A DNA stretch of 64,000 nucleotides from Methanobrevibacter millerae (GCF_001477655.1 NZ_CP011266.1:1906001-1970000); one strand, 5' to 3'; shown: positions 1 to 64,000, counted from the first letter of the stretch. A program made the numbers and translations. Notes: a model not told the origin generated them from the letters alone.

Positions 1-870
1 CGTTTCTGGAGATTCTTCTAACGTATCAATATATTTGGAGAATGGTTCTGGAAGTTTTGGCATTACTTCTTTTAATATTTCAGCTGCATCCAATTCCAAT
101 GCCTGTCCTGAAAGTAACTGATCAACATCAAAGTCAAAATCAAAAGGCTTAAGCAAATCGTCAGTAGGTACCCTTAAGTTAATTTTATGTTTGTTAAGTA
201 TCATTTTTATAGTACTTGTGTTTCTGATTTGTTCATTCATGTCATCAATAGTACTATTTATATCATATGCTATGGCTTTATTCTTCTCATTTACATCATG
301 TTTAGCTTTTGAAATGGACTTTTCTAAACTGTCAACCAACTCAGCATTTCTTCTATTAATATTATCCCTAGCTTCATCAATGACAACATTAATAGCATTT
401 AAAATAGATTTATTTAACTCAACATTATAAGCAAGAATCATTTTATTTTTATAATCCAATTCTTTAAAAATAGCAACCCTTTCCTCATCAACACTTACAA
501 GTTTCTTATTTAACTCATAAATTTCATCTTTAGCCTTAATTAACTCCTCTTTATCAGACAACTGGTCTTTCAGTGAGCCAACATCATCAAAAAATGAACC
601 TTTAAGTGCGTCCAACTGTTCCTGCAATTCAAGTATTTCAGCATCTTTTTGAGCTAAAAGCTCCTCATCAACTTTAGAATTATTTTTTATCAATTGTTCA
701 TATTCATCTTTAGGAATGACTTTAACTAAATCATTATCTTCAAACGGATCTTCTTTTTTTAAACTGACTTGTTTTTGTTTTGATTCTTTTTCAACCGAAT
801 TACCGTCTTTATCTTTACTGGTATATTTTTTTGTATATACCCGAACAGTCCTAAATTCCTCATTTTCCAT
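1..870 (-). CDS. Coiled-coil protein, 3' end cut by window edge
   Basis: An open frame of 290 codons runs leftward from an ATG at 868-870 to the window edge, so the C-terminus is missing. The product starts MENEEFRTVRVYTKKY and is rich in Glu, Lys, Leu, Asp and Asn with heptad-like spacing, as in a long coiled coil. No signal peptide or membrane segment is visible. Near residue 50 it has VIPKDEYEQL, matching the start of the 31-residue repeat in the coiled-coil protein at 28011-29168, so the two are probably related. I do not recognise a named family. A structural or scaffold role is a guess from the coiled coil alone. Confidence 0.75.
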   Translation of the reverse strand, partial: MENEEFRTVRVYTKKYTSKDKDGNSVEKESKQKQVSLKKEDPFEDNDLVKVIPKDEYEQLIKNNSKVDEELLAQKDAEILELQEQLDALKGSFFDDVGSLKDQLSDKEELIKAKDEIYELNKKLVSVDEERVAIFKELDYKNKMILAYNVELNKSILNAINVVIDEARDNINRRNAELVDSLEKSISKAKHDVNEKNKAIAYDINSTIDDMNEQIRNTSTIKMILNKHKINLRVPTDDLLKPFDFDFDVDQLLSGQALELDAAEILKEVMPKLPEPFSKYIDTLEESPET

Positions 871-972
871 TTCCAAACACCTACTTAATTATATCTACAT
901 TCATTATAATTTAAATAGTTTATCTAAAAATGATTAAAAAAAATAATTATTGAGGAGGTTAATTTATAAAAA

Positions 973-1128
973 TCACTTCTCCTCATTTTCAATCCACAAC
1001 ATCATAGCTTCTTCGATAGCTTTTGAATACCATCCGGTAGTGAACAACAACTTAGAAGAGGCTAATTTACGAAAATACATGTCAAGGTCATTATTGACCT
1101 TAATGGTAACTCTTCTATTTTTAGTCAT
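973..1128 (-). CDS. Short ribbon-helix-helix-like protein (51 aa)
   Basis: ATG at 1126-1128 to TGA at 973-975. The product begins MTKNRRVTIKVNNDLDMYF and ends YSKAIEEAMMLWIENEEK. It has the CopG/Arc ribbon-helix-helix pattern: a basic N-terminal beta strand (RVTIKV), a first helix (about residues 13-25), a turn, and a second helix (about 34-50). Such proteins bind DNA as dimers and often regulate themselves. It lies 102 bp upstream of the coiled-coil gene on the same strand. No toxin-like partner is next to it. The fold is inferred by eye from a short sequence. Confidence 0.6.
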   Translation of the reverse strand: MTKNRRVTIKVNNDLDMYFRKLASSKLLFTTGWYSKAIEEAMMLWIENEEK

Positions 1129-1266
1129 GAATAATTATTATTTATCTTCTAGTAAATAAAGCATACAGTATCTTATGGACTTAATTTCATTTATTAATTA
1201 TAATAATTATATTAAAAAGTTAAATTGGCCAAAATTAAAACATTTTGAATATACTTTTTAGGTAGA

Positions 1267-1410
1267 TTAATTATCAAAAATCACCACCCCATTCAGCAAT
1301 TTATTCCGTATCTTCCAACAATAAAATTCCCACATGCCCAATGAAATCTCCGGCCGATTAATCCCACAGACAAATTCACACACAGGACACTTAAACAAAA
1401 GTCTTGTCAT
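1267..1410 (-). CDS. Possible 47-aa Cys-containing small protein
   Basis: ATG at 1408-1410 to TAA at 1267-1269. The product begins MTRLLFKCPVCEFVCG and has four cysteines, three as CPVCEFVC near the N-terminus and one in FYCW near residue 31, suggesting a small zinc-binding knuckle. The stretch is richer in G+C than the surrounding spacer, which favours coding. There is no clear ribosome-binding site and no recognised family. It could be a decayed remnant. Confidence 0.35.
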   Translation of the reverse strand: MTRLLFKCPVCEFVCGINRPEISLGMWEFYCWKIRNKLLNGVVIFDN

Positions 1411-1457
1411 AAAAATGTGTTATATTTACCCGGCAATATACTTATCCAACAAAAAGA

Positions 1458-1466
1458 TTTATATAT
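1458..1466 (+). promoter_or_regulatory. TATA box of structured RNA copy A
   Basis: TTTATATAT preceded by the purine-rich AAAAAGA (BRE-like). It predicts transcription starting near 1486-1490, where the first helix of RNA copy A begins. No open reading frame follows. Confidence 0.6.
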
Positions 1467-1485
1467 GAGAAAAACATAAGTATTA

Positions 1486-1610
1486 TACGATATGAAATAA
1501 AATTCATGTCTACAATGAACATCAGTCAACCATTTTATAATCTCCAATTGTTAGTTCATTGCACTTAAAATGCGAAGTAGATAAAATTCTACTTCACTCC
1601 CCCTCCCCTT
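1486..1610 (+). ncRNA. Candidate structured RNA, copy A
   Basis: Three helices can be drawn. Helix 1 pairs 1489-1496 with 1503-1510 (8 bp, one G-U). Helix 2 pairs 1513-1520 with 1554-1561 (8 bp, perfect) around a 33-nt loop containing ATCTCC at 1540-1545. Helix 3 pairs 1574-1581 with 1588-1595 (8 bp) with a 6-nt loop, followed by a C-rich tract and TTTT near 1610. Helices 2 and 3 are 12 nt apart. The same architecture recurs in copy B at 1860-1976 with compensating changes. The ends are inferred from the TATA box and the tail. I do not recognise the class; it is not RNase P, SRP RNA or a box C/D RNA. Confidence 0.6.
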
Positions 1611-1817
1611 TTATAAACACATCGAAATCCATCATTAAAATATGAAAATATTTACTTATTTAAATTTAATTAATTATATACATATGATCCACATATTTTA
1701 TAATAAATCAACATCAAAAATCAAATAATTTAATAAAAAACACAAAATATACATAATTGAATTAAAACATAGTACAAATTAACCTCAAACATAAATTTTA
1801 ATTCATTATAGGAAAAA

Positions 1818-1838
1818 TTTATATAAAACTATATATAC
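1818..1838 (+). promoter_or_regulatory. TATA box(es) of structured RNA copy B
   Basis: TTTATATA at 1818-1825 follows GGAAAAA (BRE-like), and a second box, ATATATAC, lies at about 1831-1838. The second box predicts a start near 1858-1860, at the first helix of copy B. The first would add about 10 nt of leader. Confidence 0.55.
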
Positions 1839-1859
1839 TATTAAAACATATTAAAATAC

Positions 1860-1976
1860 GATATGTTTTAAAATTCATATCAATGAACATCAAAAAGATT
1901 AAATTATTATCTCCGAAATTTGTTCATAATACAACCAGTATCGTAGATTGAAATATATCTACGATTACTTCCCTAA
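1860..1976 (+). ncRNA. Candidate structured RNA, copy B
   Basis: This has the architecture of copy A about 370 bp upstream. Helix 1 pairs 1860-1865 with 1876-1881. Helix 2 pairs 1883-1889 with 1921-1927 around a 31-nt loop carrying ATCTCC at 1909-1914. A 12-nt linker leads to helix 3, pairing 1940-1948 with 1957-1965 (9 bp), then a pyrimidine tract and a short A run. Helix 3 shares GTAGA/TCTAC with copy A but its outer pairs differ and still pair. A T-G pair in helix 1 of copy A is T-A here. The RNA ends just before the convergent dphB stop at 1982. Function unknown. Confidence 0.6.
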
Positions 1977-1981
1977 AAAGA

Positions 1982-2773
1982 TTAAACATCATCCAAAATG
2001 CTTGAATCAGCTCCAGCAATTTCAACAAGGTATTCTGCTTCAACGATATGTAACTCCGCAGGAATAACGACACAATGAAGTGGTCCTCCAAAATCATAAT
2101 CAATCAATTCTGAAATTTTACCTGCCTTTACTACAACATCACTTGAACCTACTCGAGCAATACCCATAGCCAAAGTATCTTCAGTTATCAGGCCATCATA
2201 ATCAAGCGAATCTTTTATATTCATCAAATAATCTAAACCCTCATTAACAGTCATATAACGGTCTTTATGGGCCTGAATATCCAATAAAACCAAAGTATGA
2301 AGATTAGATTTTAAGTTTTCCTCAATTGCAACATATGGAGATTTAGGATAGAAATTATAATCCGGAAACGGAATAGTTGTTACTTTACCGAACTTATAAC
2401 CTTGAAGACCTGATATGGCTGGGGCTGAAGATAGAATAGATGATCCATGAATAACCTCATATTTTATTCCTTTCTTAGCACATTGAACTAAAAAATCACT
2501 ATGCGTTGTTGCAATCAAAGGGTCTCCTCCAGTAATTAAAGCCACATCACTATCTTTAGCCTCTTCGATGAACTTATGTTCTTCCTCAACTTCACCCCTA
2601 ACCAATACTTCTATTTCTTTTCCAATCAATTCTTCAATCTTATCAAAACTGGATCCGAATAATCTTGATGTGAAAAATTCTGCATAAATTTTGTCAACAC
2701 TCTTTAAACATTCCAAACCTTTCAAGGAAATATCTTTTTCATCAAATAATCCTAAACCTACTAAATAAAACAT
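1982..2773 (-). CDS. dphB: Diphthine synthase (DphB)
   Basis: This 263-residue protein is the usual length for archaeal DphB, which transfers methyl groups from S-adenosylmethionine during conversion of the target histidine of elongation factor 2 to diphthamide. It has the tetrapyrrole-methylase-type fold: MFYLVGLGLFDEKDIS at the N-terminus, the SAM-binding GGDPLIATTH at residues 82-91, and a C-terminal half with TEDTLAMGIARVGS. It is divergent from trm5, only 38 bp separating the two starts, so the promoters must be very close. Structured RNA copy B converges on its 3' end. Confidence 0.93.
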   Translation of the reverse strand: MFYLVGLGLFDEKDISLKGLECLKSVDKIYAEFFTSRLFGSSFDKIEELIGKEIEVLVRGEVEEEHKFIEEAKDSDVALITGGDPLIATTHSDFLVQCAKKGIKYEVIHGSSILSSAPAISGLQGYKFGKVTTIPFPDYNFYPKSPYVAIEENLKSNLHTLVLLDIQAHKDRYMTVNEGLDYLMNIKDSLDYDGLITEDTLAMGIARVGSSDVVVKAGKISELIDYDFGGPLHCVVIPAELHIVEAEYLVEIAGADSSILDDV

Positions 2774-2811
2774 GATATACTATATATGAAATAAAACATA
2801 AAAAAGTTATT

Positions 2812-3813
2812 ATGAAATGTGTTAAAGTTCCATTAAAAAAGCTTAATGATGTCAGAAAAGAATTAATGGAAAAAGAATTAATGAGAATGGATTACAGAAT
2901 TAAAGCTGAAACTGATTATGGTTATATTCCAATAAAAGAGGATATTGATGAATATGAAATTGTTGATATAGAATTAGAGGAACTCAATACCCATCCACAT
3001 AACTTTTCAGAACTTCTTGAAGATGAATTGACTGATAAAGAAATAGAGGATTTAAAAACTTCTTTTGATACAATTGGAGATATTGTTATTTTAGAAATTC
3101 CAGATAATTTAGAATCCAAAAAGAATATTATTGGAAAGGCCACACTTGACTTCACTAAAAGAAAATCAATTTACATGAAAAAAAGTGCAGTGCATGGAAC
3201 AATACGAATCAGAGATTTGGAGCTGATTGCTGGGGAAAATAATCCTGTAACAATACATAAGGAACATGGAGCAAGATTAAAACTAAATGTTGAAGAAGTT
3301 TATTTTTCACCAAGACTTGCAACTGAAAGAAAACGTGTAAGTGACAGTGTTTGTAATGGTGAAAATATTTTAGACATGTTTTGTGGAATAGGTCCATTCC
3401 CAATAGTCATAGCAAAAAATAATAATGTTAACATCACTGGTGTTGATATTAATGAAAATGCAATAAAATATTTTAATGAAAATATTAAATTGAATAAGTT
3501 AAAAAACATTACTGCAATATGTGGTGATGCTAGAGAGATATCAACATCATTTAAAACAAAATTTGATAGGATAATTATGAATCTTCCAGGACTTGCATAC
3601 CAATTCCTTGATGTTGCTATCAATTTAATTGAAGATGGTGGAATAATAAATTATTATGAATTCTCTGATGGGTATGAACAGGGGACAAAAAGATTAATTG
3701 ATGCAGCATTAAAAGAGAAAAAAAATGTGGAAATAATTAACACAAGAAAAGTTAAATCCACATCCCCAGGAGAATGGCACGTAGCCATAGATGCGAAAAT
3801 CACATCTAAATAG
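2812..3813 (+). CDS. trm5: tRNA (guanine37-N1)-methyltransferase, Trm5 family
   Basis: This 333-residue protein methylates G37 next to the anticodon, which prevents frameshifting. The N-terminal domain spans about residues 1-160. YFSPRLATER at 164-173 is the family signature before the Rossmann methyltransferase domain, which shows DMFCGIGPFPIVIA (188-201) and VDINENAIKYFNENI. The usual NPP motif appears as NLPG at 257-260, as in other Trm5 proteins. The 3' end overlaps the convergent mtnA gene by 8 bp. Confidence 0.92.
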   Translation: MKCVKVPLKKLNDVRKELMEKELMRMDYRIKAETDYGYIPIKEDIDEYEIVDIELEELNTHPHNFSELLEDELTDKEIEDLKTSFDTIGDIVILEIPDNLESKKNIIGKATLDFTKRKSIYMKKSAVHGTIRIRDLELIAGENNPVTIHKEHGARLKLNVEEVYFSPRLATERKRVSDSVCNGENILDMFCGIGPFPIVIAKNNNVNITGVDINENAIKYFNENIKLNKLKNITAICGDAREISTSFKTKFDRIIMNLPGLAYQFLDVAINLIEDGGIINYYEFSDGYEQGTKRLIDAALKEKKNVEIINTRKVKSTSPGEWHVAIDAKITSK

Positions 3814-4735
3814 GATCAATTATGCCTTTTTCAGTGATAATTCCTGTGATAAATTCACTAGGAGTGATATCAAAAGCAGGATTTATTACTTCAGTGCCTT
3901 CAGGACATATTCTAGCCCCACCATAATATCTTACTTCATCACCATCCCTTTCTTCGATAACAGTATCAAAGATAGATGCTTCAAAATCAAAAGTAGACAA
4001 TGGAGCAGCCACATAAAATGGAACATCATGCTGTTTTGCAGCCATAGCTACCATAAATGAACCAATCTTGTTAACTACACCGCCTTTTGCTATCCTGTCA
4101 GCACCAATTACAACTTTATCAATTTTTCCCTGAGACATTAAAAATCCTGAAGCAACATCAGGAATTAATTTCACAGGAATATTTTCCTGCTGCATTTCCC
4201 AAACACTCAAACTAGCACCCTGACCACGAGGCCTTGTCTCATCACAAATGACATTAATGTTTTTCCCTGCATCACGGGCTGCTCTAAAAACACCTAAAGC
4301 AGTTCCATAATCAACACATGCCAAAGCACCAGCATTACAATGAGTTAAAACAGTATCTCCTTCATCAATTACTTCTGAACCATATTTTCCGATTGCCATA
4401 TTAGTATCAATATCTTCCTGATACATTTTTAAGGCTTCTTCAAGAGGATTGTCACTGTGCAATACCCTATCAACAGCCCAAAATAAGTTAATTGCAGTTG
4501 GACGTGCTGCCTTAATTTCATCGGCAGCCTTATCCAAATCATCATCATTCAAATAAGCAAGAGCCATACCGAATGCCGCTGCAACACCAATAGCAGGAGC
4601 ACCACGCACAATCATATCTTTGATTGCAATAATGACTTCCTGATAATTTTCACAATAAACATAAGTTAATTCATCCGGAAGTTTAGTTTGATCAATTAAT
4701 TTTAATTTATTTTCTTCCCATTCTATAGTTTTCAT
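3806..4735 (-). CDS. mtnA: S-methyl-5-thioribose-1-phosphate isomerase family protein (MtnA/eIF2B-like)
   Basis: The 309-residue product belongs to the MtnA/aIF2B-like sugar-phosphate isomerase family. It has the family motifs RGAPAIGVAAAFGMA (44-58), THCNAGALA with the catalytic Cys at residue 133, DETRPRGQGASLSVWEM, and GADRIA with the catalytic Asp at 213. The likely reaction converts 5-methylthioribose-1-phosphate to the ribulose form in methionine or 5'-deoxyadenosine salvage. In archaea close relatives act on ribose-1,5-bisphosphate or other 5-deoxyribose phosphates, so the exact substrate is open. No other salvage gene is adjacent. The gene converges on trm5. Confidence 0.88.
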   Translation of the reverse strand: MKTIEWEENKLKLIDQTKLPDELTYVYCENYQEVIIAIKDMIVRGAPAIGVAAAFGMALAYLNDDDLDKAADEIKAARPTAINLFWAVDRVLHSDNPLEEALKMYQEDIDTNMAIGKYGSEVIDEGDTVLTHCNAGALACVDYGTALGVFRAARDAGKNINVICDETRPRGQGASLSVWEMQQENIPVKLIPDVASGFLMSQGKIDKVVIGADRIAKGGVVNKIGSFMVAMAAKQHDVPFYVAAPLSTFDFEASIFDTVIEERDGDEVRYYGGARICPEGTEVINPAFDITPSEFITGIITEKGIIDPI

Positions 4736-4795
4736 AGAATAAAATTTATAAAAAAATTATATAAAATTTAGCAAAAAAGAGAAAAAAAATTAAGA

Positions 4796-5596
4796 TTATT
4801 TTTCTTCTTTCTTACTTTTAATTAAATTTTCCATATCATCAAATTGCTGGTCAACTTGTTTTTTTACAATTGAAGCAGCCAAAGTAGCAGTACCTACACT
4901 AGATAAAAGAAAACCTCCCCATGCCAAGATTAATGAATCAAGTTTTCCAACTACACTGTTTCCAGACGCTTCATAACTGTTACTTGTAAATGCATTTGAA
5001 ACCATAGTTATGGACTCTAAAGGAGAAACCCCCTCAGCCAACATGGTAACTAAAAAGCTGACCCATACAATTGAAAATAACAATAATACTGATATTCCCA
5101 GACCCATACTTTTAGTGAATTTCACAAATCTTCGATAGTAAACTTGCATGAAATAAAAATATCCTAAAATATGGAATAAATCAATCCAAATAAGTGAACT
5201 ATCCCCAAATACAATACCATTTATGGATCCGAAAGGAATCAATGTAAATAAAATGATTTTATCATTTAAAGAGTCAGTACTCATACTCATAACAAGATAT
5301 ATGGAAAGAATAATATCTAAAAGAAATATGGGAAATGACCCATCCTTCCAATTAAATATTAAATATAAGTCAATAATAATGAAAATAAATACCATTGACA
5401 AGTAAAAAATTTGCTTTAACGATGCTAATTTTTCTTCAGGGAAATATTCTACAGGATTTAAAAACTTCGCATATTTTAAACCCGGTATTGATTGCATATT
5501 ATTAACAATTAATTTAGCAATATATACTAAAAATATAAAAATTCCGGCCGCAACTAACAATTGAAGAATAAGAAGCAACACAAAGTTATAATCCAT
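4796..5596 (-). CDS. Channel-like membrane protein, paralogue 1 of 3
   Basis: A 266-residue membrane protein with about six hydrophobic segments (near 7-31, 61-82, 88-105, 113-130, 134-152, 166-186) followed by a re-entrant-like stretch and a last segment (about 220-245). The final third reads ITMVSNAFTSNSYEA, then GKL, then a hydrophobic helix, which mirrors the S5-pore-S6 unit of potassium channels with TSNSYE at residues 204-209 in the filter position. The C-terminus is charged and coiled-coil-like. It is the last of three paralogues, and its start codon overlaps the stop of the second by 1 bp. The channel role is inferred; the ion is unknown. Confidence 0.65.
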   Translation of the reverse strand: MDYNFVLLLILQLLVAAGIFIFLVYIAKLIVNNMQSIPGLKYAKFLNPVEYFPEEKLASLKQIFYLSMVFIFIIIDLYLIFNWKDGSFPIFLLDIILSIYLVMSMSTDSLNDKIILFTLIPFGSINGIVFGDSSLIWIDLFHILGYFYFMQVYYRRFVKFTKSMGLGISVLLLFSIVWVSFLVTMLAEGVSPLESITMVSNAFTSNSYEASGNSVVGKLDSLILAWGGFLLSSVGTATLAASIVKKQVDQQFDDMENLIKSKKEEK

Positions 5597-6375
5597 TATT
5601 CATCATCCCCTTCAATTAATTTTTCTAATTCAGCAAATCTTTTATTGAAATGTCTTCTTAATATTGCTGCAGTCAATGTTGCAGCACTTACTCCCGAAAT
5701 GACATAGCCCCCCCAGACCAATAATAGGCTATTGAATTTACCAAGGATGGTTGCACCGAAAATTCCATAACCATTACCAGTGAACTCATTGGAAATCATT
5801 ACAAGAGAGTCCAAAGCATTTACACTTTCAGCATATTGAGTTATGAAGAAACTAGCAAAAATGATTACGAATAATAAAACTATAGTTACTCCCAAACCAT
5901 TTGAATTAGTATAATCCATAAATTTATCAAAATTAAGTTTTGCAAAGTATATGAATATTAAAACATGAATTACATTGAAATAAATTACCAAATCCATATG
6001 GAACAAAAGTAAAGATAATGATCCATATGGAATTAGTATCAGCCATATAATCTTATTCTTTAAAGAGCTTTTATCCATTGTGACTGCAAAATACAATGAA
6101 AGTGCAATATCAAATATCACAAAGGAATACAAAAAGACCATTCCCTCGCCCACAATAGCATAAAAGATGTTTACAACACACAAAGCCATCATGATTAGAT
6201 AAAAAATCTGCTTCAATGAATGAATTTCGTCCTCAGGCAAATAATCCTTCAAATTTATAAACTTAAAATAGCCATTTTTTACTAGTTTATATGTAAATCC
6301 TCCTAAAAGTGTTAAAACTAAAAAAACAACTATCACAATAGCAAATTGATATAATGTTTCCGCTAATAAATCCAC
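5596..6375 (-). CDS. Channel-like membrane protein, paralogue 2 of 3
   Basis: This 259-residue protein has the same architecture as its neighbours: hydrophobic segments, then FTGNGYG at residues 198-204, GKFNSLLL, and a terminal helix ending in TLTAAILRRHF and a short acidic tail. Of the three it is nearest to the canonical potassium-channel filter (TVGYG), with GNGYG in that place. It shares YLPEDEIHSLKQIFYL with the other two just before the second hydrophobic segment. It is co-directional with its paralogues and overlaps the next gene by 1 bp, so co-translation and mixed oligomers are plausible. Confidence 0.65.
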   Translation of the reverse strand: MDLLAETLYQFAIVIVVFLVLTLLGGFTYKLVKNGYFKFINLKDYLPEDEIHSLKQIFYLIMMALCVVNIFYAIVGEGMVFLYSFVIFDIALSLYFAVTMDKSSLKNKIIWLILIPYGSLSLLLFHMDLVIYFNVIHVLIFIYFAKLNFDKFMDYTNSNGLGVTIVLLFVIIFASFFITQYAESVNALDSLVMISNEFTGNGYGIFGATILGKFNSLLLVWGGYVISGVSAATLTAAILRRHFNKRFAELEKLIEGDDE

Positions 6376-6496
6376 AATTAAACACCAATTAATTTTTTCA
6401 TATTTAAATTTTTATGATTTTAATTATATAACATTTTAGAATTCTTACAGACAGAATAGAAATAACAAGTATTAATTCAATTGCAACACAACATAA

Positions 6497-7297
6497 TTAC
6501 TTTTTATATTCTTTAAGTAAATTCTCCAATTCATCGAATCTATTGTCATAATCCTTAAATTTCCCGTCAAAATATTTCATTAAAATTGCAGCTGTCAATG
6601 TGGAAACACTTACTCCAGACAATAAATAACCTCCCCAGACCAAAACCAATGAATCAAGTTTTCCAGGAACACTATTTCCTAAAACGGCATAACCATTACT
6701 GGTAAAAGCATTGGAACTCATTACTAATGCATCAAGCATATTAACGCCTTCAACAAATGAAGTGATATACATACTTATAAATACAATGGCGAATAATAAC
6801 AGTATTGCAATTCCCAACCCATGATTTCTGGTATACTCATTGAACTTGCCATAATATACCTTAATCATATACACCATCGCAATAATATGAGAAAATGTAA
6901 AAAGGGACAAAATAGAAAAGTCAGATATTAAAAATGACACGGTACCAAATGGAATTAATAAAAATGCAATTAATTTGCCCTTATAAGAACTTGTATCCAC
7001 CTCTATAAAGCAAATCAATGAAATTACAAAGTCATAAATTGCAAGATAAATTAAATCATAATTCTCAACAACCAGTGCCAAAACAACAAATGTAAAACAT
7101 CCTGCCATCATCAACAGAAAATAGATTTGTCTTAATATATGAATTTCATCTTCAGGAAAGTATTCATTCGCATCCACAACACGATAGTTTTTAATTCTTA
7201 AATAACTCTTGTTGATGAAAATATAAGCAATCAGAAAGATAACTAAAATAATTACAAAAGACAATGCTGTTCCAAAAATCATATAATTTAAATCCAT
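6497..7297 (-). CDS. Channel-like membrane protein, paralogue 3 of 3
   Basis: Starting at the ATG at 7295-7297 gives MDLNYMIFG and 266 residues, the same length as paralogue 1. An upstream in-frame ATG would add 46 residues with no counterpart and would run into the divergent nuclease gene. The C-terminal third reads DALVMSSNAFTSNGYA, then PGKLDSLVLVWGG, and lines up with KcsA from ALWWSVETATTVGYG onward with one gap. The tail FDELENLLKEYKK may be a short coiled coil. It is first in the leftward trio and separated from paralogue 2 by 121 bp. Confidence 0.65.
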   Translation of the reverse strand: MDLNYMIFGTALSFVIILVIFLIAYIFINKSYLRIKNYRVVDANEYFPEDEIHILRQIYFLLMMAGCFTFVVLALVVENYDLIYLAIYDFVISLICFIEVDTSSYKGKLIAFLLIPFGTVSFLISDFSILSLFTFSHIIAMVYMIKVYYGKFNEYTRNHGLGIAILLLFAIVFISMYITSFVEGVNMLDALVMSSNAFTSNGYAVLGNSVPGKLDSLVLVWGGYLLSGVSVSTLTAAILMKYFDGKFKDYDNRFDELENLLKEYKK

Positions 7298-7334
7298 AAT
7301 ATTATTTTTATTCAATAAACTATATAATAATATT

Positions 7335-8048
7335 ATGAGACTGTCCAAATCAAAAATCAACACATATCTTAAATGTCCTCGTGAATTCAAATATAGATAT
7401 ATTGATGAAATTGAAACACCACCTAACGAGTACATGGCTCTTGGAAGCGATGTTCATCTAATAGCTGAAAACTATGCAAAAATCTATGGTGATAATCCAC
7501 AGGAAAATCCGAGATACTTTCTCGATTTGATAGCACGTAATCTAAAATTAGATCCTGAAGAATATAATCTACATTTAAATAGTTTATCTTCATTTTTTAA
7601 AAGAGCATTTATAGAAAATGATTACACACTTTTCAGCCAAGAGGAATATCTTAGCGATGATACTCACAACTTTACAGGCATAACAGATATTGTTTTGGAA
7701 AATCCTGATGGTGATTTGATTGTTATCGATTATAAAACAGGATCATCATCTTCTTTTAGCAAATGCAGATTGGAACTAGGGTATTACAAAATGCTTGTTG
7801 AAAGCAATTATGATAAAAATGTTATAGCTGCAGGAATATTTTTTACTAAAGACAACAAGTTAAGATTATTATATTTTGAAGATGAAGAAAATAAAAGAAA
7901 ATATATCTGTAATAGGGAACTTGAAGAAGGTCTTAATACATTATATGAAGTTAGAAAAAACATTAATGACAAAAAATTTCCAAGAAATGAACAGTTTCTA
8001 TGCAGATACTGCACTTATTCAGATATCTGTTACAAAGACAAAGATTAA
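7335..8048 (+). CDS. Cas4/RecB-like PD-(D/E)XK nuclease with Fe-S cysteines
   Basis: This 237-residue protein begins with SKINTYLKCPREFKYRYID, the RecB/Cas4-type N-terminus with the first cluster cysteine near residue 14. The catalytic core shows GSDVHLIAENY (the helix with the active-site His), FTGITDIVL (Asp), and LIVIDYKTG (the D-x-K motif). The C-terminus has CRYCTYSDIC, giving the remaining three cysteines. Cas4 proteins are nucleases that process DNA ends, but no cas genes or repeats lie nearby, so a repair role is as likely. It is divergent from the channel-like trio, with a 37-bp gap. Confidence 0.85.
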   Translation: MRLSKSKINTYLKCPREFKYRYIDEIETPPNEYMALGSDVHLIAENYAKIYGDNPQENPRYFLDLIARNLKLDPEEYNLHLNSLSSFFKRAFIENDYTLFSQEEYLSDDTHNFTGITDIVLENPDGDLIVIDYKTGSSSSFSKCRLELGYYKMLVESNYDKNVIAAGIFFTKDNKLRLLYFEDEENKRKYICNRELEEGLNTLYEVRKNINDKKFPRNEQFLCRYCTYSDICYKDKD

Positions 8049-8067
8049 AAAAAATTAGATAAAGTGA

Positions 8068-9057
8068 TTATTTTTCAATAACATAACCACTGTTTTGACC
8101 TTTAGTTATAAAAATAGGTGCATCTTCACCTAAAAATTCACGAGTTGCTTTTAATACAGACTCTTTATTTCTTTCATCAACAACAGAATATATTGTTGGT
8201 CCAAAAGAACTCATTCCAACACCATAAGCACCATTATCTCGCAAATGTTGCATCAAGTTATGCATTCTTTCATCATATAATGTTAATTCTGCTTTTTGGA
8301 ATCCTCTTTTGTGAATTTCATTAATACATTTACCAAATTCTTCAATATCCTTTTCAAGCATTGATGGTATTAAATTCATGAAAACAATATGGGATAACTG
8401 TTCCACTTCTCTTTGAGGTAGCGGACAGAACCTTTGGAATAAGTTTACTTCTTCACCATCATGAATAGATAAACCATATGGTGGTATGGCTATCAATACA
8501 TCCCATTCCTGAGGAAACTCATATCTTCCAATAAGAGGTGGTGGGCATGCACTGGAAGCTGAAGAAGGTAAAAATGTTGCCTTTTCTTTTAAACTGTGTC
8601 CTCCATCAGCAATGAATCCCCCATCTTCAAAACCATATGTACCGATACCGGAAGTTCCCCCTCTTCCAACGATTGAAGATAATTCCACTGATGTTTTTTC
8701 AATTCCAACAGTTTCACAAATTAATTTAGCAGCAGCTAGTGCTATTTGAGTACCTGATCCAAATCCTGAATGTGCTGAAAATGCATTGTGAACTTTAAAA
8801 TCAAAACCAATATCCAAGTCAAAGTGATTGCAGACATCTTCGTAAGCCTGTCTAATCTTTAAATTGCATTCTTCAATAGCTTCTTCATCAGTAATGCTTT
8901 CATCAAATTCTACATTAACTCCATTTTCTGTTTGAGTACTTTCTAAAATAAATTGAGGATTTTGTATTGAAAATCCTATTCCGCCATCAATTCTTCCATA
9001 TGAGCCATTCAAATCAAGTAATGTTATATGGATTCTAGCAGGTGTTCTAATTATCAT
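8068..9057 (-). CDS. Beta-ribofuranosylaminobenzene 5'-phosphate synthase, copy 1
   Basis: The 329-residue product is a GHMP-kinase-fold protein of the beta-RFAP synthase family. That enzyme condenses phosphoribosyl pyrophosphate with 4-hydroxybenzoate, releasing CO2, in methanopterin synthesis. It begins TPARIHITLLDLNGSYGRIDGG and carries the glycine/serine-rich SGFGSGTQIALAAAK loop, RGGTSGIG and SSFGPTIYSV motifs. A second gene of the same length lies at 46072-47061 with the same motifs. Which copy is the main enzyme cannot be told here. Confidence 0.9.
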   Translation of the reverse strand: MIIRTPARIHITLLDLNGSYGRIDGGIGFSIQNPQFILESTQTENGVNVEFDESITDEEAIEECNLKIRQAYEDVCNHFDLDIGFDFKVHNAFSAHSGFGSGTQIALAAAKLICETVGIEKTSVELSSIVGRGGTSGIGTYGFEDGGFIADGGHSLKEKATFLPSSASSACPPPLIGRYEFPQEWDVLIAIPPYGLSIHDGEEVNLFQRFCPLPQREVEQLSHIVFMNLIPSMLEKDIEEFGKCINEIHKRGFQKAELTLYDERMHNLMQHLRDNGAYGVGMSSFGPTIYSVVDERNKESVLKATREFLGEDAPIFITKGQNSGYVIEK

Positions 9058-9140
9058 AATTTATCGCCCATAATTTTTTAATACATATATACTATTCAAC
9101 TTACTATATAAATAAATATCCATCATATAATGAAAAATGA

Positions 9141-9578
9141 TTATTTTGTAACTAAAATCAACCCAACTATACAAATAACTATACCCAAAACTTGCTTTAA
9201 AGAAATATTTTCTTTATATGCAACAAAACCTACAATAAGCAGCGTGCATGCAAGACAAATATTTGCAACAACTGAAGCATTGCTGACCTTCCATCCTGCA
9301 CGATATATTAAAATATAGCCTGTTTCCAAACCTACAATGGATATTCCCAGAACAATAGATGTCCAATTAATCTTTGATATTTCAAAAGCCACATTTTCCG
9401 GCCTTGAAATAACAAAAAATAATATTATAGTAACTATTGTTGCGGTTACATATGTAAAGATTAATGTAACAAATGGATCAACATCCCCCGGAGTTGATTT
9501 AGTACAAATGTTATACATAGTATTTGCTAAAACAACCAAAACCATTGGAAAGATTAAACTTATTGCCGTATTGTCCAT
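9141..9578 (-). CDS. EamA/DMT-type small membrane transporter
   Basis: From the ATG at 9576-9578, 1 nt after the xseB stop, the product has about 145 residues with four hydrophobic segments: ISLIFPMVLVVLANTMY, LIFTYVTATIVTIILFFVI, a third around VLGISIVGLETGYILIY, and a last around LGIVICIVGLILVTK. It has half the usual ten-segment EamA length, as in small drug/metabolite transporters that act as dimers. A start 15 bp further upstream would overlap xseB. The substrate is unknown. Its place behind xseB suggests co-transcription only. Confidence 0.75.
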   Translation of the reverse strand: MDNTAISLIFPMVLVVLANTMYNICTKSTPGDVDPFVTLIFTYVTATIVTIILFFVISRPENVAFEISKINWTSIVLGISIVGLETGYILIYRAGWKVSNASVVANICLACTLLIVGFVAYKENISLKQVLGIVICIVGLILVTK

Positions 9579-9579
9579 T

Positions 9580-9801
9580 TTATTCCACATCAAAGTCTAC
9601 AATTTCCCCATTATCATCAACTATTTTAGCAATTGTATCCTGTGCATCTTTAAGCTTATCATCACAAGCTTTAACCAAATCCATTGCTTTTTTAAATTCT
9701 TCAATTGCATTATCCAGTGGAACATCACCTTTTTCCAGTTTTGCAACAATTTCTTCCAATTCCTTTAAGTTATCTTCAAAACTGACATTTTCTTCTACCA
9801 T
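9580..9801 (-). CDS. xseB: Exodeoxyribonuclease VII small subunit
   Basis: This 73-residue protein has the XseB pattern FEDNLKELEEIVAKLEKGDV, then PLDNAIEEFKKAMDLVKAC, a helical hairpin. Several copies coat each large subunit in exonuclease VII, which degrades single-stranded DNA from both ends. The gene lies 1 nt behind xseA. The subunit pair is mainly bacterial and patchy in archaea. Confidence 0.92.
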   Translation of the reverse strand: MVEENVSFEDNLKELEEIVAKLEKGDVPLDNAIEEFKKAMDLVKACDDKLKDAQDTIAKIVDDNGEIVDFDVE

Positions 9802-9802
9802 A

Positions 9803-11053
9803 TTAAATCACCTTTGTATTAACATTACCGTCTTCAAATTCGACTTCCAGATCATCTCCAGATTTTAACTGTTTAGCACTTGAGACAACCTTACCTTCAA
9901 TTTTAGCTAATGTATATCCTCTTTTCAATGTATTTAGAGGATTTAATATTTCTAATTTTGATAATTGTAATAAATAATTTTCTTTTTGATTTTTAATAAT
10001 ATTTTCAGGATTTTTTAAAACATTGGAATTTTTCAACAAATCCAATTTATTTTTATTTCTCATTATTAATGATTCGGAAGAATGCTGTAAACGACGAACA
10101 ACATTATCCAACATCATTTCTTTAGGAGCATAAAGTTCACATGGTGCTTTGAATAACTGTTTGGATACAATATTATCCAATTTAGATTTATTTTCATCCA
10201 AAGTTTTATTTATTGCCAAATTAGCCCTTAAACTAAGTTGATTTATACCATTTTTTATTTCCTCATATGGTGGAACTGCAATTTCAGCAGCTGCCGTTGG
10301 AGTTGCTGCCCTAAAGTCAGCTACAAAATCAGCTATGGTAAAATCGATTTCATGACCCACAGCACTAATAACAGGAGTATTGCAATCATATATTGCTCTT
10401 GCAACAATCTCTTCATTGAACGACCATAAATCTTCAATGCTTCCCCCACCTCTTCCAACAATAAGAGTATCCAAATTAAATTTTTCAGACCTTTTTATTT
10501 GATATACTATATTTTCAGCAGCCTTATCTCCCTGAACAAGTGAAGGAAATAATAGCACTTCGCATAACGGCCAGCGCCTTTTAATTGTTGTTATGATATC
10601 ACGAATCGCAGCACCATTTGCCGCAGTGACAACCCCAATTCTTTTTGGAAAATTAGGAATTTTCTTTTTATGTGAATCATCAAACAAGCCTTCCTTGTTG
10701 GGTTTTTCTTTTAGTTCCTCATATTTTCTGTGTAAATCACCAATACCGTCTTTGGATATTTCACTAACATACAACTGATAAGTTCCATAGTTTTTATAGA
10801 CTTCAATTTTTCCTTCTATAAGAACTTTCATCCCATCTTTTGGTTTGAATTTGAGTTTATATCTAGCTCCAAACATGACACCACGAATTTGACTTTCCTC
10901 ATCTTTTAAAGTAAAATACAGGTGTCCACTTCGATATAATTTGACATTTGATAGTTCGCCCTTAATAAAAATATGTTTTAAATTAGAATCGCTACCAATT
11001 AACTCACCAATATAGTCAGTGACCTTAGATACAGTGATATACTCCTCAACCAT
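9803..11053 (-). CDS. xseA: Exodeoxyribonuclease VII large subunit
   Basis: The 416-residue product has an N-terminal OB fold (about 1-100, with FIKGELSNVKLYRSGHLYFT), then the catalytic domain with RIGVVTAANGAAIRDI, DTLIVGRGGGSIEDLWSFNEE and PVISAVGHEIDFTIADFVAD, then a coiled-coil region and a C-terminal LKRGYTLAKIEGK strand. These are the standard XseA motifs and the length is usual for the family. With xseB it forms exonuclease VII, active in repair and recombination. The gene is first in a three-gene leftward set with xseB and the EamA-like gene. Confidence 0.95.
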   Translation of the reverse strand: MVEEYITVSKVTDYIGELIGSDSNLKHIFIKGELSNVKLYRSGHLYFTLKDEESQIRGVMFGARYKLKFKPKDGMKVLIEGKIEVYKNYGTYQLYVSEISKDGIGDLHRKYEELKEKPNKEGLFDDSHKKKIPNFPKRIGVVTAANGAAIRDIITTIKRRWPLCEVLLFPSLVQGDKAAENIVYQIKRSEKFNLDTLIVGRGGGSIEDLWSFNEEIVARAIYDCNTPVISAVGHEIDFTIADFVADFRAATPTAAAEIAVPPYEEIKNGINQLSLRANLAINKTLDENKSKLDNIVSKQLFKAPCELYAPKEMMLDNVVRRLQHSSESLIMRNKNKLDLLKNSNVLKNPENIIKNQKENYLLQLSKLEILNPLNTLKRGYTLAKIEGKVVSSAKQLKSGDDLEVEFEDGNVNTKVI

Positions 11054-11143
11054 AAAATATCACCTTAAATAATAATTTGTTAACAAGAAGTAAATACTTT
11101 TTTGATGATAGAATTTAATTATTTAAAAAACAAAGAAGATAAT

Positions 11144-11794
11144 ATGGCAGACAAAGATTTGAAATTAGAAACAAAATGCTATGATGCTAATGAATATGGA
11201 TACCTATATGGATTAAACAAAAGGATTCCTGATGAAGAATTTGAAAAAGTAAAACCTTATATGAGAGATTTTAGAAGAAAAGACTTCTTAGATGGAATCA
11301 TAAAAGTTACTGGAAGGCCAGAAGGTTATCGCTGCCTGGAAAAAGATGTCAGTAAAGTTGAGGAAATTCTAGGGATAGAAAATACACTAGAAAAAAGACA
11401 GAATAAGATTAAAAAGGCATTTGAAGATCCGATTCAAAAAGTAAATCTTAAAGATAAAGCATACAACTGGCTCAATACCCTTTTTAAAACTGGAGGAACA
11501 AGACCTAAGCAGGATTTGAGCCGTTTGGCAATCCATTCAACAAAAATTTATGATCCGGACGACAGCTTTAAAAATGGAGCTGAAGACGGTGAGGGAACAT
11601 TGTTCATGTACACTCCTCACGGAATGTGGTATATTATCAACAATTGCGGAAAGTATAGTGATTTAAGCTTGAATAATGTAAAAACACCTCAAGGAGGAGC
11701 TATTGGCTATAGATTAATGTATGATGATACTCTTGATACATTGATTAGAATATACACAGAAGAAAATGAGTATGGTGGTGAAAAATTATATTAA
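11144..11794 (+). CDS. Uncharacterised protein of about 216 residues
   Basis: I chose the ATG at 11144 (MADKDLKLETKCYDANEYGY) because the 14 residues from an upstream ATG at 11102 look like leader. The protein is soluble and charged, with no signal or membrane segment. A middle linker (PIQKVNLKDKAYNWLNTLF) leads to a C-terminal domain with HSTKIYDPDD, GEGTLFMYTPHGMWYIINN and GGAIGYRLMYDD. I do not recognise the family. It stands alone between the divergent xseA and the frameshifted membrane gene. Confidence 0.75.
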   Translation: MADKDLKLETKCYDANEYGYLYGLNKRIPDEEFEKVKPYMRDFRRKDFLDGIIKVTGRPEGYRCLEKDVSKVEEILGIENTLEKRQNKIKKAFEDPIQKVNLKDKAYNWLNTLFKTGGTRPKQDLSRLAIHSTKIYDPDDSFKNGAEDGEGTLFMYTPHGMWYIINNCGKYSDLSLNNVKTPQGGAIGYRLMYDDTLDTLIRIYTEENEYGGEKLY

Positions 11795-11860
11795 TTATTG
11801 ACATCAACTATTTATGATAAAAAAATAATAATTAAAAAAATGTAAAAAATATGTGATATT

Positions 11861-12201
11861 ATGGAATATGATATTAAAAGTATAGCCATTTATACAATAA
11901 TTGCAACACTTATTGCATCTATCATTGATGCAGTATTTTTCGCATCAAATATTGTTGCATATAGTTCTATAATTGCTATAGCAATAGCAGGAGTTATTAT
12001 TGGATTTTTAGCAAAAAATTTAGAAACTGCAGGATTGCAGGAGGAATAGTGGGTTTTATAGTCTCAATTCTTCAATCATTTATAGCTCCAATATTTTTAA
12101 AAGGAACAAGCATCCACATATTAGATTCTTATTATGCAATTATTTGTGTAAGTACAATTTGTAGAGCGGGAGTTAGTTTAATCATAACAAGAAATGATTA
12201 A
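11861..12201 (+). pseudogene. Small membrane protein gene with a frameshift
   Basis: An ATG at 11861 opens a frame of 62 residues with two hydrophobic segments (IAIYTIIATLIASIIDAVFF and IIAIAIAGVIIGFLAK) that stops at 12047-12049. In the -1 frame the reading continues through the same spot as GGIVGFIVSILQSFIAPIFL and on to a stop at 12199-12201. The second part resumes the Gly/Ile-rich membrane pattern, so one gene of about 112 residues seems to have been broken near 12020-12045. It resembles small methanogen four-segment membrane proteins of the DUF5518 kind, though I am not sure. A sequencing error would look the same. Confidence 0.55.
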
Positions 12202-12400
12202 ACACCACCATCACAACCAAACCATTAAATGAATGAAAATACTACCCATCCAACATCAAATTATCACCTAAAAAAGAAAAGACCTATTACTAAATTAAAA
12301 ATACTTAAAAATCAAGTATTATTAAATATAAAGAAAAAGCTTTATGCGACTTAAATAATTTTTAAAACAAACATATAATTACCTAAAAAGAGGTGAAATT

Positions 12401-12979
12401 ATGGATAAGAAAAAAATTATTATTGCAGTAGTCGTTATTATCGCAATTATTGCTGCAGGATTATTAATTTTAGGTAGTTCAGACATAACATTACAAGGTG
12501 TGGGTGCAAAAGTTACTATACCAAATAACTACACCGTAGATGATAAAGGAGTAGCAAGTGCAGGAGACGTGAAAATAGCATTTATAGGATCTGCTGATGG
12601 AACAAATGCAGATGTTGAAAAGTTTTATGGAGCTATAGCTAAATCTGGAAATGAATCAGGATATAAAAACTATAAAAATGGAACTATAGGTGATTTCAAA
12701 TTCCAAGAATTTAGTGCTAATCCAAAAGAACTTAAAAATATTACAACTGAAAAAGTTACCTCCGGAGATACAACATCATGGACAGAATATCCTCCACAAA
12801 TGGCAACCGTAGGTATGTTAAATGATGACAGTGTTGTTAATATGAGAAGAGTTACTTTTGTTAATACAAAAGATAATACAATTAATGATTTATTAATTTA
12901 CTCAAACAATACGAATATTGATTTAAACACTCCAGAGTTTGATAAAATAATAAATAGTATTGCAATTTTAGAAAAATAG
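12401..12979 (+). CDS. N-terminally anchored exported protein (192 aa)
   Basis: The product begins MDKKKIIIAVVVIIAIIAAG, a basic start and one hydrophobic segment (about 5-25), with no lipobox cysteine, so it is probably held in the membrane with the rest outside. The outer part has IPNNYTVDDKGVAS, several Asn-X-Ser/Thr sites and a C-terminal FDKIINSIAILEK, recalling the PsbP-like small exported domains common in Methanobrevibacter. A ribosome-binding site (AGGTGA) precedes the ATG. The function is unknown. Confidence 0.8.
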   Translation: MDKKKIIIAVVVIIAIIAAGLLILGSSDITLQGVGAKVTIPNNYTVDDKGVASAGDVKIAFIGSADGTNADVEKFYGAIAKSGNESGYKNYKNGTIGDFKFQEFSANPKELKNITTEKVTSGDTTSWTEYPPQMATVGMLNDDSVVNMRRVTFVNTKDNTINDLLIYSNNTNIDLNTPEFDKIINSIAILEK

Positions 12980-13043
12980 ATAATTAATTTATTTTTCTAT
13001 TATTTATTTTTTAAATATTTTCAATATAAATAAAAAAAAGAAT

Positions 13044-13910
13044 TTAGTAATGACTTTGTGGAGTCATTCCTAAATGATGATCTTCGCTTTTCTTACCAGG
13101 AATTCCATAAGCATCAGCTCTACATTGAGTACATGCCCTAAATACTGGTATAATCTCTTCAACTTGTTCACGAACACTTTCCATCATTGAACAATCAGGA
13201 CGTGAATAATGTTTCATTTTTCCTAACGGTATCAATGGCAGAATATTCATTAAAGAAGCACCTCTCTTTTTAACTTCTTTAGCTATTTCAACAATGTGTT
13301 CGTCATTCAATCCAGGAATTAAAACTGAATTTACTTTAACAACCATTCCATTAGCTGCTGCCTTTTCAACACCATCCAATTGATTTTGAATCAAAATTTT
13401 AACAGCGTCATAATCCTTATAGACTTTACCTTCATATTTAATAAATGAATAAATATCCACTGCAATATCTGGATCAATTGCATTTATTGTTACGGTTACA
13501 GAATTTACACCTAATTCTGCAAGTCTGTCAGCATATTTTGGGAGCAACAATCCATTAGTACTCATACATTTAATTAAGTCAGGATGTTTTTCGGCCATTT
13601 TTTCAAAGAATTCAAATGTTTCCTCATTTGCAAGTGAATCTCCAGGCCCTGCAACCCCAACAACTGAAATTGGACCGTCTGCAGTTACATCATCAATATG
13701 AGCAATTGCATCATCAGGTTTCATGATACAACTTGTTACACCAGGTCTGTCTTCCTCATTATTAATATCCCTCGTACAGAAGTTACAGAATATATTACAC
13801 TTAGGTGCAACTGGCACATGAGCTCTTCCAACTTTATCATGCATTTTTTCATTAAAGCAAGGATGTGCTTTAGTTATATGTGCAAATCTTGAACCTTTAT
13901 GTTCAGCCAT
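13044..13910 (-). CDS. nifB: NifB-type radical SAM iron-sulfur cluster enzyme
   Basis: From the ATG at 13908-13910, about 11 nt after GGAGA, the product has 288 residues; a GTG three codons earlier sits too close to that site. The radical SAM motif is PKCNIFCNFCTRD (cysteines 38, 42 and 45). Other NifB features are HPCFNEKMHDKVGRAHVPVAP before it, DGPISVVGVAGPGDSLANEE, CMSTNGLLLP and the C-terminal FRACTQCRADAYGIPG. It lacks the NifX-like extension, as in methanogen NifB. NifB builds the carbide-centred 8Fe-9S-C cluster. The genes behind it are methanogenesis markers, not nitrogenase. Confidence 0.92.
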   Translation of the reverse strand: MAEHKGSRFAHITKAHPCFNEKMHDKVGRAHVPVAPKCNIFCNFCTRDINNEEDRPGVTSCIMKPDDAIAHIDDVTADGPISVVGVAGPGDSLANEETFEFFEKMAEKHPDLIKCMSTNGLLLPKYADRLAELGVNSVTVTINAIDPDIAVDIYSFIKYEGKVYKDYDAVKILIQNQLDGVEKAAANGMVVKVNSVLIPGLNDEHIVEIAKEVKKRGASLMNILPLIPLGKMKHYSRPDCSMMESVREQVEEIIPVFRACTQCRADAYGIPGKKSEDHHLGMTPQSHY

Positions 13911-13970
13911 AATAACCACTTCTCCATATTTATTTATACTAATTTTATAACAAGTGTTATATAAATTTTT

Positions 13971-14531
13971 CTACATTCCGTTATTTAATTCAGCAATATA
14001 TTCTTCAGCTTTTTCAATCCAAGAATCCATAATTAACTCATCAGTGGCCACGACTGCAATAATATCCTTTGTAGACATGTCTTTAATAATTTTAAAGCCT
14101 TCTGGTAAAATTCTGAATATTGCATCATAAATTCTTCTTTGAAGGTTGGAGTGCGGGTCATCAATAACCAAATTCTCCAAATCCATCTGATTGCCTGAAA
14201 TTTCAAGCTGATACCTGTTAGGTTGATAAATCTCATCTCTGGAAAATATTCTCCACAATTTGTTTAAAATATTAGGAAGATAATTTTCATCATCAACAAG
14301 AATCATCGTCACATCATTTTGTTTATTATAACTGAAACTAGCGACATCTTTGAATTCGACAACAGTAGAAGTTTTTTTCATTTTAATAGCTAATATAAAT
14401 ACCGGATCATCAGGATTGACAAAAGCTTTTAAATCATCGACAGATGCACCCAAAACCAAATCCTGAAAGATTTGTTTAATGATGATTTCATAAACTTCAG
14501 CACCTTTCTTATCATAGCATTCAACTAACAT
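13971..14531 (-). CDS. mmp17: Methanogenesis marker protein 17
   Basis: This 186-residue protein begins MLVECYDKKGAEVYEIIIKQ and ends YIAELNNGM. Its length and sequence match methanogenesis marker 17, found only in organisms with methyl-coenzyme M reductase. No catalytic motif is obvious. It lies 14 bp behind mmp15 and 60 bp ahead of nifB on the same strand. As I recall, structural work on the reductase activation complex of Methanococcus placed marker proteins of this set in it; that is recalled, not shown here. Confidence 0.85.
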   Translation of the reverse strand: MLVECYDKKGAEVYEIIIKQIFQDLVLGASVDDLKAFVNPDDPVFILAIKMKKTSTVVEFKDVASFSYNKQNDVTMILVDDENYLPNILNKLWRIFSRDEIYQPNRYQLEISGNQMDLENLVIDDPHSNLQRRIYDAIFRILPEGFKIIKDMSTKDIIAVVATDELIMDSWIEKAEEYIAELNNGM

Positions 14532-14545
14532 CGAATCAACCCTGT

Positions 14546-15787
14546 TTATTTATTATCTTGCCTGTGTCCCATTCCTGATACAAGAAGAGCTGCACCTACA
14601 GCACCAATGTGTTGAGAGTATTCAGGAACAATAATTTCAATTCCACCTAATGTTTCACTTACAGCTTCAACAAGACCTGAAATTAAACTTGTTCCTCCCA
14701 CTTGTATCAATGGTTCACGAATATCAATTTCCTGAAGTTGTTGTTCATACACTTGCTCTGATACAGAGTGACATGCAGCGGCCGCAACATCAGCTTTAGA
14801 TCCACCTGCTGCAAGAGTAGTAACTAAATCTTGAATACCGAATACAATACAGTAGGAGTTCAACATTGCTCTTCTCCAATCCCCTTGAACAGCTAAAGGA
14901 CCGAGTTCAGTAATATCTACATCTAATCTGCGTGAGGTCATATCTAAAAATCTTCCGGATGCACCGGCACAGATACCGCCCATAGTAAAGTTATCCGGAA
15001 TACCATTATTTACAGTAATTACCTTGTTATCCATACCACCAATATCTAATACAGTAGCTTCTCCTTTTTGACAATCTGCCAAGTATACTGCACCTTTTGC
15101 ATTAACAGACAATTCTTCCTGAATAAGTTCAGCGCCGAATTCCTGACCCATTGTAAATCTACCATAACCAGTAGTTCCAATACCATCCAAATCATCCCAG
15201 CCATAATCAGTTTGACCGAAAGCTTCTGATGCTGCAGTTTTTGCAGATTCAATGATATCCTTAGTTGATGTCCAACCAGTTCCAATAACCTGATTGTTTT
15301 CCATCAAGACCGCTTTTGTAGTGGTTGAACCGGAATCTAAACCAAGAGTAAGACCTTCTTGTTTTTCACGAGCAAGAATACTTCTACGAGTTACTGTAGT
15401 AGCCAATGCTTCCATACGGATAAACAATTCATCAGCTTTTGTTCTTTCAGTAAATGAATAGGTAACTACCGGAATACGAGTATTATTCTGTATAAAACGT
15501 CTTACTTCATTCCTTACAAGTGCTGCTTCAGCACATCTAAAACAAGTAGCAATAAATACTGCATCAGGCCTTGATTTACCTTCAACAATAGCCATGGCTC
15601 TTGCAATCATTAACTTTAAACTTGAACTTTGTGCAGAAAAACCAAATTTTTCATATGCCTCATCAATATACTCTAAATCGATTTCTGGAAGAATAATTTC
15701 CGCACCAAATTTATTAGCTGCTTTTTCAATTTCCTTTTGAATTCCACTATATTCAGTTCCACATGAAACTAAAGCAATTTTTACCAT
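14546..15787 (-). CDS. mmp15: Methanogenesis marker protein 15 (HgdC-like ATPase)
   Basis: The 413-residue product has an N-terminal region with [19 protein letters not shown] and [12 protein letters not shown], then an ASKHA-fold ATPase of the 2-hydroxyacyl-CoA dehydratase activator type: [45 protein letters not shown] and a C-terminal [15 protein letters not shown]. Activators of this kind hydrolyse ATP to push electrons into a difficult reduction, which suits reductive activation of methyl-coenzyme M reductase. It is 2 bp behind mmp5. Confidence 0.9.
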
Positions 15788-15789
15788 AT

Positions 15790-16242
15790 TTATTCCTCCC
15801 CTGACTCTTCTAGTGAATCAACAAAATCATTTATTTCATTAACCATAAGATAAGTTTCATCTTGATTAGTTGGATAAGTTACTTCTAAAACAGGAATATC
15901 TCTGTTCCTAAGCAAAAATATTGACAATTCATTTGTTCTTGCACAACCAATACAACCAAAGCCATATGGTGCACCATCAACAATAATTGCTGCTTCAGCT
16001 TCATCTATCAATGGTCCAATAATAGACATTCTACCACGAACACCTGATGGAACCTCAATAGCCGCATATTTAAGACCATTAATCGGGTCTTCTTCAGTAA
16101 TATTCATTGGTGGAGAATCAATCTCCGGATCTTTAATTTTTTGCCTAATTTGTTTTTGAAGAACTAAAGGAGTATGACCTTTCCTTTCAATTAAATCTGC
16201 CAAGATTAATGAATTTGGAGGATAAATAGCTACTTTCACCAT
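15790..16242 (-). CDS. mmp5: Methanogenesis marker protein 5
   Basis: A 150-residue protein beginning [20 protein letters not shown], with [20 protein letters not shown] and a short Cys pair in [13 protein letters not shown] that could bind metal or be redox-active. The sequence and gene order match methanogenesis marker 5. It sits between mmp6 (17 bp upstream) and mmp15 (2 bp downstream), so translation is probably coupled. Confidence 0.88.
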
Positions 16243-16259
16243 ATTTTCACCTATAATTT

Positions 16260-16727
16260 TTATTTATTTTCTAAACATTCATTCATAATTTTTTCAAAAT
16301 CATCAACTTTTACCGGTTTTTTCTCTTCAATTGTTACTTCTTTGGGATTTTCTAAAGCTTCAGCAACATAACCAAGTATTGTATATTCTTTTTCCATTTG
16401 ATGGAATCCTTCTCTTGGGCCGAATCTATGACCTCTACATCTTCTAGGATCCCCTGGAGCAAAGCCTCTTTCCTTTGTGAATATATGTGCAGGATCAAGT
16501 TTTCTAATCTCTTTAATTGCTTTATACACATCCTCTTTTTTTCCACTAATCATTGATCCATAACAAGTGTTTTTAATTGTTAAAGGAAGACCAAGCATGT
16601 GGAATTCTCCTACAATTTCACTTTCACTTACACGAGCTCCAGGTCCAAGAATAATCATACGAGTAATTACATCCGGATCCCAATCTTCACTACTCATGTT
16701 TACTTTAGGACATAGATTCTCTGACAT
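16260..16727 (-). CDS. mmp6: Methanogenesis marker protein 6
   Basis: The 155-residue product contains [38 protein letters not shown] and a basic stretch ([20 protein letters not shown]), matching methanogenesis marker 6. The ATG at 16727 has GGAG about 9 nt before it. The start region overlaps the end of mmp3 by 23 bp in another frame. The function is not established. Confidence 0.88.
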
Positions 16728-18246
16728 AAACTACAACTCCTTCTTTTTTATCTTCTAAACCATCAGTATTCGCAACCATCTTACCGACAATATTTGTTGC
16801 ATTGAATGATTCAGCAGTTGGCCCAAATTCCCGATTAGGTTCAAATCTAACACCAATCAAACCTGCAGTTTTTGATGACATGTTCGTAATACCAATTTCA
16901 CATTCATTTACAACATCGGTCGGATTGTTTTCAGGAATAAGACCTTTAGCTAATTTCTTGTTACCTTCAAAAATGGTAATATGCATTCCAGGTACCGCGA
17001 AGTGAACTTTAATTTTTCCGATAGGGTTTTCCAAAAGACCTGAAATTAATTTAAAGTATTTAACTGATCTTGGAGCATTATCAACAAATTTAATTTCACA
17101 TAATTCATTTGGACTGATGGCTTTTGTTACAACTTTTCCTTCATTAATAATATCAATAGTGTGTCTAGGAGATTGTTCGACAATTATTGCATCATCATCA
17201 GTTACACCCTCACGAATATGCTCAATACCCGCTTCAGCCAAAATTTTTCCAGCATCTCCTTGTGATTTACTAAGTAACAGTAATCTTTGTTGTTCAGATT
17301 TAACAGTTATGAAATCATCTTTTTTTGCAATATCAATAATTTCCATTCCTGCAGTGATTTTACCGACAGTGGTATGGTTTGGAGTTAAAACCCTGTTTTC
17401 ACGGTAAACATACATCCTACCTACACCATTACCTTCATTCCTAATAGTTATAGTACCTCTAACTCTCTGAGTAGTATTTTCTTTAGGCTTATCGATACCT
17501 TGCAATTCATAAAAACCAATGAAAGAATTAGAATCAAAATTAACTTTAATTCTGTTATCCTTAATAATTGAAAACAAGTGCTCAACACATATTGGGGACT
17601 TCTCATCTATTTCAAAAGAAATATATGTAAATAATTCATTTCCTTCCTCCAAAACAGTGCTCAAATCAGAAACAGATGCACTATCAGTTGTTGTGCTTCT
17701 TTCAATAATCGGTTCAATAGAAGTTACCACATCATCATCAGTTAATTCGTTTAAAGTCTTTTTACCACCAATAATACGTGCAAAAATACCCTTGTTAAAT
17801 GGAGGTACACCATATATATTAGTAGTATTTTCCTTAAGAAGAATTAAGTGAGTAGATTCATTACTAAAACTGGATAAACTTAAAACAACATCCCCCTCAT
17901 AATATTTGAATTCATCATGAGTAGGTTCTAAATCAGTTACAATAGGTCCGATAGAAACTTCAGTTGAAGTAGACCACCTAATTGACAAATCAGTAAAATC
18001 TTCATATTGATTTTTCCACACATCAATAATAGGTTTTGCTTCCTCGTCATCAACCAATTCAATAATAATAGAACCTTGGGTAGTTTTAATTTTATATTTA
18101 GTAATATTCTTTTCCAGTTCTTTTTTACCTTTGATTAGACAAATAATACTACCAGGAGTATATGGAGCATTAGTTTCATCAATTACATCCTGAATTGTAG
18201 AACCATCTGCTACATCAATCTCTTTGCCATTAACTTTAATTAACAT
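16705..18246 (-). CDS. mmp3: Methanogenesis marker protein 3
   Basis: A 513-residue protein whose first 60 residues ([20 protein letters not shown]) look like a ubiquitin/ThiS-like beta-grasp domain, followed by several beta-rich modules. In the middle [20 protein letters not shown] resembles a cyclophilin-like segment, and the C-terminal part has [20 protein letters not shown]. Length and layout match methanogenesis marker 3 (UPF0288). It heads the leftward run mmp3-6-5-15-17-nifB. Confidence 0.9.
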
Positions 18247-18356
18247 ACAATCTCCTAATAATTGTTTAATATGATAAGTATATTTTTTAATATTAAAATA
18301 CTTACTTATTTAATTTTGACAAAAGAGAAAAAAGAGAAAAAATAAAAAAATTCCGA

Positions 18357-19340
18357 CTATAATTTAAAAACAGGATTTTTATTTTGATTAAAAACTTCTA
18401 TTGTTTGGTCTTTATAGGTTACATTCAATACCCTATCGTCAGTTACTTCACCAACAACACAAGCTTCAATTGAATATTCTGCCAAATAATCACAGATAAA
18501 ATCACATTTATCTTTACTAGCAGTAAATACAAAACCTGATCCAGGATATGATTTTAACCAATCATTCCATGGCATATTTTCATTTTTAGGAATATCTTCC
18601 AAATTAACATTAGCCCCTTTTTCAGAAGTTTCTAAAAGCATTTCCAGTGTCCCTAAAATTCCGGGATTAGAAATATCCTTGCCTGCTTTAATATAATCAT
18701 GTTCGGCCAAGTATTGTACTGCAGTGATTTGGTCACGTACAAGCTGAGCATCCTTATCATAAGTAGTATCCCAGTTCAAACTAAACATTTCATGAGGTTT
18801 TCCATCCAAATCAATAGCCACAATTACTTTATCGCCAGTTTTAGCATCAAAACTAGTAATTAATTTATCTTTCTGAGCAATTCCCACAATAGCTACCCCT
18901 ACAGAGTCACTATCGCCATCAGGATGTAGGTGCCCTCCAACCATTGGAACACCAAATTTCAAGCATCCATCTTTAATGCCTGTCAGCAAATCCTCATAAA
19001 TTTCATCATGATTAATAGACATTATATTAACCATGGCCAACGGTTTACCCCCCATGGCAGCAATATCATTAACATTAACAAGAACTGAACAATAACCTGC
19101 CCAATAAGGATTTACATTCATGATTTGACCCCAGATTCCATCCGCAGCAATTAATACAACCTGATTATTTCCAATGTCAACAGCTGATGCATCATCACCA
19201 ATATCAATGATCACATCCCCAGAAACATTATAAGCATCACTTAAAAGATTAACAACATTATCAATAGAACTTTTACGTGAAACTCCTTCAAATTCTTGCA
19301 CTTCCTTTATGAGTTTTTCAAAGTCTAAAATAAACCCCAC
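18357..19340 (-). CDS. mmp2: Methanogenesis marker protein 2 (AIR synthase-related)
   Basis: This 327-residue protein belongs to the PurM/HypE/ThiL-like ATP-binding superfamily, with VIIDIGDDASAVDIGNNQVV, NVNDIAAMGGKPLAMVNIM, VGGHLHPDGDSDSVGVAIVG and a C-terminal YPGSGFVFTAS. The set matches methanogenesis marker 2. The start is a GTG directly after GGAA, which is tight, so the N-terminal few residues are uncertain. It follows the DUF2117 gene by 4 bp and is 110 bp upstream of mmp3. Confidence 0.85.
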   Translation of the reverse strand: MGFILDFEKLIKEVQEFEGVSRKSSIDNVVNLLSDAYNVSGDVIIDIGDDASAVDIGNNQVVLIAADGIWGQIMNVNPYWAGYCSVLVNVNDIAAMGGKPLAMVNIMSINHDEIYEDLLTGIKDGCLKFGVPMVGGHLHPDGDSDSVGVAIVGIAQKDKLITSFDAKTGDKVIVAIDLDGKPHEMFSLNWDTTYDKDAQLVRDQITAVQYLAEHDYIKAGKDISNPGILGTLEMLLETSEKGANVNLEDIPKNENMPWNDWLKSYPGSGFVFTASKDKCDFICDYLAEYSIEACVVGEVTDDRVLNVTYKDQTIEVFNQNKNPVFKL

Positions 19341-19344
19341 TTCC

Positions 19345-20457
19345 TTAAATTTTATTAATTGTATATTTAATATTCATATTATTTATGATTTCAATGATTT
19401 CATTTTCAACATCATCAATTGAATTGAAATCTCCAGAATAATTATTATTTTTAAAAATTTTTTTATAAATTATATTGCCGATAATATCATCATTTCCACT
19501 TTCAACTTCAAAAATAACAGAATTTTTTGATTTAAAACCATCTTCAACTACCTTATCCAAATCACCATCAGTTATTCCTATTATTGGAATATTGAATCTG
19601 TATAAAATATCAGATGCAATCAAAGTGGTATCATCACCGATTGTTATTACACATGAAGCATTCCTGAACTTATATACATCTTCCCCTGCATGATCAAGAA
19701 AAGCTAATTTAAATTTTTCAGAGGTTTTATTTTCCAATACTCTTGGCGTTACTTTTGCCTTTCTTAAAAGTCCTGTTTTAACAATTGCTGAAGATAAATC
19801 AACATCCCCTAATTTTTCAACACCATGAGGCTTTATCTCTCCACCAACAATATCAACTATTTTATTGTCGTTTGATACCAAAACAAGTTTATCTGAAGTT
19901 GATTTTCCAATGACAACACTATTGACCATAATGTTTTCACCAGGACTTACTCCATGAATAGTACGTCGACTTTGACTTTTTTCATCATCTTTAATATGGT
20001 TTTCATAGATTTCTTCAGGTTCAACAATGGTTAAATTTAATTTTTTAGCAAATTCGTCTGCCAAATTGCTTTTTACAGCCCAATTAATCACACTACCATC
20101 AACTTCGCCGGGCCTTTCAATTTGAATAATTGGAGTATTATTTTCATCGATCTTATTTTTATAGTGGTTATATACCTTATATCCAAAAACCTGTCCTGTG
20201 GTAGATGATTTGCCATAATTTAAAAGAAAAATAACATCAACAGAATCCTCATGAAATATTTTAAGCGAATCGCTTGGAACCAATTTACGGGAAATATCAA
20301 TAATATCCTCCAAAGACTCGTCAATGACGGCAGTTCGACCCATCGTTCCACCCAATCTTACAGAAACATTCCCATATTCAACAATTAAATTTATAAGCTT
20401 CAATGCGTAACCTGAATCTATAATGTTTGGACCGTGAACTACAATTCCAATATTCAT
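19345..20457 (-). CDS. DUF2117-family protein
   Basis: The 370-residue product begins MNIGIVVHGPNIIDSGYALK and has RLGGTMGRTAVIDES, TGQVFGYKVYNHYKNK, RRTIHGVSPGENIMVNSVVI, a central VVIGKSTSDKLVLVSNDN and a C-terminal part with CVITIGDDTTLIASDIL. It matches the archaeal DUF2117 proteins that occur with methanogenesis genes. There is no membrane segment and no known activity. It overlaps nob1 by 4 bp upstream and precedes mmp2. Confidence 0.8.
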   Translation of the reverse strand: MNIGIVVHGPNIIDSGYALKLINLIVEYGNVSVRLGGTMGRTAVIDESLEDIIDISRKLVPSDSLKIFHEDSVDVIFLLNYGKSSTTGQVFGYKVYNHYKNKIDENNTPIIQIERPGEVDGSVINWAVKSNLADEFAKKLNLTIVEPEEIYENHIKDDEKSQSRRTIHGVSPGENIMVNSVVIGKSTSDKLVLVSNDNKIVDIVGGEIKPHGVEKLGDVDLSSAIVKTGLLRKAKVTPRVLENKTSEKFKLAFLDHAGEDVYKFRNASCVITIGDDTTLIASDILYRFNIPIIGITDGDLDKVVEDGFKSKNSVIFEVESGNDDIIGNIIYKKIFKNNNYSGDFNSIDDVENEIIEIINNMNIKYTINKI

Positions 20458-20960
20458 TTATTCACCTTAATCCTCTTTTTGAATATTTTAGATCCACATA
20501 CATCACAGTCATCAAAAGGATAGTTTTCCTCAAATTCCTTTTTGCATCCCTGACAAACTTTTTTCCAATTATATATTTCTTTAATACCCTCAGTTATTAT
20601 GCCTGAATATGGAATATTCATTATTTTTAATGTATTCTGAATAGTGTAGTCATCACTAATTACCTTAACGGATTTTCCTTCATCAATCAACATTAATGCA
20701 AGTGCTATTATCTTTTTATCAGGAAGAGATAATCTTAAGACATCACCGGACTTGGAGATATTTTCTTCAGTTTTATCCAAGTATTTTCTATCAACGTCCT
20801 GAACAATAAGTATTCCATCATCAACTGCACTATCATACAATAATCTAGATTCAAAATCCTTAATTTCAGCAGTGATTTCCGGAACAGTATAATTGTACTG
20901 TGATGTTGGTTTAAAACCATTAATGAATGCAGATGCATCTAAAACATAGTAAATTTCCAT
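20454..20960 (-). CDS. nob1: Nob1-type ribosome biogenesis endonuclease
   Basis: The 168-residue product has a PIN domain (YYVLDASAFINGF with Asp 8, an acidic middle region, and VISDDYTIQNTLK) and a C-terminal zinc ribbon, CQGCKKEFEENYPFDDCDVC. This arrangement is archaeal Nob1, which trims the 3' end of 16S rRNA. The final residues (KKRIKVNK) are basic. A TATA-like TTTATAAATTT lies about 25-35 bp upstream, so the message may be nearly leaderless. Confidence 0.92.
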   Translation of the reverse strand: MEIYYVLDASAFINGFKPTSQYNYTVPEITAEIKDFESRLLYDSAVDDGILIVQDVDRKYLDKTEENISKSGDVLRLSLPDKKIIALALMLIDEGKSVKVISDDYTIQNTLKIMNIPYSGIITEGIKEIYNWKKVCQGCKKEFEENYPFDDCDVCGSKIFKKRIKVNK

Positions 20961-21094
20961 GAATATAAATATGATTTAAAAATTTATAAAAGTTTTTGGT
21001 TAATTCTATCGAAAAATGTAATTTGTTTTTCAGGAAATTTAAATTAATTACGAATATAAAACAGCCAAATATGTAAAAACCATATTACCCGACT

Positions 21095-21165
21095 TTCATG
21101 GAAGTTTCATAGAATATTCATAAAAACTTCATAGAATATTCATAAAAGTTTCATATATTTATTTA
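21095..21165. repeat. Direct repeats of about 22 bp upstream of the regulator cassette
   Basis: TTCATAGAATATTCATAAAA occurs at 21106-21125 and again, exactly, at 21128-21147, a 22-bp step. A third partial copy (TTCATATATTT) begins at 21150 in step, and a TTCAT also starts at 21095. The units lie about 90-140 bp upstream of the first winged-helix gene, with a TATA-like TTATAAACATA near 21189. Two-turn spacing puts the units on one DNA face, so they are a likely operator for a dimeric regulator, perhaps one encoded just downstream. Confidence 0.65.
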
Positions 21166-21234
21166 AATTTCATAGTAAAAAATAATATTATAAACATATT
21201 TCAATAATATGCAAAAACTAATGCTGTGATAAAA

Positions 21235-22026
21235 ATGATGATGAATGAACAATACATACAAAAAGACATAATGTTTATCGTCAAATCAGAAATTAGATTA
21301 AAGATTTTAACTGAATTGAATGATAAACCCCAAACAATTAAAGAAATTGTTAATAAAACTAAAATGGCTTATAGTTCCGTGTCAAATAATCTAAATAAAC
21401 TAGAATACAAAAAGCACGTTATTAAAGAAAATAGAATTTATACAATGACACCTATGACAAAACTTTATTTCAACCAACTGATGGAATTTAAGAAAAGCAT
21501 TGATGTCATTAAAAATTTCAACAGCTTTTGGTATAAGCATGATATCAAAAATATTAACAATGAATTAATAGAAAATATTACACAACTATATGAATCAAAA
21601 TTAATTGAGACAAATCCTATCGATATTTATAAAACACATGATAATATCAAAAATCAACTTAAAATATCAAAAAACGTAAAGGGAATTCTCCCATATATTC
21701 ATCCGGACTATCCATTATTAATTGAAAATATCTTAAAAAATAACGGAAAAATCGAATTGATAATGGAAAAGAATATCTTTCAAGGATTATTGTCTCAAAT
21801 CGATAAAGATCTGAAAAATAAATCTGTTCGAAATGGATCTTTAAAAATGCATATTTTTAATGGAAACTTAGATATTTATTTATTAATATGTGATGATTCC
21901 ATGAATTTAGGATTATTTAAAAATGATGGCAGCTATGATCAAAACAGAATTCTAAATTCCACAACCGAAGACTCCCTAAACTGGGCGAACAACTTATTTG
22001 AAAATATAAAACAAAGAGTGATTTAA
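21235..22026 (+). CDS. Winged-helix regulator with FilR1-like domain, 1
   Basis: I place the start at the ATG at 21235, 5 nt after GTGAT; a GTG at 21226 is possible. The protein of about 263 residues has an N-terminal winged helix (MFIVKSEIRLKILTELNDKP, IVNKTKMAYSSVSNNLNKLE, HVIKENRIYTMTPM) and a C-terminal domain with GILPYIHPDYPLLIENI and LDIYLLICDDSMNLGLFKND. This two-part layout matches methanogen regulators with the FilR1-middle (DUF1724) domain. It directly abuts the second regulator. Confidence 0.85.
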   Translation: MMMNEQYIQKDIMFIVKSEIRLKILTELNDKPQTIKEIVNKTKMAYSSVSNNLNKLEYKKHVIKENRIYTMTPMTKLYFNQLMEFKKSIDVIKNFNSFWYKHDIKNINNELIENITQLYESKLIETNPIDIYKTHDNIKNQLKISKNVKGILPYIHPDYPLLIENILKNNGKIELIMEKNIFQGLLSQIDKDLKNKSVRNGSLKMHIFNGNLDIYLLICDDSMNLGLFKNDGSYDQNRILNSTTEDSLNWANNLFENIKQRVI

Positions 22027-22830
22027 ATGAGTTCAAGTACTTTAAAAGAAAATGAACCACAGGAATTTAAAAATGTCAAATATCTTTTGACATCTTCAAT
22101 GCGTACATTAATCCTTATTGTTTTATATACTAATAAAAAAAATCTTAATGAAATCAGGGACGAACTAAAAAAACCATCTGCAACAATATTGCATGGTTTA
22201 AAGGAATTGGAAGAAAACAATCTTATTAAAAAAGATAGAAAATATTATTCATTAACATCAAACGGGTATTTACTAGCAACAAACATGATTAAACTAATTG
22301 ATAATTGGTATGCTATCGAAAAAAACAAAGTGTTCTGGAATAACCACGACCTGAGTGGTATTCCAGAAAATTTTTTAAATAAATTATATCTCTTGAAAGA
22401 TGCCCAATTCATTTCATCAACAACAAGCGACTTATCTAATGCATTTAATACATACATACAACTAATTTCAACAGCAGATGAACTAAACATTATACTACCA
22501 ATATACTCAGAAAATCATTTTAAATATTTGATTAAATTATTAAAAAATGATGATTTGAAAAGATTGACAATACTAATAAATACAGAAATACTGAAAACGA
22601 TGAAAAAGAATAGGTATCTAAAAAAATCATTGATAGAAAATGAAAAAACAAAAATAATAGAAATCTCTGAAAATCCGAAGATATTTTTAACATTTTCAAA
22701 TGAATTTATGGCACTGACATTATTCTTTAATGACAATCATTATGATGATTCACAGATTATCATAGATAAACATGAAAATGCCATAAAATGGAGCAAAAAT
22801 CTCTTTCAAAGATACATGGAAATGATATAA
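22027..22830 (+). CDS. Winged-helix regulator with FilR1-like domain, 2
   Basis: A 267-residue paralogue of the gene just upstream, starting at the ATG right after its stop codon. The winged helix covers about residues 18-80 (YLLTSSMRTLILIVLYTN, KKPSATILHGLKELEENNLI), and the ligand-type domain follows (INIILPIYSEN-like stretch, MALTLFFNDNHYDDSQII, WSKNLFQRYMEMI). The DNA-recognition helix differs from paralogue 1, so the targets may differ. The third gene overlaps its stop codon by 1 bp. Confidence 0.85.
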   Translation: MSSSTLKENEPQEFKNVKYLLTSSMRTLILIVLYTNKKNLNEIRDELKKPSATILHGLKELEENNLIKKDRKYYSLTSNGYLLATNMIKLIDNWYAIEKNKVFWNNHDLSGIPENFLNKLYLLKDAQFISSTTSDLSNAFNTYIQLISTADELNIILPIYSENHFKYLIKLLKNDDLKRLTILINTEILKTMKKNRYLKKSLIENEKTKIIEISENPKIFLTFSNEFMALTLFFNDNHYDDSQIIIDKHENAIKWSKNLFQRYMEMI

Positions 22831-23129
22831 TGTATATTGAAGAAAATGAAACCCAAAAAGCATTAAAAATAATTCTTTTACAGAAAAAAGGTGGAAAAAA
22901 CTGTGCAAGAATTATTGAAAAGTTACTTATTCGACCATATAATTCCAATCAAATGGCAAATGAACTTCATATTAGCTACAATACCGCATATTACCATTTT
23001 CAAATAATGCTAAAATATGATTTGATTAATAAAATGCCATCAAAATATGGAACATTTTATGTGGCAAAACAGAACCTAATAAATGAAAAAGAATCATTTG
23101 AAGAGATAAAAAAATTAATTATAGATTAA
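22830..23129 (+). CDS. Small winged-helix regulator (99 aa)
   Basis: The ATG at 22830 overlaps the previous stop (taATG). The 99-residue product is little more than a winged helix: KLLIRPYNSNQMANELHISY, NTAYYHFQIMLKYDLINKMP, then a wing with KYGTFYVAKQN. The NTAYYHFQ recognition helix is typical of the ArsR-like helix-turn-helix used by many methanogen regulators. It has no ligand domain. An in-frame ATG 42 bp upstream would overlap more. It is the third gene of a tightly packed regulator operon. Confidence 0.8.
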   Translation: MYIEENETQKALKIILLQKKGGKNCARIIEKLLIRPYNSNQMANELHISYNTAYYHFQIMLKYDLINKMPSKYGTFYVAKQNLINEKESFEEIKKLIID

Positions 23130-23169
23130 TTAAATATAGATTTTGTAATGATAAAAATTAGGTGATTAA

Positions 23170-23673
23170 ATGGAAAGTGAAACTACCAAACAACATCAAG
23201 ATGAATCTTCCAACAATATTACATGCGGAATTATCACTTTAAGTGATAGCAGAGATAAAAAAGAAGATTTATCAGGAGATTATATTGAAAATGAACTTAA
23301 AAAGAGATATACTGTAAAATCAAGAGAGATTATAAAAGATGAAAAAGATGATCTTTTAAAATCTATTGATGAAATGATAAACAACAATGTCGATGTAATC
23401 CTAACAAATGGAGGTACCGGACTAAGTGAAAGAGATATAACCGTTGAAAGTGTTGAAAAATTATTTGATAAAAAAATTGATGGTTTTGGAGAAATTTTTA
23501 GACATCAATCATATATAGAAATTGGTTCAGGAGCACTTCTCTCACGTGCTACTGCAGGTGTTTATAAAAAATGTTGCATATTTTCCATGCCAGGATCACC
23601 TAATGCTGTTAAAACGGCTCTAAACATAATAATTGATGAACTTCCACATATTGTTCATCATGCAAAAAAATAA
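23170..23673 (+). CDS. moaB: Molybdenum cofactor biosynthesis protein B (MoaB)
   Basis: The 167-residue protein has the MoaB/MogA fold with ITCGIITLSDSRDKKEDLSG near the start, VILTNGGTGLSERDITVESV in the middle, IFRHQSYIEIGSGALLSRAT and SMPGSPNAVKTALNIIIDEL. It binds molybdopterin and takes part in adenylation for molybdenum or tungsten cofactor, needed by formylmethanofuran dehydrogenase and formate dehydrogenase. AGGTGATTAA precedes the ATG. Confidence 0.93.
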   Translation: MESETTKQHQDESSNNITCGIITLSDSRDKKEDLSGDYIENELKKRYTVKSREIIKDEKDDLLKSIDEMINNNVDVILTNGGTGLSERDITVESVEKLFDKKIDGFGEIFRHQSYIEIGSGALLSRATAGVYKKCCIFSMPGSPNAVKTALNIIIDELPHIVHHAKK

Positions 23674-23712
23674 ATTTTTGATGGATTAAAATCCATCATT
23701 ATATTTTTTTTA

Positions 23713-24333
23713 TTACTTGCCAAATGCAATAAGTGTAATCATTGGAGTAGCATATGCTTCGATAATTGCTGCAACCAATAAGAAAATCACCATTAGAATT
23801 AAAGTAAAAATAATATCTTTTAGAACATATGAATCCAAAAAAGCTTCTTTAACACTTCTTTTTTTAATGGCACTGATTTCTAACTTCGTAATCAAAAATG
23901 CACCCGTTAATGCAAATACGCTTCCGCCCATATATTCAAAAATGAAATGGGGAAAAATCGATACCATAGAGAAATATAAATCACCGCCAAAAGGTGCGCC
24001 GATAGCAACAGCATTAAATATTACTAGAATTAAAGAAATTATTGAAAATAAAATTCCACCAATAAAAACTACCAAGTCAACGAGCAAATTATGCGTAAAT
24101 AATCCTACAGCATCACCAGCAATATCCGAATAAGAAATTGATTTATTGGTTTCACTCATCATCTTAGAAATCATACCATACTTTTCTCCAGCAAAAATAT
24201 TACCTGCAATGGCACCAATGATAACGAACACAATCAGAATTACCAAAGAAAGGAGTATTAATTTCTTATTTCTTGAAAAATATCCTTTTATAAATTTCTT
24301 TGTAAATAATTCCATCATATCACTAAAATTCAT
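23713..24333 (-). CDS. SpoIIM-like integral membrane protein (DUF95)
   Basis: From the ATG at 24333 (the codon before it is TTG) the product has about 206 residues with five hydrophobic segments: [40 protein letters not shown], a conserved [18 protein letters not shown]-type segment, [13 protein letters not shown], and [20 protein letters not shown]. This matches the stage II sporulation protein M / DUF95 family, found widely outside spore-formers. Its role in archaea is unknown. It overlaps the pyrE 3' end by 11 bp. Confidence 0.82.
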
Positions 24334-24844
24334 CAACAGTTATTAAGGGTTCTAGTTTAATTCCTTCTTTTTCAAATGCATCAATAGCGCCTTCCTGTCT
24401 GTCGACGACAACAAAAGCTCGGGTTACATTTCCACCATTTTCTTGAATAGCTTTAATGGCTTTAAGAAGAGATCCTCCAGTAGTTGTTACATCTTCAACA
24501 ACAATAACATTATCGCCGGAGTTCAATTCACCTTCAATTAATTTAGATGTACCATATCCTTTCTTTTCCTTACGAATCATCAATAATGGAGTTTTACTTT
24601 CAAGAGAGACTGCAGTAGCAATAGGAACTGCACCCAAAGCAGGACCAGCAACTTTATCAATTCCATCTTCTGCAATCAATTCAGTGATTAATTTTGCAAT
24701 AGTGGATAATATCTCAGGTTCTGTTATTGCTTTTTTCATATTGATATAATAGTCGCTTTTTTTACCTGATGACAAAGTGAAATCTCCTCTGAGGAAAACT
24801 TCATTTTCTTTTAATAGTTTGATTAAATAGTCTTTAGATGGCAT
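24323..24844 (-). CDS. pyrE: Orotate phosphoribosyltransferase
   Basis: The 173-residue product contains [20 protein letters not shown], the [20 protein letters not shown] segment, [16 protein letters not shown] and the PRPP-binding [20 protein letters not shown], all PyrE hallmarks. It makes orotidine monophosphate in pyrimidine synthesis. The start overlaps the stop of the PRC-barrel gene by 1 bp and the stop overlaps the SpoIIM-like gene, giving a compact three-gene unit. Confidence 0.95.
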
Positions 24845-25071
24845 TATAAATCATCATCACTTTTGAGTAATACTTTATCACCAATAGCTTTTACAAGTTC
24901 TACCGGTACAACATTTTCACTGTCACGAAGTTGTTCTGAGAATCCTATTTTCTTAATAACCAAATCAGTTATTTCAAAAGTATCTTCATCAAAAACAATT
25001 TCTTGAACTTTACCTATGATATTTATGTTCGCATCTAAAACTTCTTTATTGAATAATTCTTTTGTTCTCAT
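24844..25071 (-). CDS. PRC-barrel domain protein (75 aa)
   Basis: A single PRC-barrel domain: [20 protein letters not shown], then [16 protein letters not shown], and [20 protein letters not shown]. Methanogens have several such small proteins, thought to aid RNA or photosynthetic-type complex binding; the role here is unknown. A relative sits at 40041-40328. It leads the PRC-pyrE-spoIIM unit. Confidence 0.88.
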
Positions 25072-25124
25072 AAAATCACCTATTATAAAATAATATTAAA
25101 TTATTAATTTAAATAAATTTGTTT

Positions 25125-26138
25125 TTATCCTAAAAATTTTTCTATCCAGAACAACAATAAATAATTTACAGTATTTCCAACACAGCCCTCCAAAAGATTA
25201 AAAGATAAATCAAAGGCAGTATTTTTATTGATAATGCCCTTTTTAAAATCATCTATTAAATTTAAAATTGAAGAAGTTATGGCAATATTTTCCTGAATTT
25301 TAGAATCGATTTTTAGCTGTGAAATGAACTTATGTTTATTTTGATTTAAGCCATCATAAAATTCATTGATATCTAACTTATATCTATTTAATAATACCAA
25401 AACATTAGATTGTGAATTTGGAGTAATCCAAACTTGTTTTTTAATTGCTACATGTATAGACTCAATGATACTTTTAGCAATTATTTCACCTAATTTGGAA
25501 TGTTTACCTGCATTAGTAATTACATTATTCGAATCTAAATTAGAAGCAATTATAAGACCGTCAGTGCCCGTGCCTGTTGCAAAATTATTAGAATATTGAG
25601 AAGGTATTTTCAAATTATTTAAAGCCACAGTTTTAGCTTCGCTAGCCACCATAAAAGCCTCTGCCAATACATTATCATTCAATTTTGAATTTATCAGCAA
25701 AATTGTATTAATGGTTCCTGGTTTAAATTCACCATTTTCTTCATAAAATCCTGCATCATCACCTGCGCAAACTGCATTAACACGAACTCCTGCAGTTGTA
25801 ATGGCAACGACTTCCAATTTCTTATATTTCTTAGTCACTATTGACACATTTCTCATTTTAGCTAATGTGACAAGACCTGATGACATTTTAGGATTAAAAT
25901 TTAAATCATCACATAACCGGATTAAATAATCAAATAAATCATGATTTTCCAAATAATTTATATTTTCTTGAGATAAATGATGATTAAAAACGAATTCCAA
26001 ATTATTTTTTATTCCGCCATTTAAAACAGAATTAGAAATAGTGTTGTGCCGATTATTAAATTTAATAAAAATAGAGTCTTTGAAATAATACACTTCATCA
26101 GATGTTGAAGTCTTAAAAATAAGTCTGTCGTTATACAT
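25125..26138 (-). CDS. cbiZ: Adenosylcobinamide amidohydrolase (CbiZ)
   Basis: This 337-residue protein has the CbiZ core: LEVVAITTAGVRVNAVCAGD, TINTILLINSKLNDN, AFMVASEAKTVALNNLKIPS and ATGTGTDGLIIASNL, then NAGKHSKLGEIIAKSIIESI. CbiZ cuts the aminopropanol side chain of cobinamides so that they re-enter cobalamin synthesis as cobyric acid, letting the cell salvage corrinoids. The usual CbiZ domain is about 200-220 residues; here a C-terminal part of about 80 residues follows. It lies 31 bp behind the thermosome gene on the same strand. Confidence 0.88.
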   Translation of the reverse strand: MYNDRLIFKTSTSDEVYYFKDSIFIKFNNRHNTISNSVLNGGIKNNLEFVFNHHLSQENINYLENHDLFDYLIRLCDDLNFNPKMSSGLVTLAKMRNVSIVTKKYKKLEVVAITTAGVRVNAVCAGDDAGFYEENGEFKPGTINTILLINSKLNDNVLAEAFMVASEAKTVALNNLKIPSQYSNNFATGTGTDGLIIASNLDSNNVITNAGKHSKLGEIIAKSIIESIHVAIKKQVWITPNSQSNVLVLLNRYKLDINEFYDGLNQNKHKFISQLKIDSKIQENIAITSSILNLIDDFKKGIINKNTAFDLSFNLLEGCVGNTVNYLLLFWIEKFLG

Positions 26139-26169
26139 AAAATAAAAAAAGAAAAGATGTAAATTAGAT

Positions 26170-27783
26170 TTACATCATTGGAGGCATACCTCCGCCCATA
26201 CCTGGGTCCATAGGCATGTCGTCTGCTCCACCAGAGGATGCAATTACATCATCAATTCTTAAAATCATTTCAGCTGCTTCAGATGCAGATTGGATAGCTT
26301 GTTTTTTGACACGTTTTGGTTCAATTACACCAGCTTCTTTCATGTCTGCTACTTCACCAGTGAATACATCTAATCCCATGTAGAAGCTGTCTTCTTGAGC
26401 GGCTCTTAAATCTACTAAGGAGTCAATGCTGTCTAAACCTGCGTTTTCAGCTAAGGTTTTAGGTACGATTTCTAATGCTTCTGCAAATGCGTTTACAGCT
26501 AATTGTTCTCTTCCAGAAATAGATTCTGCATAATCTTTGAGTTTTTTAGCCATAGCGATTTCAGGAGCACCTCCACCAGCAACAACTTGGTCATCTTCAA
26601 CAGTAGCTGCCACTACACCGATAGCGTCTTCGATAGCTCTTACGATTTCGTCAACGATGTGTTTGGTACTACCTCTTACGAATAAGGTTACGGATTTAGC
26701 TGCACTGCATTCTTCGACAAAGATCATGTCTTCACCAGAGATTTTTCTTTCTTCGACGATTCCTGCTTGACCTAAGTCATCTGAGGTTAAATCATCTAAG
26801 TTAGAGATAACGGTTGCACCGGTAGCTCTGGATAATTTTTCAATGTCAGATTTTTTAACTCTTCTTACAGCTAAAATACCTGCTTTGGATAAGTAGTGTT
26901 GTGCTAAGTCATCAATACCTTTTTGTGCGAATAAAACGTTAGCTCCAGAATCAGCGACTTTTTGAACCATGTCTTTAATCATGTTTTCTTCTTGTTCAAT
27001 GAATGCTTGCATTTGAGCAGGGTCAGTGATTCTGATTTCAGCGTCAACTTCAGTTTCTTTAACTTCTAATGGAGTGTTGACAAGAGCGATTTTTGCATCT
27101 TTGATTTCAGATGGCATACCCGGATGTACTTTTTCTTTGTCAATGATTACTCCTTCAACTAAGTTGGATTCTTCGACAACAGCACCATCTTTTTTCTCGA
27201 TTTTAATATTGTCAATGTCTACAACTTTATCATCAGCAACTTTTTGTACAGCTTCAACGATTAATTTTGCTAATGGTTCACGTGCTGCTTCGGTTCCTTT
27301 ACCAGTCATAGCAGTCATAGCTACTTTAGTTAAAGTTTCAGTGTCAACATCATCGATTGCAATTTCATCTAAGATTGCTTGAGCTTTTTCAGCTGCTTTT
27401 CTGTATCCCATTGCAATGATAGTTGGGTGAATGTCTGAATCTAATAAGCTTTCGGATTTTTTTAATAATTCACCAGCAATAATAACTGCAGTAGTAGTTC
27501 CGTCTCCAACTTCATCTTCTTGGGTTTTTGCTACTTCTACGAGCATTTTTGCTGCAGGATGTTCAATATCCATTTCTTTTAAAATAGTTACTCCATCGTT
27601 GGTTACAACAATGTCTCCGAGACCATCCACCAACATTTTGTCCATTCCTTTTGGACCTAAAGTAGTTCTTACAGTTTCAGCTAATACTTTACCAGCTAAA
27701 ATGTTATTTCTTTGTGCGTCTCTACCGATGGATCTGTTAGTTCCTTCAGGTAAAATAAAAATTGGTTGTCCACCTTGTGCCAT
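26170..27783 (-). CDS. thsA: Thermosome subunit (group II chaperonin)
   Basis: This 537-residue chaperonin has [20 protein letters not shown], the ATP-binding [17 protein letters not shown], the apical region around residues 200-370, and [18 protein letters not shown], and ends in the Gly/Met-rich [10 protein letters not shown]. It folds proteins in a closed double ring. Codon use looks optimised, with frequent GTT, GCT and ACT, as expected for a highly expressed gene. SD AGGTGATTAA precedes the ATG. Confidence 0.96.
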
Positions 27784-27890
27784 TTAATCACCTTTTTTAA
27801 TTTTAATAAATAATTAGATCAGTTTAAAAATCAACATGAAAAATAAGATATAGTGTTGAATAAACCTTTCTACATATAACATGAGTTTAA

Positions 27891-27920
27891 GGTTATATAA
27901 ATACTTTACTATTTAGTAAA
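27891..27920 (-). promoter_or_regulatory. Thermosome promoter with upstream palindrome
   Basis: Reading leftward, the perfect inverted repeat TTTACTA-NN-TAGTAAA (27905-27920) stands immediately upstream of a TATA box, TTTATATAA (about 27893-27901). The predicted transcription start is near 27868, leaving a leader of about 85 nt. The palindrome overlaps the BRE position, so a bound regulator would block or recruit the initiation factors. Heat-shock control is an inference from the gene it serves. Confidence 0.55.
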
Positions 27921-28010
27921 TTTTTGTAAGAAAAAGATGATGATAAGACAATTAAAAAAAGTTGAATCGAAAATAAACAGAAAATAAATAAAAAAAGAAT
28001 AGATAAAAAA

Positions 28011-29168
28011 TTATCTATGTTGTTTTTTCTCTAATTTGAAAGGAGGAGTTCTTTCAATAGTTTCATAAGATTCCTGTTCCTCTTGGAGTTCATTGAAGAA
28101 AGCATTAATTTCTTCCAATCTTTTAATTTTATCATTTTTACGAATCAATTCATTTTGGAGATTAATAAACTCTTCACGTGAAACAGTTTGCTCTTTTAAA
28201 AATTTAAGTTCATTATCCTTTGCGTTGATTTCATTTTGAAGTTGATTTTGTAAATCAACATAATCTGATTTAGGGACACTTTGCTCTTTTAGATATTTTA
28301 ATTCACTATCACGAACAGAAATTTCACTTTCCAAATAGTTTTGAAGACTTACATATTCTTCACGAGGAATTGAATTTTCTTTTAGAGAATTAATTTCATT
28401 ATCCATTGCAGCAACTTCATTTTCCAATAATTGTTTAAGGCTATTATAATCTTCTTTAGGGATAGATTGTTCTTTTAAATTGGATATTTCATTATCCATT
28501 GCCGCAATTTCATTTTTAAATTGTGTTTCTAAATTATCATAATCCTGTTTTGGGATAGTTTGCTGTTTTAACAAAATCATTTCATTGTCAATAGTAGTAA
28601 TCTCATTATCTTTTTGCTGGAGTTCCCTATCCTTAAGCTCTAATTGCTTTTGGAGTTCCATAATCTCCTGTTGAGCACCAGCATCATTTTCCAATTTGAT
28701 GACCTGTATTTTATAATCATCAATGGTTCTTGAAAGATTATTTATTTGCGCATCCTTTTCAGCAATGCTTTTATAAGATTCATTCAATCTTTCATTTACT
28801 TCAGACAATTCATTTTTCTTATAATCTTTCAATTGTTCTGCAAAATAAGTTTTAATTTCATCCAAAGAATTATTTACATAATCAAGTTCATAAATCCTAT
28901 CTTCCTGATTTTTAATTAATAAATCTTTCTCATTTAATTGATTTCGTAATTGATTTGCTTCCTCTTCTGCTTTAAATTTAATAACTGAAACTTCTTTTTC
29001 TTTGTCAACAATATCTTGTTCGAGCTCTCTAATGCGTGAAGCAGAGTTATCATTAGCTTTCTCCACTTCCAATTGTGTTAAATCGAATTTAAGTTTATTT
29101 AACTCTAATAAACAAGATCTGACTAAAGACTGTAAAGTCTCTTTTTCAGCATCTATTCCATTTACCAT
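28011..29168 (-). CDS. Coiled-coil protein with five 31-residue repeats
   Basis: A 385-residue, highly charged, all-helical protein without signal or membrane segment. The first 200 residues are a continuous coiled coil. Repeats begin at residues 201, 232, 263, 294 and 325, each starting K-E-Q-S/T-I/V-P-K/R-E-D/E-Y/F, then LQNQL-like, then MDNEI-like. The first four have a proline at position 6, so helices of about 25 residues alternate with kinks. The tail (PPFKLEKKQHR) is basic. The partial protein at 1-870 shares the repeat motif once. No known family. Its promoter region separates it from asd. Confidence 0.85.
   Translation of the reverse strand: MVNGIDAEKETLQSLVRSCLLELNKLKFDLTQLEVEKANDNSASRIRELEQDIVDKEKEVSVIKFKAEEEANQLRNQLNEKDLLIKNQEDRIYELDYVNNSLDEIKTYFAEQLKDYKKNELSEVNERLNESYKSIAEKDAQINNLSRTIDDYKIQVIKLENDAGAQQEIMELQKQLELKDRELQQKDNEITTIDNEMILLKQQTIPKQDYDNLETQFKNEIAAMDNEISNLKEQSIPKEDYNSLKQLLENEVAAMDNEINSLKENSIPREEYVSLQNYLESEISVRDSELKYLKEQSVPKSDYVDLQNQLQNEINAKDNELKFLKEQTVSREEFINLQNELIRKNDKIKRLEEINAFFNELQEEQESYETIERTPPFKLEKKQHR
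28104..28568 (-). repeat. Protein-level tandem repeat, 31 residues by 5
   Basis: This part of the coiled-coil gene encodes five successive 31-residue units (93 bp each). Units 1-4 keep the pattern IP[KR] or VPK followed by an aromatic Y and a D-x-E pair. Unit 5 starts TVSREEF and is the most diverged. DNA identity between units is moderate, so the duplication is not recent. Confidence 0.85.
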
Positions 29169-29398
29169 TTCTATCCCTTAACTTAAAATTTATCTCAATA
29201 TTGAAATTTGCATATGATTAATTTTTAAATTTAAAAATTATGTTATACCATACACTATATTTATCTAATATTAAATATTGATGTTATACTATTTAAATTA
29301 AACCATTAAATAAACCAAAAATAGAAACTAAAAAAATATAGAAACCAGTTGAAAAATATAGAAAAAAATAGAAAAAATAAAAAAATAAATGAGTTAAA

Positions 29399-30448
29399 TT
29401 AGAGTATTCTTTCATTAATTAACTCAGCATTTAATACTGATGCTCCAGCAGCACCACGAATAGTGTTATGCCCTACAAGAACATATTTAAAACTATTATC
29501 AAAAGCTTGGTCTTTTCTTAACCTACCAACACTAACAGACATACCATTACCAGCATTTCTATCCATTCTTGGTTGAGGCCTGTCCATTTCTTCTTTGACA
29601 ATGACTGGATTTTCAGGTGCTGAGAATAAATTTAATTCTTGAGGCAATGCTTTGAAATTTGCCATTTTATCTTTCACATCACCAATGTCAAAGTCATCAT
29701 CCAACTCAATGAATATTGCCTCGGTATGACCATCAATTACAGGAACCCTATGACATGATGCACTTAATCTGAAATTTGCATCATTGACTTTTTCACCATC
29801 AAAAGAACCTAATAAGTGCAAGGTTTCAGATTCCATCTTTTCTTCTTCACTGCCTATGTAAGGAACAAGATTGTCAACAATGGCCATTGATGGAACACCA
29901 TTGTAACCTGCACCAGATACTGCCTGCATAGTTGATACTCTTATTGAGTTAACATTGAAATTATCCACAATAGGTTTCAATGTTAAAGTTAAAGCAATAG
30001 TTGAACAGTTAGGATTGGTTACTATAAATCCATCCCAGTTATTTTCTTTTTGCTGAGCATCAATCATGTCTAAATACTCAGGATTGACTTCTGGAATAAC
30101 TAAAGGAATATTTTTCTTCATCCTATGAGCACTGGCATTACTTGCAACAACATAATCTTTTGCAAAGTCTTTTTCAACTTTAGCAGCAAATTCGGTAGGA
30201 AGTGATGAAAATACTATATCTACATCATTATCCATATCTTCAGGATTTGTTTCACATACAACAATATCTTTTACTGACTCAGGCATTTCATCATCAAGAT
30301 ACCATGTGGTTGCATCTTCATATCTCTTACCCGCAGAACGTGAAGAAGCTGCAAGAGCAGTAAGCTCAAAATCAGGATGTTTATCCAACAATTGAATAAA
30401 TCTTTGACCTACCATTCCAGTAGCACCAAGTACACCTACATTAACCAT
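29399..30448 (-). CDS. asd: Aspartate-semialdehyde dehydrogenase
   Basis: The 349-residue protein has the NADP-binding GVLGATGMVGQRFIQLL, the active-site FIVTNPNCSTIALTL with catalytic Cys, and the substrate-binding CHRVPVIDGHTEAIFIELDD. It reduces aspartyl phosphate to aspartate semialdehyde, the branch point for lysine, threonine and methionine. It is last in the leftward unit lysC-dapA-dapB-asd, 8 bp behind dapB. Confidence 0.96.
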   Translation of the reverse strand: MVNVGVLGATGMVGQRFIQLLDKHPDFELTALAASSRSAGKRYEDATTWYLDDEMPESVKDIVVCETNPEDMDNDVDIVFSSLPTEFAAKVEKDFAKDYVVASNASAHRMKKNIPLVIPEVNPEYLDMIDAQQKENNWDGFIVTNPNCSTIALTLTLKPIVDNFNVNSIRVSTMQAVSGAGYNGVPSMAIVDNLVPYIGSEEEKMESETLHLLGSFDGEKVNDANFRLSASCHRVPVIDGHTEAIFIELDDDFDIGDVKDKMANFKALPQELNLFSAPENPVIVKEEMDRPQPRMDRNAGNGMSVSVGRLRKDQAFDNSFKYVLVGHNTIRGAAGASVLNAELINERIL

Positions 30449-30456
30449 AATAACAC

Positions 30457-31278
30457 CTATTCTAAACCTAGAACATCATTCATACTGCTAACAACACCTT
30501 TTTCAGCAGTAGGCACATATCTAATAGCTCTAATTACACCGGCTATGAATACTTCTCTTGTATGTGCTTGATGTTTAACTTCAATTCTTTCACCATCACC
30601 AACAAACAATACAGTATGATCACCAACAATGTCTCCACCACGTATTGCATGGATGCCTATCTCTTCAGGAGTTCTTTTTCCAACCATACCCTGTCTTCCG
30701 TAAACTCCAACTTCTTCAGGGTCACGTCCTAATGATTCGGCAATTACTTCAAATGCGGTCATTGCAGTTCCTGACGGAGCATCTTTTTTCTGATTGTGAT
30801 GAGCTTCGATAATTTCAATATCAAAATCATATAATAATGGAGCCAGTTTCTTTAATGTGTTGAAAAATACATTTACTCCAATAGCCATATTTGATGAAAT
30901 TACTGCACCAACCTTATTGTCTTCAACATTTTTAATGTTTGATGCCATCTGTTCTTCAGTGAAACCTGTTGTTCCAACAACAATATTGACACCACAAGCA
31001 GTAGCTGTTTTAATAGTTTCAACAGCAGCAGGGGCAATTGTAAAATCGACCAATACATCAGGTTTTGTTGCTTTTAAAGTTTCTTCCAATTTTTCTGAAC
31101 CAACAATTTCAACACCAAGCTCTCCGGCACCAGCCTGAACACCAGCATCTTTACCAGCCAATGGAGAATTTGGAATTTCAATAGCTGCAACAACTTCCAT
31201 ATCTTCTTGTTCTGTAATTTTTCTAATAATACCGGAGCCCATTCTTCCAGCAGCCCCAGTCACTGCAACTTTAATCAT
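30457..31278 (-). CDS. dapB: 4-hydroxy-tetrahydrodipicolinate reductase
   Basis: Starting at the ATG at 31278 (GGTGA 5 nt upstream; the codon before is TTG) gives 273 residues. Motifs are VAVTGAAGRMGSGIIRKI for the dinucleotide, VVGTTGFTEEQ, and EIIEAHHNQKKDAPSGTAMT with the catalytic His pair. It reduces the DapA product in diaminopimelate and lysine synthesis. Confidence 0.96.
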   Translation of the reverse strand: MIKVAVTGAAGRMGSGIIRKITEQEDMEVVAAIEIPNSPLAGKDAGVQAGAGELGVEIVGSEKLEETLKATKPDVLVDFTIAPAAVETIKTATACGVNIVVGTTGFTEEQMASNIKNVEDNKVGAVISSNMAIGVNVFFNTLKKLAPLLYDFDIEIIEAHHNQKKDAPSGTAMTAFEVIAESLGRDPEEVGVYGRQGMVGKRTPEEIGIHAIRGGDIVGDHTVLFVGDGERIEVKHQAHTREVFIAGVIRAIRYVPTAEKGVVSSMNDVLGLE

Positions 31279-31287
31279 CAAATCACC

Positions 31288-32178
31288 TTAAATTAATTCT
31301 GAATCTTTTAATGCTTTTTTAAGAACTTCCAAGTTTTCTTCTTTCATTGGAGCTAATGGTTCTCTTAAAGGTCCTGAAGGAAGACCCATAATACCCATTG
31401 CAGTTTTTACAGGGACAGGATTACTTTCAATGAATAATGCCCTGATTAAATCCAACATTTCATAATGAAGTTCACAAGCACGAGTATAATCATCATTTAA
31501 TATGCTATCAACCATTAAAACCATTCTTTTTGCATCTATGTTAGCAGATGCACTGATTACTCCAGTTCCTCCAACAGCCATTATCGGTAATGTTAAGGAA
31601 TCTTCACCAGACAATATGTTGAAATCATCTTCAAGACCTTCAAGAGTAAGTGCTCTGTAAATATCAGATACTTTATCAACACTTCCGCTTGCCTCTTTAA
31701 CTGCATCGATGTTTTCAATTTTTGCAATTTCAACAATAGTTTCAACATCCATATTTATTCCAGTACGTGAAGGCACATTATAAGCAATTACCGGAATATC
31801 ACATTCCCCGAGAGCCCTATAATGTTCAACAAGAGCATGCTGTTGAGGTTTATTGTAATATGGAGTTATAACAAGTGCAGCATCAGCACCGGCATCTTTT
31901 GCATATTTTGTTAAATGAACGGCTTCCGTTGTAGAGTTACTTCCAGTACCTGCAATAGTTTCAACTCTGCCATCCACTTCATCAACCAAAATTTCAATAA
32001 TTTGTCTGTGTTCTTCATGAGTAATCGTAGCTGATTCTCCAGTAGTTCCAGCCCCAACTAATCCATTCACACCTTTTTCAATCAAATAATTTATATTGAA
32101 TCTAAAACCTTCTTCATCAATATATCCTTTTTCATCAAAAGGAGTTACCATCGCAACATAAGTTCCTTCAAAATTCAT
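31288..32178 (-). CDS. dapA: 4-hydroxy-tetrahydrodipicolinate synthase
   Basis: A TIM-barrel aldolase of 296 residues with [51 protein letters not shown] with the catalytic tyrosine, and [14 protein letters not shown] with the Schiff-base lysine. It condenses pyruvate with aspartate semialdehyde. The start overlaps the lysC stop by 4 bp. Confidence 0.97.
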
Positions 32179-33398
32179 TCTAAAACCTCTTTAAGTAATT
32201 CAAATGCTTTTTTACCATCTTCTAATTTCACATAAACAACAATAGCTGTTTGAGATGAAGATATTTCTATTATATTAATATGATTTTTTCTTAACGGTTC
32301 TGTAATTTTTGAAATGATTCCTGGAGTTTCTTCAGCAAAATCCGGACTTACTATCGTAATCATTGATGTATCTTCTGCCAGAGATAGTGAACTGAATACA
32401 TCATCTTCAATTACTAAAGTATGCAATAAACGATAAGCTTTTTGTGAATCTTGTTTTTCGACAAATACAGTCATTGAATTTTGTCCGGCTGAAATGCCAA
32501 ATATGTTAATATTATTGCTTGCAAGACATGCAGTTAATTTAGCTAAAAGGCCTGATTTTTTAAGCATTCCATCCCCAACTAATGCTATAAGAGAAATAGG
32601 ATTTTTATAAAGTGAAACGGATTTTGTCATGTCTCCTTCAAAAGGACCAGTAATGCGTGTTCCTTTAACGGACAAATCACCATATGCAAAATTAATGATT
32701 TTTGCACTTATTAATGGATCTTTATATTTTAATGCATGAGGATGTAAGACTTGAGCACCATGGGTGGCTAAATCCCACATTTCTTCAACAGATATTTCAT
32801 CTAATAATTCAGCTTCCTCAATTTTATTAGGGTCAGTAGACATTACTCCTTCAACATCAGTTACAATTATAACTTCATTAGCATCTAAACAATGTCCAAT
32901 TAAAAATGCAGACACATCACTTCCGCCACGACCAAGTGTTGTAATTTCTCCGCTCGGACCTTTTCCTAAAAATCCACAGATTACAGGAATAATACCCTGA
33001 TTTAAAAGTTCTTCAATGCCCTTAAACATCTTATTAGTAGTAGCGAAATCAATTTTAGCTTCTAAAGCATTTGAATCAGTCATGATAGGCCATAATTCAT
33101 TATATGGATCAATGAATTGAGATTTTACACCTAATGATTCAACAGTAGCAGAGAATAACCTAGAACTAGTCAATTCTCCCATAGCCATAATTTCTGCCTT
33201 TTGATTGTCAGTTAAGTTACTGCCAATTGCTTCATTTGACAAACCAATAAGATCATCTGTAGTTTTATTGACAGCAGAAACTACAACAACCACCTGTTTA
33301 CCTTTCATATATTCATTTACAACGGACTGAGCCGCTTTTTTAATTCTGGAACCATCACCAACCGATGTTCCACCAAATTTTGCTACTATTAAATCCAT
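32175..33398 (-). CDS. lysC: Aspartate kinase
   Basis: A 407-residue kinase: [20 protein letters not shown], a central [20 protein letters not shown] phosphate-binding region, and two C-terminal ACT domains (about 260-330 and 340-407) that usually bind lysine or threonine for feedback control. It phosphorylates aspartate. It is first in the lysine unit, with a 178-bp upstream gap that probably holds the promoter. Confidence 0.96.
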
Positions 33399-33576
33399 TA
33401 ATATTCACACCTATTTCTTAAAACTATTCAATAGTTTAATAATAATTTTTTGATATTTAAAAATACGATATATAATTATGTTAAAAGATATTAATAAACT
33501 TTTAAAAAAAGATTTTCATGAAAAAAATTAAATTATTAAAAAAAGTATATAAAAAAATAATAAAAATGCATAAAAG

Positions 33577-33774
33577 TTATTCTTGAGCTTGTTCTAATTT
33601 AACAAGTCTAGTAACATAACCAGCAATTTTATTTCTTAAATGTTTAGTACTTACAGTAGAATATTCAGATACTAATTTTTTGTTTTCTTCAAAATCAGTA
33701 GTGAAAACACCTTTGTGAGTTTCTATAAGTTCTCTTGCTAAACGTTTAACAAATGAAGTTCTAATATTACCCAT
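33577..33774 (-). CDS. rps17e: 30S ribosomal protein S17e
   Basis: The 65-residue product ([20 protein letters not shown] and on to [13 protein letters not shown]) is S17e. The start is the ATG at 33774, seven nt after GGAGG; another ATG two codons earlier sits almost on the site. It overlaps the end of the chorismate mutase gene by 8 bp and is co-directional with it, so ribosomal and aromatic genes share a transcript. Confidence 0.96.
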
Positions 33775-34102
33775 CAACATTCCTCCTCAAAATTTCTTTC
33801 TGCTCATTTTTACTTAATATAGTTAGCATATTAACGATTTGATCGATTATATCCCTATCAATACCGTTTTCATCAGACAACCTCTTAATTTTTGCATGAA
33901 TTGCATCTTCCCTACCTTTATCATAAATTGGCATGCCCAAATACTCTTTTGCAAGAGCAATATCAACTGCAAATGAAGTTCTCTGGCAAATTAAATTAAA
34001 TAAATCATTATCAATCTCATCAATGCGATTTCTAGATTCTTTTAAAAGATCTTTAGCTTCTTTTTCATTATTAAAAGATTTAATCTCATATTTATTATTC
34101 AA
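33767..34102 (-). CDS. Chorismate mutase, AroQ type
   Basis: The 111-residue helical protein has [40 protein letters not shown] and the C-terminal [18 protein letters not shown], matching stand-alone archaeal AroQ mutases that convert chorismate to prephenate. The first ~20 residues are an extra charged extension. It heads a unit with rps17e. A palindrome overlaps its TATA box. Confidence 0.9.
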
Positions 34103-34151
34103 AAAATCACCAAAATTTGATAATAATGATAATAATATAATTTATAACAAT

Positions 34152-34169
34152 CATAGTATATAAACTATG
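34152..34169 (-). promoter_or_regulatory. Promoter with palindrome over the TATA box, chorismate mutase-rps17e unit
   Basis: A perfect inverted repeat, CATAGT-N6-ACTATG, spans 34152-34169 and its central part (TTTATATA on the minus strand) is the TATA box. The start of transcription would fall near 34133, about 30 nt before the ATG. Binding there would exclude TBP, so repression is the likely mode. The core string TTTATATACTATG also occurs in the histone promoter, so part of it may be just a strong promoter sequence. Confidence 0.5.
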
Positions 34170-34220
34170 GCATAATATTAGTTGAAAATTAAATTTTTAA
34201 AAAAATATGAAAAAATTAAA

Positions 34221-35087
34221 TTATAAAAAGACACAACCGTCATTGTCAACATTAGTTTGTAAAACCCTGCCTTCTAATCTAGACCATGCATCATTTACAT
34301 CATCAACACTGTTTTCATTGCAAACAGCAACAAATGATGATCCAGTTCCTGATAGTCCTGAGGCTATTGCTCCTGCTTGAAGAGCATCAATAGCTATGGA
34401 AGAATCAAAGCCTAATGTAGAAGCATAAAGAAGACCATTTAAATTTAAAGCTTTGAAATAATCTTTATTTTTTGCAAAATCAAATGCAATTTCAACAAGA
34501 GGAGCCAATACACGCATACGATTAACATCACTATCTCCAGATTTTGAAATGAAATTAGGCATATAGACAAGTATCTTATAATCATCCATCTTTTCTTTAA
34601 TTATGAATTCACGATTTTTATTATCCGTTACAACAACGCCCCCAAAATATGATGCGGTCGCATCGTCAAATGAACCTGTGATAGTAACACCCGCTTCAAT
34701 AGATGCATCAATAGCCAAATTTATAATTTCCAAATCAGACAATGGATTTAAATTAAATTCATCACTGATTATTTTAGATGAAATTGCAACAACAGCATTA
34801 GATGAAGCACTACTGCTTGAAAGGCCAGATGCCATAGGGAGTGTTGATTTTGTTTTTAGCTCCAATCCAAAATTATTTTCATCAATACCATACTTTTCAA
34901 AGACTTTCTTTACACACAAATCCATTAAATCAGTACTTGCTCCAACATCATTATAGCATTTTATTCCAGAACCAATGGATTTAGCTTCGCATTCAATATT
35001 AAGACCAATTCCAAAAGCAGATCCGAAACCTGTTGCTATTGCATTGATGATTGTAGCGGATCCTGGACATTTAACTTTTTTAATCAT
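34221..35087 (-). CDS. aroK: Shikimate kinase, archaeal GHMP type
   Basis: The 288-residue protein is a GHMP kinase with VKCPGSATIINAIATGFGSA, the phosphate loop LPMASGLSSSSASSNAV and a C-terminal SGLSGTGSSFVAVCNE. This combination is the archaeal shikimate kinase, unrelated to the bacterial AroK. Its start overlaps the stop of the glycosyltransferase gene by 1 bp. It lies 118 bp upstream of the chorismate mutase gene of the same pathway. Confidence 0.92.
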   Translation of the reverse strand: MIKKVKCPGSATIINAIATGFGSAFGIGLNIECEAKSIGSGIKCYNDVGASTDLMDLCVKKVFEKYGIDENNFGLELKTKSTLPMASGLSSSSASSNAVVAISSKIISDEFNLNPLSDLEIINLAIDASIEAGVTITGSFDDATASYFGGVVVTDNKNREFIIKEKMDDYKILVYMPNFISKSGDSDVNRMRVLAPLVEIAFDFAKNKDYFKALNLNGLLYASTLGFDSSIAIDALQAGAIASGLSGTGSSFVAVCNENSVDDVNDAWSRLEGRVLQTNVDNDGCVFL

Positions 35088-36157
35088 TATTTCATCTCAT
35101 CATAAGGAATTTCAACTTTACTAAAATCAATAGCTCTTTTTCTTGCATTAGAAGATAATTTATTCCTAAATCCATCATCCCCAATTATCTTATCGATTGC
35201 ATCAGATAAACTTGAAGAATCATTAGGGTCAATTAATAAACCAACATCATCAGTGATTATTTCAGAGATTCCACCAACATCACTTCCAATGACAGCCTTT
35301 TCACAAGCCAATGCCTCAATCAATACCAATCCAAAACTTTCAGAAAATGATGGAAGAACCAATACATCGCATCCAGGAATTATATTTTCCACATCCCTCC
35401 TAGAGCCTAAAAACCGAACATCAGAAATATTTTCAGTTTTCACTTTATTCTCCAAATCTTTCTTAAGAGGACCGTCCCCAACAATTACCAGTTCATAATC
35501 AGTTTTAGACTGTTTTTTAGCTTCTAAAATCAAATTGACATTTTTACGTTTAATAATATTACCAACAAACAATACAATTGGCTTACCGTGATTATCAAGT
35601 AAATTTTTATTGTCTTTAGAAAATTTATTTATATCTACAGAATTCCAGCACAACCTTGTTTTATTTGATATTCCATCTACACCAGTGGCCAATATTTCTT
35701 GTTTTAATGCATTACTTACTGCAAAAACAACATCTGCCTTTTTTAAAACATTTTTAATGGATGGTCGCATGAAAGATTGTTTTTTATACATTTCAAACAT
35801 GTCTGATCCATGGGCAGTCACATATGTTTTAATTTTATGCTTTGAGCCAACCTCAACTGCAGCAGCACCTGCAGGAAACAGATAATGGCCATGAACAATA
35901 TCAATGTCCACTTCTTTCAGCAATTTCTCTAAAGCTTTTTTAGCATTTCTTTTAAACATCAAACCCCTAATTCCTGGAATATTTATACCTTTAGTACCTA
36001 TAACATGAATTCCATCGATGTCTGCCAAATCAGCATGAGGATAAGTTATTACATAAACTTCATGACCCAGTTTTACAAGTTCTTTTGATAATGTGTGAAT
36101 ATGAACACCTACACCACCAAAATGAGGTGGAAATTGACCAACCATCGCTATTTTCAT
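35087..36157 (-). CDS. Glycosyltransferase, family 4 (GT-B)
   Basis: A 356-residue protein with the GT-B fold: MKIAMVGQFPPHFGGVGVHI at the start, DIVHGHYLFPAGAAAVEVGS, a central VLFVGNIIKRKNVNLILEAK, and the donor-site LVLPSFSESFGLVLIEALAC containing the E-x7-E motif. It has no membrane segment. Acceptor and donor are unknown. It overlaps the cbiD stop by 4 bp and the shikimate kinase start by 1 bp, so it is co-transcribed with both. Confidence 0.9.
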   Translation of the reverse strand: MKIAMVGQFPPHFGGVGVHIHTLSKELVKLGHEVYVITYPHADLADIDGIHVIGTKGINIPGIRGLMFKRNAKKALEKLLKEVDIDIVHGHYLFPAGAAAVEVGSKHKIKTYVTAHGSDMFEMYKKQSFMRPSIKNVLKKADVVFAVSNALKQEILATGVDGISNKTRLCWNSVDINKFSKDNKNLLDNHGKPIVLFVGNIIKRKNVNLILEAKKQSKTDYELVIVGDGPLKKDLENKVKTENISDVRFLGSRRDVENIIPGCDVLVLPSFSESFGLVLIEALACEKAVIGSDVGGISEIITDDVGLLIDPNDSSSLSDAIDKIIGDDGFRNKLSSNARKRAIDFSKVEIPYDEMK

Positions 36158-37230
36158 AAAAATCCTTCCATATTATCGTTTAAATAATTACCTTCCATAT
36201 CTACTAAAATAACATCCAAATCCAATTCAAAACGTAACATGCATCTTTGTTTAATGGCAGCTGCAATGCTGTTGACCACATCTTTTTGAAGACCTATTTC
36301 AGTCAATATATCCAACATATCATCGGTAGTGGCCGAATCATATAATTTTTCCAGAATATCCTTTTCAGCGCCACATAATGCAGCATGAGTAATCATTATT
36401 TCCCGTCTACCATCTGCAATAGCATGTTTTGTATTGAATATGCCTCCGGCGATTTTTATCAGTTTTCCGATATGACCAAAAAATGTGAATTTATCAATCC
36501 CTCTCTTTTTAGCCTCCTCAAACATGAACCCGACATAATTACCAGTTTGAATAATTTGTTCCTTAGTAATATCCAATCGTTTCAATGCCAATTTTTCACC
36601 AATATTTCCAGGAACGAAAACCAAATCATTCAAAGACGATGCTATTGCAACATCAATTTGAGTAACTATAGAATTTTTATATGCTTCACTGGACATGGAT
36701 CTTGCAATACCCGTTGTTCCCAAAACAGAAATACCATCAATAATACCTAATTTAGGATTCATGGTTTTTCGAGCAATTTCACGACCTTTAGGAATAGAAA
36801 TAGTAACTTTAGCAGATTTATCTTCTGGCACTTTATCTTCCAAATTCTTTTTAATCATTTTTCGTGGAACGGGATTTATTGCATAATCTCCCACAGGAAT
36901 TTGAAGACCAGGTTTTGTTATTATGCCAACTCCTTCACCACCAGTGATAATAACTTTTTCACTAGCAAAATCAATTAATTCAACATTAGCAACAATATCC
37001 AAATTTACTGTAACATCAGGATCATTATAAGGATTTTTATGAGCCACAGCATATGCAGATGAATCTGACAACCTGCAGCATTCATCAATTAGTATATCCA
37101 ATGTCTTTTTGGGAGTCTCAACATTAACACAAACAATATCTGGTGAATCTAAAATAGCATCAATAGCTGCAAGAGAACAAGCAGTTGCAACAGTTCCTGT
37201 TGTAACACCAGTATAATTTTCATCAGTCAT
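36154..37230 (-). CDS. cbiD: Cobalt-precorrin-5B C1-methyltransferase (CbiD)
   Basis: The 358-residue product begins YTGVTTGTVATACSLAAIDA, followed by VIITGGEGVGIITKPGLQIP, NPVPRKMIKKNL, VLGTTGIARSMSSEAY and FFGHIGKLIKIAGGIFNTKH, all CbiD signatures. It methylates C1 in anaerobic cobalamin synthesis. No other cobalamin gene is adjacent, but cbiZ is in the window. It overlaps the glycosyltransferase gene by 4 bp. Confidence 0.95.
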   Translation of the reverse strand: MTDENYTGVTTGTVATACSLAAIDAILDSPDIVCVNVETPKKTLDILIDECCRLSDSSAYAVAHKNPYNDPDVTVNLDIVANVELIDFASEKVIITGGEGVGIITKPGLQIPVGDYAINPVPRKMIKKNLEDKVPEDKSAKVTISIPKGREIARKTMNPKLGIIDGISVLGTTGIARSMSSEAYKNSIVTQIDVAIASSLNDLVFVPGNIGEKLALKRLDITKEQIIQTGNYVGFMFEEAKKRGIDKFTFFGHIGKLIKIAGGIFNTKHAIADGRREIMITHAALCGAEKDILEKLYDSATTDDMLDILTEIGLQKDVVNSIAAAIKQRCMLRFELDLDVILVDMEGNYLNDNMEGFL

Positions 37231-37258
37231 TTTTACAAAAAGAAAAAAAAGAAAGAAT

Positions 37259-37519
37259 CTATAATAAAGATTCTAATTTGTCAATTAAGTCACTGTCACT
37301 AGGTGCACCAATAAATTCAACATTTCCATCAATTACAACAGTTGGTACAGCCATAATTTGATATTCTCTAGCCCTATCAATGCTGGCAGGTTCGTTGACA
37401 TTAACTATTTCAACATCAATTTGATCACCTAACTTAGCTTTTGCACTTTCAGCAGCACTTACTGCAGCAGGGCAGTGTGGACATGAATCAGTTTTAAATA
37501 CTTCAACTTTGATTGCCAT
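37259..37519 (-). CDS. Small archaeal thioredoxin/glutaredoxin-like protein
   Basis: An 86-residue protein of the thioredoxin fold with the redox motif CPHC near residue 13-16 (VFKTDSCPHCPAAVSAAESA), IMAVPTVVIDGNVEFIGAPS with the conserved cis-proline, and a terminal helix. It is the size of the methanogen thioredoxins such as those from Methanocaldococcus and Methanothermobacter. It stands 28 bp upstream of cbiD. Confidence 0.9.
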   Translation of the reverse strand: MAIKVEVFKTDSCPHCPAAVSAAESAKAKLGDQIDVEIVNVNEPASIDRAREYQIMAVPTVVIDGNVEFIGAPSDSDLIDKLESLL

Positions 37520-37637
37520 ATTATCTACCTATAAAATTTCTATTTTGTAACTATTATATTAATTATAGTATTTATAAATATTTGTTATCAAATGCTCTCA
37601 CATAATATATTATATATGTAAAAAAACAATATTTTAA

Positions 37638-39719
37638 ATGATTAAAATGGAAAATTTACCTGAAGATATTAAAAAAATAATAAATAGTGCATACCCATAT
37701 ATTGAGGAGTTCAATCCCGCACAAAAAGCAGTAATTGAATCTGGATATCTGGATGATAATTCAAACTATATTATTTGTATTCCAACGGCAAGTGGAAAAA
37801 CAGTTTTAGGAGTATTGCCTGCTCTAAAAACAATACTTAACAAAGGAAAAGCAGTTTATGCAGCACCGTTATTATCTATTCAAAATGAAAAAGTACAGGA
37901 ATTTAAAGCATTTGAAGAACATGGAATAAGCGTGGGCAAACATCCGTCAAGTGCAGATTTATCAGTGATGGTTTTTGAGTCATTTGATGCTCTTACACGA
38001 TTTTCATGGGATACTCTTCGTGATGTTGATACTTTAATTATTGATGAATTCCATATGATCGGAGAATACACAAGAGGCCCCACATTAGAAGCGGCCATAA
38101 CTAGAGCCAAAATTATTAATCCCTCCATGAGAATAATTGCCCTTTCTGCAACCCTTAGAAACATTGAAGAAATTGAAGGTTGGCTTGAAGGAACATGTAT
38201 TGAACATGACTATAGACCAGTGCCTTTAAACAAAGAAGTTTTAGATGCTGAAATGTTTAATACAAAAAATAAGAATGATGTGATTGTCAAGATTGTTGAA
38301 AAAGCTATGCAAGATAATTCACAGGCATTATCCTTCGTGTCCACCAGACGTTTTACCGAAAGTCTAGCCACATATGTTGCTAAAAAAATAAATAAAAAAC
38401 TTTCAAAAGAACAAAAGAAAACATTCAAAGAAGTTGCAAATAAACTATTAGAAGTTCCTAAAAATAAAGGTTCACTTCCAACAACAACATGTGTAAAATT
38501 AGCTGAAGCTGCAGAGAAAGGAGTTGCATTTCACCATGCAGGACTTTTTAATGAACAAAAAGAAATCATTGAAGATGAATTCAGAAAAGGAAATATTTTG
38601 ATGATAAGTGCAACACCAAGTTTAATGTATGGTGTTAATTTGCCTTCAAAATCTGTTGCGATAAGAGATACAACACGTTGGACAAGCAATGGCCCACAAC
38701 TCATCCCTGTCTTTGACTATGAACAGATGTCTGGTCGGGCAGGAAGACCACAATACGATGATACAGGATATTCTTATCTCATCGCCAAAACCGCAGATGA
38801 AGCCTTTGAATTAGAAGAACATTTTATAAACGGCGAAATTGAATTAACCAATTCCAAGTTAATTGACAATAAGGATGCTATTTATAAACAAATCATAGCA
38901 CAAATTGCATCGACATTGTCCAAAGATTTAGACGAATTAATTGATTTCTTTGAAAAAACATTATACGGATACCAAATGAACAATAATCCATCAATGTCCT
39001 TATTCGCATCAGACAGTTTAAAATGGGAACTTGAAAATGCACTCCAATTCTTACTTCAAAACGGAATAATTAGGGCAACCCCAGATGGACTTAAGACAAC
39101 AGATTTCGGAAATTTAATAGCAAAATCAAATTATACTGTTGAAACTGCTGTTAAAATTAAAGAATACATTTCATCAATGGATACATTCAATATTCCTGAA
39201 TTTATCTATGCACTTGCTGAAACGCCAGACTTGCCATTAATAACATTTAAAGGCAGGAAAAATAAAGACCCCGTTCGTGAAAAAATGTCTGAAGTAGGGC
39301 TTTTCGCAGTAGACATTGGAAATCCTGAAGCGACAACAGTTTCATTAATTGAATGGATTAATGAACGAAATGAATTTGAAATAGAAAATAAGTATAGTGT
39401 TTATTCTGCATCAACCAGAAGAACTGCTTATGAAGCATCAAGACTTATTCGTTTTGCCAAAAATACTTCTGAAGTCTTAGGGGATTATTCCAAATTAAAA
39501 GATTATGATTACCTGTCTGCAAGACTTTACTATGGCGTTAAACAAGATATAATTCCTCTTGTTGTAGGTGTAAAACGTCTTGGAAGAAAAAGAGCTAGAA
39601 ATATTGAAAAAATATTTGGCCTAGATTTAAAATCCGTCAGTGAAAAAGAGTTACAACAAATTGATGGTATCGGTGAAACATTATCTAAAAAAATAAAACA
39701 GTTTGCAGATAGTTATTAA
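37638..39719 (+). CDS. hel308: Hel308-type DNA repair helicase
   Basis: The 693-residue superfamily 2 helicase has Walker A IPTASGKTVLGVLPALK, motif II LIIDEFHMIGEYTRGPTLEA, motif III IALSATLRNIEEIEGWLEG, motif VI YEQMSGRAGRPQYDDTGYSY, a winged-helix and ratchet region, and a C-terminal helix-hairpin-helix with LQQIDGIGETLSKKIKQFAD. Hel308 unwinds stalled replication forks in archaea. A TATA box (TATTATATATG near 37607-37617) predicts a start at about the ATG, so the message may be leaderless. Confidence 0.93.
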   Translation: MIKMENLPEDIKKIINSAYPYIEEFNPAQKAVIESGYLDDNSNYIICIPTASGKTVLGVLPALKTILNKGKAVYAAPLLSIQNEKVQEFKAFEEHGISVGKHPSSADLSVMVFESFDALTRFSWDTLRDVDTLIIDEFHMIGEYTRGPTLEAAITRAKIINPSMRIIALSATLRNIEEIEGWLEGTCIEHDYRPVPLNKEVLDAEMFNTKNKNDVIVKIVEKAMQDNSQALSFVSTRRFTESLATYVAKKINKKLSKEQKKTFKEVANKLLEVPKNKGSLPTTTCVKLAEAAEKGVAFHHAGLFNEQKEIIEDEFRKGNILMISATPSLMYGVNLPSKSVAIRDTTRWTSNGPQLIPVFDYEQMSGRAGRPQYDDTGYSYLIAKTADEAFELEEHFINGEIELTNSKLIDNKDAIYKQIIAQIASTLSKDLDELIDFFEKTLYGYQMNNNPSMSLFASDSLKWELENALQFLLQNGIIRATPDGLKTTDFGNLIAKSNYTVETAVKIKEYISSMDTFNIPEFIYALAETPDLPLITFKGRKNKDPVREKMSEVGLFAVDIGNPEATTVSLIEWINERNEFEIENKYSVYSASTRRTAYEASRLIRFAKNTSEVLGDYSKLKDYDYLSARLYYGVKQDIIPLVVGVKRLGRKRARNIEKIFGLDLKSVSEKELQQIDGIGETLSKKIKQFADSY

Positions 39720-39727
39720 GGGGAGGA

Positions 39728-40024
39728 TTATCCTCCACCTTCTGCAACACTAGAATCCATTTCCATGTTCTCTAATTTTGCAGCTTTTTCTTTAAGATCC
39801 TCAATGTCAATGTCACGACCTGTTGGCGTGTTCTTAATATTAATATCTTTTTCATCAAGAATTTCAACTAATTTAGATTTATACCATAAATTAGTCTTAT
39901 CAATTAAAACCCAACCGATTTCATCTTCGGTTTTTGTATCAAGAACTTTACCTACAGTTCCCGTATCTACATAACGAACATGATCATCGATTGAAATTTC
40001 TTTATCACGAGCATCAAATGCCAT
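39728..40024 (-). CDS. DUF2098-family protein (98 aa)
   Basis: This small protein (MAFDARDKEISIDDHVRYVD, then TGTVGKVLDTKTEDEIGWVL, then a charged helix) matches the archaeal DUF2098 family, which is restricted mostly to methanogens. The first 60 residues look like a small beta-barrel; the tail is helical and ends in EGGG. Function unknown. It converges on hel308 with 8 bp between and follows the PRC-barrel gene by 16 bp. Confidence 0.82.
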   Translation of the reverse strand: MAFDARDKEISIDDHVRYVDTGTVGKVLDTKTEDEIGWVLIDKTNLWYKSKLVEILDEKDINIKNTPTGRDIDIEDLKEKAAKLENMEMDSSVAEGGG

Positions 40025-40040
40025 GATATTACCTCAAAAT

Positions 40041-40328
40041 TTATTCGTCTTCTACTTCAATAGTGACTTGTTTAGGGTCTTCTTCGTCAGCTTCTTCTTT
40101 TTCTTCTTCTTTAGAAATTTCAGTGTTTAAGAGAATGCAGTCTCCAATAGTAGCAATTTTATCATATCCAACTTCAATTAAATCATTAGATAAAATACCT
40201 TTTTGTAATGATACAATAAGGGTGGTTATATTACCTGTTTCAGTATCGATGTCAACATCTTCTACTTTACCTACTTCATTTACTTTTTTATCTAATACAG
40301 TAATTCCGAAAAATTGTTTTGCACGCAT
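40041..40328 (-). CDS. PRC-barrel domain protein with acidic tail (95 aa)
   Basis: A PRC-barrel (MRAKQFFGITVLDKKVNEVG, DIDTETGNITTLIVSL, IEVGYDKIATIGDCILLN) is followed by an acidic tail from residue 72 on. It is related to the 75-residue protein at 24844-25071. It pairs with the DUF2098 gene downstream and is divergent from elp3 with about 90 bp between starts. Confidence 0.87.
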   Translation of the reverse strand: MRAKQFFGITVLDKKVNEVGKVEDVDIDTETGNITTLIVSLQKGILSNDLIEVGYDKIATIGDCILLNTEISKEEEKEEADEEDPKQVTIEVEDE

Positions 40329-40419
40329 TTTATCGCTTCCATATAAATATATTTTAATATACTATTAAAACATACCCATATATAAAATTAACTATATATA
40401 ATAGAAATAGGTGAAATTA

Positions 40420-42075
40420 ATGAAAGATGCATGTCGAATCATAATTGATGATATTATTGAAGGTAAAATATCCACTCGACGTGATTTGGAAGTTCGAAAA
40501 AGACAACTTTGTCGTGAATTAAAATTATCAAGATTTATGAGCAATGCAGATATTCTCGAATATGCCAGTGAAGAAGAAAAGGAACTTGTTTCAGATACTT
40601 TAAAGAAAAAACCTACAAGAACAAAATCTGGGGTGGCAATAGTTGCGGTAATGTGTCATCCACACAAATGTCCCCATGGAAGATGTCTTTATTGTCCGGA
40701 AAGTGATATTGCTCCGCCAAGCTATACTGGAGAAGAACCTGCTGCACTTAGAGGCAGAATGTTTGAATATCACCCATATGTACAATGTTTCAACCGACTA
40801 GCCCAACTTAAAAAAATTGGACATCCCATTGATAAAGTAGAGCTAATTATAATGGGTGGAACATTTCCATCAAGAGATTTGTGCTATCAGGAGTGGTTTG
40901 TATCACAATGTCTTAAGGCAATGACTGATTTTGGTTTAATATTAGACAACAATGCTGAATTTGAAATAAATAAGAAACTAATAAGAGAATTTGAAAAGGA
41001 TGTGGTGAAAACTTACCCCCCTAACGATTATGTTTTAATAGAAGATATCCAGCTGGCTAATGAGAATTCAAAAGTCAGATGCGTTGGAATGACATTTGAA
41101 ACAAGACCCGATTACTGTAAAAAAGAACATATCAATAGAATGCTTGATTTTGGTGTTACTCGAGTTGAATTGGGTGTACAGACATTATCTGACAAGCTAT
41201 ATGAAAAAGTCAAAAGAGGACACACAATTGCTGATGTGATTGAATCCAATCAACTTTTAAGAGATTCGGCAATTAAAGTAGCAATGCACATGATGCCTGG
41301 ATTATTTGTTCGCCAGAAAGAAGACCTAAAAATGTTTAAACAACTTTTTAGCGATGAAAACTTCAAGCCAGATATGCTTAAAATTTATCCATGCCTTGTT
41401 ACAAAAGGTAGTGAAATCTATGATATGTGGCAGGAAGGCATTTACAGACCATATAATGATGAAGAAGCAGTTGATTTGATTGTTGAAATTAAAAAAATAC
41501 TTCCAAAATGGGTTAGGACAATGAGAATTCAAAGAGACATTCCTTCTACACTCATTGAGGCAGGAGTTCAAAAATCAAACCTTGGAGAACTCGTATACAA
41601 CAAATTAGATGAAAATCACATTAACTGCCAGTGCATCAGATGTCGTGAAATAGGGCATAAAAAAACCAATGAAAATTATGCTTTAGAGGATTTCAGATTA
41701 TTTAAAGAATCTTATACGGCATGTGGCGGTGAAGAAACATTCATTTCCATTGAAGATAAAAATGAAGAAAGTATTGCAGGATTTTTACGATTCAGAATAC
41801 CATCCCAAAATACTTTTAGACCGGAAATTACAGATAAAACTGCCCTTATCCGTGAACTTCACGTTTATGGAAACATGATCCAAATCGGAGATAAAAACCC
41901 ATCAATAGGTCAACATACAGGATTTGGTGAAAAATTACTTATGGAAGCTGAAAATTTGGCTATTGATAATGATAAAGATGAAATAGCCATCATTAGTGGT
42001 ATTGGAACTAGAAATTACTACCGAAAATTTGGTTATGAAAGAAAAGGCCCATATATGGCAAAAAAATTAATCTAA
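40420..42075 (+). CDS. elp3: Elp3-type tRNA wobble-uridine modifying enzyme
   Basis: From the ATG at 40420, 5 nt after GGTGA, the product has 551 residues. It has a radical SAM domain with [40 protein letters not shown] and [20 protein letters not shown], then a short cysteine-bearing zinc region ([11 protein letters not shown]) and a C-terminal GNAT acetyltransferase domain with [17 protein letters not shown] and [16 protein letters not shown]. Archaeal Elp3 acts alone to place a carboxymethyl-type group on U34 of tRNAs. Confidence 0.94.
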
Positions 42076-42145
42076 AAAATCAAGACAAAAATTATATATA
42101 GTTTCATTCGTATATTAACAAACAATTAAAAAATAGAGTGGTAAT

Positions 42146-42871
42146 ATGTACAGAATAAAAAATTCAAAACACTTAGCAAGTGTCATCAATTACACAAATC
42201 TAAGTAATATGATTAGTGAAGCTGAAATGACTGAATTCTTAAATCAAGCAAAAGAATTAAACTTCAATACAGCGACAATTAATCCAACATATGTTCCATT
42301 AGCTAAAGAGATTTTAGCAGACAGTAATGTAAGAGTGGGTAGTGTAATAGGATTCCCGTTAGGATTTGAAAATACAGAATCAAAAGTTGGCGAGGCATTA
42401 TCCCTAGTCGAAAACGGAGCAGACGAAGTGAATACCGTGATCAATTTAAATCATGTAGCAAGCGAAAAATATGATTTGATTGAAGATGAGGCAAGACAAA
42501 TAAAAGAAGCCTTAGGTGATACAACACTGAAAGTAATTATTGAAAGTAAAATCCTTGAAGATGAACAAAAAGCAAACGTTGTAATAAGATTAGAAAATGC
42601 CAATGTGGATTATATTAAAACATCAACAGGATTTTTAACTCCAAATCACATTTATGAAATTGTAAATGACATCAATATCTTCCAGAAATATGCACCAAAA
42701 ACAAAAATTGAGGTATATGATGGAATAGACATCTGGAAAATGGCACACCAAGTATTAACAGCAGGTGCAGATTTAATTGCATCAAATAATGGATATCAAA
42801 TTGTATCCAAATACAAGGAATTAAGAGAAAACACACAAATCAAACCTAAACCAATAACCTTAAAAAAATAA
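42146..42871 (+). CDS. deoC: Deoxyribose-phosphate aldolase
   Basis: A 241-residue TIM barrel with LNFNTATINPTYVPLAKEIL, VIGFPLGFENTESKVGEAL, ADEVNTVINLNHV, LKVIIESKILEDE, and VDYIKTSTGF with the Schiff-base lysine (about residue 163). It splits deoxyribose-5-phosphate into acetaldehyde and glyceraldehyde-3-phosphate. A TATA box (AATTATATATAG near 42089) precedes it, and the gene stands alone before the tRNA pair. Confidence 0.93.
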   Translation: MYRIKNSKHLASVINYTNLSNMISEAEMTEFLNQAKELNFNTATINPTYVPLAKEILADSNVRVGSVIGFPLGFENTESKVGEALSLVENGADEVNTVINLNHVASEKYDLIEDEARQIKEALGDTTLKVIIESKILEDEQKANVVIRLENANVDYIKTSTGFLTPNHIYEIVNDINIFQKYAPKTKIEVYDGIDIWKMAHQVLTAGADLIASNNGYQIVSKYKELRENTQIKPKPITLKK

Positions 42872-42972
42872 ATTGAACACATCACCATTTTTATTATTTT
42901 TTATAACACCAAAAATTTTTTTATAAAATAAGCATATAATGAAAAAATTTTAAAAAAATAAAAAATTAGTAA

Positions 42973-43045
42973 TGCCATGGGCCGGACTTGAACCAGCGAC
43001 ATCTAGATCTTCAGTCTAGCGTTCTCCCATCTGAACTACCATGGC
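42973..43045 (-). tRNA. tRNA-Phe (GAA)
   Basis: Seven-base acceptor stem GCCATGG paired with CCATGGC, discriminator A, anticodon stem CTAGA/TCTAG with loop CTGAAGA (anticodon GAA), and T-loop GGTTCAAGTCC. No CCA is encoded. It lies 3 nt from tRNA-Val on the same strand. Confidence 0.95.
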
Positions 43046-43048
43046 ACA

Positions 43049-43120
43049 TGGACCGAACGAGATTCGAACTCGTGATCTCCTCCACGTCAAAGAGGAATCA
43101 TACCCCTAGACCACCGGTCC
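43049..43120 (-). tRNA. tRNA-Val (GAC)
   Basis: Acceptor stem GGACCGG paired with TCGGTCC with one G-T pair, discriminator A, anticodon stem CCTCT/GGAGG with a T-G closing pair and loop TTGACGT (anticodon GAC), T-arm ACGAGTTCGAATCTCGT. No CCA is encoded. A TATA-like TTTTATATATTAC lies upstream near 43150-43165 and would serve both tRNAs. Confidence 0.93.
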
Positions 43121-43244
43121 TGCACAACATATTATAATATATCAAAAGTAATATATAAAAGTTTGCAATTTACAGAACCGATAAAAAAATAAAATAAATT
43201 GACCAAGAAAAATGGCCAATAGATTTTAAATAACAGTAAAAAGC

Positions 43245-43445
43245 CTATTTGATAACTAATTTGATATCTTCAGCTTTTACAGTTTTTCTACCAGCGTGGC
43301 GTGCGAAATTAACTGCTTTTTTAGCGATTTCGTCACCTTTTTCTTCTAATGCTTCAGCTAATGCAATTTTAGCTTCGTCACTAATTCTTTGAGCTCCAGC
43401 ATTTTTTAAGATACGACCTACTGGTGCAATTGGTAATTCACTCAT
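43245..43445 (-). CDS. Archaeal histone
   Basis: From the ATG at 43445 the product is 66 residues, the standard single histone fold: [20 protein letters not shown], then [20 protein letters not shown], then [20 protein letters not shown]. It has the RKT motif before helix 3. It wraps DNA as a dimer-based superhelix. An upstream in-frame start would add 11 residues absent from the family. GGAGGTGA lies 5-6 nt upstream. Confidence 0.97.
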
Positions 43446-43469
43446 TATTTCACCTCCAAATAAATTGTA

Positions 43470-43490
43470 GTAAAGCATAGTATATAAATG
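43470..43490 (-). promoter_or_regulatory. Histone promoter
   Basis: On the minus strand CCAAAACATTTATATACTAT carries the TATA box TTTATATAC, about 40 bp before the start codon, and a strong ribosome-binding site GGAGGTGA follows. The spacing fits a very short leader of a highly expressed gene. Confidence 0.6.
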
Positions 43491-43649
43491 TTTTGGAAAA
43501 AAGGCCTAAATTTTAGTTATATATTAACCACCAAGCTATTAAGTAATAATTTTATTAATACAAAACAATAATAAAAAAAATAGATGAATAAAGACAAAAC
43601 TTTATAAAAAATAATAAAAATGACAATTTAAGAAAAGTTAAAAATTATC

Positions 43650-44924
43650 TCATTCTACAATCCCTTTCAAGTAAGTAGCCGTTGCATGAGTTATTTTTAC
43701 ACGAACAAAATCTCCTAAATTAACATTATCAACAACCACAGGAATATAAGAATTTGTTTTAGCAATGAATCCTCCTTTAGAACCTTTTTCAACAACCAAC
43801 GCAGTTTGATAAGAATGGAGCAATTCCTTATTTTCTTCCATCGTTATTTCACTCTTAATTTGAGTTAAAAATTTAGAACGTTTCTTCATAGTTTCATGAG
43901 GAATTTCCTTAAGTGATGAAGAAATTGCACCTTTCCTGTGCTGGTATTTAGATAAATGAATCAAACTAGGTTTAACACATTTCAACAATTCAACAGTTTT
44001 TAAAAAATCATCATCAGTTTCAGTAGGATAGCCAACAATAATATCAGTAGCCAGTGTCAAATTGGGAATTTCATTTTTGAATTTGCGGACAATATCCAGA
44101 TATTGATCGATAGTGTGGCCACGCCTCATTTCCTTTAGGACTTTATCACTCCCACTTTGTATAGGCAAATGAATAAAATCATATACATTGGGTTGTTTTA
44201 TTGCATCGATTATGTCATCAACATCATCTAAAATATTTTTAGGATGCATCATTCCAACACGAACTCGAAAATCTCCTTTTAAATTAGCCACTTCTTTTAT
44301 TAAATCAGATAACTTTTCACCAGTGTCCCGACCAAATGCTGCAGTATCCTGTGCAGTGAGCTGTATTTCACAAGCCCCATTTTCAATAGCTAACTTGGCT
44401 TCTTCAACAATATCTGCAATAGGATAACTATTCAAAGGTCCTCGGGCAAAACGAGTACAACAAAAAGTGCAAGCACCCAAACAACCCTCACAAATCTGAA
44501 TTATATGAATTAAACTATCATCAGTAACTTTGGCAACACCAACTTTACTTTCTTTTGAAAGACCACATTCCCGTACAACCTCACCACAATACGTTTGTTT
44601 TACAACATCTGCTGCTTTGTTTAATTGATGAGGTCCAATCCAGCTGCAATCAGGCCCGATATTGTTCAACTTTTCAGGATCAATTTCGACCATGCATCCC
44701 CCAACAATAATTTTTTTATCGGGAAAATTCTCCTGCAATTGTTGAATTTTATAAATAATCTTATTTTCAGTAGGTAACTTAACATAGCAGGTATTTACAA
44801 TGACAACATCAGCATCATCAATATTATCAACTAAATCAATGTTATTTTCATTTAAAACACCTGCCATAATTTGGCCATCAGCTTTATTAAACGTACAACC
44901 ATAGGATTCAATATATACTTTCAT
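43650..44924 (-). CDS. tRNA methylthiotransferase, MtaB/CDKAL1 type
   Basis: The 424-residue product begins MKVYIESYGCTFNKADGQIM, the N-terminal MTTase domain with its Cys, then CYVKLPTENK and VGGCMVEIDPE. The radical SAM motif is CEGCLGACTFCCTRFARGPL, followed by QSGSDKVLKEMRRGHTIDQY, with a TRAM domain at the C-terminus (about 370-424). This archaeal/eukaryotic subgroup adds methylthio groups to t6A37 of tRNA-Lys. It is 12 bp behind the zinc-finger gene upstream. Confidence 0.92.
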   Translation of the reverse strand: MKVYIESYGCTFNKADGQIMAGVLNENNIDLVDNIDDADVVIVNTCYVKLPTENKIIYKIQQLQENFPDKKIIVGGCMVEIDPEKLNNIGPDCSWIGPHQLNKAADVVKQTYCGEVVRECGLSKESKVGVAKVTDDSLIHIIQICEGCLGACTFCCTRFARGPLNSYPIADIVEEAKLAIENGACEIQLTAQDTAAFGRDTGEKLSDLIKEVANLKGDFRVRVGMMHPKNILDDVDDIIDAIKQPNVYDFIHLPIQSGSDKVLKEMRRGHTIDQYLDIVRKFKNEIPNLTLATDIIVGYPTETDDDFLKTVELLKCVKPSLIHLSKYQHRKGAISSSLKEIPHETMKKRSKFLTQIKSEITMEENKELLHSYQTALVVEKGSKGGFIAKTNSYIPVVVDNVNLGDFVRVKITHATATYLKGIVE

Positions 44925-44936
44925 ATAATAATCACA

Positions 44937-45557
44937 CTAACCAGTTTTTTTGAAAATATTCGAGGTTAAATCATAATCATAATTATTGAATTTGACTGGT
45001 TTTGAATAAACTCTTTTAATTACTCCTGCCTTAGCAAATCCTGATGTAAGTTTTCTTTCATCAGTTTTGATAACATGAACTTTAACAATATGGTTCTCAA
45101 TTTTGACAACATCACCAGGAGCGATTTCAAAATCCCTTTCCAAATCCAATTTATATGAATCAACTTTACCATGCAAATCAACTGAAAAACCAATACGAGC
45201 AGGAATTTCAATTGATGTAGCCCATATCGTTTCAATATTTTCAACCAAAGCTTTATTAACTCGAGTATCATCCACTTCAATACTTGATACTTCGACTTGA
45301 CCCAAATCAGAAAGCAAAATATCTCCAACTTTCAATTCATCACTTGGAGATAATTCAATAGTTGTTTTATGAGATTTATTTTGTTCTGAAATAATAAGTC
45401 GATAATTTTTAGGTTTTTTTGCAGAAACAACATCTTTAAAAACATGACCGCAATCAAAACATTTTAAAAGATATTCCTCTGTAAATTTCTTTTTAGATTC
45501 TTTCTGTTTTGAATTTAAAATTTCAAGTTCATCAGAACCACAAATAGGACATTCCAT
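44937..45557 (-). CDS. HVO_0476-type zinc finger protein
   Basis: The 206-residue protein has an N-terminal zinc ribbon (MECPICGSDELEILNSK to LKCFDCGHVFKD) and then beta-rich domains with VGDILLSDLGQVEVSSIEV, IWATSIEIPARIGFSVDLHG and APGDVVKIENHIVKVHVIKT. It matches the conserved archaeal HVO_0476 family. Function not established; the zinc ribbon and S1-like strands suggest nucleic-acid binding. It sits between mtaB and the leuD/aksE gene. Confidence 0.82.
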   Translation of the reverse strand: MECPICGSDELEILNSKQKESKKKFTEEYLLKCFDCGHVFKDVVSAKKPKNYRLIISEQNKSHKTTIELSPSDELKVGDILLSDLGQVEVSSIEVDDTRVNKALVENIETIWATSIEIPARIGFSVDLHGKVDSYKLDLERDFEIAPGDVVKIENHIVKVHVIKTDERKLTSGFAKAGVIKRVYSKPVKFNNYDYDLTSNIFKKTG

Positions 45558-45580
45558 ATTATGCCTCCTTAATAAAAAAA

Positions 45581-46063
45581 TTAATCATTATTTAAATAAT
45601 GGTTTACTAAACCACCATCTTCTAAAATATTTAACATGAATTCTTTAAAAGGTTCAAAATTTTGAGATTCACCTGAAGTTTCATTAATCAAAATTCCTTT
45701 GGATAAATCAATTTTAATGATATCCCCATCTTCGGCATTAATATCACTTACAATTACAGGCAAACCTATATTTATTGCATTTCTATAAAAAATTCTTGCA
45801 AATGATTTGGCGATTATTGCATTTACACCCGCAGTTTTGATAGCTACTGGTGCCTGTTCACGAGAGGAACCGCATCCAAAATTTTCACCTGCAACAATAA
45901 CATCACCCTGTTGAACATTTTTAGTGAAATCAGGACGTTCTCCTTCAAGAACATGATCCGCCAAATCCTGAGGATTAAAAGTTCTTAAATATCTTCCCGG
46001 AATAATGACATCCGTATCTATATTTTCACCAAAAGTCCAAGTTTTTCCACAAATAATATCCAT
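45581..46063 (-). CDS. Aconitase-family small subunit (homoaconitase or isopropylmalate dehydratase)
   Basis: From the ATG at 46063 (GTGATT a few nt upstream) the 160-residue product has [44 protein letters not shown] and [20 protein letters not shown], the small-subunit swivel domain. As I recall, YLRT in the substrate loop marks the methanogen homoaconitase of coenzyme B synthesis, while isopropylmalate isomerases differ there, so the homoaconitase assignment is favoured. The large subunit is not in the window. Confidence 0.85.
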
Positions 46064-46071
46064 AATAATCA

Positions 46072-47061
46072 CTATTTTGTAAGAACATGACCATGATTTT
46101 GAGCTTTTGTTGTTATAACTATACCATCATCGCCAACATAATCTTTAATTTCTTGTACAATATGTTTGTTTGTTTTATCATAAAATGAATAAACTGTAGG
46201 TCCAAAAGAACTCATTCCTACAGCATAAGCACCAATTTCAGTTAATTTTGCCATTAATTTTTTTATATTATCTGACTGAAGTTTTATTTCAATATTCTTA
46301 AATCCTATTGTTTGTATCTTATTAATTATGTTTCCAAAGCAAGGCAAATCTTTTTCAAGTAAAAAAGGTATCATATTCATAAATATCAAATGAGAATATA
46401 ATTCCACTTCATTACGATCAATAGGACAATATTCCTGGAAAATATTTACTTCTTTTTGACCGTTGACACTTACATCAGATTTTAATATGACAAGTAAAAC
46501 TCCCCATTCATCAGGAAATTCATAGCGACCAAACAGTTGTGGGGGACTAGCTTTAGAAGCTGATGAAGGTAAAAAAGATGTCTTTTCCTTTCTGCTGTGA
46601 CCACCATCAACAATGAAACCACCATAATCAAAGGCAAACACACCAATACCCGAAGTTCCGCCACGACCAGTGATTTTACCTAAAGTATAGCCATTAGCTT
46701 CTTGACCAATATGTTCGGTAATAAGTTTTCCAGTGGACAATGCTATTTGAGTTCCAGAACCTAATCCCGAATGAGGAGGATATGCTCGGTCAACTCTAAA
46801 ATAAAATCCTTCATCCACACCATAAAAATCTATGACTTCTTGGGCTGCTTTAGTAATTTTTGTAATGCACTCATTCCGGATAGTTTCATTAAAGTTAAAG
46901 TTTTCGTTAAAATCAACAGTGATTCCTTTTTCAGCAGGTTCACCGAACAATATCAGATTTGGATCTTGGATTGTGAGCCCAATTCCCCCATCTAATCTAC
47001 CATAAGACCCATTCATATCAATCAGACCCAAATGAAGTCTAGAAGGTGATTTAATTAACAT
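46072..47061 (-). CDS. Beta-ribofuranosylaminobenzene 5'-phosphate synthase, copy 2
   Basis: A 329-residue paralogue of the gene at 8068-9057, with SPSRLHLGLIDMNGSYGRLD, HSGLGSGTQIALSTGKL, GRGGTSGIGVFAFDYGGFI and SSFGPTVYSFYDK. The N-terminal SPSRLHLGLIDM is the form seen in characterised methanogen beta-RFAP synthases, so this may be the main enzyme. It is between the Tes-type gene (20 bp upstream) and the aconitase subunit gene (8 bp downstream). Confidence 0.9.
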   Translation of the reverse strand: MLIKSPSRLHLGLIDMNGSYGRLDGGIGLTIQDPNLILFGEPAEKGITVDFNENFNFNETIRNECITKITKAAQEVIDFYGVDEGFYFRVDRAYPPHSGLGSGTQIALSTGKLITEHIGQEANGYTLGKITGRGGTSGIGVFAFDYGGFIVDGGHSRKEKTSFLPSSASKASPPQLFGRYEFPDEWGVLLVILKSDVSVNGQKEVNIFQEYCPIDRNEVELYSHLIFMNMIPFLLEKDLPCFGNIINKIQTIGFKNIEIKLQSDNIKKLMAKLTEIGAYAVGMSSFGPTVYSFYDKTNKHIVQEIKDYVGDDGIVITTKAQNHGHVLTK

Positions 47062-47081
47062 GCATTACAACCTCGGGAAGA

Positions 47082-48587
47082 CTATGCTTTAGATTTTTTC
47101 AAAGGGGTTGAAAACTCTTCTTCAACACCTTCACGATACATTGAATTGAATGTACAGAATGGAATAATTCTACCATCAGGGGTTGCATAATGGATAACAC
47201 ATTTTTTAACCCGGTCTTCATCAAAGTTAAAAGGATCCATAAAATGCATACATGAAATAAGCATTGCATCTTTTGAAAAAGCACCTAAAGCATCATATGA
47301 TCTTTTAGTGAATACATTAAGTAAAATTCTCACAATATCCAAACCTTTCGGAGTTCTGCTTGTATGAACCAATTTTGGAAGAGCTGCAGTAGCACTAGCC
47401 AAAACCCTTTTTTTAATACCAAAACCGCCTTCATTTAATTTATTAGTTAATTCTGTTAATTTTTCAAATAAATCATCAACATCAATGAATCTATTGATAG
47501 GTATTAATTTATCCTTACCTGGACCCTCGGTCTTTTCTCTGAACACATAGGTAGCTATACCACAATGTTGATGACAATTTAATGTAACACTTGGTTTTTC
47601 ACCATCCAATGCACCAATGAAGTTAGCTACTGGTTCAACTGATGAAGGAGGATAAAAATCTGTGGTTTTCACTTCACCATCAGTTTGGTCTTCGATAATC
47701 TTTATAAAGTCAGGAATAGTTATTCTTTGATCTTCAACCTGATCAGCAGGTGTTCTTCCTGCAAATGACACCGGCTGGAAGTTAACACCATAAATATTTT
47801 CATTATGGTCAAATGCAAATTTAATAATTTCCCCAACCTGGTGGTCATTTACCCCTTTAATTAAAGTAGGAACTAATACAACACCTAAATTTGCTTTTCT
47901 ACAATTTTCAATCGCATCCAATTTATATTGAAGCAAATCTCTTCCCCTATTGTTAATATATGGTTCAGGAGTAACACCATCAAATGCTAAATAAACAGTG
48001 TTTAAGCCAGCATCTTTTAATTCCTGAGCCAAATTTTCTTTCATAGCTAATTTTAAACCATTAGTAGCAATTTGAACGTGAGTGAAACCTTCTTCCTTAG
48101 CCATTGCGACCAATTCAACAATATCTTTTCTAACAGTAGGTTCCCCACCAGCATACTGAATAGCAGGAGTTGGATTTGGTTTTAAGTTTCTTAAATTTTT
48201 AAGCATTTGTCTAATTTCATCTTGAGTAGGTTCAAATAAACGACCTGATGCTGCTGCATTAGCAAAACATACAGGACATCTTAAATTACACCTATTAGTA
48301 ACGTCAATTAAGCCCAATACAGTAGAGGTTTCATGTTTAGAACAAAGTCCACAATTAGATGGACAAGGTGCAGTATTTTCTACACAGGGATTTTCTACAG
48401 ATGTAATTGAAGGTTCAAATTTATTTACCCTATTATAATCATCGTCATTACTCCAGTAAGTGTTAATAAACTCCCCATGTTCGTCACAAGTTTTTTTGAT
48501 ATAAACTTTTCCTCCCTCATCATAAACTTCAGCATCAAGAGGTTTACCGCACTCTGGACATAAACTTTTTGTATCCTTTATTTTCAA
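47082..48587 (-). CDS. tes: Tes-type radical SAM enzyme (tetraether lipid synthase, MJ0619 family)
   Basis: I start it at a TTG at 48585-48587, five nt after GGTGA; the upstream ATG would add 8 residues with no such site. The 501-residue product has a cysteine-rich N-terminus (SLCPECGKPLDAEVYDEGGK, PCPSNCGLCSKH), the radical SAM motif NRCNLRCPVCFANAAASGRL, YAGGEPTVRKDI, a middle AFDGVTPEPYINNRG and a C-terminal cysteine region (LISCMHFMDPFNFD). This is the MJ0619/Tes family that joins archaeol chains to make tetraethers; MJ0619 was earlier linked to methanopterin methylation. It is divergent from carS. Confidence 0.85.
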   Translation of the reverse strand: MKIKDTKSLCPECGKPLDAEVYDEGGKVYIKKTCDEHGEFINTYWSNDDDYNRVNKFEPSITSVENPCVENTAPCPSNCGLCSKHETSTVLGLIDVTNRCNLRCPVCFANAAASGRLFEPTQDEIRQMLKNLRNLKPNPTPAIQYAGGEPTVRKDIVELVAMAKEEGFTHVQIATNGLKLAMKENLAQELKDAGLNTVYLAFDGVTPEPYINNRGRDLLQYKLDAIENCRKANLGVVLVPTLIKGVNDHQVGEIIKFAFDHNENIYGVNFQPVSFAGRTPADQVEDQRITIPDFIKIIEDQTDGEVKTTDFYPPSSVEPVANFIGALDGEKPSVTLNCHQHCGIATYVFREKTEGPGKDKLIPINRFIDVDDLFEKLTELTNKLNEGGFGIKKRVLASATAALPKLVHTSRTPKGLDIVRILLNVFTKRSYDALGAFSKDAMLISCMHFMDPFNFDEDRVKKCVIHYATPDGRIIPFCTFNSMYREGVEEEFSTPLKKSKA

Positions 48588-48737
48588 AAAAATCACCTTA
48601 CTAACAAACATAAATCATTAGTATAAATATAATATAAAATTATATAGTTAATATTATATTTAAACTTATTTAAAATTTAAATACTTTAACGATAAAACAA
48701 TATATTATATATTAAACTTTATTGGAGTTAATAAAAA

Positions 48738-49304
48738 ATGAATATTAATTTTACAATGTTGGCTGCATCCTGTATCACCATATTATACTTCTTACTTCCC
48801 GCATACCTATCTAATAGTGGAGGATTAATCTTTGGAGGAGGTAGACCAATCGATGGAGGCAAAACCGATTCAAAAGGCAACCGATGGATTGGAGATGGAG
48901 TAACCTGGAGAGGTTTGATTGGAGGAACCCTTCTTGGAACATTAGTCGGTGCGATACAGGGATACTTCGGACTGGACATTATTTCAGCATTCGGCCCATA
49001 TATAGTAACTCCAATACCAATGGGAGTTATAAATGGAGTAATCATCGGATTTTTACTTGCATTTGGAGCTTTGGTTGGCGATGCAATAGGTAGTTTCTTA
49101 AAAAGAAGAATAGGAATCGGTCGCGGAAAACCAGCGCCAATATTAGATCAGCTTGACTTTTTAGTAGTGGCATTACTGTTTGTTTCATTAGTTGTAAAAT
49201 TAGATTTAGGATTCGTAATAATAGCTATGGTATTAACAGTAATAATTCATTTGATTGCTAATACCGGAGCATATCTGCTTGGAATAAAAGATGTGTGGTA
49301 CTAA
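48738..49304 (+). CDS. carS: CDP-archaeol synthase
   Basis: A 188-residue membrane protein with about five hydrophobic segments and the CarS motifs PAYLSNSGGLIFGGGRPIDG, RWIGDGVTWRGLIGGTLLG, GDAIGSFLKRRIGIGRGKPA and LDQLDFLVVALLF. It activates unsaturated archaetidic acid with CTP during ether-lipid synthesis. It diverges from the Tes-type gene with about 150 bp between starts and overlaps the end of the RNase HI gene by 4 bp. Confidence 0.95.
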   Translation: MNINFTMLAASCITILYFLLPAYLSNSGGLIFGGGRPIDGGKTDSKGNRWIGDGVTWRGLIGGTLLGTLVGAIQGYFGLDIISAFGPYIVTPIPMGVINGVIIGFLLAFGALVGDAIGSFLKRRIGIGRGKPAPILDQLDFLVVALLFVSLVVKLDLGFVIIAMVLTVIIHLIANTGAYLLGIKDVWY

Positions 49305-49855
49305 TCCACATATTTAGATTTTTTACCCAACAAGCCATCATTTTCATCAAAATAAGTTGTTTTATCTGTTTTAAATGCATCCATTTTAGCATCAACTGCT
49401 AATTTATCTGCCTCATCATTATATTTATTTGATGAATGACCTTTTACTTTTATAAAATTTAAGATGCATGAATTATTTCTAATTTCACCCATCAAATCCC
49501 ATATTGATTTGATAATCTTTAAATTTTGAATAGGTTTATTATCAGACTTTTTCCATCCTCTTTTTTGCCAACCCGCAGCCCATTGTGTGAATATATTAAT
49601 ACAATATGCAGAATCAGAAAATATCTCAATAATATCCCCAGATTGTGACTTTAAAAGAAAATCTTTCATTGACGCATACATAGCATACAATTCCATTTCA
49701 TTGTTAGTTGTCAGAGGACATCCTCCAAAACGAATAGAATCCTCACAACCATCAATTAATAATACAAAAGCCCATCCCCCAGCTTCACGAACATATTTGC
49801 CGTTTTCTTGTTTCATAGTGGCTGCGCCATCTGTATAATATGAATACTTGGACAT
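49301..49855 (-). CDS. rnhA: Ribonuclease HI
   Basis: Starting at the ATG at 49855 the product has 184 residues and reads SKYSYYTDGAATMKQENGKY (first Asp), NNEMELYAMYASMKDFL (Glu), EIFSDSAYCINIFTQWAAGW (second Asp) and KVKGHSSNKYNDEADKLAVD (last Asp), giving the full active-site set. It cuts RNA in RNA-DNA hybrids. An upstream in-frame start would run into mfnF. The length is slightly over the usual 150 because of inserts. It is 5 bp behind mfnF. Confidence 0.92.
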   Translation of the reverse strand: MSKYSYYTDGAATMKQENGKYVREAGGWAFVLLIDGCEDSIRFGGCPLTTNNEMELYAMYASMKDFLLKSQSGDIIEIFSDSAYCINIFTQWAAGWQKRGWKKSDNKPIQNLKIIKSIWDLMGEIRNNSCILNFIKVKGHSSNKYNDEADKLAVDAKMDAFKTDKTTYFDENDGLLGKKSKYVD

Positions 49856-49860
49856 GTTAA

Positions 49861-50883
49861 TCAGCCCAGATATTTCTCCATCATGACAGCAGTCCCAACG
49901 GCAGGCGCTACAACACATTGTTCGTCTGTTAAAATATCCCCCATGGATTTAACTTCCAAACCCAAAAGCTCTGCAGCAGGTTTATCCAAAATATCTTTTC
50001 CCAAACCAGTCGTTACAATCAAATCAAGGTCTTGGGCTTCATGAACCTGTTTTAAACCATCAGCAATTTGTTCAATTTGCTTTTGATGAATGAATTTGGA
50101 CATTTCAACAATATCATCCGGTGAAAGCATTTCTAAATCTGCACATACAACACGGGCAATACGTTTAGAGCAATCCCTTTTAGATTTGGATTCACCATCA
50201 AATGTATCGCAAACATAATCATCTTCTGAAATTAAATCCAAAACAGTGTAGACATCAGCAGTTTGAGCAAATAGTTCACTAGCTACACGATACTCTTTCC
50301 CATTTAACTCAACTTTATCCAAAAAACTAGCCAAATTAGTTCTTAAAGTACCAGTATAGACTAATTCACCAGTAGCGGATCTATCAAAATCAGATTTGCC
50401 TATTGCACATTCATTCCCATTTTTAATTGGAATAATGTCAGTTGTAGTACTTCCAGTATCAATAAAAATACAATTGTCTGATATTAATGTTGCAATCTGT
50501 GCTGTAGCTATCCAGTTTGCTGCAGCTGCTTTTAAAGGATTTTTTTCAATTTCTTTTCTAGAAAGCATTCCATCAATACCAACATAAGCTATAGGACAAG
50601 AAAATGTATCTTCACATTTTTTAACAACATCCAAAACTCCATCTTTTTTAGTATCATAGGCATCAACAAGCTCTGCAGTCATTGATATTCCAACAGCGTC
50701 AATTTCAGAAACTGGGCAAATATTCTCAATTAATTCGACTAAAACCTGTGATAAATCATCATTATTACTCCACATAGGAAGATAAGCAAAATCAACTTCA
50801 ATATCTTTTATTTCACCATTTTCAAAGTCCAATACTGCCAAATCAGTATTAGCCCCACCAATGTCAAAACCTGCTATTTTCAT
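49861..50883 (-). CDS. mfnF: Methanofuran biosynthesis protein MfnF (ASKHA-type)
   Basis: The 340-residue product has an actin/hydantoinase-like ATP-binding fold: MKIAGFDIGGANTDLAVLDF, ISMTAELVDAYDTKKDGV, AAANWIATAQIATLISDNC and IFIDTGSTTTDIIPIKNGNE. In methanogens this family (MfnF, once called H4MPT-linked C1 transfer protein) joins the furan and tyramine-glutamate parts of methanofuran. It lies 3 bp behind mfnD, the enzyme that makes the tyramine-glutamate part. Confidence 0.87.
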   Translation of the reverse strand: MKIAGFDIGGANTDLAVLDFENGEIKDIEVDFAYLPMWSNNDDLSQVLVELIENICPVSEIDAVGISMTAELVDAYDTKKDGVLDVVKKCEDTFSCPIAYVGIDGMLSRKEIEKNPLKAAAANWIATAQIATLISDNCIFIDTGSTTTDIIPIKNGNECAIGKSDFDRSATGELVYTGTLRTNLASFLDKVELNGKEYRVASELFAQTADVYTVLDLISEDDYVCDTFDGESKSKRDCSKRIARVVCADLEMLSPDDIVEMSKFIHQKQIEQIADGLKQVHEAQDLDLIVTTGLGKDILDKPAAELLGLEVKSMGDILTDEQCVVAPAVGTAVMMEKYLG

Positions 50884-50886
50884 GTT

Positions 50887-51960
50887 TTAAATTCTCCTAA
50901 TATCTAAATTATCTCCTTGTTTTTTAAATTCGACTTCACCATCAAGAGAAATATCAGTTTCTTCAATATTTCCTTCAATAATAGTTTTTGCCAGATTAAA
51001 ATTGGCTATTTTTCTAAGACCCACATAAGGAGTTGTGAATCTTGAATTTATCTCAAGCACATAAACAGGATAAATATCTTTTTCATCAGCACTTATTATT
51101 AAATCAACACCTACAAAACCATTTAAACCTTCAACTGATTCACACGCTTTTTTAGCAATGCTAAAAGCCTCATCCTTGTATTCACTTTCAAAAGGTAATT
51201 TACCACCAACATAAGTTCCTTTATCATTTTTAAGTTCTACAAATTGCTTATTTAAACTGATTGGTGTTGCTTTTCCATCATGACATATTAAGCTAACGCT
51301 AACATCTGTCCCTTCAATAAATTCCTGAACAATAATTCTGGACTCAGGAGGAAATATTTCTTCCAAATCATAGCCTAAATCTTCAATGTTTTCTATTATG
51401 ACAATATCTTCACAGTCCACACCAATTAACGGCTTGATTATTAATTTTAATGGAGTGAATGGATCTTCAGCCTGCCATTTTTCATGTAAATTTGTAATGG
51501 CTCTTTTCCAATATCCTTTTGAATCTATTTTGAATCTGAAAGTTCTTGGCTGAGTAACAGTATTTGATATTTTTTCATATGTTAAAGACTTGTCTGATGA
51601 AATAAGACATGCTTCACTTGATGAAGTGTAAATAAAGATATCATTTTCCTCTAAAATTTTTGTGATATTATATAAATTATTGTTATTTTCTGCTGCAATG
51701 AAAATAGCCTTATTGAAATTGCAGGCATTATCGTTCAACCAAGAGATAATATCTGTTTCAATTAATATGGGGTTAACATTTTCATACTTTGATATGATAT
51801 TTTCATAGGATTTATTTACAACAACATCCAAATTATAATCGCTTAAATCTTCAATTAATGCAAATAACATTGCTTCCGCTTCAGAAATGATACATTTATC
51901 TTTTTCACCGGAAGCAGTGAAATACTCAAAAACCAATATTGAATCATTCGTAGATATCAT
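50887..51960 (-). CDS. mfnD: Tyramine-L-glutamate ligase (MfnD, ATP-grasp)
   Basis: I choose the ATG at 51960 ([20 protein letters not shown]); a start 6 codons earlier would increase the overlap with wecB from 17 to 35 bp. The 357-residue product is an ATP-grasp ligase with [40 protein letters not shown] and [20 protein letters not shown] followed by [16 protein letters not shown] (metal-binding E and N). It joins glutamate to tyramine in methanofuran synthesis, and the neighbouring mfnF supports that. Confidence 0.88.
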
Positions 51961-53266
51961 AAGTAACACACATCTCATTAATATTTAATTCATCATTAGG
52001 GAAAAACATTTTTTGTCCATCAAACACCATATGGATTAATGCATTGTTTTTTTCTTCAAATTCTTTAACAGTAATGTCCTCTTTGATTAATGCCATTTTT
52101 CTTTCAAAGGATGCCATTATATCTTCTGGAGCTTCAATGTTAAGCAGTCCCTCATCATAGTATTTTTGAATTGCATCAACAGTTTTTTCGGCAGAATTAC
52201 CTTGTCCATATGGATTTGGTGCATTTCTCATTTTTTCTGCAAATTCTTCATCATTCAATATTTTATTTGCATTTTCAAGAATAACATCCTTATCTGATCC
52301 GACCAAAATGTTTCCACCGGCAGTGACGGTTTCAGGCCTTTCTGTATTGTATCTTAATGTTAATGCAGGAACATCAAGCGTGATTGCCTCTTCCTGAAGG
52401 CCTCCGGAATCAGTTAAAATTAAACTTGATTTAGCAGTTAACTGTAAAAAGTCCAAATAACCTAAAGGTTTAATGATATGAACATGATTCAAATTATTTA
52501 ACTCATCAAACAATCCAAAGTTTTGTAAAGTGTTTTTAGTTCTTGGATGTATTGGAAAAATAATATTCATCTGATTCAGTTCTTTTAAAGCTCCAATAAT
52601 ATTTGTAACTCTGGATTTATCATCAACATTTTCTGCCCTGTGCATAGTTAAAGTTAAAATATTATCCATATTGCCAATGTCCAAATCCGCTAAGGATTTT
52701 TCTTCAAATCCACGTTTTCGAGCAATTTCCAAATGCCTAAAACAGGCATCAACAACAGTGTTTCCAGTTATAAATAGATTTTTTCTTGAAAAACCTTCAG
52801 CCAAAAGATTAATGGCTGACTCTTCAGTAGGAATAAAATACATTGTTGAGACAATATCACAAGCCCTGCGGTTTATCTCTTCTGGCATGGTCATGTCAAA
52901 AGAGCGAAGTCCAGCTTCAACATGTCCAACGGCAATGTGCAGTTTAGAAGCGACAAGAGCACCTGCAAGAACAGCATTGGTGTCTCCTTGGACTAAAACG
53001 ATATCCGGTTTTTCATCCATCAAAACCTCTTCAATACCTTTCATCATCAAACCAGTTTGCTTTCCATGAGAACCTGACCCCACATGAATATTATAATCAG
53101 GAGATGGAATTTCAAGGTCTCTAAAAAAGTTATCAGACATTTCCTTATCATAATGCTGACCCGTGTGAATAAGACACAAATCAATACCACGATTCACAAT
53201 TTCATCAATTATTGGAGCCATTTTAATAATTTCTGGCCTTGTTCCAAGTACAACAGCTATTTTCAT
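51944..53266 (-). CDS. wecB: UDP-N-acetylglucosamine 2-epimerase (non-hydrolysing)
   Basis: The 440-residue product has [20 protein letters not shown] at the start, [65 protein letters not shown] and [20 protein letters not shown], a full WecB fold. It makes UDP-ManNAc for surface sugars. The C-terminus runs some 60 residues beyond the usual 370-380, ending in an extension ([20 protein letters not shown] and more) of unknown role. Its 3' end overlaps mfnD. Confidence 0.92.
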
Positions 53267-53394
53267 AATATCACTTAAATATATTTATATAACATTTAAA
53301 TAATAAAAATTTTTGTTGAAATAAACTTATTATTCAGTAAAAATGAGATATTGGCAATGAAAATAAACCTGTTAAACAGATTATAATAAATGTA

Positions 53395-53582
53395 AAAATA
53401 TATACCCATTTATCTCTACTTTTCTAGATTTTATATCTATTATTAACGGCAGAAAAGCAATTATCGGCAGAAAATATCTTGACGCCCAATATGGTGCTAC
53501 TTACTAACGGACTCCACATTATATAAAAACAATCATTGATTTGTGATAGTCAGCGAAGTAATTTGTTAATATTCATTAACAA
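53395..53582. other. Unexplained spacer with promoter, short repeats and a hairpin
   Basis: Between wecB and the DUF2115 gene (53267-53645) there is no gene I can support. Visible signals are a TATA box on the plus strand (AAAATATATA, 53395-53404), the direct repeat CGGCAGAAAA at 53447-53456 and 53465-53474 (18 bp apart), a G+C-richer patch at about 53445-53520 in a very A+T-rich spacer, and the perfect inverted repeat TTGTTAAT-ATTC-ATTAACAA at 53563-53582. A short plus-strand frame through the patch gives INGRKAIIGRKYLDAQYGAT. It could be an RNA gene or a gene remnant. Confidence 0.4.
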
Positions 53583-53645
53583 TATTATTAAAATAAATGA
53601 ATAAAATATTTTTTATTAATATGAAATTTTTTGAAATTAAAAAAT

Positions 53646-54194
53646 TTAAAAATCCAACTGCTCTGCAATACACATTTTGCAAACAGCATTAGGAGATTCA
53701 AGATTTGCATCCTTAACTGGACAATAAAAAACACCATTTTTCTCTTCAACTTTCAGAGACCCTGGAAATGGAGTGCCAACAGGATGAATCGGCTCTTCCA
53801 AAACAAAAGTGGTGTATAATGATACGATTGCATATATTAATGGGAATTTAGTCTTATGAGTTAATGATTCTGCATCATGGTAGGATTTTAAAGTAGCTAC
53901 TGCATCAATAAACTCTTCCTTATCAATATCATTATCATATATTGCATTATCATTACGTATTTCACGAATGCGACCTAAAAAATATTTGGCATAAACAGCA
54001 TGACTTTTATCTTTGTAATTTTCCTGAACATATTTGCTTTCCTCAATCATTTCAGCGTTCACCTTCATCAAATCAAATACTGAAATTGTAGCCGAATATT
54101 CCTTTAATACTTTCAAAATAGCCTGAGGAGATACTTTTTCCTCAGCAATAGCAACATTTGAAAAATCATTATACATTGCACTGTAACCACTCAT
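53646..54194 (-). CDS. DUF2115 / UPF0305 family protein
   Basis: From the ATG at 54194 (GTGAT 4 nt upstream) the 182-residue product begins MSGYSAMYNDFSNVAIAEEK and has YFLGRIREIRNDNAIYDND, FPLIYAIVSLYTTFVLEEP, HPVGTPFPGSLKVEEKNG and a C-terminal CPVKDANLESPNAVCKMCIA with three cysteines that may bind zinc. It matches the methanogen-specific DUF2115 family of unknown function. It is divergent from the NCS2 permease gene. Confidence 0.82.
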   Translation of the reverse strand: MSGYSAMYNDFSNVAIAEEKVSPQAILKVLKEYSATISVFDLMKVNAEMIEESKYVQENYKDKSHAVYAKYFLGRIREIRNDNAIYDNDIDKEEFIDAVATLKSYHDAESLTHKTKFPLIYAIVSLYTTFVLEEPIHPVGTPFPGSLKVEEKNGVFYCPVKDANLESPNAVCKMCIAEQLDF

Positions 54195-54275
54195 TAATAT
54201 CACTATAAATTACAATTATTCAATTAATATCTAAATCATTAACTTTTATAATATTAATACTATATAAATATTAAT

Positions 54276-54296
54276 ATCGAAATAGACAGTTTCGAT
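54276..54296 (+). promoter_or_regulatory. Inverted repeat in the NCS2 permease promoter/leader
   Basis: ATCGAAA-N7-TTTCGAT (54276-54296) is a perfect 7-bp inverted repeat. It lies about 10-30 bp downstream of a TATA box (TATATAAAT near 54262) and just before the ribosome-binding site GAGAGGA and the ATG at 54308. It spans the expected transcription start, so an operator fits better than an RNA hairpin. Confidence 0.5.
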
Positions 54297-54307
54297 GAGA
54301 GGATTAT

Positions 54308-55645
54308 ATGTTAGACAATTATTTTAATTTTAAGGAAAATGGTACAGATTTTAAAACAGAAATTTTAGCAGGAATTACAACATTTCTTGCAATGGCATAC
54401 ATCCTTGGAGTTAACCCTACAATGTTAGCAGATGGGGGAATGCCAGCGTCAGGAGTGTTTTTTGCAACGGCATTATCCTCAGGAATTGCATGTATCATAA
54501 TGGGTATTGTTTCTAAATATCCTGTGGGACTTGCACCAGGTATGGGATTAAATGCATTATTTACATATACGATAATACTTGAAATGGGAAATACATGGGA
54601 AACTGCCCTGGCAGCGGTATTTGTTTCAAGTATTGTATTTTTAATAATAACTGTTTCAGGTTTGAGGGAAAAAATTTTAAATATTATTCCAAATGATTTG
54701 AAACTAGGTATAGGTGCAGGTATCGGATTTTTCTTGGCTTTCCTTGGACTTAAGAGCTGTGGAATAATCACGTCAGACCCATCAACATTTGTTACAATGG
54801 GATCCCTTTTATATCCACCAGCACTACTTGCATTAATTGGTATATTAATTACATTAATTTTTTATGTACAAAAAGTGCCTGCAGCAGTATTTTTCGGCCT
54901 GCTTGCAACTGCAATAATAGGTTTGATTTTTACATTCCTCGGATTTGGTGCAGGAGATATGTTAATGCCATCCATCCCAAAACAAATCATAACTTTAAAT
55001 ATGGATACAACATTAGTTGGTGGATTTTCAAGAGGATTCGGACAGCTATTTTCAAATATCCCTAATTTAATAATTATGATATTTTCATTAGTATTTGTTA
55101 CATTCTTCGATACAACAGGTACATTAATGACTATTGGAAGACAATGCGGATTTGTCGATGAAGACGGAAATGCCAAAGGAATTGAAAAAGCATTCTTAAG
55201 TGATGCATTAGCTGGAATTATCGGTTCTGTTTGCGGTACAAGTACTGTGACTGCATATGTGGAAAGTGCAACGGGAATCGGCATTGGTGGAAGAACTGGA
55301 TTAACAGCAATAGTTACTGGAATCCTATTCATATTATCAATATTTATCTCCCCATTAATATTATCATTATTTACTTCATCAGTAACTGCAGCGGCATTAG
55401 TTATTGTTGGAATTCTAATGGTTAGTCAGTTAAGGGAAGTAAACTGGAATAGTCTAGTTATAAGTGCATCAGTATTTATGACTATAATAATCATGATATT
55501 AAGTTACTCAATTTCTATTGGTATTGCTTGGGGATTCTTAATATATGCTCTTGGAACAATAGCCAAAGGTAGATATAAAGAAATGGGACTTGGAATTTGG
55601 ATTCTTGCCATAATCTTTTTATTATATCTGTTCTTCGGATTATAG
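54308..55645 (+). CDS. NCS2-family purine permease (AzgA type)
   Basis: A 445-residue protein with about 12-14 membrane segments. It has TFLAMAYILGVNPTMLADGG near the N-terminus, KYPVGLAPGMGLNALFTYTI, GIGFFLAFLGLKSCGI, FFDTTGTLMTIGRQCGFVDE and CGTSTVTAYVESATGIGIGG, the motifs of guanine/hypoxanthine/adenine permeases of the AzgA-like branch. The likely substrate is a nucleobase, taken up with protons. It is one promoter away from the next small exported protein. Confidence 0.92.
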   Translation: MLDNYFNFKENGTDFKTEILAGITTFLAMAYILGVNPTMLADGGMPASGVFFATALSSGIACIIMGIVSKYPVGLAPGMGLNALFTYTIILEMGNTWETALAAVFVSSIVFLIITVSGLREKILNIIPNDLKLGIGAGIGFFLAFLGLKSCGIITSDPSTFVTMGSLLYPPALLALIGILITLIFYVQKVPAAVFFGLLATAIIGLIFTFLGFGAGDMLMPSIPKQIITLNMDTTLVGGFSRGFGQLFSNIPNLIIMIFSLVFVTFFDTTGTLMTIGRQCGFVDEDGNAKGIEKAFLSDALAGIIGSVCGTSTVTAYVESATGIGIGGRTGLTAIVTGILFILSIFISPLILSLFTSSVTAAALVIVGILMVSQLREVNWNSLVISASVFMTIIIMILSYSISIGIAWGFLIYALGTIAKGRYKEMGLGIWILAIIFLLYLFFGL

Positions 55646-55688
55646 TTGTATGATTATTCATACAACTAATTTTTTTAAAGTGGTTAAC

Positions 55689-56117
55689 ATGATTAAAAAA
55701 ATATTCTTATTATTAATAATATTGCTTTTTAGTGTTAGCGTAGCATTTGCTACCAATATGAATGATTTAGAAATACCCCATGATTTTTCAGGAAAAAAAG
55801 CTGATGGAAAATACTTCATACCTAAAGCTTATGATAATCCTAGATTCATTATAGAAGAAGTAAATGACAATAGCCCAAACTTTAAAAATTCATCATTGTA
55901 TGGATTTTGGCCAAGCGGTGAAGAAAATATATATTTCTTTTCAAATCATCAGGTAAGTGATATGGGCGGTATTGAATTAATTGAAATGGATGGAAAAAAA
56001 TACACAGTATCTGTATTATATGCAAGTACATTAATAGATGAGGATTATTTACAGGATTCACTGAAATATCTTAAAGAATTCAATCAAAAAAATAATATTA
56101 CACCAATTAAGCCATAA
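55689..56117 (+). CDS. Exported small protein with signal peptide (142 aa)
   Basis: The start is at 55689 (MIKKIFLLLIILLFSVSVAF), just after a GTGG ribosome-binding site; an in-frame ATG 39 bp earlier would spoil the signal peptide. The hydrophobic core spans about residues 4-20 with a cleavage site near AFA-T. The exported part has IPHDFSGKKADGKYFIPKAY, FRFIIEE-like strands, SLYGFWPSGEENIYFFSNHQ and a helix near the end. It resembles the small exported domain proteins frequent in Methanobrevibacter; no family named. Confidence 0.78.
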   Translation: MIKKIFLLLIILLFSVSVAFATNMNDLEIPHDFSGKKADGKYFIPKAYDNPRFIIEEVNDNSPNFKNSSLYGFWPSGEENIYFFSNHQVSDMGGIELIEMDGKKYTVSVLYASTLIDEDYLQDSLKYLKEFNQKNNITPIKP

Positions 56118-56123
56118 TTCAGA

Positions 56124-56984
56124 TTAAATTAAATCATCCAAACTTTTTATCATTGATTCACGAATTGCATACCTCTTTTGCAGATTGTCGAGTGAATCAA
56201 CCAAATCTCTTTTAAAGCGTCTGCAGGCATATTCATCATATTTAAATTTAATACCATCATATTCAATATCCATTAAGATCAGATATTCTGCTTCCATTAC
56301 TTTAATATTTGCTCTTGGAGAATTTTCCGAAGGATTCAATAATTCACAGACTTCATCCAAGGACATTTTATCCAATGAAACATCTACAAAAACGCGCATC
56401 ATTTTTCTTACCATATTCCATAAGAATGATTCTCCATAAATATCAACAAAAATAGGAGCAATTGTCTCATGAAGATTAGGAAATTCCCTTTTGTGATAAT
56501 CACCCAATTCCACTTTTGTAATCTTTATATCGTCAATTGTTCGTGTGGTTGTTTTTTGAAATCGTTTAGTGAAATTAGTGAAGTTATGAGTTCCTTTAAA
56601 TATTTCTGCAACTTTATTTAATTTATCTATATCCAAATCCTGGAACAATAAATATCGATATTGTCTCATTTGAGCATATCTCGGCTTGAATGCATATCGA
56701 ACAGGTGCTTTAGCAAGTATCTGGATATCATCAGGCAGACTGTTGTTAATTTCATTTACCTGAACTTCCTTATCTGACTGGAAACTGATTACATTTCCCA
56801 AACTATGAACTCCAGCATCAGTCCTGCCTGCAATTCTAAATCGGGATTTCTTTAAATCATCAATGTAGCCTAATTTACGCAAATGATAAATCAATTCTTC
56901 CTCAACAGTCCTAACATCAGGCTGTCTTTGAAAACCATGAAAATTAGTTCCAATATATCCAATTTTTAAAGCTGTCCGTTTCAT
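56124..56984 (-). CDS. truA: tRNA pseudouridine synthase A
   Basis: From the ATG at 56984 (the codon before is TTG) the 286-residue product has MKRTALKIGYIGTNFHGFQR, RFRIAGRTDAGVHSLGNVIS with the catalytic Asp, YRYLLFQDLDIDK, GTHNFTNFTKRFQKTTTRTI and GESFLWNMVRKMMRVFVDVS, the TruA motifs. It makes pseudouridine in the anticodon arm of tRNAs. It converges on the exported protein gene with 6 bp between. Confidence 0.94.
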   Translation of the reverse strand: MKRTALKIGYIGTNFHGFQRQPDVRTVEEELIYHLRKLGYIDDLKKSRFRIAGRTDAGVHSLGNVISFQSDKEVQVNEINNSLPDDIQILAKAPVRYAFKPRYAQMRQYRYLLFQDLDIDKLNKVAEIFKGTHNFTNFTKRFQKTTTRTIDDIKITKVELGDYHKREFPNLHETIAPIFVDIYGESFLWNMVRKMMRVFVDVSLDKMSLDEVCELLNPSENSPRANIKVMEAEYLILMDIEYDGIKFKYDEYACRRFKRDLVDSLDNLQKRYAIRESMIKSLDDLI

Positions 56985-57060
56985 CAATAATTATTTTAAT
57001 TTTAATATAAAATAAATTTTAGCAAAAAAAGTATTAATTTAATGTGAATAAAATATTAAT

Positions 57061-57474
57061 ATGAAGAGTAAAAATATCATATTAATTTTAACAATTATCG
57101 TGATAATTTTGGCAGCTGCAATAGCAGTTGAAGCAATTATTTTAAATAATAAAAATACAGTTAATCCAATAAATAATACAACAACAAGCAATACAACAAC
57201 AGTTGTATCCATATCTAACGATTCACAACAAAGCAGTGATAGTAGCAGCAGCGAAAATTCAATCGATTCAAATAGGCCAAAAAATGATCCAAACTACAAA
57301 GGATACAACCCCTATCATGAAAGTGAAGTAACAAGCGACGGTTGGAATCCAAAAGAGCATGAAGTTGGACGTGACAAATTAAATGATGGTTCACAAAGAA
57401 TTCGTTATGATGACGGTTACTTTAGAATCGTTGATAAAAACGGATATGTAATAACATATGGTTATGGTGGTTAA
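57061..57474 (+). CDS. N-terminally anchored small protein (137 aa)
   Basis: The product begins MKSKNIILILTIIVIILAAA (membrane anchor, about 5-27), then a Thr/Ser/Asn-rich linker of about 50 residues, and a C-terminal domain with YNPYHESEVTSDGWNPKEHE, DKLNDGSQRIRYDDGYFRIV and DKNGYVITYGYGG. The linker suggests an extracellular spacer between membrane and domain. A TATA-like AATATTAA is close to the start, so a short leader is likely. No family recognised. Confidence 0.78.
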   Translation: MKSKNIILILTIIVIILAAAIAVEAIILNNKNTVNPINNTTTSNTTTVVSISNDSQQSSDSSSSENSIDSNRPKNDPNYKGYNPYHESEVTSDGWNPKEHEVGRDKLNDGSQRIRYDDGYFRIVDKNGYVITYGYGG

Positions 57475-57493
57475 AAAGCATGAAAATGCTTTT

Positions 57494-57997
57494 TTATAAA
57501 TTTTTTATCATATGACTAGTTTCGTCATAATCATCTTCTTCGACAGTTATCTCATAACCTAAAGATTTCCAGAATGATAAAGCTCCATCAAGATACCTGT
57601 GTGTGTGAAGATACATTTTATCATAAGATTTTTTACGTGCAAAATCCTCCATTACATCTACAAGATTTCGGGCAAGACCCTGTCTTCTATAATCTTCATC
57701 AACCATCAATCTCCATATACTGGCAGTATCATCATTAGAGTATACCCCTTTGAACATTTCATAATCTTTATCATAAGCCCGCACAGCGGCTGTTGCTACT
57801 ATATTATCACCATCCCAAGCAACATAAAAATTATTTCTGGAAGGCAAAATATAGTATTCTTTTAATTGATCAATGTCATAATGAAACTTAGGATTTCTAC
57901 CGATTCCATAAACTTTTTTAATTTGATTAAATAAGAAGCATTTAGCAAGATTTATTTCTGCATCATTATTGTTAATTTCTTTAATTGTAATATTCAT
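57494..57997 (-). CDS. GNAT N-acetyltransferase, copy 1
   Basis: A 167-residue GNAT with YILPSRNNFYVAWDGDNIVA, AAVRAYDKDYEMFKGVYSND, the acetyl-CoA site VDEDYRRQGLARNLVDVMED and MYLHTHRYLDGALSFWKSLG. It is a close relative of the GNAT at 62603-63166, and the two bracket the transporter genes of 58-61.6 kb. The substrate is unknown. It follows nikC on the same strand by about 57 bp. Confidence 0.87.
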   Translation of the reverse strand: MNITIKEINNNDAEINLAKCFLFNQIKKVYGIGRNPKFHYDIDQLKEYYILPSRNNFYVAWDGDNIVATAAVRAYDKDYEMFKGVYSNDDTASIWRLMVDEDYRRQGLARNLVDVMEDFARKKSYDKMYLHTHRYLDGALSFWKSLGYEITVEEDDYDETSHMIKNL

Positions 57998-58054
57998 AGT
58001 ATCTCCTGTAAAAATTAAAAAAAGAGAAATGATTAATTTCTCATGATTATATTG

Positions 58055-58912
58055 TTATTCTTGTGCTGTTTCAGGATTTAGTAATTTTTCAACATTTTCC
58101 CCAATCAAATCAAATAGCAACACAACTATCAATAAAGACAAACCAGGATAAAATGCCAACCACCAATATCCAGAAGATAAATAGTGCATTGATTCTGACA
58201 ATATTACTCCAATTGCAGGCTCATGAGGAGGCAAACCAAATCCTAAAAATGTTATGGCCGCTTCGTGCATAATAGCATGAGGAAACATTAAAATAACACC
58301 CACAATTATTTGAGAGATAATCAATGGCAAAATATGCTTAGTTGCAATCCAAATTTTTGATTTTCCCAGATTTTCAGCCAAATGGATATATTCTTTAGTC
58401 TTAATTTCTTTTACTTCAGACCTGAGCACTCTTGCAAGAGGAGTCCAATGAGTCAAACCAACACCCATGATTACCCCAATTGTTCCTCCACCAAACATGA
58501 TTGAAATAAGAATAATCAAAAGTATGTGAGGTATTGAACCAAATAAATCAATGATACTTGCAACAGCCTCATCGGCAAATCTATTGAAACTTGAAAATAA
58601 TCCTAAAATAATAGAAATTAAAGTACTTACTAATGAAGCAACAATACCAACAGTTAAGCTTAATCCAAGACCTGCAACAGTTCGCTGAAACATATCTCTA
58701 CCCATCCAATCAGTTCCGAACAGATGAGCGAAAGAAGGCATCTGATTAGCACTGGTGAAACTTGTTGGAATTTCGCCAATGAACAAACTTGAAATCAAAA
58801 TACTGACTATGACCAATGCAGAAATTCCAATGATTATGAAAGTCTTAGTTCTAAGATTAGCTCTAAACAAAAACCATTGTTCCTTTTCATTAACTTGTTT
58901 TTTCCTAATCAT
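58055..58912 (-). CDS. ABC transporter permease, NikC/DppC type
   Basis: From the ATG at 58912, 10 nt after GGAG, the product has 285 residues; a start 3 codons earlier sits on the site. It has an N-terminal membrane segment, LFGTDWMGRDMFQRTVAGLG and the transmembrane domain with FGGGTIGVIMGVGLTHWTPL, the coupling-type motif EYIHLAENLGKSKIWIATKH and HAIMHEAAITFLGFGLPPHE. It pairs with nikB (8-bp overlap) to form the pore of a nickel- or peptide-type importer. Confidence 0.9.
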   Translation of the reverse strand: MIRKKQVNEKEQWFLFRANLRTKTFIIIGISALVIVSILISSLFIGEIPTSFTSANQMPSFAHLFGTDWMGRDMFQRTVAGLGLSLTVGIVASLVSTLISIILGLFSSFNRFADEAVASIIDLFGSIPHILLIILISIMFGGGTIGVIMGVGLTHWTPLARVLRSEVKEIKTKEYIHLAENLGKSKIWIATKHILPLIISQIIVGVILMFPHAIMHEAAITFLGFGLPPHEPAIGVILSESMHYLSSGYWWLAFYPGLSLLIVVLLFDLIGENVEKLLNPETAQE

Positions 58913-59894
58913 TGAACTCATTCTCCTTAATTCTTGGATCTATAAAGTAATAAGAAATATCTGCAAGCAAATTACCTACAAAAACAAACACAGCACTGAA
59001 AAGCACAATACCTAAAAACAGTGGAACATCGCTTTGAAGACCCGCTGCAACAGCGGTTTGTCCAATTCCCGGATATGAAAATACTTGTTCTACAAGTACC
59101 GCACCACCAAATAATTCACTGAAAGATAAAAATTGCAATGTAACCGCTGGAAGTAAAATATTTCTAATTCCATGGTTTTTTACTAAATTCCAACCTTTTT
59201 CACCTCTTGATTTTGCAAATAATACATAATCAGAGGACAATACTTGAATTAATTCATTACGAGTATACATTGCTATAGGTGCTAAACCAACCAAACTTAA
59301 TGTTAAAGTCGGAAGGACAAGCCTTGATGCCCAATCCATAAATGATGCATCAGTACTGCTTACACCAATCGGAACTCCAAACCCAATTGGGAATAATCCC
59401 AAATATACTGCGAATACCATTAATATAAGCATACCAACCCAAAATGATGGAGCAGATTGAATTGCATAACAATATACTTTTACGGCTTTATCTATCCAGG
59501 ATCCTTTATTTTTACCTGCAACAACACCTAGTGCGAATCCAATGATTCCACTAAATATCCATGATAAAGTCATCAATGCGAGAGAAGCAATGAATTTCTG
59601 AGTGATTACATCAATGACCGGTGCACGATATATTAAAGATGTTCCTAAGTCTCCTTGTATTAAATTTAATAACCAATGATAAATTTTAATATGTAATGGG
59701 ACGCCCACACCAAAATATTGATTTAAAATAGTCCTTTGAGCTTCAGATACAGCAGCACCTTTCAAATAAACAGTTACTGGATTAATAGGGGATAAATCTA
59801 ACAATATAAAACTAAAAATTGCAACAGCAATCATCAAAATTATAAAACGCAATAATTTATAACTAAAAAATTTAATTATTCCTTTTCTATTCAA
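58905..59894 (-). CDS. ABC transporter permease, NikB/DppB type
   Basis: I take a TTG at 59894, seven nt after GTGGGGGT, giving about 329 residues (MNRKGIIKFFSYKLLRFIIL); an alternative TTG lies 15 bp upstream. It has an N-terminal membrane segment, LSPINPVTVYLKGAAVSEAQ, IYHWLLNLIQGDLGTSLIYR, the transmembrane domain with AIQSAPSFWVGMLILMVFAV and the EAA-like SDYVLFAKSRGEKGWNLVKN. The layout matches NikB/DppB. It is between nikA and nikC. Confidence 0.9.
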   Translation of the reverse strand: MNRKGIIKFFSYKLLRFIILMIAVAIFSFILLDLSPINPVTVYLKGAAVSEAQRTILNQYFGVGVPLHIKIYHWLLNLIQGDLGTSLIYRAPVIDVITQKFIASLALMTLSWIFSGIIGFALGVVAGKNKGSWIDKAVKVYCYAIQSAPSFWVGMLILMVFAVYLGLFPIGFGVPIGVSSTDASFMDWASRLVLPTLTLSLVGLAPIAMYTRNELIQVLSSDYVLFAKSRGEKGWNLVKNHGIRNILLPAVTLQFLSFSELFGGAVLVEQVFSYPGIGQTAVAAGLQSDVPLFLGIVLFSAVFVFVGNLLADISYYFIDPRIKENEFND

Positions 59895-59943
59895 AATAAA
59901 CCCCCACAAAAGTTTTAAAAAAATAAAATAGAAAAGAGATTAA

Positions 59944-61551
59944 TTAAGCTCTTTTCCATTCACAAATATTAATTAAAATATCATTTCCTAAACCATCAGG
60001 TTGGTTTCCAATATCAATTCCATCTTTAATGAAGTAATTGTAATCATAGTTAGCAATCCATACCCATGGAGCATCACCAGCTGGTCCCCAACCATGACCA
60101 TTTACAAGAGCAGATTCCGCCCATAAACTATTAGCTTGATTGAAATCATTTGAAGCCATAGCTTTTTCCATTAAAGCATCAGATGCGGAATCATTATATA
60201 AATTAGGGTTCATATAGAAACCATCCATTTCTTTACTGTGGTATTGTTGGTAAATTGATTTATAAGGGTCTGGAGAAGTTTGTTGCATTAAAGCAGCAGA
60301 GCTATACATATTTGCATAGATTGTATCCCAATCAGCTCCAACAAGTTTTACTTCAATTCCTAACTGTTTTGCCTGTTCAGCGAAAACTGTGGATAAGGAT
60401 TGTCTGTCAAGATAATCTGGAGGATAGTATAAGTCAAATGATGCTTTAGTACCATTCTTCTCAACAATTCCATCACCATCAGTATCTGTCCAGCCACCCT
60501 GAGCTAAAATTTGTTTTGCTTGTTCAACATTACCGTCAGCGACTTTACTTTGATTATTTGCATAATCCCTAGTGTCAACACCAGTAAATTCAGGAGTAGC
60601 ATGTCCTGAAAATACAGAATTAACAATTTCAGTACGATTAATACCAACATTTAAAGCTTCACGAATAGATTTATCCGCAGTTACATTATTACCTACCTTC
60701 ATAGAACCATTATATACAACTCCAGTATCTTCAAGGTATGGTAAGGATACACCTTGTGCTCTACCTGCTGATTTTTCAACAAATTGGTATCCGTCAACAG
60801 TTTGATTCAATGCGGAAGTTGCAACAGGCACTACATCCACATCTTTAGATTTAGCTAGTTCTAACCATGTTGATTCTTCAGGGAATAACATAGTAATTTG
60901 AGTAAAGTATGGTTTTTCGCCATAATAATTATCATTTATTTTAAATATTGCTTGTTGGCCTTTATCCCAATGATCCAATACATATGGGCCTGATCCAATA
61001 GGGTGTTCACCATAAGTACTCTGGTTATAAGTGTCTGAAGGTACAATACCAACATATCTTAAATCATATATGAATGTTGATCTAGGTTCAACCAAGTTAA
61101 ACTGAACACATGTATCATTTACAGCAGTTGCATTAGCCAAGTTTGTTAAATCCAATTCAGATTCAGTTTCTTTAGCAGTATTGAATGTGAATGCTACATC
61201 TTCAGCATTTAAAGTAGAGTTATCGGAAAATTTAATATCATTTCTTAAGTTTACAGTCCAAGTTTTTCCATCACTACTGATTGAATAATCAGTTGCTATA
61301 TCAGGAACAATAGTTCCATTACTATCTGTTTTAAATAAACAACTTTGTATTAATGGATTATAGTTCTGATGTCCACATCCCCAACCAGTCAGAGGATTGA
61401 AACCCGCTTTTGGTTCTTTAATGTTACTGTGAGCAGCCACAACCAAATGAGTTGGGTCATCATCATGATGAGAATTGCCCATAAATGCAAAAGCACCCAC
61501 AATAACAATTAATAGAACTACAATTCCACCAATTATTATCTTTTTGTCCAT
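59944..61551 (-). CDS. Substrate-binding protein of nickel/peptide-type ABC transporter
   Basis: From the ATG at 61551, GGTGA and five nt before it, the product has 535 residues (MDKKIIIGGIVVLLIVIVGA). A single N-terminal membrane segment and no lipobox cysteine mean it is anchored by that helix. The binding domain is SBP family 5: TWTVNLRNDIKFSDNSTLNA, EHPIGSGPYVLDHWDKGQQA, ADKSIREALNVGINRTEIVN and others. HHDDD after the anchor may bind metal. Substrate (nickel, cobalt or peptide) is open; two palindromes precede the gene. Confidence 0.88.
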   Translation of the reverse strand: MDKKIIIGGIVVLLIVIVGAFAFMGNSHHDDDPTHLVVAAHSNIKEPKAGFNPLTGWGCGHQNYNPLIQSCLFKTDSNGTIVPDIATDYSISSDGKTWTVNLRNDIKFSDNSTLNAEDVAFTFNTAKETESELDLTNLANATAVNDTCVQFNLVEPRSTFIYDLRYVGIVPSDTYNQSTYGEHPIGSGPYVLDHWDKGQQAIFKINDNYYGEKPYFTQITMLFPEESTWLELAKSKDVDVVPVATSALNQTVDGYQFVEKSAGRAQGVSLPYLEDTGVVYNGSMKVGNNVTADKSIREALNVGINRTEIVNSVFSGHATPEFTGVDTRDYANNQSKVADGNVEQAKQILAQGGWTDTDGDGIVEKNGTKASFDLYYPPDYLDRQSLSTVFAEQAKQLGIEVKLVGADWDTIYANMYSSAALMQQTSPDPYKSIYQQYHSKEMDGFYMNPNLYNDSASDALMEKAMASNDFNQANSLWAESALVNGHGWGPAGDAPWVWIANYDYNYFIKDGIDIGNQPDGLGNDILINICEWKRA

Positions 61552-61583
61552 AATTTTCACCATATTAAAAACCATATTAAAAT

Positions 61584-61626
61584 AAGTAATACTTTTTTTT
61601 ATCAAAATGCTTAAAAAGTAATACTA
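61584..61626. promoter_or_regulatory. Paired operator sites at the nikA-like promoter
   Basis: AAGTAATACTT (61584-61594, a perfect 11-bp palindrome) and AAGTAATACTA (61616-61626) are 32 bp apart centre to centre. The minus-strand TATA (AAAATATATATTTA, near 61627-61640) abuts the second site, so both lie between TATA and the start codon and would block transcription when bound. The spacing repeats at 63183-63225. Confidence 0.7.
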
Positions 61627-61831
61627 TAAATATATATTTTAATACAGTTTAAAATATATTTAATAATATATAAAAACATGTTTATTAATTATTAATAAAA
61701 CAATGAAAATATAAAAAATAAATATTTATAAACTATAAATTAAATAAAAATATAAAAAAAACAATATTTTAAATAAATAACCATTAAATAAAATTTAAAA
61801 TTAAACAAAATAAATATTTAAAAAAAACACC

Positions 61832-61844
61832 AAAGTAATACTTT
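61832..61844. promoter_or_regulatory. Operator site at the 4Fe-4S protein promoter
   Basis: AAAGTAATACTTT is a perfect 13-bp palindrome next to and overlapping the TATA region (TTTATTTATAATAC, 61842-61855) of the gene starting at 61916. A degenerate second half (AAGTTATACAA) follows at 61857-61867, about 24 bp away centre to centre. The rest of the spacer (61627-61831) is very A+T-rich with nothing else I can name. Confidence 0.65.
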
Positions 61845-61915
61845 ATTTATAATACAAAGTTATACAATAGATAATAACTAAATTAATATAAAACTAAAAA
61901 TAAATATTACCAATA

Positions 61916-62608
61916 ATGTCATTTTCAAACAAATTAAAAAAATTTTTATTAAAAAATGGTGCAGATGAAGTAGGCTTTGCCAACATAAATAATTTTACTC
62001 CTAAAAATAAATTAAATATTGGTGTGGTCTTTTATATTACTTATCCGAAAGAAATAATTAGAAGAATGGTAAATGCGCCAACCCAAGAATATGTAGATGA
62101 ATTAGTGAGCTTAAACACCAGATTAGATGCTTTGGGAATGAAATGCGAAGAATATTTGATTGAAAATGGTTATGAAGCATATGCGCAAACCAAAAAAAGA
62201 TTAGGTACTGATTTTGGCGAAAATAATTCCTTTGAATTACCTCACAAAACAATAGCAACACGTGCAGGCTTAGGTTGGATTGGAAAATCAGCACTTTTTA
62301 CAACATTAAAATACGGATCCGCTTTAAGACTATCATCAGTTTTAACCAATGCCCCATTAGATGTTGGAATACCAATTACTAAATCAAAATGTGGAAAATG
62401 CATGGAATGTAAGAATGCATGTCTTGGAGGGGCAATAAGTGGGAAAGAATGGAATTACAAATTAAAAAGAAACGATTTTTATGATGATAAAAAATGTGAA
62501 AAATATGCTCTAAAAATTTCTTATGAAAATTTAGGAAAAGAGGATACAGTATGTGGAAAATGCATTTTCGCCTGCCCACATACACAAAAATACATTAAAA
62601 AATCATAA
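61916..62608 (+). CDS. 4Fe-4S protein related to epoxyqueuosine reductase
   Basis: The 230-residue protein ends in two ferredoxin-like cysteine sets, KSKCGKCMECKNACLGGAIS and TVCGKCIFACPHTQKYIKKS. Its first 170 residues resemble the N-terminal domain of QueG-type reductases (NGADEVGFANINNFTPKNKL, LPHKTIATRAGLGWIGKSAL, LRLSSVLTNAPLDVG). It lacks the extra C-terminal part of true QueG. A redox role in metal or corrinoid handling is a guess from its place among transporter genes sharing the same operator. Confidence 0.8.
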   Translation: MSFSNKLKKFLLKNGADEVGFANINNFTPKNKLNIGVVFYITYPKEIIRRMVNAPTQEYVDELVSLNTRLDALGMKCEEYLIENGYEAYAQTKKRLGTDFGENNSFELPHKTIATRAGLGWIGKSALFTTLKYGSALRLSSVLTNAPLDVGIPITKSKCGKCMECKNACLGGAISGKEWNYKLKRNDFYDDKKCEKYALKISYENLGKEDTVCGKCIFACPHTQKYIKKS

Positions 62609-63166
62609 TTCCAAAGCATAATTAAAAGTAGAACTAGGAGATGTTATTTCAATACCCATTATCTTTTTATCCATATGAACCGTTTCCAGTTCGTCACCAG
62701 CATCTATAGTAATAACAAAACCCATTTTCGTCCAAAATTCAAGAGCTCCATTCAATGTCCTATGAGTATGCAAATAAATGAAATCATAATCCTGTTGATT
62801 AGCAAAAGTCTCAGCTACACCAAACATTTTAGAAGCCAAACCACAACGCCTATATTTTTCGTCAACAAATAATCTCCAAATGCTTGAAGTAGATTTACTG
62901 GAATAAATATTTTTAAATTCAGTGAAATCTTTATCATAAGCCCTGATTCCAATAGTTGCTATAATTTCATTTGTTTTACTATTGAATGCAACAAAAAAAT
63001 TATTCCTTTCAGGATTGATATAATAGTTTTCTAAGTCAATAATATCTTGATGCCACTCAGGAACATACCCATAGCCAAATTCTTTTTCTATTTGATAAAA
63101 TAAAAATTCCTGAACATTTTTTATTAAATTTTTATCATTAGATAATTCCTTGATTATTACATTCAT
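62603..63166 (-). CDS. GNAT N-acetyltransferase, copy 2
   Basis: A 187-residue GNAT, the relative of copy 1 at 57494-57997, with YYINPERNNFFVAFNSKTNE, GIRAYDKDFTEFKNIYSSKS, WRLFVDEKYRRCGLASKMF (acetyl-CoA site) and YLHTHRTLNGALEFWTKMGF. It has a C-terminal extension (EITSPSSTFNYALEL) that copy 1 lacks. Its stop overlaps the end of the 4Fe-4S gene by 6 bp, and two operator sites flank its TATA box. Confidence 0.87.
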   Translation of the reverse strand: MNVIIKELSNDKNLIKNVQEFLFYQIEKEFGYGYVPEWHQDIIDLENYYINPERNNFFVAFNSKTNEIIATIGIRAYDKDFTEFKNIYSSKSTSSIWRLFVDEKYRRCGLASKMFGVAETFANQQDYDFIYLHTHRTLNGALEFWTKMGFVITIDAGDELETVHMDKKIMGIEITSPSSTFNYALEL

Positions 63167-63182
63167 ATAAATCCCTTTTAAA

Positions 63183-63225
63183 TAGTATTACTTTTAATAT
63201 CAAATATATGTTATTGGTAATACTT
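63183..63225. promoter_or_regulatory. Paired operator sites between GNAT copy 2 and the ATPase gene
   Basis: TAGTATTACTT (63183-63193; its complement is AAGTAATACTA, as at 61616-61626) and TGGTAATACTT (63215-63225) are centred 32 bp apart, the same spacing as at the nikA-like promoter. They flank the minus-strand TATA (about 63202-63208) of the GNAT gene. The plus-strand ATPase gene has its own TATA (ATATAATATATAAAA, near 63265-63280). Confidence 0.7.
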
Positions 63226-63319
63226 TTTATTGAATTTTGAATAACTTTAATATTGATAAAGTTCAATATAATATATAAAAGTTATCATTTGACAAAAATC
63301 AGATGAACATGGTGAAAAA

Positions 63320-64000
63320 ATGGATAAATTATTGGACGTAGAAAATGTTTCTATTTCTTTTATACAATACACACAAGGACTAAATCAAAGAAATTTAAAA
63401 GTAATTACAGATTTAACATTAGATATAAACGAAGGAGAAATATTGGCAGTTTTAGGTTCAAGCGGTTCGGGAAAAAGTCTGCTTGCTCATGCGATAATGG
63501 GAATATTGCCGGAAAATGCACAGTTAAATGGAAAAATAAAATTTAAAGGTAAAGATTTATCACAAGAAGATAAAGAAGAAATACGAGGATCAAAAATAGC
63601 ATTTATTCCACAGTCAGTTAATTTTTTAGACCCATTAATGAAGATTTCAGACCAGGCAATAGGGCATACTGAAAGCGAAGAAGAAAAAAAATCTAAAAAA
63701 ATCAAACAAAGAGAGATATTTGAACATTATAATTTAGGTCCGGAAGTGGACGAAATGTATCCATTCCAATTATCCGGAGGTATGGCGAGACGTGTACTGG
63801 TATCTACAGCATTATTATCAGATCCAGAATTAGTCATTGCAGATGAACCGACACCAGGTTTAGATGAAAAAACTGTAAAAGAAACCCTCAACCATTTCAG
63901 ACATATGAAAGAGGACAATATTGGAGTTCTTCTAATTACACACGATATTCATGCTGCTTTAGATGTTGCAGACAGAATTGGAATATTTTACTCAGGTTAT
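63320..64000 (+). CDS. ABC transporter ATP-binding protein, NikD/DppD type (3' end cut)
   Basis: An ATG at 63320, five nt after GGTGA, opens 227 codons to the window edge. It has Walker A AVLGSSGSGKSLLAHAIMGI, Q-loop IAFIPQSVNFLDPLMKISDQ, the signature QLSGGMARRVLVSTALLSD, Walker B LVIADEPTPGLDE and the switch LITHDIHAALDVADRIGIFY, a full ATPase core. It is the likely motor of the importer whose permeases and binding protein lie at 58-61.5 kb; a second ATPase may follow outside the window. Confidence 0.9.
   Translation, partial: MDKLLDVENVSISFIQYTQGLNQRNLKVITDLTLDINEGEILAVLGSSGSGKSLLAHAIMGILPENAQLNGKIKFKGKDLSQEDKEEIRGSKIAFIPQSVNFLDPLMKISDQAIGHTESEEEKKSKKIKQREIFEHYNLGPEVDEMYPFQLSGGMARRVLVSTALLSDPELVIADEPTPGLDEKTVKETLNHFRHMKEDNIGVLLITHDIHAALDVADRIGIFYSGY

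Follow-up and report, generated by a model that had tools for sequence, protein, structure and literature searches.

The nifB gene of Methanobrevibacter millerae very likely encodes an enzyme that makes the [8Fe-9S-C] cluster (NifB-co, or L-cluster) for the activation complex of methyl-coenzyme M reductase (MCR) and not for a nitrogenase; the catalysis, the transfer of the cluster and its route we infer from sequence. Three observations support this reading. The adjacency of nifB to the marker gene mmp17 is conserved, no nitrogenase acceptor has been identified in the genome, and the cluster ligands of the acceptor proteins are intact.

The gene run and the NifB protein

The window, that is, the whole stretch of 64,000 nucleotides that was analysed, belongs to a complete single-contig genome of 2.54 Mb (99.99% complete), whose closest named relatives are Methanobrevibacter from rumen and gut. 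On the minus strand, a PIN-domain gene and a DUF2117 gene are followed by mmp2, mmp3, mmp6, mmp5, mmp15, mmp17 and nifB (Table 1). The first-pass annotation had described nifB as following mmp3-6-5-15-17 in one leftward run with small gaps. The order and the coordinates are right, the spacing from mmp3 to nifB being -23, 17, 2, 14 and 51 nt in order. The same-strand run is longer than was stated there, and extends upstream to mmp2 (110 nt from mmp3), the DUF2117 gene and the PIN-domain gene. The products of mmp2, 3, 5, 6, 15 and 17 all score above the curated NCBIfam cut-offs. The nifB frame encodes 291 amino acids from the GTG at 13919; the likely start is the ATG at 13910, which is preceded by GGAGA.

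Table 1. Features of the nifB region of M. millerae, in positions of the window
Feature	Position	Strand	Evidence
nifB, stand-alone radical SAM NifB	13044..13919	-	69% identity to Methanothermobacter NifB, E 3e-140 to 7jmb; six fingerprint motifs
NifB loop EEDRPGVTSC	13728..13757	-	alignment and census; Glu55 replaces the loop Cys, Glu56 of ExRP kept, extra Cys64
TATA-like box TTTATATA, mmp17-nifB gap	13958..13965	-	sequence; genus-wide string count
mmp17, MCR activation complex subunit	13971..14531	-	TIGR03291 176.5 bits (cut-off 67.1); 8s7v chain G, E 7e-23
mmp15, BcrAD/BadFG-type activator ATPase	14546..15787	-	TIGR03286 714 bits; activator ATPases in PDB
mmp5	15790..16242	-	TIGR03271 242 bits
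mmp6	16260..16727	-	TIGR03272 155 bits
mmp3, MCR activation complex subunit	16705..18246	-	TIGR03268 603 bits; 8s7v chain J, E 3e-93
mmp2, AIR synthase-related	18357..19340	-	TIGR03267 431 bits
DUF2117 gene, in conserved run	19345..20457	-	PF09890; gene order conserved
PIN-domain gene, upstream end of run	20454..20960	-	PF17146, NF009145; gene order conserved

The product of nifB contains all six fingerprint motifs defined for NifB in PMC5715403, namely HPC, Cx3Cx2C, ExRP, AGPG, TxTxN and Cx2CRxDAxG. It shares 69% identity with the NifB of locus L081, whose sequence differs very little from that of the Methanothermobacter NifB of known structure; the phmmer match to 7jmb has an E of 3e-140. 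The ligands of the K-cluster, which are C18, H31, C115, C260 and C263 in Methanothermobacter numbering (PMC9692996), are all kept in the alignment as C21, H34, C118, C263 and C266. Against TIGR01290 the protein scores 305.5 bits, below the curated cut-off of 343.65. This model has 441 positions and includes a NifX domain, which the stand-alone NifBs lack; its cut-off is reached in none of the 152 genomes of the phylum, including G150, whose NifB is nearly identical to the solved one. One genome (G104, L047:364-2193) has a tandem of two NifB genes, the first being shorter; their identities to the M. millerae NifB are about 65% and 78%. Two frames that look like NifB fusions, of 1990 aa in G114 and of 605 aa in G113, were rejected, as they stay open only across N runs or unknown bases.

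Conservation of the nifB-mmp17 pair

The nifB region was taken from 144 Methanobacteriales genomes, of which 139 have enough flank. In 134 of these 139, mmp17 lies directly upstream of nifB on the same strand, and the aligned ends of the two genes are less than 0.6 kb apart, save in one g9 genome with 3.4 kb. Since the adjacency is kept in so many related genomes, it is not due to chance. A lack of conserved linkage had been named in the first-pass annotation as a refuting observation; the comparison over about 140 genomes found the opposite. The five exceptions all belong to genus g13 (Candidatus Methanovirga-type; L053, L237-L240; G127-G131), where nifB lies away from mmp17 and does not share a contig with the nif genes; L108, a named locus whose NifB has the g13 loop, is from Candidatus Methanovirga. 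An apparent loss of nifB and mmp15 in a closed genome of 1,767,403 bases (G123) was rejected, as the match stops at 1176001 and the sequence up to there consists of N.

The pair also holds together where the rest of the run is broken up. In G139 it is intact, at a distance of about 90 kb from mmp15, 5, 6 and 3. In M. cuticularis (L111) and in L042, mmp15 and mmp17 are more than 7 kb apart and mmp17 and nifB are not separated. In families f2, f3 and f4 the mmp17 and nifB reading frames range from a 7 nt overlap to a 6 nt gap in eight of the nine genomes viewed, among which four of the eight f3 genomes are not included; in the ninth, G144, the gap is called as 71 nt. Such abutting frames suggest that the two genes may be translationally coupled in these families.

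It is unlikely that nifB and mmp17 are neighbours through inherited gene order that has no bearing on function, and that NifB serves another 8Fe-cluster protein. The gene immediately downstream of nifB (mtnA-like by eye) was used as a synteny control, and it is kept in 47 of the 95 genomes where it is visible, compared with 134 of 139 for mmp17; because the genomes are related, neither count is one of independent cases. Genes downstream of nifB are common to several families, so part of the nifB-mmp17 conservation is syntenic background. The linkage is also missing in g13, and no marker gene was seen beside nifB in the Methanothrix and Methanomicrobiales loci. Mere inheritance of gene order accounts poorly, however, for the intact pair of G139, and a different lineage has paired nifB with another marker gene: nifB independently adjoins mmp2 in six Methanosarcinaceae loci, with TIGR03267 above its cut-off in both loci tested. 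Furthermore, no known kind of 8Fe-cluster acceptor other than McrC and Mmp7 was found in the host genome. The six Methanosarcinaceae loci are L137, L139, L142, L144, L148 and L159, and in several of them nifB comes after queD- and queE-like genes.

Adjacency does not imply that the genes share one transcript. In the genus of the host, the gap between mmp17 and nifB is typically 60-70 nt and has a TATA-like box at its beginning. TTTATA or TTATATA occurs in 55 of the 64 gaps of the genus (shuffles: mean 11.5, maximum 22) and within the first 14 nt of the gap in 45 (1.9 in shuffles), a contrast that is inflated by the kinship of the genomes. In M. ruminantium exposed to lauric acid, nifB is upregulated by 2.58 log2 (PMC5816558); the neighbouring mmp genes are absent from the list in that paper, which leaves out regulated hypothetical proteins. 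Because the box is conserved and nifB of M. ruminantium changes without listed mmp genes, nifB in this genus probably also has a transcript of its own, started from its own promoter, and one run need not be one transcript. The proposal of the first-pass annotation that gene order supports NifB as a cluster supplier holds to this extent: the order does favour such a role, but it cannot show the transfer of a cluster.

Nitrogenase relatives and the loop cysteine

As the first-pass annotation had observed, the window contains no nif structural genes, and none were found in the rest of the genome: a search of the complete 2.54 Mb detected neither nifDKEN nor a set of nifH, D, K, E and N. The nif operon that had been named as refuting evidence was thus looked for and not found, and the proposed role of NifB is not contradicted by it. 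The genome encodes one copy of NifB. A single gene matches PF00148, which by its partial match is CfbD, and the only full-length NifH relative is CfbC. These two F430-biosynthesis proteins are the only nitrogenase relatives identified in the host genome.

A rival idea is that nifB is left over from a nitrogenase or nitrogenase-like enzyme, or supplies one, and that its location is incidental. In its favour, nif or nitrogenase-like genes do occur in some relatives, and a nifB stands beside nitrogenase-like genes in three Methanosphaera-type genomes (G109, G121 and G124). In these three genomes, however, the NifB of the cluster is a second one and the mmp17-linked copy is kept. Relatives with nifDKEN-type genes likewise keep nifB with mmp17 and away from nif, at a distance of 180 kb from the nif operon in G013. 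In M. millerae NifB is intact although only CfbC and CfbD are present as identified relatives. The nitrogenase explanation is accordingly extremely improbable.

The Methanosphaera-type clusters are located at L050:5369-10377 (G109), on C39 of G121 and on C59 of G124. The order in G109 is D-like, K-like, H-like and nifB, and the second NifBs of these clusters have neither the loop cysteine discussed below nor the downstream cysteine. A nitrogenase-like pair was also seen in four genomes of the genus of the host, G058 (L242:7726-13919), G053, G054 and G095. In G058 an H-like gene and, judged by eye, an ATP-grasp-like gene accompany the pair, which adjoins a very large NRPS-like gene; the only NifB found in this genome is the mmp17-linked copy.

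The flexible loop of NifB has a cysteine that sits on the open iron of the radical-SAM cluster and a glutamate that binds K1; this cysteine has been termed strictly conserved (PMC9692996). The loop cysteine was missing from the NifB examined in 122 of the 144 Methanobacteriales genomes, and 103 of the 122 have another cysteine four residues after RPG. The residue is missing in most of the family Methanobacteriaceae, including single-NifB relatives with a nif operon. Families f2, f3 and f4 have it, as do genera g2, g4, g14, g15, g16 and g17 of the family of the host and one g7 genome. Six bacterial NifBs also lack it.

The loss could mean that these NifBs make a different cluster instead of [8Fe-9S-C] or are partly inactive, given that a residue described as strictly conserved is a glutamate in M. 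millerae and is lost across so many genomes. None of the other catalytic and cluster ligands has been lost, however, and G013, which has nifDKEN-type genes including a NifE above the curated cut-off, has a cysteine-less NifB as its only copy. From the gene content of G013, NifB can probably form the cluster without the loop cysteine. A different cluster or partial inactivity of these NifBs is very unlikely. Since the residue is absent in G013, in the other Methanobacteriales counted above and in the six bacterial NifBs, it was not treated as NifB-defining.

A connection between the loss of the cysteine and the loss of nitrogenase was rejected, because relatives with nifDKEN also lack it. The state of the loop cysteine changes at least three times on the tree. 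A swap of the loop cysteine for the downstream one is suggestive, but three changes are too small a number to support it by a test, and it was set aside. It is rather unlikely, though worth stating, that most Methanobacteriaceae NifBs are tuned to keep MCR activation steadily supplied with clusters; the SAM-blocking cysteine would then have been lost, mostly being replaced by the cysteine four residues after RPG, and the off switch would have been moved or removed. If this were true, these NifBs would amount to a collection of naturally occurring gate mutants. The natural variants without the loop cysteine offer a test of the role of that residue.

Several individual proteins deserve mention. 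The sole g7 NifB with the loop cysteine (L071/L199, G011) lacks the downstream cysteine, and its loop cysteine may be retained, regained or transferred. In NifBs of Clostridia, Synergistaceae and Spirochaetaceae records (L127, L128, L129, L132, L133, L141 and L164), the loop cysteine is missing from its usual place, and two of them have a cysteine at RDC instead. In L186 (G139) and L187 (G140), the glutamate of ExRP is a lysine and the loop cysteine is kept.

Cluster acceptors, proposed role and known systems

In the solved structure of the MCR activation complex (8s7v), two of the subunits are matched by the products of mmp17 and mmp3; the genes for McrC and Mmp7 stand at the mcr locus of the M. 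millerae genome. The nitrogenase-type clusters that the first-pass annotation mentioned for this complex trace back to real work: the passages of PMC12176620 on the structure describe three [8Fe-9S-C]-like clusters in McrC and Mmp7, the third of which lies at the Mmp7-Mmp17 interface. The neighbour of nifB, mmp17, thus encodes a protein that stands beside one of the clusters. The residues given in these passages as ligands or possible ligands are conserved in the host genome, namely C12, H49, C55 and H118 of McrC and H84, C90 and C143 of Mmp7. The activation genes for Mmp3, Mmp17, Mmp7 and McrC are therefore all present, with the cluster ligands kept. Beside the mcr operon of the host (L245:8654-10830), mmp7 is accompanied by a gene that by eye looks like the one for Mmp10, the MCR arginine methyltransferase.

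We propose that NifB would join two [4Fe-4S] units into one and supply it with a carbide derived from SAM. Its product would pass to McrC and Mmp7 either directly or through a NifX-like carrier. One NifX-like protein is encoded in the host genome, as a 109-aa frame at G000:C1:415464, and is a possible carrier of the cluster. The clusters of McrC and Mmp7 would form the electron path by which Ni(II)-F430 is reduced to the active Ni(I) form, with Mmp17 and Mmp3 as partner subunits. The role of cluster supplier suggested in the first-pass annotation is supported by the conserved linkage, by the genome without a nif operon and by the retention of nifB with mmp17 in nif-bearing relatives. Counted against it are the absence of the linkage in g13, the loci of Methanothrix and Methanomicrobiales without an mmp neighbour, the promoter-like box of nifB itself and the lauric acid response without listed mmp genes.

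The supplier interpretation is not new, since the NifB hypothesis for MCR activation is already stated in the relevant passages of a 2025 Nature paper (PMC12176620), which also cites NifB as essential in methanogens without nitrogenase. A NifB homologue was placed among the methanogen-specific genes in 2011, according to a passage of PMC3087415, and Lie et al. 2022 remarked that the nifB of Methanocaldococcus is not part of the nif cluster and could have a different function (PMC8809328). In the open papers searched, nothing was found that describes nifB and mmp17 as a pair. The additions made here are the linkage census, the nuance of a nifB promoter and the loop-cysteine finding. They bear on the question of how methanogens attain the very low potential that MCR activation requires. 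The conserved pairing of nifB with the gene of an activation-complex subunit, in genomes where no nitrogenase was identified, lends independent support from genomics to the proposal that such clusters served methane formation before nitrogen fixation. NifB is also a possible handle on gut methanogens.

The functional idea is shared with PMC12176620 and PMC3087415, which in the passages concerned argue from structure, phylogeny, essentiality and gene distribution and do not describe the pairing. The Methanococcus maripaludis MCR activation complex (8s7v, 8s7x and 9h1l; PMC12176620) corresponds to M. millerae in that Mmp3 and Mmp17 are encoded in the nifB run and that McrC and Mmp7, with conserved cluster ligands, are encoded elsewhere in the genome; in the passages on the complex, NifB is not reported as a subunit and is proposed as the maker of the clusters. 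The NifB of nitrogen fixers (TIGR01290) has the same six motifs of PMC5715403, whereas the M. millerae protein lacks the NifX domain, the nif neighbourhood and the loop cysteine, and falls below the TIGR01290 cut-off. The closest known counterpart is the Methanothermobacter NifB (7BI7, 7JMA and 7JMB). It differs in having the loop cysteine (TRDINECERRPG, compared with TRDINNEEDRPG in M. millerae). It is likewise a stand-alone radical SAM protein of equal length, about 69% identical, with the same RS, K-cluster and ExRP residues, and in its close relatives nifB also directly follows mmp17.
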